From positions 1-38,346 of the forward strand of contig NZ_LXKA01000350.1 of assembly GCF_001645125.1 (NCBI RefSeq): DNA of 38,346 bases, given 5' to 3'. Both the position numbers and the translations under genes were made by a program. Source of the DNA: Paraburkholderia ginsengiterrae (GTDB taxonomy: Bacteria; Pseudomonadota; Gammaproteobacteria; Burkholderiales; Burkholderiaceae). The notes under the pieces were generated by a model. That model saw nothing but the letters and a program-made list of their open reading frames with translations. It was not told the DNA's origin and searched no databases. How positions within the stretch are numbered: position 1 is the stretch's first letter; the number at the start of each line of letters is the position of its first letter. Of this stretch, positions 1 to 38,346 are shown in pieces.

Positions 1-2
1 CC

Positions 3-527
3 GCCAACTTCAATCTGATCACGCCGAATCTGTGCGACGACGGTCACGACTCGCCGTGCGTGAACGGCCAGCCGGGCGGCCTGACGAGCGCGAACACGTT
101 CCTGCAGAAGTGGGTGCCGATTATCACTGCTTCGCCGGCGTTCCAGCAGGACGGCTTGCTGATCATCAACTTCGACGAAAGCAGTTACGCCACGGTGACG
201 CAGTCGGCCTCGGGCGAGGATCTGATCTTCGCCGGCGCGACCTGCTGCAGCCAGCAGCCGGGTCCCAATCTGCCGGCGTTCCCGCAGACTTCTTCGCTGA
301 CGTACAAGGGCATGACGATCAACCTGACGAAGCAGAGCTTCGGCGGCGACCGCACCGGCGCGGTCATGATCTCGAAGTTCATCAAGCCGGGCAGGGTGTC
401 GACGGTGCAGTACAACCATTACTCGATGCTCAAGAGCATTGAAGACATCTTCCAGCTCGACCACCTCGGTTATGCGGCGCAGGCAGGCCTCGTAGGGTTC
501 GGCGGCGACATCTTCACGAACCTGTAA
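3..527 (+). CDS. Secreted phosphoesterase / acid phosphatase, C-terminal part
   Basis: The open frame enters from the left edge in phase with base 3 and ends at TAA 525-527, so about 174 C-terminal residues are visible and the N-terminus is outside. It resembles the phosphoesterase family that includes AcpA-type acid phosphatases and phospholipase C-like enzymes. The segment FNLITPNLCDDGHD near the start and LLIINFDES near residue 60 look like the metal-binding part. The closing segment YNHYSMLKSIEDIFQLDHLG is characteristic of this family. Such enzymes hydrolyse phosphate esters outside the cytoplasm. The di-heme peroxidase gene starts 8 bases downstream, which suggests co-transcription. The family assignment is fairly firm; the substrate is unknown. 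Confidence 0.8.
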   Translation, partial: ANFNLITPNLCDDGHDSPCVNGQPGGLTSANTFLQKWVPIITASPAFQQDGLLIINFDESSYATVTQSASGEDLIFAGATCCSQQPGPNLPAFPQTSSLTYKGMTINLTKQSFGGDRTGAVMISKFIKPGRVSTVQYNHYSMLKSIEDIFQLDHLGYAAQAGLVGFGGDIFTNL

Positions 528-535
528 GCGACTCG

Positions 536-1816
536 ATGCTGTTTCCCGCAATACGTTTCAACGCGCGCTCCGGCGCGCGGTTTGCAGCGCTTGCCGCGCT
601 GCTTGCTGCGGTCCTGTTGCCTGGTGCGGCAGCGGCCGCAGCGGTTGCCGCGCCTGGCGCTGCCGCCGACGCGAAGCCCGTCTATAGCGATGCTGCCGCG
701 CTCGGCAAGCTGATGTTCTTCGATGCATCGCTATCGGCCTCGGGCAAGATGTCGTGTGCCAGCTGCCATAGCCCGTCGCATGCGTACGGGCCACCCAATG
801 GCCTCGCAGCGCAACTGGGTGGGGCGGACATGCGCTCGCAAGGCACGCGCGCCGTGCCGAGCCTGCGCTACGTGCTGAACCGCACACCCATGTGGAGCCA
901 CGCGCAGGCAGCCAGCATGTCCGAGCGGCTGAGCGAAACGGACAATGCGCCGGTGGGCGGATTCGGCTGGGATGGCCGCTTCAACCGCTTGCGCGATCAG
1001 GCGAGTTTCCCGCTGCTCAATCCGGATGAGATGGCGAACAAGGACCCGGTGGCAGTGCTCGTCAAACTGGAGCGCGCGCCGTATGCGGCACGCTTCAAGG
1101 AAGTGTTCGGCCAGAACATCTTCGCCGACCCGGCCAGGGCGTTCACGCAGGCGATGTACGCGATCGAGCGCTTCGAACTCGAAGACCCGAGCTTTCATCC
1201 GTACACCAGCAAGTTCGATTATTACCTCGACGGCAAATTGCAACTAACGGCACAAGAACTGAGAGGCAAAAAACTGTTCGACAATCCGTCGGGCGGCAAT
1301 TGCGCCGCCTGCCACATCGATCAGGCGGGTGTCGACGGTTCCCATCCACTGTTCACCGACTTCAATTTCCAGGCGCTCGGTGTGCCGCGCAATCCGGAGT
1401 TGCGCGCGAACGCCGATCCGAAGTACTTCGACATGGGTTTGTGCGGACCGCTACGCACCGATCAGGCGAGCGACACGAGCAACTGCGGCCTGTTCAAATC
1501 GGTCTCGCTGCGCAACACGGCGACGCGCCAGGTGTTCTTCCACAACGGTCGCTTTCATACGCTAAAGGACTCGCTGCGTTTCTACGTTCAGCGCGACACC
1601 AATCCGGCGAAGTGGTATCCAAAAGACGCCCACGGCAAGGTCGACAAATTCAACGACTTGCCGGTTGCGCTACGCGTGAACGTCGACACGACCGACGAGC
1701 CGCTCACGCGCAAAGCGGGGGAGCGCCCGGTGTGGTCCGAACGGGATATCGACGACGTCGCTGCTTTTCTCGCGACGCTCAACGACGGCTACGTGCCGAA
1801 ACCGAAGCAGCAGTGA
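536..1816 (+). CDS. Di-heme cytochrome c peroxidase / MauG-family protein
   Basis: A 426-residue exported protein. A hydrophobic, alanine-rich signal peptide covers about residues 15-45. Two c-type heme sites are visible: CASCH at residues 74-78 and CAACH at 256-260, the spacing expected of di-heme peroxidases (CcpA/MauG family). In this family the enzyme reduces hydrogen peroxide, or oxidises a protein partner, in the periplasm, using one high-potential and one peroxidatic heme. The C-terminal part has the usual SLRNTATRQVFFHNGRF segment, with a His likely near a heme. It starts 8 bases after the phosphoesterase stop, so the two probably share a transcript. Whether it is a true peroxidase or a MauG-like modifying enzyme cannot be told from sequence alone. 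Confidence 0.88.
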   Translation: MLFPAIRFNARSGARFAALAALLAAVLLPGAAAAAAVAAPGAAADAKPVYSDAAALGKLMFFDASLSASGKMSCASCHSPSHAYGPPNGLAAQLGGADMRSQGTRAVPSLRYVLNRTPMWSHAQAASMSERLSETDNAPVGGFGWDGRFNRLRDQASFPLLNPDEMANKDPVAVLVKLERAPYAARFKEVFGQNIFADPARAFTQAMYAIERFELEDPSFHPYTSKFDYYLDGKLQLTAQELRGKKLFDNPSGGNCAACHIDQAGVDGSHPLFTDFNFQALGVPRNPELRANADPKYFDMGLCGPLRTDQASDTSNCGLFKSVSLRNTATRQVFFHNGRFHTLKDSLRFYVQRDTNPAKWYPKDAHGKVDKFNDLPVALRVNVDTTDEPLTRKAGERPVWSERDIDDVAAFLATLNDGYVPKPKQQ

Positions 1817-1859
1817 TCCGCTCGGGAAGCACCGCGAGTGCGCGAATCCTAAGACGATT

Positions 1860-1889
1860 TTGGGTCTAATTTGGGGGCAGAGCTATAAT
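1860..1889 (+). promoter_or_regulatory. Sigma-70-type promoter of the lytic transglycosylase
   Basis: A perfect -10 hexamer TATAAT lies at 1884-1889. TTGGGT at 1860-1865 could be the -35, with an 18-base spacer. Transcription would begin near 1896, leaving a short leader before the start codon at 1920. Confidence 0.55.
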
Positions 1890-1919
1890 GCTCTGATCCC
1901 CTTTTCCCCATCCTTCGTT

Positions 1920-2573
1920 ATGAGCCGGTTACTTTGCCTGATCGTGCTTTCGCTCGGACTGATGCAAGCCGCGTCGGCTGACGAAAACAGCGACCGCATG
2001 GCCGCGTATCTGACGACGAAATTCGGCCTGGCCAAGGAAAAGGCGCAAAAGATCTCCGACGCGGTGCAATCCGCCGCCTCCAAATATTCCCTCCCGCCGG
2101 CGCTCCTGCTGGCGATCATCTCGATCGAATCCCGCTTCAAGGAAAAGGCCAAAGGCTCCAATGGTGCGACTGGGCTGATGCAGGTCGTTCCGGGCGCGCA
2201 TCGGGGTTTGTTGAGGAACGTGAAAGACCTCACCGAGCCGACCGCGAATATCGACGTGGGCTCGGCGATCCTGTACGGCTACATGCGTTCGGCCAACGGC
2301 GACCTGAACGCCGCGCTCAAAAGCTACGGCGGGTCGCAAGCGTATGCGCAGAAAGTAAGCCTGCGCGCCGGCGACTTCGCTGCGCTCAACACGCCGCAAG
2401 ACGCCGCGCAAAACGCGGACGGCCAGGCGGGTATGTGCGACGCACAGTCCGCGGCCGAGCGTTGCGCTGTGCCGGGAAGCTGGGCGAATGCGTTCACGCT
2501 GCCCGCTATCAATGCCGCCGGGCTAAGCGGCGCGGTGACACCGTCGCCGGGCATTCCTCTGACGTCCCACTAA
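1920..2573 (+). CDS. Lytic transglycosylase, SLT domain
   Basis: A 217-residue protein with a signal peptide (about residues 1-20, cut near AASA-DE). The soluble lytic transglycosylase domain follows. The catalytic glutamate is Glu70 in IISIESRF, followed by the family motif GATGLMQVVP. A GSAILYGYMR segment and an N-A-A-L-xx-Y-G-G stretch complete the lysozyme-like fold. Such enzymes cleave the MurNAc-GlcNAc bond of peptidoglycan to leave 1,6-anhydro ends, acting in the periplasm. The open frame continues upstream to 1860, but the ATG at 1920 is chosen because it gives the signal peptide and lies just after a good promoter. The cysteine-containing tail of about 50 residues is unlike the domain. 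The gene looks monocistronic. Confidence 0.88.
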   Translation: MSRLLCLIVLSLGLMQAASADENSDRMAAYLTTKFGLAKEKAQKISDAVQSAASKYSLPPALLLAIISIESRFKEKAKGSNGATGLMQVVPGAHRGLLRNVKDLTEPTANIDVGSAILYGYMRSANGDLNAALKSYGGSQAYAQKVSLRAGDFAALNTPQDAAQNADGQAGMCDAQSAAERCAVPGSWANAFTLPAINAAGLSGAVTPSPGIPLTSH

Positions 2574-2670
2574 GCGTTATCCCAAATTTTCTTCTTGCTT
2601 CGGTGCGCCGCGCCGGGAGCGCCTGCGGCCGTCGACTGTCAAATCTCGTAGGACGCCGCGCTGCGTAGTT

Positions 2671-2700
2671 TTTACGCACATCAGGCAACCAATCTACAAT
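2671..2700 (+). promoter_or_regulatory. Possible promoter of the DUF2242 lipoprotein
   Basis: TACAAT at 2695-2700 is a good -10 match and sits 43 bases before the start codon. The -35 (TTTACG at 2671 or TTACGC at 2672) is poor. Judged from position and the -10 only. Confidence 0.35.
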
Positions 2701-2742
2701 GCATTCCCATTCGCGCTCACGCAGCGCCCCTTCCGATCGACC

Positions 2743-3441
2743 ATGTTGACCTCCTTCTCCAGAACCACTGCGGCCGCGTTGCTCGGCCTGCTGGCCGTTG
2801 CCGCTTGCAGCAGCACGCCGCAGCCGAAATTCCAGCAGGAATTATTCGAAACGGGCGCAAGCCCGTATGCGCGCAATTTCAATTCGAGTACCACGGACGC
2901 CTGCGAGGCCGCCCGCCGCGCCCTGCTGAGCCAGGGCTATCTGACGACAATGCCCCGCAGCGATACCGTCGACGGCACCAAGAATTTCCAGCCGACAGGC
3001 GATACCCACGTGGTTGTCGAATTTCACGTGGTCTGCACGCCAGGGGAAGAGGCGAGCGATACCAGCATCGTGTACGTCAATGCCGTGCAGAACGGTTTTG
3101 CGCTGAAAAAGAGCGATACGTCGGCGAGCGTCGGTCTGAGCGTGCTGGGTTCGCTGTCGTTGCCGATCCGTTCGAATAACGACGCGATGGTCAAGGTTTC
3201 GAGCGAGACGATTCCTTCCGGCAAGTTCTATGACCGCTTCTTCGGGCTCGTCGATCACTATTTGCAAACGGTGGTGCGCACGCAGCCGGTCACCAGCAGC
3301 CGCATTGAGACGAGTCTCTTGCCAATGCCGGTCGAGGCGCCGGCTCCAGTTCCCGCTCCAGCGCCCAGCTTCGCCATGCCGGACGCCATCGATAAGGCGG
3401 CTTCCGCGCAACCGGCGAGCGGAACCGCTGTAGCGCCCTGA
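2743..3441 (+). CDS. DUF2242 family lipoprotein
   Basis: A 232-residue predicted lipoprotein. The signal peptide ends in a lipobox, LAVAAC, with the lipidated cysteine at residue 22. The body resembles the DUF2242 family: an early YARNFNSSTTDACEAARRAL stretch, a G-DTHVVVEFHVVC strand and a glycine/serine-rich turn SVGLSVLGSLSLP. The last 45 residues are low-complexity Pro/Ala repeats (APAPVPAPAPS), probably an unstructured tail. No enzymatic motif is visible and the family has no known function. The lipobox suggests anchoring to a membrane facing the periplasm. It stands alone, with its own possible promoter and an inverted repeat just downstream. Confidence 0.85.
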   Translation: MLTSFSRTTAAALLGLLAVAACSSTPQPKFQQELFETGASPYARNFNSSTTDACEAARRALLSQGYLTTMPRSDTVDGTKNFQPTGDTHVVVEFHVVCTPGEEASDTSIVYVNAVQNGFALKKSDTSASVGLSVLGSLSLPIRSNNDAMVKVSSETIPSGKFYDRFFGLVDHYLQTVVRTQPVTSSRIETSLLPMPVEAPAPVPAPAPSFAMPDAIDKAASAQPASGTAVAP

Positions 3442-3466
3442 TTCTTCAGCGCAGGTTCAGCAGGTT

Positions 3467-3493
3467 AAGGCTGATCAAGGTCTGATCAGCCTT
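3467..3493 (+). terminator. Perfect 11-bp inverted repeat after the DUF2242 gene
   Basis: AAGGCTGATCA (3467-3477) and TGATCAGCCTT (3483-3493) form a perfect 11-bp stem with a 5-base loop, 26 bases after the stop codon. No T-run follows (CAATCTC), so it is not a textbook intrinsic terminator. It could instead be a processing or protein-binding site. Confidence 0.5.
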
Positions 3494-3517
3494 CAATCTC
3501 AGCGCGAAGGGGTACTT

Positions 3518-3780
3518 ATCCTATGTCTTTTACTTCATGCGTATATATATATAGTAATAGTTAACAAGGGTTAACCCCTTCTGTGGATAACTCCCAAATG
3601 TCGCGTCACATCAACGTCATGCAAGTCCAATAACCCTGCGGAACACGTCTGTAGAAAAACTACAAAGCCGGGATAACTTTGACGGGGCTTGGCTACCGCA
3701 GCCCTTTATCAAGATTTCACACACAGGCTGTTCCGTGCACTATCCCAAAGTTATTCATAGGGAATTGTGGATAACTTGCC
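3518..3780. other. AT-rich intergenic segment with DnaA-box-like sites
   Basis: The gap 3442-4018 holds no convincing gene. Within it lie an alternating TA tract (3541-3552), two GTTAAC sites (3560-3565 and 3570-3575), and two exact DnaA boxes in reverse orientation, TGTGGATAA at 3582-3590 and 3766-3774. A near-match, TTATTCATA (one base off TTATNCACA), lies at 3751-3759 and faces the second box. A weaker GGATAAC site is at 3671-3677. AT content is clearly higher than in the flanking genes. This could titrate or bind DnaA or be an origin-like element, but dnaA, dnaN and rep genes are absent from the window. Confidence 0.5.
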
Positions 3781-4018
3781 TTTCAGACCGGGTTTTTACC
3801 GGTTGCCGCGTGACTTTTTTCGTCGTTCGCGAGCGCTCGGCAGCGCACAGACCGCTATTCCTCAGACGCGCACATTGAAGCTGGACGGTACGAAGATTGC
3901 GTCTCTCATTTTGCAAACGCAACTGTTGCTATTTCGTCAAAACCATTTCGGCGACGACCGATCCAGGCATAAAGTTAAAGTGTTTTCTGAAGTTATTGGT
4001 GCGGTGCGGGGGTGTGTA

Positions 4019-4225
4019 ATGAAACGCAGAACAGCACGACAACTAGTCCGTCTTCTCTCGGACATCAGACATGCCACCCATTGCAGTACGCTACGGGCGG
4101 CCGCTACCAATCGGGCGATAGCGCTGGCATCCGCGGAAACGGATGAGTCGGCCGCGAGCAGCGACGAGGGCACCGAAGCCACGCACGATGCGCCGCACGA
4201 CAAACCGATCCGGAGCGGATCATGA
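4019..4225 (+). CDS. Small hypothetical protein, 68 aa
   Basis: A predicted 68-residue protein: a basic N-terminal half (MKRRTARQLVRLLSDIRH) followed by an acidic, Ser/Ala/Glu-rich second half. A purine-rich GCGGGGG stretch lies 8-14 bases before the ATG. The frame stays open upstream to a GTG at 3767, but that longer form would run through a DnaA-box-like site and lacks family sense, so the ATG is preferred. Its stop overlaps the next start (ATGA at 4222-4225), so the two are probably translationally coupled. I do not recognise a domain. The main support is the coupling and the ribosome site. Confidence 0.5.
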   Translation: MKRRTARQLVRLLSDIRHATHCSTLRAAATNRAIALASAETDESAASSDEGTEATHDAPHDKPIRSGS

Positions 4226-4473
4226 GAGCCGCGAGCGAACAGTCACTGCGCTTTCTGGTCGAGAAATGGCTTGCGCCGACGCCGTCGGCTCCCGTTCACG
4301 TCACCGAATTTAGCCGCACCCGTCTGGGAGGCCGGCGTTACGTACGCGTCGAGACTTCGCTGGAGGGGGGCTCGCGCGGATTATTCTTCTTTCGTCACGA
4401 CGACGGGTGCTGGTGCGTGTTTCCGCCCACTGCGGATACGCCGACCGCTCTCGGCTATCCGCGTGCGGCCTGA
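4222..4473 (+). CDS. Small conserved hypothetical protein, 83 aa
   Basis: An 83-residue protein that begins inside the stop codon of the preceding ORF (ATGA overlap). The sequence looks folded: a helical start (ASEQSLRFLVEKWLAP), an Arg-rich strand (RRYVRVETS), then LFFFRHDDGCWCVFPP, a compact aromatic-rich strand pair. No signal peptide or membrane segment is present. From memory, similar short proteins occur in Burkholderia genomes, but I cannot name a family or function. It converges on the DMT transporter gene 66 bases downstream. Its better-formed composition makes it more credible than its upstream partner. Confidence 0.62.
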   Translation: MRAASEQSLRFLVEKWLAPTPSAPVHVTEFSRTRLGGRRYVRVETSLEGGSRGLFFFRHDDGCWCVFPPTADTPTALGYPRAA

Positions 4474-4539
4474 CGGGGTAAGCAGTCCGACGGCGCCGGC
4501 CTCGCCCGTTTGGCTGCGGGCGGAGACGATGCGCGGGAC

Positions 4540-5472
4540 TTATAGCGACGCCTGAGGCGCGCGTTCGCGCCCGCGTTGCCAGGCCGGCATCACCTGACAG
4601 ACGATCAAACCCGCCAGCATCAGCGCGCACCCGAATAGCGCGCGCGCCGACAGCGTTTCACCGAGCACAAGCCAGCCCGCAATCGCGGCAAACACGCCTT
4701 CCATGCTGAAAATCACCGCGGCATGCGATGGCGCGGCATGCTGTTGCGCGACCACCTGAATCGTATAAGCGACGCCGACCGACAACGCACCGCCATACAC
4801 GATGGTCGGCGCGGCGCGCACGATCGCGGCGAGGCTGAGCGGCTCGATGACGAGGCCCACGAGCAGGCACGCGAGCCCGCAGGTCACGAACTGCACGAAC
4901 GCGAGCATGAGCGTGTCGTGCCGCAGCGCGAAGCGCCCGACCAGCATCATCTGAACGGAAATCACCAGCGCGCCGGCGAGCTGGTACCAGTCGCCGTACA
5001 GCATCGAAAAGTGTTCGTTGACGCTCAGGAAATACATGCCGACGACCGCCAGCGCCGCACCGAGCCACGTGCCGATTCCCGTGCGATGCCTGAACAGCAC
5101 GCCGAGCAAGGGCACGATTACCACGTAGAGCGAACTGATGAAGCCGGCGTTGGCGATCTTCGTGTACTGCAGACCGATCTGCTGGAACGAGATCGACCCG
5201 GCGACCACCAGACCAAGCAGCGCGCCGGCGCCGAGCAACTCACGAGCACCGCCGGCGCCGTGTTTTGTCAGCTCGGCCAGTGCGGGGCGGCGCACGCATA
5301 CGATCATCGTCAGCACGACGAGCGCGCCGAGCAGGAAGCGTAGCCCGGTGAACAGAAATGGTCCGATGGCGTCGAGACTCAGGCGTTGTGCGACGAACGC
5401 GGAGCCCCAGATCATCGCTGCGAGCAGCATCAGAAGATTGGCGCGCAGGTGCTGGCGGGTGTCGGCTTTCAA
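4540..5472 (-). CDS. DMT-superfamily (EamA) transporter
   Basis: A 310-residue integral membrane protein with about ten hydrophobic segments in two halves, the internal EamA duplication of drug/metabolite transporters. It opens with LLMLLAAMIWGSAFVAQR, the typical first helix, and the second half repeats VIFSMEGVFAAIAGWLVLGE, a family signature near the ninth helix. A short basic tail follows the last helix. Members usually export amino acids, nucleosides or other metabolites across the inner membrane; the substrate cannot be predicted here. The start at 5472 gives a short polar N-terminus of about ten residues. It is transcribed alone, away from the small secreted protein gene. Confidence 0.85.
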   Translation of the reverse strand: MKADTRQHLRANLLMLLAAMIWGSAFVAQRLSLDAIGPFLFTGLRFLLGALVVLTMIVCVRRPALAELTKHGAGGARELLGAGALLGLVVAGSISFQQIGLQYTKIANAGFISSLYVVIVPLLGVLFRHRTGIGTWLGAALAVVGMYFLSVNEHFSMLYGDWYQLAGALVISVQMMLVGRFALRHDTLMLAFVQFVTCGLACLLVGLVIEPLSLAAIVRAAPTIVYGGALSVGVAYTIQVVAQQHAAPSHAAVIFSMEGVFAAIAGWLVLGETLSARALFGCALMLAGLIVCQVMPAWQRGRERAPQASL

Positions 5473-5858
5473 AGGCGGTTTTTCAAATGGAGTGGTTCTG
5501 ACAAGGCATTCGAGGCTGGTTGGCGGTGCAGCGTTTGCCTACAAACAGTAATTTTATCCGGGCACTAGCGCGACTCGCGCGTAAATCGAGCGACCGCGAC
5601 AAGGAACGCGGATGCGTGACGACAACCTTGCCTGACCTCGACTAGGTAGTCTCCCTGATATCTGATGCCTGGTGGGTGAAAGCGTTTCGAAAGAAGGCTG
5701 TCTCCCGGAAAATACACATCGAGTTTTACGCATGACAAACTGCCTACGCTGGGTAATACTCTCCCGCGGGGAGCGGGAAGGCGCCTCAAGCCCTGTCTGC
5801 TTCACCGTGCAGCTTATTCATTCACATTGACTCAGTCGTCAGGTTTGGGGAACAACAC
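5473..5858. other. Divergent intergenic region, no gene seen
   Basis: This 386-base gap separates two divergent genes. For the right-hand gene a weak promoter can be drawn: ATGACA at 5732-5737, a 16-base spacer, and TAATAC at 5754-5759. That would give a leader of about 95 bases containing a GC-rich CTCCC/GGGAG fold at 5761-5773. For the transporter, TAAAAT on the minus strand near 5550-5555 is a possible -10. Short open frames here look like chance. Confidence 0.35.
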
Positions 5859-6071
5859 ATGAAAAAAGTTATCGTCTCGCTCGCAGCCGCTTCGATCGCG
5901 CTGGTTTCCGTTCAAGCTTTCGCACAAGCGTCCGACGCAGCAGCACCGGCTGCCGCAGCTAGCGCGCCGAAGAAGCACCACATCAAGCAACTGAAGACGC
6001 ACGGCAAGCGTGCTCCGGTTGCGGCAGCAGCTTCGGCAGCTGGTACGAACGACAAGGGCGCAGCAAACTAA
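5859..6071 (+). CDS. Small secreted Ala/Lys-rich protein, 70 aa
   Basis: A 70-residue protein with a classic signal peptide (MKKVIVSLAAASIALVSVQAFA) cut after AFA, leaving a mature chain of about 48 residues. The mature part is alanine-rich, with a central basic patch KKHHIKQLKTHGKR. It is disordered in appearance, with no cysteines. The composition recalls small acid-shock-type periplasmic proteins, but that is only an analogy. A strong intrinsic terminator lies 100 bases downstream and no other gene shares the unit, so it is monocistronic. Function unknown. Confidence 0.8.
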   Translation: MKKVIVSLAAASIALVSVQAFAQASDAAAPAAAASAPKKHHIKQLKTHGKRAPVAAAASAAGTNDKGAAN

Positions 6072-6169
6072 GCTGACGTTCGTCGCGTCAGGCGAGCCTC
6101 ACTGCTTCACCGCATTGCGCCGCCGTCCGGCTGGTGCAGCGGGAACCTGTATGAAGGCGCCGCCAGCGA

Positions 6170-6199
6170 AAGGGCCAGAGCTTACGCTCTGGCCTTTTT
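6170..6199 (+). terminator. Intrinsic terminator after the small secreted protein
   Basis: GGCCAGAG (6173-6180), loop CTTACG, CTCTGGCC (6187-6194), then TTTTT: a perfect 8-bp stem with a T-run. The A-run before the stem is short, so it mainly serves the plus strand. Confidence 0.9.
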
Positions 6200-6226
6200 G
6201 TTTTTGCAGCGCGAGTTGCGTGGCAA

Positions 6227-6505
6227 TTAGCCTGCGAGGCCGCGCCTGATCACTTCGTTCAGCAGACCCGTCATACCTTCGGGATGCGTAGCGGCCCGCG
6301 CTTTCAGCTCGGTGACCAGTTCGTCGTTCAGCTTGCAGGCAAAGGCGACGAGGCCTTGCGCCTGGTCGAGCTTGCGCTGTTCCCGGCGATCGAGTTTCGC
6401 CTCTGCACCCGCTGCTTTACCGAAGCGGTCGGCAGTTGCCAGCTTCATTGCGTTGTTCAGCTTGAGTGCCTTGTTTTTCTCAAGGTCGGTCTTTTTCATC
6501 GCCAT
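6227..6505 (-). CDS. Small conserved hypothetical protein, possibly ribbon-helix-helix-like
   Basis: A 92-residue, highly charged cytoplasmic protein. The first two thirds are helical and lysine-rich (LEKNKALKLNNAMKLA, then RREQRKLDQAQGLVAF). The last 30 residues, LNDELVTELKARAATHPEGM then GLLNEVIRRGL, have the strand-helix-helix rhythm of CopG/Arc-type DNA-binding domains, a weak resemblance only. A second ATG two codons in (6499) is an alternative start. It lies between the small secreted protein and the Mut7-C protein, converging on the terminator of the former. No partner toxin gene is next to it, so an antitoxin role is not supported. Confidence 0.65.
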   Translation of the reverse strand: MAMKKTDLEKNKALKLNNAMKLATADRFGKAAGAEAKLDRREQRKLDQAQGLVAFACKLNDELVTELKARAATHPEGMTGLLNEVIRRGLAG

Positions 6506-6618
6506 ACGGAAGGCCTCTGCCAGATAAGTAATCCCGCATTGTACGCACCGCGCCGGGCGTCACGCGAGCGAGCGGCGCCGCGTAGTCACGCGCGGAGCCG
6601 GCATCGTCCGGGAGAAGC

Positions 6619-7374
6619 TCACGAACGGCGGTCCCCCGGCGCCGCCACGCTGTCCATCAGCGCGCGCATTCTTTGCCAGTGCGTGCCTTCCCAGAAGACG
6701 CGTTGGCACACGTCGCAGGTCACGAATTGGGCATGCCGCTGCAGCACCCCGTCGGGGGCGCGGGCGCCGACTTCTTCTTTGGCGATACGTCGCAGCGGCG
6801 CATTGCACATCAGACATAAGCGGAATGGTTGCGCGCTGCCGGCCAGATCGAGCCGTTCAAACACTTCGCGCAATTGCTCGCGTGGCCTGAGCGCTCGAAC
6901 GTAGCAGCCATGCGTGATGCTGCGGCGTTTCAATAGCTCGCGGTCGCGTGTCAGGACAATGCGCTGTTGCGCGGCGGCGAGCGCTTCTATGTCGGCGTCC
7001 GGGTAATGGTTGTCGTACAGCGTATCGAAGCCGGCAAGCCGCAGCAGCGGCGCCAGACCGCCGAGATGCGCATCGGCGATGAAACGCACCACGCGCAAGG
7101 GCCGTTCACGCACGCGCAGGAGCGGCTGGATGTCGAGCGCTTCAAACTTGGGATAAACGGCGATGCGATCGCCTTCTGAAACGGGATGATTGAAACCGAC
7201 CGACTCGCCGTTCACCAGAATCAGTTCGACTTCGGTGTGCGGCACGCCGAGCACTTCGATCATGTGCTTCGCGGTGGCACCCGGTGCGCAGGCGTAACTG
7301 AACGCGCGCCGGCGCAGCGGCCGGGCGAGAAAATCGTTCAGCTCCTCGTAGAAGCGGAAAGTCGCGGTGACCAT
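6619..7374 (-). CDS. Mut7-C RNase domain protein with ubiquitin-like N-terminus
   Basis: A 251-residue two-domain protein. Residues 1-85 match the Mut7-C ubiquitin-like fold (FRFYEELNDFLAR at the start, VSEGDRIAVYP near the end). Residues 95-240 match the Mut7-C RNase domain, a PIN-like nuclease. The acidic residues are in FIADAHLGGLA and LTRDRELL, and a zinc ribbon follows with CLMC and CDVC pairs. In this family the RNase domain is predicted to cleave RNA; the bacterial role is not established. It is divergent from the reductase gene, with 94 bases between the two starts. Full length for the family and not truncated. Confidence 0.85.
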   Translation of the reverse strand: MVTATFRFYEELNDFLARPLRRRAFSYACAPGATAKHMIEVLGVPHTEVELILVNGESVGFNHPVSEGDRIAVYPKFEALDIQPLLRVRERPLRVVRFIADAHLGGLAPLLRLAGFDTLYDNHYPDADIEALAAAQQRIVLTRDRELLKRRSITHGCYVRALRPREQLREVFERLDLAGSAQPFRLCLMCNAPLRRIAKEEVGARAPDGVLQRHAQFVTCDVCQRVFWEGTHWQRMRALMDSVAAPGDRRS

Positions 7375-7468
7375 CGCTCCAGTATCGCACCGTGTTTCAT
7401 TGTGCGCTGCCCTGCATCTGTCGCATGGGTGTGCTTTACTTCCAGTTCTTTAGAAGATGGAGCGACAG

Positions 7469-8338
7469 ATGGACATCGGTTTTATCGGCCTCGGCGAAAT
7501 GGGCGCTGCGATGGTTGTAAACATTTTGAAGGCTGGGCATCAGGTGCGCGTGTGGAATCGCTCGCCGGAGCGCGCGCAGGCGCTTGCCGACGTCGGTGCG
7601 CGGGTCGTCGCGACGCCGGCCGAAGCGTTTGCGGGCGACGCCGTGCTCTCGATGCTCGCCGACGACGCCGCCTTGCGCGAAGTCGTGACCGCGTCGTTGC
7701 TAGAGCACGCTCCGCGCGGGCTGATCCACGTGAACATGGCGACGGTCTCGGTGGCGCTGGCCGAGGAACTGGCGACAGCGCACGCGTCGCGCGGCATTCA
7801 CTATGTTGCCGCGCCGGTGATGGGCCGGCCTGACGTCGCTGCGGCGGGCAAGCTGACGATCGTCGCGGCCGGGCCGGCTGAATCGATCGACCGCGTCCAG
7901 CCGATTTTCGACGCGATCGGCCAGAAAACCTGGCGCATCGGGTCATTGCCGCAACAGGCGAACGTCATGAAGCTCGCGGCTAATTTCATGCTCGCATCCG
8001 CGGTCGAGACCCTGGGCGAAGCGGCCACACTGGTGGCCGGGCATGGCGTCGGCATGCAGGATTTCCTCGACGTAATCACGAGCGGCCTGTTCCCCGGACC
8101 GGTCTACGCGGGTTACGGCAAGATGATCGCCGAGCAGCGCTATGAGCCGGCGCTGTTCAAGGCGCGCCTCGGTCTGAAGGACGTGCGCCTTGCGCTGGCC
8201 GCGGCCGATGCTGTTACGACGCCGCTGCCGATTGCGAGCGTGGTGCGCGACAGCCTGCTTGAAGCCGTGGCCCACGGCGACGGTGAGAAGGACTTTGCGG
8301 TGCTGGGCCAGGTTGCCGCACGGCGGGCCGGACGCTAA
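7469..8338 (+). CDS. NAD(P)-dependent 3-hydroxyisobutyrate-dehydrogenase-family reductase
   Basis: A 289-residue beta-hydroxyacid dehydrogenase. The N-terminal Rossmann fold starts with GFIGLGEMG (residues 4-12) and the usual N-RSPERAQAL follows. The substrate-binding segment reads APVMGRPDVAAAGKL where most relatives have APVSGG. The catalytic lysine is in NVMKLAANFML. The all-helical C-terminal half follows. Such enzymes reduce or oxidise 3-hydroxy acids, such as tartronate semialdehyde, succinate semialdehyde or 3-hydroxyisobutyrate; which one cannot be read here. The start at 7469 is preferred over 7457 because GGAG at 7459-7462 is well spaced for it. It is followed by the LysE-type exporter in the same direction, 80 bases on. 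Confidence 0.85.
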   Translation: MDIGFIGLGEMGAAMVVNILKAGHQVRVWNRSPERAQALADVGARVVATPAEAFAGDAVLSMLADDAALREVVTASLLEHAPRGLIHVNMATVSVALAEELATAHASRGIHYVAAPVMGRPDVAAAGKLTIVAAGPAESIDRVQPIFDAIGQKTWRIGSLPQQANVMKLAANFMLASAVETLGEAATLVAGHGVGMQDFLDVITSGLFPGPVYAGYGKMIAEQRYEPALFKARLGLKDVRLALAAADAVTTPLPIASVVRDSLLEAVAHGDGEKDFAVLGQVAARRAGR

Positions 8339-8418
8339 GAAACCGCAAGCATGGGCAAATGCTGACGGGTGCGGGCGGGCATAATGGCCGCCCAATCCTC
8401 ATTTTGGTCGTAAGTCCC

Positions 8419-9054
8419 ATGAGTCTGCATACTTGGTGGCTGTTTGTTGCCACGGTCTTTGTCATTTCCGCGATTCCCGGTCCGAACATGCTGCTCGTGA
8501 TGACGCACGGCGCTCAGCACGGGCTGCGCCGCTCCAGTGCGACCATGGCGGGGTGCCTGTCAGCGCTGGTGTTGATGCTGTCGGTCTCGGCGGCCGGGCT
8601 GGGCGTATTTCTCGCGGCCTGGCCGGCCATGTTCGACGCGCTGCGCATGATCGGCGCGGCTTACCTCGTGTATCTCGGCGTCAAGGCCTGGCGCGCTCCG
8701 GCTGATGAAGCTGCCGCCGGTGAGGCCGACGCATTGGCCGCAAAGCCCGCGCGCTCGGCTTTCGCGCTGTTCCGCAACGGTTTTCTGGTGGCGGGCAGCA
8801 ATCCCAAGGCGATCCTGTTCGCCGCCGCGCTGCTGCCGCAATTCATCGACGCCGCACAACCCAAGCTGCCGCAGTTCGGCGTGCTGGTTGCCACTTTCGC
8901 CACGATCGAGGTGAGCTGGTACCTGGTCTACGCGGGCTTCGGCACGCGAATCGGCGCGAAGCTGAAGAGCCGCAGCGTCGCGCGGATGTTCAATCGTCTG
9001 ACTGGAGGCGTGTTTGTCGGCTTCGGCGCGATGATGGCGCTGGTGCGCCACTAG
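8419..9054 (+). CDS. LysE/RhtB-family amino-acid exporter
   Basis: A 211-residue membrane protein with about six hydrophobic segments. The family signature is clear: FVISAIPGPNMLLVMTHGA near residue 15 to 35, a G-x-R segment, then LFRNGFLVAGSNPKAILFF-like (NGFLVAGSNPKAILFAAAL) near residue 125. It would export amino acids or related compounds across the inner membrane. The start at 8419 gives the canonical short N-terminus; the frame stays open to 8359. A CATAAT box at 8380-8385 could be its -10. Substrate unknown. Confidence 0.88.
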   Translation: MSLHTWWLFVATVFVISAIPGPNMLLVMTHGAQHGLRRSSATMAGCLSALVLMLSVSAAGLGVFLAAWPAMFDALRMIGAAYLVYLGVKAWRAPADEAAAGEADALAAKPARSAFALFRNGFLVAGSNPKAILFAAALLPQFIDAAQPKLPQFGVLVATFATIEVSWYLVYAGFGTRIGAKLKSRSVARMFNRLTGGVFVGFGAMMALVRH

Positions 9055-9061
9055 GCGCGGA

Positions 9062-9089
9062 GGCGCAGGGCGCAGGGCGCAGGGCGCAT
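9062..9089 (+). repeat. Short tandem repeat, 4 x 7 bp
   Basis: Three exact copies of GGCGCAG and a fourth ending in T run without interruption just after the LysE-type gene. This is a simple 7-bp tandem repeat with no clear function, possibly variable in copy number between strains. Confidence 0.75.
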
Positions 9090-9169
9090 GGCCCGGCCAA
9101 CCGGCTATGGCGAGACGACTGGTGGTGCGTTGCATTTTTGCAACTCGAGGGTCTACCCTAATTTGCATG

Positions 9170-9198
9170 TTGCGTCGCACCAAACGATTTGCTATAGT
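9170..9198 (+). promoter_or_regulatory. Promoter of the predicted sRNA
   Basis: TATAGT at 9193-9198 (5 of 6 to consensus) lies 17 bases after TTGCGT at 9170-9175. No coding start follows; a strong terminator ends about 68 bases downstream. The predicted transcription start is near 9205. Confidence 0.6.
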
Positions 9199-9204
9199 TC
9201 GTCT

Positions 9205-9266
9205 TGTCTCCTCCATGTCTCCTCTGATATGGATTCAGCCCGCCAACCTAGGCGGGCTTTTTTTTT
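9205..9266 (+). ncRNA. Predicted small RNA with duplicated anti-Shine-Dalgarno motif
   Basis: The segment has a promoter, no ORF, and an intrinsic terminator with nine T's, predicting a transcript of about 62 nt. Its 5' half is single-stranded in appearance and carries TGTCTCCTC twice, at 9205-9213 and 9216-9224, followed by C and T respectively. These are complementary to extended ribosome-binding sites of the type GAGGAGACA. The long U-tail would suit Hfq binding. It lies between a LysE-type gene and the convergent ompW-type gene, separate from both. The transcript is not a recognised Rfam family to me. Its existence is inferred from signals only. Confidence 0.6.
9237..9266 (+). terminator. 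Intrinsic terminator of the predicted sRNA
   Basis: AGCCCGCC (9237-9244), loop AACCTA, GGCGGGCT (9251-9258), with nine T's from 9258. The stem is perfect and GC-rich. It could also end read-through from the LysE-type gene. Confidence 0.92.
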
Positions 9267-9290
9267 GCCCAAATTTCCCGCCCCCATAAA

Positions 9291-9326
9291 CAACAAAACC
9301 GGCCGACCCCTGCACGGGGCCGCCGG
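9291..9326 (-). terminator. Intrinsic terminator of the OmpW-type gene
   Basis: On the minus strand CCGGCGGCCCC, a 5-base loop, GGGGTCGGCCGG and then TTTTGTTG form a slightly imperfect GC-rich stem with a T-rich tail, starting 26 bases after the stop codon at 9352. Confidence 0.75.
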
Positions 9327-9351
9327 CTGCGTGGCTAAACGCCTGCCCGAC

Positions 9352-10176
9352 CTAGAACTTGTACGAGAGGGCCAGGAACGAAATGATCGGATCGGCCGCC
9401 AGGTCTGCCTTGGTGACAGACAGTTCGGTACCGTCCGCAGCCTTGATGATGACCGACGAGGTCGTCTTTAGCGGAATGTACGTGACCGATGCGACCAGTC
9501 CCCAGTGGTCGGTAAAGTTGTACGCCAGACCGGCATTGAACACTGGCGCCCAGGACGAGGATGCTTTCGCCGACACCTGCGTCTGGCCCGGCTTGCCCGC
9601 GCCGGCGGCCAGCACGGCGCCGAGGTTGTTCTGCGTCGACGTGATGAAGTTCTGGCTCAGCTGGAGGTCGGAAAACCAGTTATACGACACGCCAATACCG
9701 ACAAATGGCCGGAACTTCGCGGTCGGCTCATTGAAGTAGTACTGGAACAGCAACGCCGGGCTCCACTGGCGCACGCTCTTCACAATGGGATTGGCTTGCG
9801 GGTCGCCGAGGTTCTGTGTGCCGAGCGCGCCTGCCGGTCCCGGTGGCTTGATGGTGCCGCGCCCTGAGATCTGGAACACCGGCGGTATGCCCGCCACCGT
9901 CGATACGGCAATGTGATCGGTGACGTAATGGCTGAATACCAGACCGGCGGTATCGGCGTTGCTGCTCGACAGGCTCGTGCCGGACGACGTGAACGAACTC
10001 GGCAGGCGCAGCGGCGTGTTGATCGGCACGGGCGCGACGTTGGTGGTGAGCGGCGTGCTCGATTTTGTCGGCGTCACATGGAACCAGCCGAGCACGGCGA
10101 CGTTGTCGCCCGCATGCTGGGCGTGCGCACTGGCGCACAAGCAGGCGCCCAGTATCGCAAGTAAGAACTTTTTCAT
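9352..10176 (-). CDS. OmpW-family outer membrane protein
   Basis: A 274-residue outer membrane beta-barrel. The signal peptide (MKKFLLAILGACLCASAHAQ) is cut at AHA-Q, followed by AGDNVAVLGWFHVTP, a typical OmpW opening. Alternating strands follow, including LFQYYFNEPTAKFRPFVGIG and VFNAGLAYNFTDHWGLVASV. The chain ends in SYKF, the terminal aromatic needed for barrel assembly. OmpW proteins form small hydrophobic-lined channels. The ATG at 10176 is chosen over 10206 because it starts the signal peptide and has AGGGAGAAGCAAC in front. It follows two DUF2957 lipoprotein genes on the same strand. The mature part is longer than the usual 190-200 residue OmpW, with extra loops. Confidence 0.85.
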   Translation of the reverse strand: MKKFLLAILGACLCASAHAQHAGDNVAVLGWFHVTPTKSSTPLTTNVAPVPINTPLRLPSSFTSSGTSLSSSNADTAGLVFSHYVTDHIAVSTVAGIPPVFQISGRGTIKPPGPAGALGTQNLGDPQANPIVKSVRQWSPALLFQYYFNEPTAKFRPFVGIGVSYNWFSDLQLSQNFITSTQNNLGAVLAAGAGKPGQTQVSAKASSSWAPVFNAGLAYNFTDHWGLVASVTYIPLKTTSSVIIKAADGTELSVTKADLAADPIISFLALSYKF

Positions 10177-10263
10177 GTTGCTTCTCCCTGAGGCACGCGT
10201 ACGCACATCGCCCGCGGCGCGGCGCTCGGCGAATACGCCGGCGCGCTGCCTGTTCGTTGGGCA

Positions 10264-10298
10264 CCGGCTGCCGCGCCGCGACGCTACGCGGCAGCCGG
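10264..10298 (-). other. Perfect 12-bp intercistronic hairpin
   Basis: CCGGCTGCCGCG (10264-10275) and CGCGGCAGCCGG (10287-10298) pair perfectly around an 11-base loop, between the DUF2957 gene and the OmpW-type gene. No T-run follows on the minus strand. It may modulate relative expression through partial termination or by protecting an mRNA end, but that is inference. Confidence 0.6.
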
Positions 10299-10342
10299 GA
10301 CGCGAACGCCACGTTGCGGATTGGCGGCGCGTGCTGCGCCTG

Positions 10343-11584
10343 TTACTGGACGAAGGCGCCGATCGTGAAGTACGGCGAGGCCGCGTTGGTCAGATCGAGG
10401 TAGCCGAACACGCCGCCCGTGAAGATCATCTTTCCGGTTGGCGTGGTGCCGGTCGTTGCGCCCACCTGCGTGGTGGTCACGACGCCCGGCACGGCTTGCG
10501 TGAAGTCCAGATTCAGCGCCGTCGCGAGCGATGCCTGCGAAGCGTTGAACGGATCGAGCAGCGTGGCTTGCGTGCCCTCGAGCGCGGTGGTGCGGTAGTC
10601 GAACTGGCTATCCACGCCGATGTACTCACCGTTTTGCGAGTTCACCGTGATTGCGCTTTGCGGCGCCAGGATCGAGATGCCCGATTCGTCGTCGGCGTAC
10701 GGTCCGAGCGCGCCGTTCTGCGGCACGGTCACCGACGAGTTCGCCGCGCCGGTGCGCACGAGGATTGGCACCAACTGGTTGCGCAGCTTGCCGACGATCA
10801 TGTAACCGCGCGCCTCCGGCGTGGTCGCGAGTGTCGGTTTCGCCTGGCCGAGGAAGTTGTTGGTCTGGAACGCGCCGCTGCCGTCGGCCGACTGGGCGAA
10901 GTTGCTGCCCGGCTGCTGGCATTTGCCGGCGTTGACACCGGAGTTGTCGCACTCGCTCCACGTGCCGTCCGCGTTGATCGTGATCTTCGAATTGACCGCG
11001 ACGGGCAGGAAGTTCTGTGACGGGACCTGGTGATAGCCGAGCTGGTTATAGGTGCCGGCCACGTTCGCGATATTCGTTTCAATCGACGAGAAGCCGATGA
11101 ACGGGTAGTACGGGAACTTGGTATCTGGTACGGCGCCGACGCCGAGAATGCCGCCGAACGAAATTTCCGCGCCCGGGATGGTGCCGCCCGCCACACCCTC
11201 GCCAACAAAGATCCGCGCCGGACGATTCGGATCGAGGCTCGCGCCGTTCAGGCGAAACGCGCATTGATTGAGCTTGTTGGTCGGCAGCAAGGTTTCCTGG
11301 GTCAGCGTGCCGCTGGCGCTCTGGCCCGCACGCGTCGGTACGACGGTGCCCGTGGTTGCCGGGATCGGCGACTCGATGTAGTTGACCTGCCAGGTCATCT
11401 TGGTCGTATCGAGTTGCAGCTTGACGAGTTCGCCGTCGCCGCCGCCACCCGTGAACACCGTGTTGTAGTCGAGCGAGGCCGGACACAGACGGACTTCTGT
11501 CACCGGACCGTCGCCGCCGCTACCACTGCACGCCCCCAGCAACGGTGCTGCAAGAGCGAGCACCGAAATGATTCTCCAATTCAT
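10343..11584 (-). CDS. DUF2957 family lipoprotein (copy A)
   Basis: A 413-residue predicted lipoprotein with lipobox LLGAC (lipidated Cys19) and a glycine-rich linker after it. The sequence resembles the DUF2957 family. It shares ordered landmarks with the neighbouring copy: LCPA near the N-terminus, ESPIP, VxPTRAG, a G-GVAGGxIPGA turn, YPFIGF, YNQLGYHQVPSQNF and DDESGI. No catalytic motif is visible. Copy B lies 98 bases upstream on the same strand and the OmpW-type gene 166 bases downstream, so a three-gene envelope operon is plausible. A short hairpin at 11610-11633 lies between the copies. Function unknown. Confidence 0.8.
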   Translation of the reverse strand: MNWRIISVLALAAPLLGACSGSGGDGPVTEVRLCPASLDYNTVFTGGGGDGELVKLQLDTTKMTWQVNYIESPIPATTGTVVPTRAGQSASGTLTQETLLPTNKLNQCAFRLNGASLDPNRPARIFVGEGVAGGTIPGAEISFGGILGVGAVPDTKFPYYPFIGFSSIETNIANVAGTYNQLGYHQVPSQNFLPVAVNSKITINADGTWSECDNSGVNAGKCQQPGSNFAQSADGSGAFQTNNFLGQAKPTLATTPEARGYMIVGKLRNQLVPILVRTGAANSSVTVPQNGALGPYADDESGISILAPQSAITVNSQNGEYIGVDSQFDYRTTALEGTQATLLDPFNASQASLATALNLDFTQAVPGVVTTTQVGATTGTTPTGKMIFTGGVFGYLDLTNAASPYFTIGAFVQ

Positions 11585-11682
11585 ACCGCCTCCAGAATTT
11601 TCTCGTTGTGTGGCCGGCTCCCAGTCCAGCCACCCTTTGCTTTATTTATGTCTCGTACAGCGAATTGCCGGTCCCTGGTGCC

Positions 11683-13104
11683 TTATTTGCTGATCTGCGC
11701 TCCAATGCCGAAGTAAGGCGTACTTGGCGTATCCGAATTGGCCGAGGTTGAGGTGATGCCGCCGTTTTCCACACCCTGAATCGCGATGGCGTACAAGCCG
11801 CCCGACGCGATCGCAAGGCCCGTTTTGCCGTTGGTGTCCTGCACGCCGACGAGTCCGGGGCTCGCCAGGCCATAGCCCAGACCGAAGCCGCTTTCCGCCG
11901 CGGACGTGCTCGGATTGATGAATGTGCCGACGGCGCCCTGGATCAGCGTCGCGGTGTACTTGAAGTTCGAATCCGCGCCGACATACCCGCCGTCGAAACC
12001 GCCGGAGGCGAGCGGTGTGGCTGCGGCGAGCATGGCGATGCCGGATTCGTCGTCGACTTTCGCGTCGAGATGCAGCGGGGCGGTGCCGAGATTGATGAAG
12101 CCCGTGCGCACGACCAGCGGGACGGTTGCGCCGTTGATCTGGCCGAGAATCATGTGCGCCGTCCCCGACTTGCCGGTCGCGCCGATGATCGGCAGCTTGA
12201 ACTGCTGCACGATCTGCGGTGCCTGCTGGCTGTCGAAATAGCCGTTGGCGTTTGACGTCCACGGATTGCCGGTGCTCAGGCAGCCGCCGGCGTTCGGCGA
12301 GTAGTTCGGATTGGCAGTGTTGCTGCTGGTGCACGTGCCGCTGGCATCAAACGTTTCAACCGTGTTGGTCGCGACGGTCGCGTAGTTGCCCGACGGCGCC
12401 AGGTGATAGAGCAGGCCGTTATAGGTGCCGGGCAACTTGGTGATGTCGGTCGTCGTGGTGGCGAAACCGAGGAACGGATAGAAGTCGAAATGGCGGCTCG
12501 GCACCGCGCCGATGCCGGAGCCCACGAGCGGAATGGAGAGCCCGTCGAACTCGACGGTCGCGCCTGGAATGCCGCCGCCCGCCACGCCGAGACCCACGAG
12601 GATCATGGGCGGATTGGGGTTGTTGACGAAATCGGGCGTCGTGTACGGCTGGCCGTCGCCGGCCGCGGTACCGGTGCCGGCGCCGAGGATGAAGGCGCAG
12701 CGCGTCTGTTCGGCGGTCGGCAGCGCACCGGTCGGCGGGTGGATTACCGCGCCCGTGATCTGCGTACCTGCACGGGTCGGCGTGACCTGTCCCGTGCGCA
12801 ACGGAATCGGCGACTCGAGCCACTTGAGGGTGTACTTCATCGCCGTCGCGTCGATGTTCAACTGCACCACTTCGCCGCTACCCGCGCCACCCAGGAAGGT
12901 GGTCTTGACGATATCGGCGGTCGCGGGACAGAGCGCCGCCGTGCTCGGAGCGGAGGGCGGCGGACCTTGCACGCCACAACTCGCGCCTGAGCATTGCGGA
13001 GGGTTGACCGGGCCTGGATTGTCGGCCTTGCCGCCACCGCAAGCGATCAGGAATGGGGCCGTGGCAAGGGCCATCGCCAGGCCTCGAGTAATGGCTTGCG
13101 ACAT
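11683..13104 (-). CDS. DUF2957 family lipoprotein (copy B)
   Basis: A 473-residue predicted lipoprotein. The signal peptide ends in FLIAC, with the lipidated cysteine at about residue 22, followed by a glycine/proline-rich linker containing two more cysteines. The body matches copy A in landmark order (LCPA, ESPIP, VTPTRAG, GVAGGGIPGA, YPFLGF, YNGLLYHLAPSGNY, DDESGI), so the pair arose by duplication and then diverged widely. The ATG at 13104 is preferred over 13122: GGGAGAC stands 5 bases before it, whereas nothing precedes the longer start. It is the first gene of the presumed operon. Function unknown. Confidence 0.8.
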   Translation of the reverse strand: MSQAITRGLAMALATAPFLIACGGGKADNPGPVNPPQCSGASCGVQGPPPSAPSTAALCPATADIVKTTFLGGAGSGEVVQLNIDATAMKYTLKWLESPIPLRTGQVTPTRAGTQITGAVIHPPTGALPTAEQTRCAFILGAGTGTAAGDGQPYTTPDFVNNPNPPMILVGLGVAGGGIPGATVEFDGLSIPLVGSGIGAVPSRHFDFYPFLGFATTTTDITKLPGTYNGLLYHLAPSGNYATVATNTVETFDASGTCTSSNTANPNYSPNAGGCLSTGNPWTSNANGYFDSQQAPQIVQQFKLPIIGATGKSGTAHMILGQINGATVPLVVRTGFINLGTAPLHLDAKVDDESGIAMLAAATPLASGGFDGGYVGADSNFKYTATLIQGAVGTFINPSTSAAESGFGLGYGLASPGLVGVQDTNGKTGLAIASGGLYAIAIQGVENGGITSTSANSDTPSTPYFGIGAQISK

Positions 13105-13526
13105 GCTGCTGTCTCCCTTCATGTAATTGTGCGAACTAATTTCGCCGCGCTATTAATGCCTGTCAATTGAATGAGCCGTCTAAAAAGATCGATTCAAACA
13201 GCGCATTGGCGGCCGGCTGCGCGCCGTGTGGACGTCGGCCGCCCTTTTAAACAAAAAAGAGAATTTCGCGCGAGGAGCGGCACCGTTGCTTCGCCGCACA
13301 CCCTTGCCAGGTAAGCGTTACAGCAAAATGGCTCTATCATCTGCGAACGATCGTTCGACAAAAAGTCCGGAGTTTCCCTATGCGGAAAACTATGCTGAGC
13401 GGGTTGCTGACAGGGATGAATTACCGGGAATTTGCTGAGCAGTCCGATTTTTATTTTTTAAGTAATGCGGGCTAATACTGATTAACTGTGAGGTGGGGAG
13501 TTTGAAAAGGCGGATTTTTAAAACAG
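13105..13526. other. Upstream region of the DUF2957 operon, no gene seen
   Basis: This 422-base gap lies between the DUF2957 start and the argC terminator. It contains a GC-rich inverted repeat, GGCGGCCG (13208-13215) with CGGCCGCC (13236-13243), followed by CTTTT on the plus strand, and a perfect palindrome at 13344-13357. A run of AT-rich sequence lies at 13440-13530. Short open frames here look like chance. Confidence 0.4.
13333..13361 (-). promoter_or_regulatory. Palindromic operator inside a candidate promoter of the DUF2957 operon
   Basis: CGAACGATCGTTCG (13344-13357) is a perfect 14-bp palindrome of the kind bound by TetR-family dimers. On the minus strand it sits between a possible -35, TTGTCG (13361-13356), and a weak -10, GATAGA (13338-13333), 17 bases apart. 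The leader would be about 230 bases. The palindrome is certain, the promoter is weak. Confidence 0.45.
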
Positions 13527-13554
13527 AAAAGCCGGCTCTGGCGAACCGGCTTTT
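13527..13554 (-). terminator. Intrinsic terminator of argC
   Basis: AAAAGCCGG (13527-13535) and CCGGCTTTT (13546-13554) form a perfect stem around a 10-base loop. On the minus strand it is followed by CTGTTTTAAAAA, and it lies 42 bases after the argC stop. Confidence 0.85.
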
Positions 13555-13596
13555 GCGTGGATTGACAGCGAATTGCTCGCTGTATCTCGAACTTGC

Positions 13597-14544
13597 CTAG
13601 CGTTTCAAGCCGGTTTCCTCGGCGGCGCCGATTGCGAGGTTCATGCACTGGATCGCGGCACCGGAAGCACCCTTGCCCAGATTGTCCAGGCGCGCGACGG
13701 TCACGAAGCGCTCCTCGTTGCCGAACACGAACAGGTCGACACGGTTGGTGTCGTTGTTCGCCTGGACGTCGAAGAAGCCGCCGTCGAGGTTCGCATCCGC
13801 GTCGAACGGTGCGACGTGCACGAACGCTTCGCCCGCGTAGTACTCCGCGAGCAGCGCACGCACGTCTTGCGGGGTCGTCTTCTTGGCCAACTGGTTTGGC
13901 GAGAAGTAGGTCGTCACCGCGAGACCCTTGTAGAAGTCGCCGACGATCGGCGTGAAGACCGGTGCCGACTTCAGGCCCGTGTGCGCCGCCATTTCCGGCA
14001 GATGCTTGTGCGTGAGGCCGAGCGCGTACGGGCGCGGACTCTTGAGCCGGTCGTTGCCGCCGGCTTCGTAGTCGGCAATCATTTTCTTGCCACCGCCGCT
14101 GTAGCCGGTAATCGAGTAGGCGTGCGCGCCGAATTCGGGCGCCACCACGCCACCTTCGACCAGCGGACGCATGGCCAGCACGAACGCCGACGCATGGCAG
14201 CCCGGCACGGCAATGCGTTTCGCCGTGCGCAGACGCTCGCGTTGCGAGCGGGCCAGCTCAGGCAAGCCGTAAGCCCAGTCGGCGGCGGTGCGGAAGGCGG
14301 TGCTGGCATCGATCAGCACGGTGCGATCGTTCTCGACCAGAGAAGCCGATTCGCGCGAGGCGACGTCGGGCAGACACAGGAACGTAACGTCAGAGGCGTT
14401 GATGAGACGACGGCGCTCATCGAGGTCTTTGCGCTTCGCTTCTTCGATACGCAGAATCTCGACATCGGCGCGTTGCGACAGGTATTCAAAAATCTTCAGG
14501 CCGGTCGTGCCTTCCTGTCCGTCGACAAATACTTTCGTGCTCAT
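13597..14544 (-). CDS. argC: N-acetyl-gamma-glutamyl-phosphate reductase, type 2
   Basis: A 315-residue enzyme of arginine biosynthesis. It reduces N-acetyl-glutamyl phosphate with NADPH to the semialdehyde in the cytoplasm. The N-terminal [18 protein letters not shown] is the nucleotide-binding loop of the short, type 2 form. The catalytic cysteine lies in VPGCHASAF, and a histidine in [11 protein letters not shown] completes the site. The length fits type 2 (about 310-320 residues) rather than type 1. The ATG at 14544 is chosen because the enzyme begins at MSTK; the upstream frame extension to 14778 has no family match. Transcription is apparently independent, with a terminator right after. 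Confidence 0.92.
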
Positions 14545-14694
14545 CTCGATCTCACTAGCTTGCTGGAAACGGGGCGCGACGCCGCGCCGGAACGTTATTT
14601 TAAGACCTGACGGCGCCAGGCGCGCAAAAGGCATGAAAAAACGACGATGCGCGCCTGACGTGACACCGGAATGACCGCTCATGCATCCGATTCG

Positions 14695-14733
14695 GGCCGA
14701 TTCAAGCTGAATCGGCCGGCTTGCGGCAAGCCG
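14695..14733. other. Two adjacent hairpins between flavodoxin and argC genes
   Basis: GGCCGATTC (14695-14703) pairs with GAATCGGCC (14709-14717), and CGGCTTG (14717-14723) pairs with CAAGCCG (14727-14733). Both stems are perfect. They lie just after the flavodoxin-type gene stop on the minus strand, without a T-run, so they may end or stabilise that transcript. Confidence 0.5.
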
Positions 14734-14737
14734 TGCG

Positions 14738-15310
14738 TCAGCGGACCGCAGCGAGCCACCGCGCAGTGGCGCCAGCAATCCGGGCGCCGAACATGCGCGC
14801 CGTTTCGAGATCGCCGGCGGGCGGCGCTTCCTCGGGCGACGCGTCGGCCGGCGACTGCGTGAGCAGGCCCGTAAAGCCGCCCACGTAGTTCAGGTCGTTG
14901 CGCGTGGCCGCCTTGGTGTTCGACGGCATCATGCCGGTGCCTGCCCAGATCATGCTGTGCTGCATGGCCAGGGTGACGAAGTACTGGATCGTCGAGAACT
15001 TGTCGCCGTTCATGGTCGCCGAGTTGGTGAAGCCGGCCGCGATCTTGTCCTTCCACGTCTGGCCGAACCATGCCTTCGAGCTCGCGTCGGCGAATTTCTT
15101 GAAGTCGGCGGAAGGGCCGCCCATGTAGGTCGGCGCGCCGAAGATGATGGCGTCGGCCTCCGCCAGTTCGGTCCACGCCGCGTCGTCGATCTCGCCGACC
15201 GGCAGGAGTTTCGCGCTCGCGCCGGCGTCGAGGGCACCCGCCAGCACGGCCTCGGCGACTTTTTTCGTGTGGCCGTAGCCGCTGTGATAAACGATGACAA
15301 TCTTCGACAT
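14738..15310 (-). CDS. Flavodoxin-fold NAD(P)H:quinone oxidoreductase-type protein (WrbA-like)
   Basis: A 190-residue flavodoxin-fold protein. The FMN phosphate loop is [17 protein letters not shown] at residues 6-22. [17 protein letters not shown], the segment flanking the flavin, follows near residue 70, and the third loop contains [14 protein letters not shown]. These features match WrbA-type NAD(P)H:quinone oxidoreductases and related NADPH-dependent FMN reductases, which carry out two-electron quinone reduction. The ATG at 15310 gives [11 protein letters not shown] and is chosen over 15373. It is followed by hairpins and then argC on the same strand, 193 bases away. Exact enzyme class uncertain. 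Confidence 0.82.
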
Positions 15311-15516
15311 GGACTCTCCGCAAAGTAAGGGGGAAGGGCTGGGTACGGCGAAGGTGCGCACAGGCAGCGGCAAGTATGGCGCACATCGCGCGGGAACACC
15401 TTAACGTGCGCGAATGACAGAAATTTCGCGCAGGCGCCAATACGGGATAAGCGCTACACCAGCCGGACTTCGGCCCGGCGTCGACGTGAATGATTCAGGT
15501 CTCGCGACGCTCGCGC

Positions 15517-16119
15517 TTAGCGGCCGTAGTTGACCACCATCCGCGCACTGCCGAGCGTCGCGGTGCCGATCTCGTGATCGAACATCAGCGCGGGGCGGCC
15601 CTGTCCGAGTCGCAGGTCGCCGGTGCTGAGCGCATAAACGGTGATGATGTAGCGATGAGGTTTGCCCGGCGGCGGACAGGGGCCGCCATAGCCGCTGATT
15701 TCGAAGTCGTTGCGCGCCTCGACCGCGCCGAGCTTGCTGAGGAAGCCCGAGGCGCTGGCGTTCTCGGGCAGGCTGGCGACGCTGGCCGGGATGCCGGCGA
15801 CCGCCCAATGCCACCAGCCGCGGCCCGGCGCGTCCGGATCGAACATGGTGACCGCGAAGCTGCGTGTTCCGGGCGGCGCGTCATGCCAGCTCAGTTGCGG
15901 GGAGCGGTTGTCGCCTTTGCAGTCGTCCTGATTGAAAACCTGAGCGGCTTCCATCGTGCCGCCCGCGCGAACGCTGGCGCTCGTTACCGCGAACGTCCCC
16001 TCGGCGAGGGCGCGGGGACCATGGGCCACCCATAGCGCGAGACCCAGCATGGCGCAGGCGAAAGACGGTGAACGGCGAAACGGCAAAGCATTCGAAACAA
16101 CCTGGCAACGCGAGCGCAT
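15517..16119 (-). CDS. YbhB/YbcL family (PEBP-like) exported protein
   Basis: A 200-residue protein of the phosphatidylethanolamine-binding/Raf kinase inhibitor-like family. A hydrophobic segment at residues 20-40 ending in ARALAEG looks like a signal peptide, preceded by an Arg-rich start. The family motifs are DDCKGDNRSPQLSWHDAPPG, FDPDAPGRGWWHWAV and YGGPCPPPGKPHRYIITVYAL. The last one carries the anion-binding pocket His. The biological role of bacterial members is unclear. It is divergent from the RcsB-like regulator, with 265 bases between the starts. Confidence 0.87.
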   Translation of the reverse strand: MRSRCQVVSNALPFRRSPSFACAMLGLALWVAHGPRALAEGTFAVTSASVRAGGTMEAAQVFNQDDCKGDNRSPQLSWHDAPPGTRSFAVTMFDPDAPGRGWWHWAVAGIPASVASLPENASASGFLSKLGAVEARNDFEISGYGGPCPPPGKPHRYIITVYALSTGDLRLGQGRPALMFDHEIGTATLGSARMVVNYGR

Positions 16120-16384
16120 GTGCCGGTTCTCCTGTCAGGGCGCGAGACGGTTGTTCTCGCGATGATTATTGTCCCTATTTTGTGCCCCTAGGTCGAATCA
16201 AGTCTAACATTAGCTCTACGATGCATCATTGTTGTGATCTGGCGGATTTTGCGGATGGGAAATCGGCTATAGTCGGAGGAATTGTCGGCACGATCACTGG
16301 CCGCGTTCTCATCCGTTTGGACACATAGAAATCAAAGGCATGTCAGAAGTTCTGGAGAGTGGTTCATCTGTCGAGGGGAGGGCA

Positions 16385-17032
16385 ATGCAAGATCCAGTCA
16401 GGGTCGTGATCGCCGACGACCATCCGGTTATTCTCTTCGGCGCCGAGCAGGCTCTGCTCAAGTTTCCCGGTCTGCAGGTCGTCGCGCGTGCGCGGCAGTC
16501 AACGGAATTGATCAAGGTGCTGCAAACCGTTGCCTGCGACGTGCTCGTCACGGATCTGGCCATGCCGGGCGGTCAATATGGCGACGGCTTGCCGCTGATC
16601 GGCTATCTGCGTCGCAACTTCCCCAACCTTGCCATCGTCGTGCTGACCATGCTGGAAAACGCCGCGCTGCTCAAGCGGCTGAGCGAACTCGGCGTGACGT
16701 CTGTCGTCAACAAGTCGGACGACCTGAGCCACATTGGGCTCGCGGTGCAGCATGTCAGCCGCAACCTCGAATACATGAGCCCGTCCGTCAAAGCCGCGCT
16801 CGATACACTGCGCATGAACGCAGGCGGCAAGAGCGACGAAGTGATGTTGTCGCGGCGCGAACTGGAAGTCGTGCGCCTGTTCGTGTCGGGCATGACGATC
16901 AAGGAGATCTCGGAGCAACTCAACCGCAGCATCAAGACGATCAGCACGCAAAAGAACACGGCCATGCGCAAGCTCGGCATCGACCGGGATTCGGAGTTGT
17001 TCCAGTACGCGCACAAAGCAATGGCTTGCTGA
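16385..17032 (+). CDS. RcsB-like response regulator, LuxR-type DNA-binding domain
   Basis: A 215-residue response regulator. The receiver domain has the acidic pair in IADDHP (Asp11, Asp12), the phosphorylation site in TDLAMPGG (Asp57), and LTMLEN near residue 86. The LuxR-type helix-turn-helix covers SRRELEVVRLFVSGMTIKEI to LNRSIKTIS and QKNTAMRKLGI. Several stretches, including YGDG-LPLI and LNRSIKTIS, match Escherichia coli RcsB closely from memory. The start at 16385 is preferred over 16340: it has GAGGGGAGGG in front, and it places the phospho-Asp at 57, as in RcsB (Asp56). No histidine kinase lies beside it. A TATAGT box at 16268-16273 may be the -10. Partner and target genes unknown. 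Confidence 0.85.
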   Translation: MQDPVRVVIADDHPVILFGAEQALLKFPGLQVVARARQSTELIKVLQTVACDVLVTDLAMPGGQYGDGLPLIGYLRRNFPNLAIVVLTMLENAALLKRLSELGVTSVVNKSDDLSHIGLAVQHVSRNLEYMSPSVKAALDTLRMNAGGKSDEVMLSRRELEVVRLFVSGMTIKEISEQLNRSIKTISTQKNTAMRKLGIDRDSELFQYAHKAMAC

Positions 17033-17110
17033 ACCTCTCGTCGAGTACGACGGAAGCCAAGGGTGACCTGTCTTAAAGTCGCGCGTGTTTTTTCTAGGGC
17101 TGAAATAGAC

Positions 17111-17144
17111 AAAGGCCGCCTGTCGTGAGACAGGCGGCCTTTTT
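17111..17144. terminator. Bidirectional intrinsic terminator between the RcsB-like gene and pyrE
   Basis: AAAGGCCGCCTGTC (17111-17124), loop GTGA, GACAGGCGGCCTTT (17129-17142), then TT. The 14-bp perfect stem, with A's on one side and T's on the other, lies between two convergent genes and can end both transcripts. Confidence 0.93.
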
Positions 17145-17170
17145 ATTGAGTCCGCGTCAGGCAGTTGCGC

Positions 17171-17857
17171 TTATTGCGGCGTCGAGGTTGCGCCGCCGTG
17201 CGCAGCCGACCATTCAGCCGGCGCGTGCAGGAATTTTTCCACTTCGTCGAGCGTCTTGGTGTCGAAGTACTTGTTTTCCTTGGCGACGCGCAACACGTCC
17301 CACCACGTGGCCAGCGCGTGCAGATCGACGTCGATGTCTTTCAGCACCGACACGCTTTCCTTGAAGATGTTGTAGTGGAACAGCACGAAGCAGTGGTTCA
17401 CCGTCGCGCCGGCGGTGCGCAGCGCGTTGATGAAGTTGATCTTGCTGCGGCTGTCCGTGGTCAGGTCTTCGACTAGCAGCACGCGTTGACCTTCGGTCAA
17501 CAGGCCTTCGATCTGCGCATTACGGCCAAAACCCTTCGGCTTCTTGCGCACGTATTGCATCGGCACCATCAGGCGATCGGAGAGCCATGCCGCGAACGGG
17601 ATGCCGGCGGTTTCGCCGCCCGCGACGGCGTCGATCTGCTCATAGCCGACGTCGCGCAGGATGGTGGTTTCGGCCATTTCCATCAGGCCGCGGCGCACGC
17701 GCGGATACGAAATCAGCTTGCGGCAGTCGATATAAACCGGGCTCGCCCAGCCGGACGTGAAAATGTACGGTTTCTCCGCGTTGAAGTGCACTGCCTGTAC
17801 TTCCAGCAGCATCTTGGCGGTCGTGTCGGAGATCGTCTGGCGATCGAAGCCTGTCAT
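17171..17857 (-). CDS. pyrE: Orotate phosphoribosyltransferase
   Basis: A 228-residue enzyme of pyrimidine biosynthesis. It transfers ribose-phosphate from PRPP to orotate to give OMP. Characteristic parts are [17 protein letters not shown] near residue 35, [15 protein letters not shown], and the PRPP loop [14 protein letters not shown] near residue 125. The [14 protein letters not shown] flexible loop carries the catalytic lysines. The start at 17857 gives [18 protein letters not shown]; the frame extends upstream to 18187 without family support. The leader has a hairpin and a candidate promoter. It converges on the RcsB-like gene and diverges from the MFS transporter. Confidence 0.93.
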
Positions 17858-18245
17858 GGGCGAATCCTTGGGTGTGAGCGAGGAGAAGCGGGCGCGGAGC
17901 CCGATGGCGCAGCAGTGTGGTATGCCGCGCCTTGCCGGGCGGCGCCTTGATAGGCCAATACGCAACCGGCCAGCGGCGTGCGGGCCGGTTTTTGCTGCGC
18001 GCGTAGCCCGATATTTTACCCGAAATGGACCCTTCCGAGGAGGCCGTCGCGCGGGGCGGGGGTGAATGACGGTCATAACGGCCGCGCCGGCAGAGCCTCG
18101 CCCGCTTCGGGAGGCCCGGGCTGTGTGCCGCGTCCCGCCGCGGTGCCGGGTTCGCTTGTGGGCGACCTGGGGCGCCTTTACACTCACGCGAATTTCTCGG
18201 GCGCGCGTCGCCGCTTCTGCCCATTCGACCTACGGAATGCTTTCA
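17858..18245. other. Divergent promoter region of pyrE and the MFS gene
   Basis: The 388-base gap holds no gene. TAAAAT on the minus strand (18019-18014) is a candidate pyrE -10, without a clear -35. Downstream of it, in the pyrE leader, AACCGGCC (17964-17971) and GGCCGGTT (17983-17990) form a perfect 8-bp stem with an 11-base loop, without a T-run on the minus strand. For the MFS gene no convincing promoter is seen, only a purine stretch near 18234. Confidence 0.4.
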
Positions 18246-19478
18246 ATGGATGCCGCTCCCTCCGCCACCGCCACTCGCGCCGTCGCCAGAAAAGGCTACG
18301 CCGGCCGCGCACTGATTGCCTCGGTGCTGGGCTATGCGATGGACGGCTTCGATCTGCTGATTCTCGGTTTCATGCTGCCGGCGATTGCCGCCGACCTGCA
18401 TCTGAGCTCGACGCAGGCAGGTTCGCTCGTCACGTGGACGTTGATCGGCGCGGTAGCGGGCGGACTGATCTTTGGCGTGCTGAGCGACTATTTCGGCCGT
18501 GTGCGCATGCTGACGTGGACCATTCTGATCTTCGCCGTCTTCACGGGCCTTTGCGCGCTGGCGCAAGGTTATACCGATCTGCTGGCCTACCGGACCATCG
18601 CGGGGATCGGGCTCGGGGGCGAGTTCGGCATCGGCATGACGCTGGTGGCCGAAGCCTGGCCCGCGGCGCAGCGGGCGCGCGTGTCGTCGTATGTCGGCTT
18701 GGGGTGGCAACTCGGCGTTTTGGCGGCGGCGTTGCTCACACCGCTGCTGCTGCCGGTGATCGGCTGGCGCGGCATGTTCGCATTGGGGTTGCTGCCCGCC
18801 GTCGTGTCGTTTTTCGTGCGACGCCGCGTCGAGGAGCCGGCTCTTTTCACCGAGCGCGTGACGCGCGGCATGCCCGAGCTGCCTTTGAAACTGCTGGTGG
18901 CCGATGGTCGCACCACGCGAGCCAGTATCGGCGTGGCGGTTCTCTGTTCAGTGCAGAATTTCGGCTACTACGGGCTGATGATCTGGCTGCCGAGTTACCT
19001 GTCGAAGACCTTTGGTTATTCGCTGACGCAGTCCGGACTGTGGACGGCCGTCACGGTTCTCGGCATGGCGTGCGGCATCTGGCTGTTCGGTGTCGCCGCT
19101 GACCGTTTTGGCCGCAAGCCGGCATTTCTGTTCTACCAGGCGGGCGCGGTGACGATGGTGTATGTCTACGCGCACCTGACCACGCCCATGGCGCTGCTGA
19201 TCGGCGGCGCGGCGATGGGCGTGTTCGTTAACGGCATGATTGGCGGTTACGGGGCGCTGATCTCCGAACTCTATCCCACCGAGGCGCGCGCCACCGCGCA
19301 GAACGTGCTGTTCAATATCGGCCGCGCGGTGGGCGGTTTCGGGCCGCTGGTGGTGGGCGCTTTGGCCGCGCGCTATTCGTTCGGTGCGGCGCTCGCTTTG
19401 CTTGCGTCGATCTACGTGCTGGACATCATTGCGACGCTTTTCCTGATCCCCGAGCGGCGCGGCAGCGAACTCCAATGA
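18246..19478 (+). CDS. MFS transporter, probable aromatic-acid/sugar-type
   Basis: A protein of about 410 residues with twelve hydrophobic segments. The first helix contains GYAMDGFDLLILGFMLPAI, with the Asp pair position typical of the aromatic acid:H+ symporter and related MFS families. The loop motif GVLSDYFGRVRML follows near residue 80, and its counterpart GVAADRFGRKPAF lies in the second half. The RTIAGIGLGGEFGIG segment is also typical. It would move an organic acid or sugar across the inner membrane with protons. The ATG at 18246 is preferred, with GGA nine bases before it; 18237 is an alternative. Transcribed divergently from pyrE. Substrate unknown. Confidence 0.85.
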   Translation: MDAAPSATATRAVARKGYAGRALIASVLGYAMDGFDLLILGFMLPAIAADLHLSSTQAGSLVTWTLIGAVAGGLIFGVLSDYFGRVRMLTWTILIFAVFTGLCALAQGYTDLLAYRTIAGIGLGGEFGIGMTLVAEAWPAAQRARVSSYVGLGWQLGVLAAALLTPLLLPVIGWRGMFALGLLPAVVSFFVRRRVEEPALFTERVTRGMPELPLKLLVADGRTTRASIGVAVLCSVQNFGYYGLMIWLPSYLSKTFGYSLTQSGLWTAVTVLGMACGIWLFGVAADRFGRKPAFLFYQAGAVTMVYVYAHLTTPMALLIGGAAMGVFVNGMIGGYGALISELYPTEARATAQNVLFNIGRAVGGFGPLVVGALAARYSFGAALALLASIYVLDIIATLFLIPERRGSELQ

Positions 19479-19801
19479 GCGTGTGCGGCTTGCCGTTACA
19501 GTTGTGCGAATACGCGCGGTAAAAGCGGTCAGCGGGCGACCGGATGCGGCGCCGCAGCATTGCCGGCCCCTGTTTCGCCGATGGTGTGTCATGTTAACCA
19601 CTCGGTGCATCGACGCCTTCGGGGTGTACACTAATCGCCCCACGAAGCACTCCGCACCGTCCTGTCCTCCGCCGAGGTTCGACGCCGCGCCCAACCGGTG
19701 CACGCGAAAACTGCCTCGGTCGATTATCCATTCGATAGACGCAAGCGACGCGAACGGTGCGATGTGCCGGGCCCAATTATTTACGTCTCGCAGGTCAAAA
19801 A
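19479..19801. other. Leader region of maeB, no gene seen
   Basis: This 323-base gap precedes maeB. TACACT at 19627-19632 is a possible -10 without a clear -35, and would give a leader of about 160 bases. No intrinsic terminator for the MFS gene is evident, so read-through into maeB is possible. AGGT nine bases before the maeB ATG is a weak ribosome site. Confidence 0.35.
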
Positions 19802-22084
19802 ATGGACGAACAACTTAAGCAAAGCGCTCTCGCCTACCACCAGAATCCGAAACCCGGCAAGATTTCGGTCACACCAACCAAGCCGCTGTCGAACCAGCTC
19901 GATCTGTCGCTGGCGTACTCGCCGGGCGTCGCCGCGGCGTGTATGGCGATCTACGACGAACCGCTCGACGCGCAGAAGTACACCTCGCGCGGCAACCTCG
20001 TCGGCGTGATCACGAACGGCACGGCCGTGCTCGGTCTGGGCAACATTGGCCCGCTCGCCGCTAAGCCGGTGATGGAAGGCAAGGGCTGCCTGTTCAAGAA
20101 GTTCGCGGGCATCGACGTGTTCGACATCGAACTCTCCGAGTCCGATCCGGACAAGCTGGTCGAGGCGATCGCGATGCTCGAACCCACGCTGGGCGGCATC
20201 AACCTCGAAGACATCAAGGCGCCCGAGTGCTTCTACATCGAGAAGAAGCTGCGTGAGCGCATGAAGATTCCGGTCTTCCACGACGATCAGCACGGCACGG
20301 CGATCATCGCCTCGGCGGCGATTCTGAATGGCCTGAAAGTGGTCGGCAAGAAGCTCGACGAAGTGAAGCTGGTGTGTTCGGGTGCGGGCGCGGCGGCGAT
20401 CGCATGCCTGGATCTGCTGGTGAACCTGGGGTTGTCGAAGAAGAACGTTCTCGTTGTCGATTCGAAGGGCGTGATCTACGAAGGCCGCGGCAACCTCGAT
20501 CCGTCGAAGGAACGTTACGCGGCGAACACCGAAGCGCGCACGCTGGCCGACGCGATTCGTGGCGCCGACGTGTTCCTCGGCTGTTCGAGCGGCGGCGTGC
20601 TGAAGCCGGAAATGGTCGCGGAAATGGGTACCCAGCCGTTGATTCTTGCGCTGGCGAACCCCGACCCGGAAATCCGCCCGGAAGACGCGAAGAAGGTGCG
20701 CCCGGACTGCATCATCGCAACGGGCCGTTCGGACTACCCGAACCAGGTCAACAACGTGCTGTGCTTCCCGTTCATCTTCCGCGGCGCGCTGGATGTCGGC
20801 GCGACCACGATCACGGAAGAAATGAAGCTCGCCTGCGTGCGCGCCATCGCCGAGCTGGCGGAAGAAACCGATCAGGGCGATGAAGTCGCGAAGGCCTACG
20901 AAGGCCACTCGCTGGAATTCGGTCCCGAGTACCTGATTCCGAAGCCGTTCGATCCGCGCCTGATCATCAAGATCGCGCCGGCCGTCGCGCAAGCGGCAAT
21001 GGATTCGGGCGTCGCTACCCGTCCGATCAAGGACATGGAGGCGTACCGCGAAGAGCTTGGCACCACGGTGTACCGCACAGGCATGGTCATGCGCCCGGTG
21101 TTCGCCGCGGCGAAGTCGGAGCCGGCGCGCATCGTGTTCGCCGAAGGTGAAGACGAGCGCGTGCTGCGCGCCGCACAGTTCGTGCTGCTGGAAAAGATCG
21201 CCAAGCCGATTCTGGTCGGCCGTCCGTCGGTGATCGAAATGCGTCTGAAGAAAATGGGCTCGAAGCTCAAGTGCGGCGAAGACGTCGAGATCGTCGATCC
21301 GGAAGACGATCCGCGCTATCAGAAATGCTGGCAGGCGTACCACGAACTCGGCGCTCGCGAGGGCGTGACGCCGGACGTCGCGAAGGCAGCGATGCGCAAG
21401 TTCAACACGCTGATCGGCGCGATCCTCGTGCGCCTCGGCGAAGCGGACGGCATGATCTGCGGCATGATCGGCCAGTACCACACGCATCTGAAGTTCATCG
21501 AGCAGGTGCTGGGCAAGGCGGACAACGTCGAGAACTTTGCCGCCATGAACCTGCTGATGCTGCCGGGCCGCAATCTGTTCATCTGCGACACGTACGTGAA
21601 CGAGACGCCGACTGCCGAGCAGCTCGCCGATATGACCATGCTCGCGTCGCGTGAAATCGAGAAGTTCGGTATCACGCCGAAGGTCGCCTTGCTGTCGAAT
21701 TCGAACTTTGGCAGCGCGCCTTCGTCGTCGTCGCAACGCATGGCCGCGGCTCGCAAGCTGATTGCCGAGCGCGCGCCGTCGCTCGAGATCGACGGTGAGA
21801 TGCATGGCGACGCGGCATTGTCCGAAGTGGTCCGCAAGGCTGCGTTCCCGGGCACGACGCTCACCGGCGAAGCGAATCTGCTGATCATGCCGAATGTGGA
21901 AGCGGCCAACATCGCGTACAACCTGCTGAAGATGGTGGGCGGCGAAGGCGTGACGGTGGGTCCGTTCCTGCTGGGCGCGGAAAAGCCGGTGCACATTCTG
22001 ACGCCTGCAGCGACGGTGCGCCGGATCATCAACATGACGGCGGTGGCTTCGGCTAACGCACGCAAGCTGGTGAACGCGAAGTAA
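19802..22084 (+). CDS. maeB: NADP-dependent malic enzyme with phosphotransacetylase-like domain
   Basis: A 760-residue fusion enzyme. Residues about 15-420 are the malic enzyme. They include [13 protein letters not shown] near the start, the metal and substrate segment [20 protein letters not shown] near residue 165, and the nucleotide loop [20 protein letters not shown]. Residues about 430-760 match the phosphotransacetylase family, with [16 protein letters not shown] and [20 protein letters not shown]. The enzyme decarboxylates malate to pyruvate with NADP; the C-terminal domain is thought to be regulatory and not transferase-active. Length fits E. coli MaeB (about 759). A terminator follows. 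Confidence 0.93.
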
Positions 22085-22150
22085 TGCGAGTGTTCTGAGG
22101 CTTGAAGCGGCCGCCCGGTGAGGCGTCCGCTACCAGTCTGCGAGTCTGTG

Positions 22151-22188
22151 AAAACGCCACGGGAGTTGATTCCGTGGCGTTTTTTTTT
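22151..22188 (+). terminator. Intrinsic terminator of maeB
   Basis: AACGCCACGG (22153-22162), a 9-base loop, CCGTGGCGTT (22172-22181) and a run of nine T's. Perfect stem, 69 bases past the maeB stop. Confidence 0.93.
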
Positions 22189-22212
22189 GCATCTACGATG
22201 CTGCAACGTGAA

Positions 22213-22250
22213 AAAAAGCGGCAGGCCTTTCAGACTGCCGCTTTTTCCTT
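22213..22250. terminator. Bidirectional terminator between maeB and the ferredoxin oxidoreductase gene
   Basis: AAAAAGCGGCAG (22213-22224) pairs with CTGCCGCTTTTT (22235-22246) around a 10-base loop, with A-rich and T-rich sides. It lies 38 bases after the stop codon of the minus-strand gene and can end transcripts from both sides. Confidence 0.9.
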
Positions 22251-22283
22251 TTTTTGACCGATGCGCCGGTCAGGCGATTGCCG

Positions 22284-25200
22284 TCACGCGGCGTGCTGCG
22301 CCTTGCCCGCGTCAGTCGAACGCCAACGCGTCAGCAACTCGTTCCACTTGACGCGTACACCCTTCAGGTTGTTTTCCTTGACGTGGCCATAGCCGCGGAT
22401 GCCGTCCGGCAGATTCGCCAGTTCGATCGCGAGCTCACGCTTGCCCGCAGTCAAGCCGCCGATCAGTTCACGCACCAGCGCCTCGTACTCGACGATCAGT
22501 GCACGTTCGGTGCGACGCTCCTCCGTCTTGCCGAACACGTCGAACGCGGTGCCACGCAGGAACTTGAACTTGGCGAGCACGTGCATTGCGCTGAACACCC
22601 AGGGGCCGTACTTCTTCTTCACCAGATGACCTTGCGCGTCCTTCTTGGAGAACGTGGGCGGTGCGAGGTGAATATGAAGCTTCCAGTCGCCTTCGAAATT
22701 CGCCTTGAGCTTTTCGATGAACGCCGGGTCGCTGTACAGGCGGGCGACTTCGTACTCGTCCTTGTAGGCCATCAGCTTATGCAGGTTCTTCGCCACCGCT
22801 TCGGTCAGCGGCAACTGGCCGTCGATCGAATCGAGCGACGATTCGGCCACGCGCACCTGCGATACCAGCGCGCGATAGCGGTCGGCATACGCGCTGTTCT
22901 GCCACGCGGCGAGGTAATCGGCGCGTTTGTCGATCAGCGTGTCGAGCGCCTTCGGCGTATGCAGCGAAATGATCTTGCTGCTTGCCGCTTCCGCTGTAGC
23001 GCCGCGTCCTTGCGATTGCACGAGCTTGCGCACCGCGGCCAGATCGTGTGCCGCACGGCGGCCCCATTCGAATGCCGCCCGGTTCTTCTCGACCTGGACG
23101 TTGTTCAGTTCGATAGCGCGGATCAGCGACTGATACGTTAGCGGAATCCACCCACGTTGCCACGCGTAGCCGAGCACGAACGGATTGGTATAGATCGCGT
23201 CGCCGAGCAGCGCGACGGCGAAGTGATTCGCGTCGACCGTATCCACGCCGTCGTCGCCGGCGGCGGCGCGCACGTCGGCTTCCGTGCTGCTGCCCGGGAA
23301 GCGCCAGTTCGGGTTCTTGATGAGTTCGGCGGTCGGCGTGTGAGCGCTGTTCAGCACGACGCGCGTGCGGCCCGCCTGCATGCGCGAAACGCATTCGTCG
23401 CTGGCCGTGACGATCGCGTCGCAGCCGATCACCAGACTCGCTTCGCCCATGGCGATGCGGGTTGCGTGGATGTCGGCCGGACTCTTCGCGATCTGCACGT
23501 GGCTCATCACGGCGCCGCCTTTCTGCGCGAGGCCGGTGACGTCGAGCACCGTGACGCCCTTGCTTTCCAGGTGCCCGGCCATGCCGAGCAACGCACCGAT
23601 CGTCACGACACCCGTGCCGCCGACACCCGTCACCAGCACGCCGTAAGGACGTTCGATGGACGGCAGTTCGGGGTCCGGCACCGGCGGCATCGCGTCGCCG
23701 CCGACGCCCGAGGCGGCCTTGGGCTTGCGCAACTGGCCGCCTTCAACGGAGACGAAGCTCGGGCAGAACCCGTTCACGCACGAAAAATCCTTGTTGCAAG
23801 ACGACTGATTGATCTGACGCTTGGTGCCGTACTCGGTGTCGACTGGCTCGACCGACAGGCAGTTCGACTTCACCGAACAATCGCCGCAGCCTTCGCAGAC
23901 GGCGTCGTTAATCACGACACGCCGGGCCGGATCCGGATACGTGCCGCGCTTCCTGCGGCGGCGCTTCTCGGTCGCGCAAGTCTGGTCGTAAATCAGAATC
24001 GTGGTGCCGGTCACTTCTCGCAGTTGGCGTTGCACCTCGTCGAGCTTCTCGCGATGGTGAATGTCGATTCCCGGCGCGAGGCCGACGTTGGCCGAGTACT
24101 TCTCGGGCTCGTCGGTGACGATCACGATCTTCGTCGCGCCTTCGGCGGCGAGCTGGTGCGTGATCTGCGGCACGGTGAGCACGCCGTCGACCGGTTGGCC
24201 GCCGGTCATGGCGACCGCATCGTTATAGAGCAGCTTGTAGGTGATGTTCGCCTTCGACGCGATTGCCGCGCGAATGGCCAGCAGACCGGAGTGGAAGTAG
24301 GTGCCGTCGCCGAGATTGGCGAAGACGTGCTTGTCGTTGGTGAACGGCGCCTGGCCGATCCACGCGACGCCTTCGCCGCCCATCTGGCTGAAGGTGCTGG
24401 TGCTGCGGTCCATCCAGACCGTCATGTAGTGGCAACCAATGCCGGCCATGGCACGCGAACCTTCCGGCACGTTGGTCGACGTGTTGTGCGGGCAACCCGA
24501 GCAGAACCACGGCTTGCGTTCGGCTTCCACGCGCGGGCGCGCCAGTGCCTTTTCCTTCGCTTCGATTACCGCGATACGTGTGGCGATGCGAGCGCGCACA
24601 TCGGACGGCAGGTCGAACTTGTCCAGGCGCGTAGCGATGGCCTTGGCGATGATCGCCGGCGAGAGTTCGTAGTGGGCCGGCAGCAGCCAGTTGCCCATCG
24701 GCACCGACCATTCGCCGCCTGCGCCGTCTTTCTCGTCGAACTTGCCGAACACGCGCGGACGCTGGGCGTCGGGCCAGTTGTACAGTTCTTCCTTGATCGC
24801 GTATTCGAGAATCTGGCGCTTTTCCTCGACAACCAGAATTTCGTCGAGGCCGCGCGCGAAAGCATGCGCGCCTTGCGCTTCGAGCGGCCACACGCAGCCG
24901 ACCTTATACAGGCGAATGCCGATGCGCGAGCAGGTTTCGTCATCGAGCCCGAGGTCGGTCAACGCCTGACGCACGTCGAGATAGGCCTTGCCGCCGGTCA
25001 TGATGCCAAAGCGGGCGTGCGGCGAATCGATTTCGACACGGTCCAGTTTGTTCGCGCGCACGTAGGCGAGCGCGGCGTACCACTTGTAGTCGAGCAGACG
25101 CGCTTCCTGCACCAGCGGCGGATCCGGCCAGCGGATATTCAGGCCGCCGTCGGGCATGTTGAAGTCGTCGGGCAGGATGATTTTGGTGCGGTGCGGATCG

Positions 25201-25883
25201 ATATCGACCGAAGCCGATGACTCGACGACATCGGTCACGCACTTCATGGCCACCCACAGCCCGGAGTAGCGGCTCATCGCCCAGCCGTGCAGACCGAAGT
25301 CGAGATATTCCTGCACGTTGGAGGGGAACAGCACCGGCAGGCCGCATGCCTTGAAAATGTGTTCGGATTGGTGCGCTAGCGTGGACGACTTGGCTGCGTG
25401 ATCGTCGCCGGCGAGTACCAGAACGCCGCCGTGGCTCGCCGAGCCGGCCGAGTTGCCATGCTTGAAGACGTCGCCGGTGCGGTCGACGCCCGGGCCTTTG
25501 CCGTACCACATCGAGAACACGCCATCGTATTTGGCGCTCGGGTACAGATTGACCTGTTGCGAACCCCAGACGGCGGTCGCCGCGAGGTCTTCGTTGACGC
25601 CTGGCTGGAACACGACCCGATGCGCGGCGAGATGCTGTTTCGCCTTCCACAAGGATTGATCGAGTCCGCCGAGGGGCGATCCACGGTAGCCGGAGATGAA
25701 GCCGGCAGTATTGAGCCCGGCGGCCTGGTCGCGTTCCTGCTGCAGCATCGGCAGACGCACCAGCGCCTGGATGCCACTCATGTACGCGCGGCCGCGTTCA
25801 AGGGTGTATTTATCGTCGAGCGTGACGGAAGACAACGCGGCTTCAAGCGAGGCTCGCTGACCTGCGTCTAGCGGGGCATTCAT
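22284..25883 (-). CDS. Fused indolepyruvate:ferredoxin oxidoreductase (IorAB-type)
   Basis: A 1199-residue fusion of the subunits of a 2-oxoacid:ferredoxin oxidoreductase. The N-terminal part (about 30-420) is the TPP pyrimidine-binding region (GFISGYRGSPLGGLDQ). About 440-660 holds the TPP site, with GCPHN and NLGDGTYFHSG. An iron-sulfur stretch follows near 670-740 (CEGCGDCSVKSNC, then CNKDFSCVNGFC). About 765-930 is the gamma part (VLVTGVGGTGVVTIGALLG), and a C-terminal domain of roughly 250 residues completes it. It would convert indolepyruvate or other aryl-pyruvates to arylacetyl-CoA, reducing ferredoxin. The start at 25883 has GGAGGAG nine bases ahead. Aryl-pyruvate and phenylacetate genes nearby agree with the role; substrate remains inferred. 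Confidence 0.85.
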   Translation of the reverse strand: MNAPLDAGQRASLEAALSSVTLDDKYTLERGRAYMSGIQALVRLPMLQQERDQAAGLNTAGFISGYRGSPLGGLDQSLWKAKQHLAAHRVVFQPGVNEDLAATAVWGSQQVNLYPSAKYDGVFSMWYGKGPGVDRTGDVFKHGNSAGSASHGGVLVLAGDDHAAKSSTLAHQSEHIFKACGLPVLFPSNVQEYLDFGLHGWAMSRYSGLWVAMKCVTDVVESSASVDIDPHRTKIILPDDFNMPDGGLNIRWPDPPLVQEARLLDYKWYAALAYVRANKLDRVEIDSPHARFGIMTGGKAYLDVRQALTDLGLDDETCSRIGIRLYKVGCVWPLEAQGAHAFARGLDEILVVEEKRQILEYAIKEELYNWPDAQRPRVFGKFDEKDGAGGEWSVPMGNWLLPAHYELSPAIIAKAIATRLDKFDLPSDVRARIATRIAVIEAKEKALARPRVEAERKPWFCSGCPHNTSTNVPEGSRAMAGIGCHYMTVWMDRSTSTFSQMGGEGVAWIGQAPFTNDKHVFANLGDGTYFHSGLLAIRAAIASKANITYKLLYNDAVAMTGGQPVDGVLTVPQITHQLAAEGATKIVIVTDEPEKYSANVGLAPGIDIHHREKLDEVQRQLREVTGTTILIYDQTCATEKRRRRKRGTYPDPARRVVINDAVCEGCGDCSVKSNCLSVEPVDTEYGTKRQINQSSCNKDFSCVNGFCPSFVSVEGGQLRKPKAASGVGGDAMPPVPDPELPSIERPYGVLVTGVGGTGVVTIGALLGMAGHLESKGVTVLDVTGLAQKGGAVMSHVQIAKSPADIHATRIAMGEASLVIGCDAIVTASDECVSRMQAGRTRVVLNSAHTPTAELIKNPNWRFPGSSTEADVRAAAGDDGVDTVDANHFAVALLGDAIYTNPFVLGYAWQRGWIPLTYQSLIRAIELNNVQVEKNRAAFEWGRRAAHDLAAVRKLVQSQGRGATAEAASSKIISLHTPKALDTLIDKRADYLAAWQNSAYADRYRALVSQVRVAESSLDSIDGQLPLTEAVAKNLHKLMAYKDEYEVARLYSDPAFIEKLKANFEGDWKLHIHLAPPTFSKKDAQGHLVKKKYGPWVFSAMHVLAKFKFLRGTAFDVFGKTEERRTERALIVEYEALVRELIGGLTAGKRELAIELANLPDGIRGYGHVKENNLKGVRVKWNELLTRWRSTDAGKAQHAA

Positions 25884-26237
25884 TGTGTGTACTCCTCCAC
25901 CCAGTTTGGGATCGCCAAAACTTTTTAGGCCGCGGCATCTTGTGAATGCGTAGGGCCGGGCCGCCATATTGACGTGTTTTAAGTGATGGTAGCACTGGTG
26001 AAAACCCGCCGCAGCGCGTCGGAAATGCGGCGCTGCAGCGAGACGGGACTATGGGGCGCGCTGCCCTGAAGTTTTCGACCCTACTTCGAAGGTCGCCTGT
26101 AACAAGCTGTAAAAACTACAAATTCGCGGAACCGTAGTTGAAATGTCTGTCTAACCCCCACCTGCGAGCAATGTCTGCGCAATGCTCCGCATTCTGCGGA
26201 GCTTCACGACAGCAGGGCAGTTAGAAAAGGAGTACGC
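25884..26237. other. Divergent intergenic region with leader hairpin
   Basis: This gap separates the oxidoreductase from a small secreted protein gene. GCTCCGCA (26184-26191), TTC, TGCGGAGC (26195-26202) is a perfect 8-bp hairpin 36 bases before the small gene. AACTAC (26114-26119) and GTAGTT (26134-26139) form a wider inverted repeat. No gene is evident in the gap and no promoter is convincing. Confidence 0.45.
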
Positions 26238-26429
26238 ATGAACACAAGAAACATCCAGACGTTCCTGATGGTTTCGGCCGCATTTTTTGCCATGAGCGCA
26301 CCAGTGCGCTCGAATGCGGGCAGCGTTGGGGCGCTGTCGAACGCGCTGACGCGTGCCGCGCAAGTCGCGCCTGCGCGCATCGCCATGGGCCGGGTCGCGC
26401 AATCCAGCAAGGAAGACCAGAATTCGTGA
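26238..26429 (+). CDS. Small secreted protein, 63 aa
   Basis: A 63-residue protein whose first 27 residues look like a signal peptide: N-TRNIQTFLMVSAAFFAMSAP, ending near RSNA-G. The mature chain of about 36 residues is small, alanine-rich and without cysteines. A very good ribosome site (AAAAGGAG, 7 bases before the ATG) and a strong terminator downstream support it as a real gene despite its size. It stands alone between two minus-strand genes. Function unknown, and I recognise no family. Confidence 0.65.
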   Translation: MNTRNIQTFLMVSAAFFAMSAPVRSNAGSVGALSNALTRAAQVAPARIAMGRVAQSSKEDQNS

Positions 26430-26515
26430 TGCGCCGCTGATGCGGTGTGTCGGTTGATAACCGGCCGCTGTCGCACTTAGCTTCTACTTGACCTACTTGA
26501 GGCAGCGGCGCAAAT

Positions 26516-26550
26516 AAAAAGGGCGGGGATCTTACGATCCTCGCCCTTTT
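26516..26550. terminator. Bidirectional terminator after the small secreted protein and hpd
   Basis: GGGCGGGGATC (26521-26531), loop TTAC, GATCCTCGCCC (26536-26546) with one G-T pair, flanked by AAAAA on the left and TTTT on the right. It lies between convergent genes. Confidence 0.9.
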
Positions 26551-26583
26551 CATTTGATACCTACGCCTCACGGCGGCTACGCG

Positions 26584-27681
26584 TCAGGCTTTGTCCTGCA
26601 CCACGCCGCGGCGGATCTGATCCAGTTCGATGGATTCGAAGAGCGCCTTGAAGTTGCCCTCGCCGAAGCCCTGGTTGCCCTTGCGCTGAATGATCTCGAA
26701 GAAGATCGGCCCGATCTGGTTCTCAGTGAAAATCTGCAACAGCAAATCCTCACGCGCACCGTCGATCAGAATCTTGCGCTTACGCAGTTCGTCGAGCGGC
26801 TCGCCATGGTTCGGCACGCGGCGATCGACCAGTTCGTAATACGTGTCGATAGTATCGAGCAGTGAAATGTTGGCGCCGCGCAAGCCATCCACGGTGCGGT
26901 AGATGTCGTTGCTGCCGAGGGCAATGTGCTGAATGCCTTCGCCGTGATACGCGTCGAGATATTCCTGAATCTGGCCGGCGGTTTCCGATCCTTCTTCGTT
27001 GATCGGGATGCGGATCTTGCCGCACGGCGAGGTCATCGCCTTCGACTTCACGCCCGTCACCTTGCCTTCAATGTCGAAGTAGCGCACTTCGCGGAAATTG
27101 AACAGGCGCTCGTAGAACTCCGCCCATTCCTGCATGCGGCCGCGATGCACGTTGTGCGTCAGATGGTCGATGTACGTCAGGCCGTGGCCGACCGGATTGG
27201 GATTCGCACCCGGAATCGGTTCGAAGTCGACGTCGTAAATGTCGATGTTGCCAATGCTGTTCGGCTCGGCGCCGTTCTTGCCGCGCCAGCGGTCGACGAA
27301 ATAGATCAGCGAATCGCCAATACCTTTGATGGCCGGAATGTTCAGTTCCATCGGGCCGGTCTTATTGTCGAAACCCCAGGCGCCTTTTTCCAACGCCAAC
27401 TTGTAGGCCTTCGCCGCGTCCTGAACACGGAAAGCGATGGCGCAGATCGACGGGCCGTGCAGACGCGTGAAGCGCTGCGCGAACGAATCCTGTTCGCCAT
27501 TGACGATGAAGTTGATTTCCCCCTGGCGATACAGCGTCACGTCTTTGTGACGATGCCGGGCGACGGCCGTGAAGCCCATCTGTTCGAACAGCTTGCCGAG
27601 CGCTTTCGGGTCGGGTGCCGTGTACTCGATGAACTCGAAGCCGTCCGTGCCGACCGGATTTTCCCATGTTGGAACCTGCAT
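26584..27681 (-). CDS. hpd: 4-hydroxyphenylpyruvate dioxygenase
   Basis: A 365-residue Fe(II) enzyme of tyrosine breakdown. It converts 4-hydroxyphenylpyruvate to homogentisate with O2. The expected iron ligands are visible: His in YIDHLTHNV, His in GIQHIALGSNDI, and Glu in FFEIIQRKGNQGFGEGNFKA. The C-terminal segment GNFKALFESIE is a family signature. The start at 27681 gives MQVPTWENPVGTDGFEFIEY, preceded by AGGAGACA five bases before. Divergent from the Lrp/AsnC-type gene, with 143 bases between the starts, so that regulator is a likely control. The frame upstream to 27741 has no family match. Confidence 0.94.
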   Translation of the reverse strand: MQVPTWENPVGTDGFEFIEYTAPDPKALGKLFEQMGFTAVARHRHKDVTLYRQGEINFIVNGEQDSFAQRFTRLHGPSICAIAFRVQDAAKAYKLALEKGAWGFDNKTGPMELNIPAIKGIGDSLIYFVDRWRGKNGAEPNSIGNIDIYDVDFEPIPGANPNPVGHGLTYIDHLTHNVHRGRMQEWAEFYERLFNFREVRYFDIEGKVTGVKSKAMTSPCGKIRIPINEEGSETAGQIQEYLDAYHGEGIQHIALGSNDIYRTVDGLRGANISLLDTIDTYYELVDRRVPNHGEPLDELRKRKILIDGAREDLLLQIFTENQIGPIFFEIIQRKGNQGFGEGNFKALFESIELDQIRRGVVQDKA

Positions 27682-27824
27682 GCCTGTCTCCTGAGGTGTG
27701 CAATTGAACACGACTGAATGACGCAAGTGTATAGGCGTCATGGCGGTGGAAACTTGCGAACTTAATCGTGCATCACTACGATGGCGCTATTTTCTAGCGC
27801 AACTTTTCTCATGGACGGCAGGTA

Positions 27825-28322
27825 ATGGCCAAAACAGAGATAGACGCCATCGACAGGCGGATTCTGGCAATCCTTCAGGAGAATGGCCGGTTGTCGAATC
27901 AGGAGATTGCCGAGCGCATCAATCTTTCGCCGAGTCCGTGTCTGCGGCGAATTCGGCGGCTGGAGGAGTGCGGGGTGATCCGCGGCTATGTTGCGTTGCT
28001 CGATGCGCAGCAGCTCGGGCTGGACTTGCTGGCGTACGTGAATGTTCGGTTGGAAAAACGCGGCGGCCGGGCACTCAGTCCACGCGGTGACGCCACCCAT
28101 GCGGACCTGTTTCGCGCGGCGGTCCAGACCTGGCCCGAAGTGGTGGCATGCCACGCGATGGCTGGCGAGATGGATTATCTGCTTCGTGTCCAGGTGGAGG
28201 ACATGGCGCATTTTTCACGCTTCCTGCAGGAGCAGTTGCTGCATCATCCGTCCGTCATCGACGTGAAAACAAGCTTCTCGCTTGAAAAGATCAAGGAGAC
28301 GACGGCGTTGCCGATTTTGTGA
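27825..28322 (+). CDS. Lrp/AsnC-family transcriptional regulator
   Basis: A 165-residue regulator. The N-terminal helix-turn-helix covers IDRRILAILQENGRLSNQEI and LSPSPCLRRIRRLEE (residues 9-45), and the C-terminal RAM ligand-binding domain follows (VACHAMAGEMDYLLRVQVED near residue 110). Such proteins form octamers and respond to amino acids. It is transcribed away from hpd with 143 bases between the starts, a layout that usually means regulation of the divergent gene. A ligand such as tyrosine or phenylalanine is a guess. About ten residues of RGGRALSPRGDATHADL form a long loop between the two domains. Confidence 0.9.
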   Translation: MAKTEIDAIDRRILAILQENGRLSNQEIAERINLSPSPCLRRIRRLEECGVIRGYVALLDAQQLGLDLLAYVNVRLEKRGGRALSPRGDATHADLFRAAVQTWPEVVACHAMAGEMDYLLRVQVEDMAHFSRFLQEQLLHHPSVIDVKTSFSLEKIKETTALPIL

Positions 28323-28354
28323 GCACAGAACCGGAAGCTATCGAGGGTTAAAAC

Positions 28355-28390
28355 AAAAAGGGCGGCCGTCAGGCCGCCCTTTGTTGTTTT
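28355..28390. terminator. Bidirectional terminator between the Lrp-type and GNAT genes
   Basis: AAAGGGCGGCC (28357-28367), loop GTCA, GGCCGCCCTTT (28372-28382), followed by GTTGTTTT. The stem is perfect and convergent genes flank it. Confidence 0.9.
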
Positions 28391-28407
28391 ACCGAAGCGC
28401 AGGCCGC

Positions 28408-29076
28408 TTAGGCTGCGGCAGCCGTGGGGATGAACGAGTCGAACAGCTTGGCAGCCTGACGCGCTTGCCGCTTCAACGCGTAGTCGAACACGGCGGCTTG
28501 TTCTTGCAGCATCTCGGCGATGATGCTGGATTGATCCGCCGGCGCCAGCGTCAGGTAAGCATCGGCTTCGCCGTAGGCGTATTCGATCTTCATGCCGGCC
28601 TTCTTCGCGATGTGCATCATGGTCGAATTGCGCGACAGGCAGTGCATGTACAGCATCGTAACGTGCGTATTGCGGCTGCGAATGGCAGCGCGTTCGAAGA
28701 GCTTGGAACCGATACCTTGACCGCGAACGCTTTCCAGCACGGACACGCCGAACTCGGCGGTGCGCTTGTCGCCTTCAACAGGCAGATAAGCGAGGTGGCC
28801 GACGCCGGTAAGCTGCAATTGGCTGTCGAAAACGCCGAAGACGGTGTCGCGCGTGAAGTCGATCGCACGGACATAGTTTTCGATGACGTGGTCGGGCACG
28901 ATCTGGCCGAAACGCAGCAGGCGATCGTCTTCGTTGAGTGCGAGGAAGTGGGTCAGCAGCCGTTCGCGGTCGGCGGCGGTGAGTTCGCGGACCAGAGCAG
29001 ACGCACGACCGGCCTGCTGCGACACGCGATCGTGCGCGACGATCGGTTTGGCTGCGCGGGGTGTAATCAAGTTCAT
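28408..29076 (-). CDS. GNAT-family N-acetyltransferase
   Basis: A 222-residue protein with a GNAT fold. The acetyl-CoA loop is VRGQGIGSKLFERA near residue 115, preceded by AEFGVSVLES (strand beta 4). The C-terminal part of about 65 residues is helical and extra to the fold. Substrate unknown; it could acetylate a small molecule or a protein. Start chosen at 29076 with AAAAGGAGAACCCGACC in front; the frame extends upstream to 29124 without support. Next on the same strand upstream comes the TetR gene, 242 bases away. Confidence 0.85.
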   Translation of the reverse strand: MNLITPRAAKPIVAHDRVSQQAGRASALVRELTAADRERLLTHFLALNEDDRLLRFGQIVPDHVIENYVRAIDFTRDTVFGVFDSQLQLTGVGHLAYLPVEGDKRTAEFGVSVLESVRGQGIGSKLFERAAIRSRNTHVTMLYMHCLSRNSTMMHIAKKAGMKIEYAYGEADAYLTLAPADQSSIIAEMLQEQAAVFDYALKRQARQAAKLFDSFIPTAAAA

Positions 29077-29318
29077 GGTCGGGTTCTCCTTTTGATCATG
29101 CGGTGTGGTGCACCGCAAAAGCAATTTTAGCGGAAACCCTCCCTCATCACTAGGGAAAACCCGTATCTAATTTCGAGTCCATTGCCTAAAAATATCGCAC
29201 CCTATTTTTAGATCTTTGATTTTTATGAAAAAATAAATGAAACGAGCGTTCGTAACACAATGTCGCGCACCGGCAACTTACGCCTATTATTTCGTATGAA
29301 TATTGGTGCAGTGCGGAA
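29077..29318. promoter_or_regulatory. AT-rich regulatory region of the GNAT gene
   Basis: The gap holds a perfect 9-bp inverted repeat, CTAAAAATA (29186-29194) with TATTTTTAG (29203-29211), around 8 bases. ACGAGCGTTCGT (29242-29253) is a near-palindrome (10 of 12). Its reverse complement continues as CGAACGCTCGTTTC and agrees at 11 of 14 positions with the palindrome at 13344-13357. Both are candidate operators of the GNAT promoter, perhaps for the adjacent TetR-type regulator. The AT content is clearly above the flanks. Confidence 0.45.
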
Positions 29319-29927
29319 TTACGCCGGGTTCGAACTCAAACCGTGATCCACCATACCCACCACCTGTTCGGCGAACTCGCGGTATCCCATCCGCCCGTCC
29401 GGCTTGAGCCAGGTGAACGTCCAGTTGATCATGCCGAACACCATCATGGTGAGTGCCGTCTGGTTTTCGCGCGTGGCGCGTTCCGGGTAGGCGCGCGCCA
29501 ATTGCCGCGCAAAAGCCGCGACCACGTCACGCTGGCGGTTGAGGATCACTTCGCGCTGGGTGTCGACCAGATACTTCACGTCGTTCAACAGCGCGACGTG
29601 CCGGCTGTGCGATGTCTCATACTCGGACAGAAACGCCCGGATCAGTTCGGCGAACGTTTCCCGCTCCGACAATTCGCGCCGCTGGCTTGCGCCTTCCACC
29701 TCGGCGATGATCAGCATCAGCCGCTTCGTGTAACGGTCCAGCAGGTCGAACAGGATCGCTTCTTTGCTCGCGTAATAGTGATACAGCCGCGCTTTCGAGG
29801 TGCCGCTCGCGGCGGCGAGATCGGCCATCGAGGTGCTCGGGTAGCTGGTCTGGGCAAATTTCGCCGCGGCGAGCTCGAGAATCTGTTCGCGCTGGGTTTC
29901 GTGGTCGGGGGCTCGGGTGCGGGCCAT
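29319..29927 (-). CDS. TetR-family regulator, probably of the phenylacetate genes
   Basis: A 202-residue TetR-family repressor. The N-terminal helix-turn-helix covers REQILELAAAKFAQTSYPST and MADLAAASGTSKARLYHYY (about residues 12-52), with YASKEAILFDLLDRY after it. The C-terminal half is the helical ligand-binding domain. Similar regulators called PaaR repress paa genes and respond to phenylacetyl-CoA in beta-proteobacteria, so a role as PaaR is likely but not shown. The start at 29927 gives MARTRAPDHETQREQ. It starts 14 bases after the DUF1835 stop and is probably co-transcribed with it. An intrinsic hairpin separates the pair from the paa operon. Confidence 0.85.
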   Translation of the reverse strand: MARTRAPDHETQREQILELAAAKFAQTSYPSTSMADLAAASGTSKARLYHYYASKEAILFDLLDRYTKRLMLIIAEVEGASQRRELSERETFAELIRAFLSEYETSHSRHVALLNDVKYLVDTQREVILNRQRDVVAAFARQLARAYPERATRENQTALTMMVFGMINWTFTWLKPDGRMGYREFAEQVVGMVDHGLSSNPA

Positions 29928-29941
29928 AGTCGTGTGTTCTA

Positions 29942-30754
29942 TTAGTGTGGACAAGCGGCGAGGGCCGCGCACAGTTCCAGCGTGCGCCACGCGTTCGCGT
30001 TGCCGCGCAGCTTGATGCGGCGCGTTGCTGCCAGTTCGCGCAAACGCCACAGCACAATGCTGTCGCTGACCAGAAATCCGAGCTCGGCGCTCATCAATTC
30101 GGTGGCAACGCGCGTGGCGGCCTGCCAGTCTTCGGTGGCGCGCTCGAGAATGAGCGTGTCCAGTTCAGCAAAGCTGCCGCTCGTGAACGTGTTGTCCCGC
30201 CAGCGCCGCGTTTCGCCATTCGCGTGTTTGACTTCCTGCCATTCGAGCGCGAGGCGGCTGATGCGCAGCACGGAAATGGGTGCCGCATCCTGCAGTCGGG
30301 CTTGCAGGACGGCCGGCGCGAACATGCCGACGGAGGTCGCCTCGTCTTTACGGCTGTGCGCCCATGCGTTCGGATCGGTGAGGTCGCGAATCGACAGACG
30401 GACTTCGTTCAGGCGCTGTGGACTGTTGCGCAGGTGGTAGCAGACGCGGCGCAGCGTCAATTGATCCGCAGCGCTTTCGCCATGCCAGATCACCAGATTC
30501 GTTTCGCCGCGCGCGATATTTTCCAGCGCCGCAGCCTGCTCGCGGAATTCCCGAAGGAAATCGCGCTTCGTGTCGGCGCTCACCCGGTCCCAGAAGGCCG
30601 CGCGCACGTCGGGCGTGTCGTCCACACCGCGCAGCGGGCCGACCGCCAGATCGTCTCGCAGTGCATGAACGCGATCGTCGCGGCCCGCCTCCCGCAACGC
30701 GGTGCGCAGTGATTCGGCGGCGACATCGCCGTTGGTGAGGTGGACCGTGCTCAT
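29942..30754 (-). CDS. DUF1835/DUF3658 domain protein
   Basis: A 270-residue cytoplasmic protein. The N-terminal part (VHLTNGDVAAESLRTALREA) fits DUF1835, and LVIWHGESAADQLTLRRVCY near residue 85 is typical. The C-terminal third resembles the DUF3658 helical domain, with LMSAELGFLVSDSIVLWRLRELAATRRIKLRG. The family function is unknown. It lies between the paa operon and the TetR gene on the same strand. The hairpin upstream separates it from paaE, so it is likely transcribed with the TetR gene from a promoter after 30841. Confidence 0.8.
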   Translation of the reverse strand: MSTVHLTNGDVAAESLRTALREAGRDDRVHALRDDLAVGPLRGVDDTPDVRAAFWDRVSADTKRDFLREFREQAAALENIARGETNLVIWHGESAADQLTLRRVCYHLRNSPQRLNEVRLSIRDLTDPNAWAHSRKDEATSVGMFAPAVLQARLQDAAPISVLRISRLALEWQEVKHANGETRRWRDNTFTSGSFAELDTLILERATEDWQAATRVATELMSAELGFLVSDSIVLWRLRELAATRRIKLRGNANAWRTLELCAALAACPH

Positions 30755-30789
30755 CAGCAGTGGAGACAGTAGCGTAGGACAGTTAGCGG

Positions 30790-30841
30790 CAAAAGGGGCC
30801 GCTCATCGACCGGAACAGGTGTCCGATCGCGAGCGGCCCCT
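30790..30841 (-). terminator. Long hairpin terminator after paaE
   Basis: AGGGGCCGCTC (30794-30804) pairs perfectly with GAGCGGCCCCT (30831-30841). Inside it CGACCGGA pairs with TCCGATCG at 7 of 8 positions. On the minus strand the stem ends in TTTT (30793-30790). It lies 69 bases after the paaE stop. Confidence 0.82.
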
Positions 30842-30909
30842 AGTGTAAGCGGATCGCGAAGCTGCTGAAAGCGTGACGGGCGTCGTGCCGCCAGCCGGCC
30901 GCGAGCGGC

Positions 30910-31998
30910 TCAACGTTCGTCGTAGCTCACCACGACGCGATCGCTGATCGGATGGCATTGGCACGTCAGCACAAAACCGTCGCGGATTTCGTGTTCTTCC
31001 AGCGTGTAGTTCTTTTCCATCTTCACTTCGCCTTCCAGCACCTTCGCCCGGCAGGTGCAGCAGACGCCGCCTTTGCACGCATACGGCAGCGCGAGGCCGG
31101 CTCGCAGGCCGACATCGAGCACGCTTACGCCCTGATAGGGCAGGCGCAGCTTGCGGCGTTTTCCGTCGAGGACGATTTCCAGGTCGGCAGCCAGCGTGTT
31201 TTCCGTAATTTCCACTGGCGGCACACCCGCTTGCGGGAGCGGCGAACCGAAGCGCTCCACGTGCACCTTTTCCTGCGGCACGCCGGCGGCTTTCAAGGCG
31301 GCCTCGGCGGCGTCCATCATCGGACCGGGACCGCAGATAAAGGCTTCGTCGATGGCATCGGCCGGCAGCAGATGCTCGATGAAAGCCGCGCATTTTTCCT
31401 GATCGAGCACACCGTTGAACAGCTCGACGTCCTGCAGGTCGTCGGACAGCACGTGATAGAGCACGAAGCGGTTCATGTAGCGGTTTTTCAGATCTTCGAG
31501 CTCTTCCGCGAACATGATCTGATCGACGCTGCGGTTGCCGTACACGAGCGTGAACGTGCTGCGCGGCTCGATTTCGAGCGTGGTCTTGATAATGGCCAGG
31601 ACCGGCGTAATGCCTGAGCCGCCCGAGAACGCCAGGTACTGCTGGCCCTGATCCGCGTTCAGATGGGTGAAGAACCGGCCGTCCGGGGTCATCACGTCGA
31701 TCGTGTGGCCGGGCTGCAGCGTATCGAAGGCAAAGTTCGAGAAGCGCCCGCCCCGAACCCGCTTGATGCCGATACGCAGTTCGCCGTCGCGGTCGTAATC
31801 GGTCACGCCGACGCAGATCGAATACGATCGGCGCGTTTCCTCACCGTCGATATGCGTCTTCAGGGTGACGAACTGGCCTTGCGTAAAGCGATATTGGTCG
31901 CGCAGTTCGGCAGGGACTTCGAAGGCAACCGAAACCGCGTCGGCGGTTTCAGGCCGCACTTCGCGGATACGCAGCGGATGAAATTGCGGGGTGGCCAT
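30910..31998 (-). CDS. paaE: Phenylacetyl-CoA epoxidase reductase subunit
   Basis: A 362-residue electron-transfer protein. It passes electrons from NADPH to the oxygenase PaaAC. The N-terminal FAD domain has the RRSYSICVG motif, and the NAD domain has YLAFSGGSGITPVLAIIK and a C-terminal GPGPMMDAAE. A plant-type 2Fe-2S domain ends the chain with cysteines C308, C313, C316 and C346 (C-x4-C-x2-C spacing). The start at 31998 lies 1 base after the paaD stop, so translation is coupled. A further in-frame extension to 32076 has no family match. It is the last gene of the paa operon and a hairpin terminator follows. Confidence 0.95.
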   Translation of the reverse strand: MATPQFHPLRIREVRPETADAVSVAFEVPAELRDQYRFTQGQFVTLKTHIDGEETRRSYSICVGVTDYDRDGELRIGIKRVRGGRFSNFAFDTLQPGHTIDVMTPDGRFFTHLNADQGQQYLAFSGGSGITPVLAIIKTTLEIEPRSTFTLVYGNRSVDQIMFAEELEDLKNRYMNRFVLYHVLSDDLQDVELFNGVLDQEKCAAFIEHLLPADAIDEAFICGPGPMMDAAEAALKAAGVPQEKVHVERFGSPLPQAGVPPVEITENTLAADLEIVLDGKRRKLRLPYQGVSVLDVGLRAGLALPYACKGGVCCTCRAKVLEGEVKMEKNYTLEEHEIRDGFVLTCQCHPISDRVVVSYDER

Positions 31999-31999
31999 A

Positions 32000-32542
32000 T
32001 CAGTATGGTTTGAAGTAGTCGAAGGGTTCGCGGCAGTCGAGGCAGCGATACAGGGCTTTACAGGCGGTCGAGCCAAACTGCGCGAGGCGTTCGGTGTGCG
32101 CCGAGCCGCAACGCGGGCACGACGGAGCCGGCAGGGCGCGCGGCACGAAGCGCATCACTTTTTCCTGCGGCGCAGCGGCCGTGCCGCAGTTGCCCGTGGG
32201 CGGCGCGATGCCGTAAGCACGCAGTTTGTCGCGTGCCTCGGCGGTCATCCAGTCGGTGGTCCACGCCGGTGCGAGCACGGTGGCGATCCGATAGGGCGTG
32301 AGCTCTGCCACATCGAGCGCATGAGCGACGTCCTCGGCAATCTGCGACATGGCCGGACAGCCGGAATAGGTCGGCGTGATCACGACTTCGAGTGTGCCGT
32401 CGGCGGCGCGGCGCACGTCGCGCAGAATACCGAGCTCGCGAATCGACACCACCGGGATTTCCGGATCCGGCACCGTTTCGAGCACGGCCCATGCGCGTTC
32501 GAGCGCGGCATCGGCTATGAGGGAGGCGGTCGAAGTCGTCAT
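32000..32542 (-). CDS. paaD: Phenylacetate degradation protein PaaD
   Basis: A 180-residue protein. The N-terminal part is a MIP18/DUF59-type domain with VPDPEIPVVSIRELGILRDV, and a TYSGCPAMSQIAED motif near residue 60. The C-terminal part has CPRCGSAHTERLAQFGSTAC and CLDC, two cysteine pairs in a zinc or iron-sulfur-type arrangement. It is thought to help assemble the iron or iron-sulfur centres of the epoxidase. It begins 7 bases after the paaC stop and ends 1 base before paaE. Confidence 0.94.
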   Translation of the reverse strand: MTTSTASLIADAALERAWAVLETVPDPEIPVVSIRELGILRDVRRAADGTLEVVITPTYSGCPAMSQIAEDVAHALDVAELTPYRIATVLAPAWTTDWMTAEARDKLRAYGIAPPTGNCGTAAAPQEKVMRFVPRALPAPSCPRCGSAHTERLAQFGSTACKALYRCLDCREPFDYFKPY

Positions 32543-32549
32543 CGTCGGA

Positions 32550-33353
32550 TTACCAGGTGGCGCCGGGATGCTGGCGCGCGAGGCTCTGCATTTCGGCCAG
32601 TACGAAACCCATGTGCTCGGAGTGCTCGCCGTGCTTGCCGGTGGTGATGTGCTTGACCGCTTCGGGCAGCGTCAGGGTCGCTTCGTCAAGGGTGGTGCGC
32701 ACGTCGGTGAGCCACGCTTCCTCGAGTTCCGAGGTCAATGGGCCAATGCCGGCGGCGGCGATGGACTCTTCCACGGCGTCCGTGCTGAAGAACTCGCGCG
32801 TGTACGGCAGCAGGTAGTCCAGCGCGGCTTGCGCGCGGCGATGCGATTCCTCGGTGCCGTCGCCGAAGCGGATCAGCCACTCGCGTGCGTGATGCACGTG
32901 GTAGCTGGTTTCCTTGATCGACTTCGACGCGATCGCGGCCAGTTGCTCATCGTTGGAACCTGTGAGCGCGGTCCACAGATGCGCCATCAGCATCGCGTAG
33001 AGGAAATTGCGCACGATCGTGACCGCATAATCCTTCTCGGTTTGCGCGGTGCCACTGAGTGGGCCGTAGTGCGGCAACTCGGCGAGCGTGTAGTTGGCAA
33101 ATTCGCGTTCGGCGCGGAAGTACGCGTAGTCGTCTTCCGTGCGGTTTGTGCCAGTGAGCTGCTGCTCGAGCGAGGCGGCGTGCGTGTACAGCAGGCGCGC
33201 CTGGCCGATCAGATCGAGACTCATGTTCGACAGCGCGATGTCCTCTTCGAGGATCGGGCCGTGGCCGCACCATTCGGTATTGCGCTGTCCGAGGATCAGC
33301 GCGGTATCCGCAAGACGCAGCACGTATTGGAGATGTTGGGGCGTGATGTGCAT
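32550..33353 (-). CDS. paaC: Phenylacetyl-CoA epoxidase structural subunit PaaC
   Basis: A 267-residue helical protein, the partner of PaaA in the oxygenase. The sequence opens with LQYVLRLADTALILGQRNTEWCGHGP, contains LYAMLMAHLWTALTGSNDEQ and KETSYHVHHAREWLIRFGDG, and lacks a clear complete diiron set, as expected of the non-catalytic subunit. It stabilises PaaA and helps bind the CoA substrate. The start at 33353 follows the paaB stop by 8 bases. Full length for the family. Confidence 0.95.
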   Translation of the reverse strand: MHITPQHLQYVLRLADTALILGQRNTEWCGHGPILEEDIALSNMSLDLIGQARLLYTHAASLEQQLTGTNRTEDDYAYFRAEREFANYTLAELPHYGPLSGTAQTEKDYAVTIVRNFLYAMLMAHLWTALTGSNDEQLAAIASKSIKETSYHVHHAREWLIRFGDGTEESHRRAQAALDYLLPYTREFFSTDAVEESIAAAGIGPLTSELEEAWLTDVRTTLDEATLTLPEAVKHITTGKHGEHSEHMGFVLAEMQSLARQHPGATW

Positions 33354-33361
33354 GGCCGCGC

Positions 33362-33646
33362 TTACATGTGGTTGACTTCGTCGGGGAGCGTGTAGAACGT
33401 CGGGTGGCGATAGATCTTGTCGCCCGCCGGTTCGAACAGCTCAGCCTTGTCTTCCGGCGCGGACGCCGTGATCGCCGACGATGGCACCACCCAGATGCTC
33501 ACGCCTTCCTGGCGGCGCGTGTAGACGTCGCGTGCCATGCGCAGCGCCATCGGCGCGTCGGCGGCGTGCAGGCTGCCGCAGTGTTTGTGGTCGAGTCCCT
33601 GCTTGCTACGCACGAAGACTTCCCAAATCGGCCATTCCTTGTTCAT
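33362..33646 (-). CDS. paaB: Phenylacetyl-CoA epoxidase subunit PaaB
   Basis: A 94-residue protein, the small subunit required for the active complex. MNKEWPIWEVFVRSKQGLDH is the usual opening, followed by VGSLHAADAPMALRMARDVY-type sequence (HAADAPMALRMARDVYTRR). It helps shape the PaaAC assembly and is needed for activity. AGGAGAT lies 6 bases before the start. It is the second gene, 39 bases after paaA. Confidence 0.95.
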   Translation of the reverse strand: MNKEWPIWEVFVRSKQGLDHKHCGSLHAADAPMALRMARDVYTRRQEGVSIWVVPSSAITASAPEDKAELFEPAGDKIYRHPTFYTLPDEVNHM

Positions 33647-33685
33647 TGCAGATCTCCTGATTCTTTGTCCGGCATGCCGCGCGGG

Positions 33686-34684
33686 TTAGGCGGCGTGCTG
33701 CTGTGCGCGCTGGCGCTGTTTTTCGGCATGGGCGAGGGCGGCTTCGCGAACCCAGGCGCCGTCTTCATGAGCTTTGACGCGGGTGGCGAGGCGTTCGCGG
33801 TTGCACGGGCCGTCGCCGTTCACGACACGCCAGAATTCTTCCCAGTCGATGTCGCCGTAGTCGTGATGGCCGCGCGCCTCGTTCCATTTCAGGTCTGGAT
33901 CCGGCAGCGTGACGCCGAGCACCTTGGCCTGGTCGACCGTGGCGTCGACGAATTTCTGGCGCAGGTCGTCGTTCGAGATGCGCTTGATGCCCCATTTCGA
34001 CGACTGGTTGCTGTGGATCGAATCCTTGTCGCTCGGGCCGAACATCATCAATACCGGCCACCACCAGCGATTCACCGCCTGCTGGACCAGTTCGCGCTGC
34101 GCCTCGGTGCCGGCCATCATCGACATGAGCGCGTCGAAGCCCTGACGCTGGTGGAACGATTCTTCCTTGCAGATGCGGATCATGGCGCGAGCGTACGGGC
34201 CGTACGTGCAGCGGCACAGCGGAATCTGGTTCATGATCGCCGCGCCGTCGACCAGCCAGCCGATCACGCCGACGTCCGCCCATGTGGGAGTCGGATAATT
34301 GAAGATGCTCGAATATTTGGCTTTGCCCGAGTGCAGTGCGGCGATCAGTTGATCGCGCGATACGCCGAGCGTTTCCGCCGCGCTATATAGATAGAGACCA
34401 TGGCCGGCTTCATCCTGCACCTTGGCGAGCAGAATCGCCTTGCGCTTCAGGCTGGGTGCGCGCGTGATCCAGTTGCCCTCCGGCAGCATGCCTACAATCT
34501 CCGAATGCGCGTGCTGCGAGATTTGCCGGACCAGCGTCTTGCGGTAAGCCTCCGGCATCCAGTCCTGAGCTTCGATCTTGCCGTCGGCGGCCATGACCGC
34601 GTCGAACTGCGCCTGCTCGGGCGCGCTCGCACCTGCGTCGAGCGGCGCGACATTGCCGGGAATATCCAGGGATTGCGTGTACAT
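33686..34684 (-). CDS. paaA: Phenylacetyl-CoA 1,2-epoxidase catalytic subunit PaaA
   Basis: A 332-residue diiron oxygenase subunit. It epoxidises the aromatic ring of phenylacetyl-CoA with O2, using electrons from PaaE. Two iron motifs are visible: DEAGH (Glu92, His95) and EESFH (Glu175, His178). The start at 34684 gives [18 protein letters not shown]; the frame extends upstream to 34732, into the promoter. It is the first gene of the paaABCDE operon, transcribed from the promoter with a palindromic operator directly upstream. Full length. Confidence 0.95.
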
Positions 34685-34720
34685 GGGGACGCTCTCTGCG
34701 GAAGTTGTCTGTGTGCGCAC

Positions 34721-34780
34721 AGTATAAACCAACCGACCGGTCGGTTAATAGATTTTTTGAGATAGATCGGTCGCACCGAT
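34721..34780 (-). promoter_or_regulatory. paaA promoter with palindromic operator and second palindrome
   Basis: On the minus strand TATACT (34726-34721) is a good -10. TTAACC (34748-34743) or ATTAAC one base upstream is a possible -35, at 16 or 17 bases. A perfect 16-bp palindrome, AACCGACCGGTCGGTT (34731-34746), fills the spacer, so a bound protein would block RNA polymerase. A second inverted repeat, ATCGGT-CGC-ACCGAT (34766-34780), lies further upstream with related half-sites. TetR-type PaaR is the likely ligand by family, not shown here. Confidence 0.82.
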
Positions 34781-34900
34781 AGGGGCTCGACGGTTTCGTC
34801 GTTGGGGGCGTTTCATCAGCGCCGCTGCCCCGTGCCGACACTTAACCTATAAAATTGCGAATTGGCTGCGATTTGCGGCCTCCTGCATCCCCCGGTACTC

Positions 34901-36526
34901 ATGTTACGTCTAAGCGAAATCAAACTCCCGCTCGATCATCCCGAGAGCGCCCTCGAAGCCGCCGTCCTTGAGCGCCTCGCGGAACTCGGCGTGGCCGCGA
35001 ACGGGCTCATCCGATACACCGTGTTTCGCCGTGCGCACGATGCGCGCAAGCGGGCCGACATCAAGCTCACGTACATCGTCGATGTCGAGGTCACGGATGA
35101 AGCTCCCGCGCTCAAGCGGCTCGCCGACGTGCCGCATTGCGGCGTCACGCCTGATATGGCTTACCGGTTCGTCACGAAAGCGCCGGCGCAACTGGGCGCG
35201 CTGCGCCCGGTGGTGATCGGCATGGGACCGTGCGGCCTCTTTGCCGGGCTGATCCTCGCGCAGATGGGCTTCCGCCCAATCATCCTCGAGCGCGGCAAAG
35301 CCGTGCGCGAGCGCACGAAGGACACCTTCGGCCTGTGGCGCAAGTCGGTGCTCAATCCCGAGTCGAACGTGCAGTTTGGCGAAGGCGGCGCGGGGACCTT
35401 CTCGGACGGCAAGCTGTATAGCCAGATCAAGGATCCGAAGCACTACGGCCGCAAGGTCCTCGAGGAATGCGTGCGGGCCGGCGCGCCGGAGGACATTCTG
35501 TATCTGAGCCGACCCCATATCGGGACGTTCCGTCTCGTGAGCATGGTCGAAAAAATGCGCGCCAGCATTCACGAACTCGGTGGCGAGGTGCGTTTCGAGA
35601 CGCGCGTCGACGATATCGAGATCGATCAGGGCAAGGTGCGCGGACTGAAGCTGTCGACCGGCGAAACGCTGCGCTGCGATCATGTGGTGCTGGCGGTCGG
35701 TCATAGCGCCCGCGATACCTTCCAGATGCTGAACGACCGCGGCGTCTATATCGAAGCCAAGCCGTTTTCGCTCGGTTTCCGGATCGAGCATCCGCAGGGG
35801 TTGATCGATCGCAGCCGTTTCGGCAAGTTTGCCGGCCACAAGCAGTTGGGTGCCGCCGACTACAAGGTGGTGCATCACTGCAGCAACGGCCGCGCCGTCT
35901 ATAGCTTCTGCATGTGCCCGGGCGGTACGGTGGTGGCGGCGACGTCCGAGCCAGGACGCGTTGTGACTAATGGCATGAGCCAGTACTCGCGGGCCGAGCG
36001 CAATGCGAATGCGGGGATCGTCGTCGGCATTACGCCGGACGACTATCCGGGCGGGCCGCTCGCCGGTATTGCTTTCCAGCGCAAGTGGGAAGAACGGGCG
36101 TTCGAACTGGGTGGCGGTAACTATATGGCGCCGGGCCAGTTGGTCGGTGATTTTATCGCCGGCAGGCCGTCTACTTCATTGGGGTCGGTAGTGCCGTCCT
36201 ACAAGCCGGGCGTGAATCCAACCGATCTCAGCACCGCGCTGCCCGACTACGTGATCGAAGCCATTCGTGAAGCGTTGCCGCAGATGGACAAGAAGATCGC
36301 AGGTTTTGCGATGCACGACGCGGTATTGACGGGCGTCGAAACGAGAACGTCGTCGCCGATTCGCGTGCGTCGCCGGGACAACTATCAGAGTATGAACGTC
36401 GAGGGACTGTATCCGGCAGGCGAAGGAGCAGGCTATGCCGGCGGGATCTACTCCGCAGCTATCGACGGCATCGAAGTCGCCGAAGCGCTCGCGCTGAATA
36501 TGACCGGGGCGCAGGCGGCTGCCTGA
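34901..36526 (+). CDS. FAD-dependent oxidoreductase (uncharacterised, COG2509-type)
   Basis: A 541-residue flavoprotein. The N-terminal 90 residues are an extra domain with a ferredoxin-like look, then the dinucleotide loop VVIGMGPCGLFAGLILAQMG at about residue 105 opens the FAD fold. A second loop, QFGEGGAGTFSDGKL, is characteristic of this family. The C-terminal GLYPAGEGAGYAGGIYSAAIDG closes the FAD site. The substrate is unknown; some relatives are annotated as dehydrogenases by homology only. The start at 34901 follows a TATAAA box (34848-34853), which lies in the divergent region shared with paaA. A role linked to paa is possible but not shown. Confidence 0.85.
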   Translation: MLRLSEIKLPLDHPESALEAAVLERLAELGVAANGLIRYTVFRRAHDARKRADIKLTYIVDVEVTDEAPALKRLADVPHCGVTPDMAYRFVTKAPAQLGALRPVVIGMGPCGLFAGLILAQMGFRPIILERGKAVRERTKDTFGLWRKSVLNPESNVQFGEGGAGTFSDGKLYSQIKDPKHYGRKVLEECVRAGAPEDILYLSRPHIGTFRLVSMVEKMRASIHELGGEVRFETRVDDIEIDQGKVRGLKLSTGETLRCDHVVLAVGHSARDTFQMLNDRGVYIEAKPFSLGFRIEHPQGLIDRSRFGKFAGHKQLGAADYKVVHHCSNGRAVYSFCMCPGGTVVAATSEPGRVVTNGMSQYSRAERNANAGIVVGITPDDYPGGPLAGIAFQRKWEERAFELGGGNYMAPGQLVGDFIAGRPSTSLGSVVPSYKPGVNPTDLSTALPDYVIEAIREALPQMDKKIAGFAMHDAVLTGVETRTSSPIRVRRRDNYQSMNVEGLYPAGEGAGYAGGIYSAAIDGIEVAEALALNMTGAQAAA

Positions 36527-36550
36527 GCTTCTGGCGGCGGAATGCGTCAG

Positions 36551-36569
36551 CGCCCCTCCGCGAGGGGCG
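36551..36569 (+). other. Short perfect hairpin before the GDSL gene
   Basis: CGCCCCTC (36551-36558), CGC, GAGGGGCG (36562-36569): a perfect 8-bp stem with a 3-base loop, 24 bases after the FAD oxidoreductase stop. No T-run. It may weakly end that transcript or sit in the leader of the next gene. Confidence 0.5.
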
Positions 36570-36615
36570 TGGCGATCGGGCACAATGCACGTTTCGCCTC
36601 AATCCCACCGCCAGA

Positions 36616-37887
36616 ATGACCATCCGTACTTTCGCCGCTGCATGTAGCGCGGCGCTGCTCGTTCAATTCGCCGTTTCCCCGACCGTTTTCGCTGCCGACG
36701 CCCCCGCGCATTGGGTCGCCGCGTGGGCGACCGCGCTGCAACCCATTCCGCAGCGGGCGGATCTGCCGCCGTTGTATCGCGCCCCGGAAGTGGGCGGGCG
36801 CACGGTTCGCCAGATCGTTTATCCGACGCTGTCCGGCCGGTCTGCACGGATTCACCTGAGCAATCAGTACGGTAAAGCTCCGCTTGCCGTTGACGATCTG
36901 CGCATTGCGCGTTCGGCGGGCGGCGCGACTGTCTCCGGCAATGGTCAGGTGCGCGTGACGTTCGGGGGCAAGAGCGCGGTCTCGATTCCGCCGGGCGGGG
37001 AGTTGGACAGCGACCCGGTCGCTATTGATATTGCCGAAGGCACGCCGTATGCCATCAGTGCGTTCACGGGGCCGGAACAGCGGATTGTGGCGTGGCATCG
37101 CGTGTCGAATCAGGTGAATTACGTTTCCACGCCTGGCAATCACGCCGCGGATGCATCGGCGGAAGCGTTTCGCGGCAGGTTTATGCAATACGTGTGGGTG
37201 ACCGGGATTTCGGTGGAGTCGATGCCCTCATCGGCCGCGGTCGCCGCGATCGGCGATTCGATCACCGACGGCATGCGCTCCAGCCTGAACCAGAATCGCC
37301 GGTGGCCGGACGCGCTGGCCCGCCGGTTCGCGGCCAGCGGGGACCGCTCGACTGCGATTGTCAATCTGGGTATCAGCGGCAACCGTCTGCTGAGTGACTC
37401 TCCGTGCTATGGCGACGCGCTTGCGACGCGCTTCGAGCGAGACGTGCTTGCGCGTCCGGGCGTCAAGACCGCGATCCTGTTGATTGGCATCAATGACATC
37501 AACTTCGCGGCGATGCCGCCGCATGGCGGCCTCGACTGCGATTTCCCTCACACCTCGGTGACGGCTGTCGATCTGATCGCTGGATATCAGAGGGTGATCT
37601 CCGCCGCGCGGCACGCCGGTGTGAAGGTGTTCGGCGCCACGTTGACGCCGGCTTCGCTGCCGGCGCAGCGGGAAAGTATCCGGCTCGCCGTCAACCAATG
37701 GATCCGAAACAGCCGCGCGTTCGACGGCGTAGTGGACTTCGACGCCGCTTTGCGGGATCCGGCGCAGCCGGATCGTCTGCGGCGCGCCTTTGACAGTGGC
37801 GATCACATCCATCCCAGCGATGCGGGTTACGCGGCAATGGCCGACGCCGTTCCGATGGACGCGGTGGTGAATTCGACTCGCAAATGA
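36616..37887 (+). CDS. Secreted SGNH/GDSL-type hydrolase
   Basis: A 423-residue secreted hydrolase. The signal peptide covers residues 1-26 (ends near VFAAD). A beta-rich N-terminal domain follows to about residue 205, then the SGNH hydrolase fold. The catalytic serine is Ser215 in AIGDSITDG; GISGNRL carries the oxyanion Gly and Asn (block II), GINDI is block III, and SGDHIHPSDAGY near residue 395 holds the catalytic Asp/His. Substrate unknown; members include lipases, esterases and deacetylases. Transcribed from a possible -10 (CACAAT, 36580-36585). Its stop is 143 bases before the rrn promoter. Confidence 0.88.
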   Translation: MTIRTFAAACSAALLVQFAVSPTVFAADAPAHWVAAWATALQPIPQRADLPPLYRAPEVGGRTVRQIVYPTLSGRSARIHLSNQYGKAPLAVDDLRIARSAGGATVSGNGQVRVTFGGKSAVSIPPGGELDSDPVAIDIAEGTPYAISAFTGPEQRIVAWHRVSNQVNYVSTPGNHAADASAEAFRGRFMQYVWVTGISVESMPSSAAVAAIGDSITDGMRSSLNQNRRWPDALARRFAASGDRSTAIVNLGISGNRLLSDSPCYGDALATRFERDVLARPGVKTAILLIGINDINFAAMPPHGGLDCDFPHTSVTAVDLIAGYQRVISAARHAGVKVFGATLTPASLPAQRESIRLAVNQWIRNSRAFDGVVDFDAALRDPAQPDRLRRAFDSGDHIHPSDAGYAAMADAVPMDAVVNSTRK

Positions 37888-37950
37888 GTCTCCCAGAAAG
37901 ATTTTCGTCAAACTCTTGTCATATGGCCCATGTTCGCCTAAGATTCGCCT

Positions 37951-37968
37951 CCTCGTTTGTGAACGAGG
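37951..37968 (+). other. Perfect 7-bp hairpin after the GDSL gene
   Basis: CCTCGTT (37951-37957), TGTG, AACGAGG (37962-37968), 64 bases after the stop and 63 before the rrn -35. No T-run follows. It may help end the GDSL transcript. Confidence 0.45.
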
Positions 37969-38002
37969 GCCGCGGCAGAAACCAGCGGCCGTAGCGTCAA
38001 CA

Positions 38003-38059
38003 AGGTTTTAAGCGAAAGCAAAAAATGTTGTTGACGAAACGAAAAAGAGCCTTCATAAT
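38003..38059 (+). promoter_or_regulatory. rRNA operon promoter with A-rich upstream element
   Basis: TTGACG (38031-38036) and CATAAT (38054-38059) are separated by 17 bases, each 5 of 6 to consensus. The A-rich sequence before it (38003-38028) resembles an UP element. No ORF follows; the sequence becomes a ribosomal leader, which makes this an rrn promoter. Confidence 0.85.
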
Positions 38060-38065
38060 CTCGTT

Positions 38066-38346
38066 TCTCTGCTGCTGATGCAGCGACGCAGAACGAAGCG
38101 GTGCCGGGGTAGTTGAAGTGCGGTGCCGGTTCGGTGGTGAATGCGTAATCGATCTTTAAAAATTAACAGCCGATAAGTGTGGGCGCTTGATGCGCGACGC
38201 GCTGCCGGGTCTTTCGGGATCGGGCAGGAAGCGAAAGTATCAAGTCTCACACAGTAATGAAAGGAAGGTTTTTTTGTCTTCGGACAGATTAATCATTCGT
38301 CAGTACGTTGAGTGAGCGACCGGTTGGTAACACAACCGAAAACAGT
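38066..38346 (+). other. 16S rRNA operon leader with boxA- and boxC-like elements
   Basis: After the promoter, GATCTTTAAAAATTAACA (38151-38168) resembles the antitermination boxA. AGTGTGGGCGCTTGA (38176-38190) resembles boxC. GTGTG with CTTGAT (38177-38191) pairs imperfectly with ATCAAG and CACAC (38239-38252), a long hairpin likely used in processing. A GTC-TTCG-GAC tetraloop hairpin (38276-38285) and CGGTTG with CAACCG (38321-38338) follow. From memory this matches leaders of Burkholderia 16S genes, and the 16S start should lie within a few dozen bases beyond the edge. The rRNA itself is not in the window. Confidence 0.8.

Follow-up and report, generated by a model that had tools for sequence, protein, structure and literature searches.

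Four small RNAs (sRNAs) of the Rfam family RF02278 have been reported from Burkholderia cenocepacia J2315; they are toxic in E. coli when carried on a vector, and their expression was seen in northern blots from earlier work (PMC4603805). In the same strain, ncS03, ncS05, ncS27 and ncS62 were named "double-hairpin RNAs." Their CU-rich regions are reverse complements of ribosome-binding sites, and 55–80% of their predicted interactions are near gene starts (PMC5688073). The start of ncS03 was mapped by dRNA-seq and its length is given as 58–59 nt; by qPCR, it is up 2.9-fold in biofilms and 8-fold in glucose medium (PMC4603805, PMC5688073). The duplex drawn for ncS03 with one target uses both CU-rich regions (PMC5688073). 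ncS27 is reported to repress several genes via CU-rich stretches that act on ribosome-binding sites; planktonic growth was slower when it was overexpressed and faster when it was silenced, while biofilms were unaffected (PMC5688073).

In Bordetella pertussis, the related S17 is Hfq-dependent and co-precipitates with Hfq. Its loss raised the expression of 92 genes, 70 of which carry matches, and for one target, mutating site 1 abolished repression and a compensatory mutation restored it (PMC11722255). S17S hardly impairs the growth of E. coli (PMC11722255), so toxicity is not a constant feature of RF02278. Herbaspirillum has four members of the family, which was termed exclusive to betaproteobacteria (PMC7011215).

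The literature on anti-Shine-Dalgarno (anti-SD) sRNAs in general yielded the AbcR sRNAs of rhizobia. Another group, the CcsR-type sRNAs of alphaproteobacteria, have CU-rich loops that could pair with ribosome-binding sites, and a DUF1127 (CcaF1-like) gene lies on the same transcript.

Family membership, structure and synteny

We analyzed a stretch of 38,346 nucleotides from Paraburkholderia ginsengiterrae (the window). A segment of its forward strand matches RF02278 (Betaproteobacteria_toxic_sRNA) over the full model (positions 1–64) with a score of 74.5 bits, against a gathering cut-off of 50 (E = 2e-13), and the first base of the match is 9205 (Table 1). RF02278 is the only Rfam family above its gathering cut-off anywhere in the window; anti-hemB (RF02837) and BjrC1505 (RF02356) match here weakly, at 28.7 and 24 bits, which is under their cut-offs of 49.5 and 50. 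This is a genuine sRNA gene, and an ordinary, well-conserved member of a family that was previously described in Burkholderia. We are confident in the full reading, that it encodes a double-hairpin sRNA of RF02278, orthologous to ncS03, which represses several mRNAs at ribosome-binding sites that contain GGAG.

Table 1. Positions in the window of the sRNA gene, its parts, and possible target sites.
Feature	Position	Strand	Evidence
sRNA gene, RF02278	9205-9265	+	Rfam covariance match, synteny, length
Putative promoter region, TTGCGT-17-TATAGT, first hexamer within the conserved motif TTGCGnCGCA	9170-9198	+	Sequence, conservation
Site 1, TGTCTCCTC, 5' single-stranded anti-SD seed	9205-9213	+	Predicted fold, Rfam, conservation
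Hairpin 1, UCCAUGUC / GAUAUGGA, loop UCCUCU	9212-9233	+	Predicted fold, Rfam, covariation
Site 2, second copy of TGTCTCCTC, split between the stem (UGUC) and the loop (UCCUC) of hairpin 1	9216-9224	+	Fold, pattern search
Hairpin 2 and U tail, intrinsic terminator whose 3' end presumably binds Hfq	9237-9265	+	Terminator scan, fold, covariation
Possible target site, GGAGACA (27685-27691) and start codon of hpd (hydroxyphenylpyruvate dioxygenase)	27679-27691	-	
Possible target site, GGAGACA (13110-13116) and start codon of DUF2957 copy B	13102-13116	-	
Possible target site, GGAGGAG (25892-25898) and start codon of ferredoxin oxidoreductase gene	25881-25898	-	

The first-pass annotation, which was made from the sequence of the window, had predicted an sRNA with a duplicated anti-SD motif in its unpaired 5' half, followed by a strong terminator with nine T's. 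The motif TGTCTCCTC does occur twice, 11 bases apart, and nowhere else on either strand of the window; its complement GAGGAGACA was found at these two places only. But just the first copy is predicted to be open (apart from its last two bases). In the second copy, UGUC is base-paired within hairpin 1 and UCCUC falls in its loop. The terminator is as described: a terminator scan places its stem at 9237-9258, ahead of the U tail, and the first of the nine T's is paired within the stem. The folding z-score of 9200-9266 is -6.47.

The double-hairpin RNAs of B. cenocepacia (ncS03, ncS05, ncS27 and ncS62) resemble the window's copy in sequence, in their two hairpins, in both CU-rich stretches, and in the terminator. 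They are from another species, and we found no further difference. S17 also shares site 1, the loop site and the terminator. S17S is an RNase E product of a 190-nt transcript, whereas the window's copy seems to start at the seed itself. By analogy with S17, we infer that the window's copy binds Hfq. The first-pass annotation also likened the sRNA to the CcsR type. The logic is similar, but they do not appear to be related: instead of a DUF1127 companion, the flanking genes are from the LysE and OmpW families (according to Pfam).

RF02278 matches were found in all 59 genomes searched from the genus (3–9 apiece), in 188 of 300 from the order (at E of 0.001; 114 are above the cut-off), in 83 of 274 from the class (the three above the cut-off are all Burkholderiales and include the window's own genome), and in 27 of 299 from the phylum (the four matches outside of the class score at most 32.5 bits). 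Because these searches ran with stricter filters, they miss some weak matches; in none of them did the 14 control genomes give a match. Of the four matches in the window's own genome, one is below the cut-off. This fourth, divergent copy (L004:121-188, minus strand; 41.3 bits) has a longer hairpin 1 and starts with CGTCTCC. We also noticed tandem arrays of RF02278-like RNAs in several genomes, with two or three copies and about 150–380 bases between them (G617:C3:217943, 218092, 218243; G065:C1:1646160, 1646538; and G267:C10:271947, 272162).

Both hairpins covary. We aligned 85 matches: 4 from the window's own genome, 60 from the order, and 21 from 20 class-level loci (the model was built from 25). 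In this alignment, which was fitted to the structure beforehand, 96.3% of the cells are standard pairs, and 12 of the 14 pairs have changes on both sides. None of 500 shuffles equaled this pairing, and slid versions reached at most 55.1%. The 60 order-level members were drawn from matches above the cut-off. All 60 retain site 1 (GTCTCC), and 56 retain the anti-SD stretch of the loop (site 2), which is absent from L212, L216, L218 and L219. Loss of the loop site therefore does occur, whereas no order-level member that we read lacks site 1.

When named genomes were scanned for an exact pattern, at least 120 loci were found, 70 with the window's 38-nt core and 50 with a 39-nt core, and the neighborhoods of the two cores differ. 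Among the matches listed with the 38-nt core, ompW is convergent within 1.2 kb at 39 of the 56 loci with sufficient downstream sequence, and a 3-hydroxyisobutyrate-dehydrogenase-like or LysE-type gene is upstream at 26 of the 28 loci with sufficient sequence. Among those listed with the 39-nt core, an ada-type gene is upstream at 47 of 50. Pfam confirmed the names of the neighboring genes (the LysE and OmpW families flank the sRNA in the window), and the neighboring proteins have close matches in Paraburkholderia and Burkholderia records. In B. cenocepacia NCTC13227, the sRNA is followed by OmpW, DUF2957 A and DUF2957 B. In J2315, ncS03 lies between BCAL0197 and BCAL0198, with the orientation -> -> <- (PMC4603805); BCAL0198 encodes OmpW, and the next two genes, BCAL0199-0200, encode DUF2957 proteins (PMC10303873). 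According to Pfam, OmpW and two DUF2957 genes have the same order in the window as at BCAL0198-0200. Because the gene order is shared with BCAL0198-0200, and given the similar length, we infer that the window's copy is the orthologue of ncS03.

Candidate targets in the window

The first-pass annotation named three ribosome-binding sites in the window as possible targets, and all three are where it put them: GGAGACA is just ahead of the start codons of hpd and of DUF2957 copy B (DUF2957-B), and GGAGGAG is ahead of the start codon of the ferredoxin oxidoreductase gene (Table 1). Site 1 is predicted to form 8 pairs with hpd (-12.9 kcal/mol), 8 pairs with DUF2957-B (-13.0 kcal/mol), and 11 pairs, including a bulge, with the ferredoxin oxidoreductase gene (-16.2 kcal/mol). 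A comparison to shuffled controls favored the short stretches but not the full lengths. For these short site 1 duplexes, 8, 7 and 0 of 500 shuffles were as good (for hpd, DUF2957-B and the oxidoreductase, respectively), and for short duplexes with the loop, 13, 10 and 6 were. Over the whole length, the energies were no better than those of shuffles (121, 287 and 325 of 500 were as good).

Within the genus, GGAGACA is present at 35 of 39 hpd loci from a search of 40 genomes: at all of the 30 closest (29 relatives and the window) and at 5 of nine more close orthologues. The other four have GGAGAGA, GGAGACG, GGAGATA or GGAGACT. For DUF2957-B, all 17 distinct sequences, from 26 loci, have GGAGACA; this set leaves out loci that were under 60% identity or unaligned at the start. 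The ferredoxin oxidoreductase gene has GGAGGAG in 17 of 20 relatives and GGAGGAA in the other three. We also compared genes across 20 relatives that share the gene order of the window. The two genes with GGAGACA keep this heptamer in 22 of 22 distinct sequences, versus 35 of 83 for the seven other window genes with GGAG sites (8/8, 8/12, 7/13, 6/14, 4/18, 1/9 and 1/9). In this comparison, starts were placed for 23 of 31 conserved genes, 9 of them with GGAG, and some of the starts may be wrong; the 8 genes for which no start aligned in 8 genomes were dropped. The ferredoxin oxidoreductase gene was given another start, so it was examined separately, as above.

We also considered that hpd and DUF2957-B might be coincidental matches to a common ribosome-binding site, with the true targets elsewhere, and we give this explanation slightly less than an even chance. 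GGAGACA has 224 start-proximal matches in the genome, versus 15 for the reversed pattern, so many matches are expected without any regulation. Nor are GGAGACA sites clearly better conserved in general: when 400 kb of another contig was compared to three relatives, counting only pairs that retain GGAG, GGAGACA was kept in 9 of 13 pairs (5 genes) and other heptamers in 68 of 119 pairs (75 other genes), so we dropped this idea. And besides the four exceptions within the genus, 25 of 29 hpd loci from elsewhere in the order lack GGAGACA within 90 bases upstream (of the four that have it, one is from the same family). Against coincidence, the heptamer is kept better at hpd and DUF2957-B than at the seven other window genes. 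Furthermore, hpd belongs to phenylalanine and tyrosine catabolism, and genes of this pathway are reported to be affected by the paralogue ncS27 (in a review, PMC10987360). We therefore regard hpd and DUF2957-B as fair candidates for direct targets, with partial comparative support. The excerpts of the literature on RF02278 RNAs that we drew on contain no demonstration of direct targeting of either gene. In the relatives compared, the sRNA and hpd are about 12–18 kb apart on a single contig (9205-27691 in the window).

The seed extension and relatives outside of Burkholderiales

In the class sample of 274 genomes, sub-threshold relatives of RF02278 (40–49 bits) turned up in 23, all from outside of Burkholderiales. 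We read 20 class-level loci, of which 19 belong to this set of 23 and the last scores 39.4 bits. No Rfam family scores above its own cut-off at any of the 20 loci and RF02278 is the best in each, but the loci were chosen by the RF02278 model, so some likeness is expected. In all 21 matches from these loci, the 5' end has CTCC and the loop has an anti-SD stretch; 18 of them have at least 6 T's at the end. None has the GTCTCC extension; instead of UGUC, the seed extension is CGAC, UGAC or others. In the phylum sample, the five matching class members from outside of the order score only 30.9–36.3 bits, which counts against a wide spread. On balance, we lean towards the view that RF02278 is not confined to Betaproteobacteria, and that the anti-SD core is old and fixed while the adjacent bases are tuned in each lineage to its targets (such as hpd in the Burkholderiaceae).

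If the extension simply tracked each genome's preferred ribosome-binding site, then the seed should predict the ratio of start-proximal GGAGACA to GGAGTCG. This ratio is 224:119, 214:110 and 213:116 in three genomes of the window's genus. Five genomes with CGAC seeds favor GGAGTCG (10:42, 19:38, 9:26, 20:52 and 8:29). The ratios are 33:59 and 38:54 with UGAC, 15:11 with AGAC, 37:109 with GGAC, and 15:10 with AUAC. But among 21 genomes of Burkholderiales with GUCUCC seeds, 13 favor GGAGACA (such as 257:82) and 8 favor GGAGTCG (such as 23:46 and 30:53; these are raw counts, with the control not subtracted). So there is no such rule.

These counts also bear on another explanation, that the RNA is a general brake on growth, an anti-SD mimic that acts on the ribosome or on global translation rather than on particular mRNAs. 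The seed does fit GGAGACA, which exceeds expectation before ATG by more than any other GGAGnnn heptamer (11 seen versus 3.2 expected in a 438-kb sample). Also, members of the family are toxic in E. coli when on a vector, and overexpression of ncS27 slows growth (PMC4603805, PMC5688073). However, site 1 is constant while the commoner heptamer varies among Burkholderiales (13 versus 8 of the 21 genomes). A general brake also seems inconsistent with S17, where most of the genes that rise upon its loss carry matches and one target requires a specific site (PMC11722255). We consider a general brake to be unlikely.

The promoter and the proposed mechanism

The first-pass annotation placed a promoter with 17-base spacing ahead of the sRNA. 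The hexamers and the spacing are there (TTGCGT at 9170-9175 and TATAGT at 9193-9198, with 9205 as the probable start). But TTGCGT agrees with TTGACA at only 3 of 6 positions (by eye), and a consensus promoter scan of 8600-10000 did not report any promoter. The putative promoter is called from its conservation between species. Among the matches listed, 70 loci have the window's type of core; 61 of these have TATA at about -16 to -6, 51 have TTGCG at -40 to -25, and 37 have the complete TTGCGnCGCA. For 49 listed loci with the other core, the corresponding numbers are 34, 42 and 40. A profile of 69 loci with the window's type of core has 1.71 bits of information per position within the RNA, 1.18 over the preceding 40 bases, 0.54 between -75 and -40, and 0.12–0.17 beyond; since the first 38 bases of the RNA were fixed by the search pattern, only the promoter and the terminator are informative in this profile. 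A common upstream motif was also reported for three double-hairpin homologues of B. cenocepacia (PMC5688073).

In three of the genome's own four copies (the window's at 9170-9179, L001 and L003), TTGCGnCGCA overlaps the -35 element, as an operator might. We considered this motif as the signal of a regulon, but TTGCGNCGCANCAA matches the genome at 6 places versus 4 for the reversed control, and sRNAs account for 2 of these 6; the whole-genome pattern search gave no sign of a regulon. A stretch like ATATTAGAnAATnCT is common upstream of many members, from both Burkholderiales and the class-level relatives (L170, L188, L195, L203, L211, L221, L224, L226, L235 and L239). Perhaps it is a common promoter for a longer precursor that carries an extra 5' hairpin.

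The locus could also be read as a mere terminator for the LysE-type gene, which lies upstream in the same orientation, with CU repeats that have no role; its hairpin does make a good terminator. We consider this very improbable, because in other species the LysE-type gene is about 0.3 to over 5 kb away while the promoter motif and the sRNA stay, all 60 members retain the seed despite terminators of differing sequence, and ncS03 has a mapped start of its own (PMC4603805).

We propose instead that the sRNA is transcribed from its own promoter and that transcription ends at the intrinsic terminator, whose long U tail is probably held by Hfq. The open 5' seed, UGUCUCCUCCA, would pair with ribosome-binding sites that contain GGAG, and the CU-rich loop of hairpin 1 would be a second pairing site. 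Pairing would repress a number of mRNAs for metabolism and transport. Relatives have been reported to be transcribed, to affect growth, and to repress via site 1, and the window's copy may do likewise. The first-pass annotation's reading of the sRNA as a translational repressor with several targets is supported by the reported behavior of ncS27 (PMC5688073) and S17 (PMC11722255).

Much of this was already described for the family, so the novelty is low. A reader with the sequence alone found a true regulatory RNA along with plausible targets. What is new is limited to two points: hpd and DUF2957-B are added as candidate targets, and a family that was described as betaproteobacterial may be wider.
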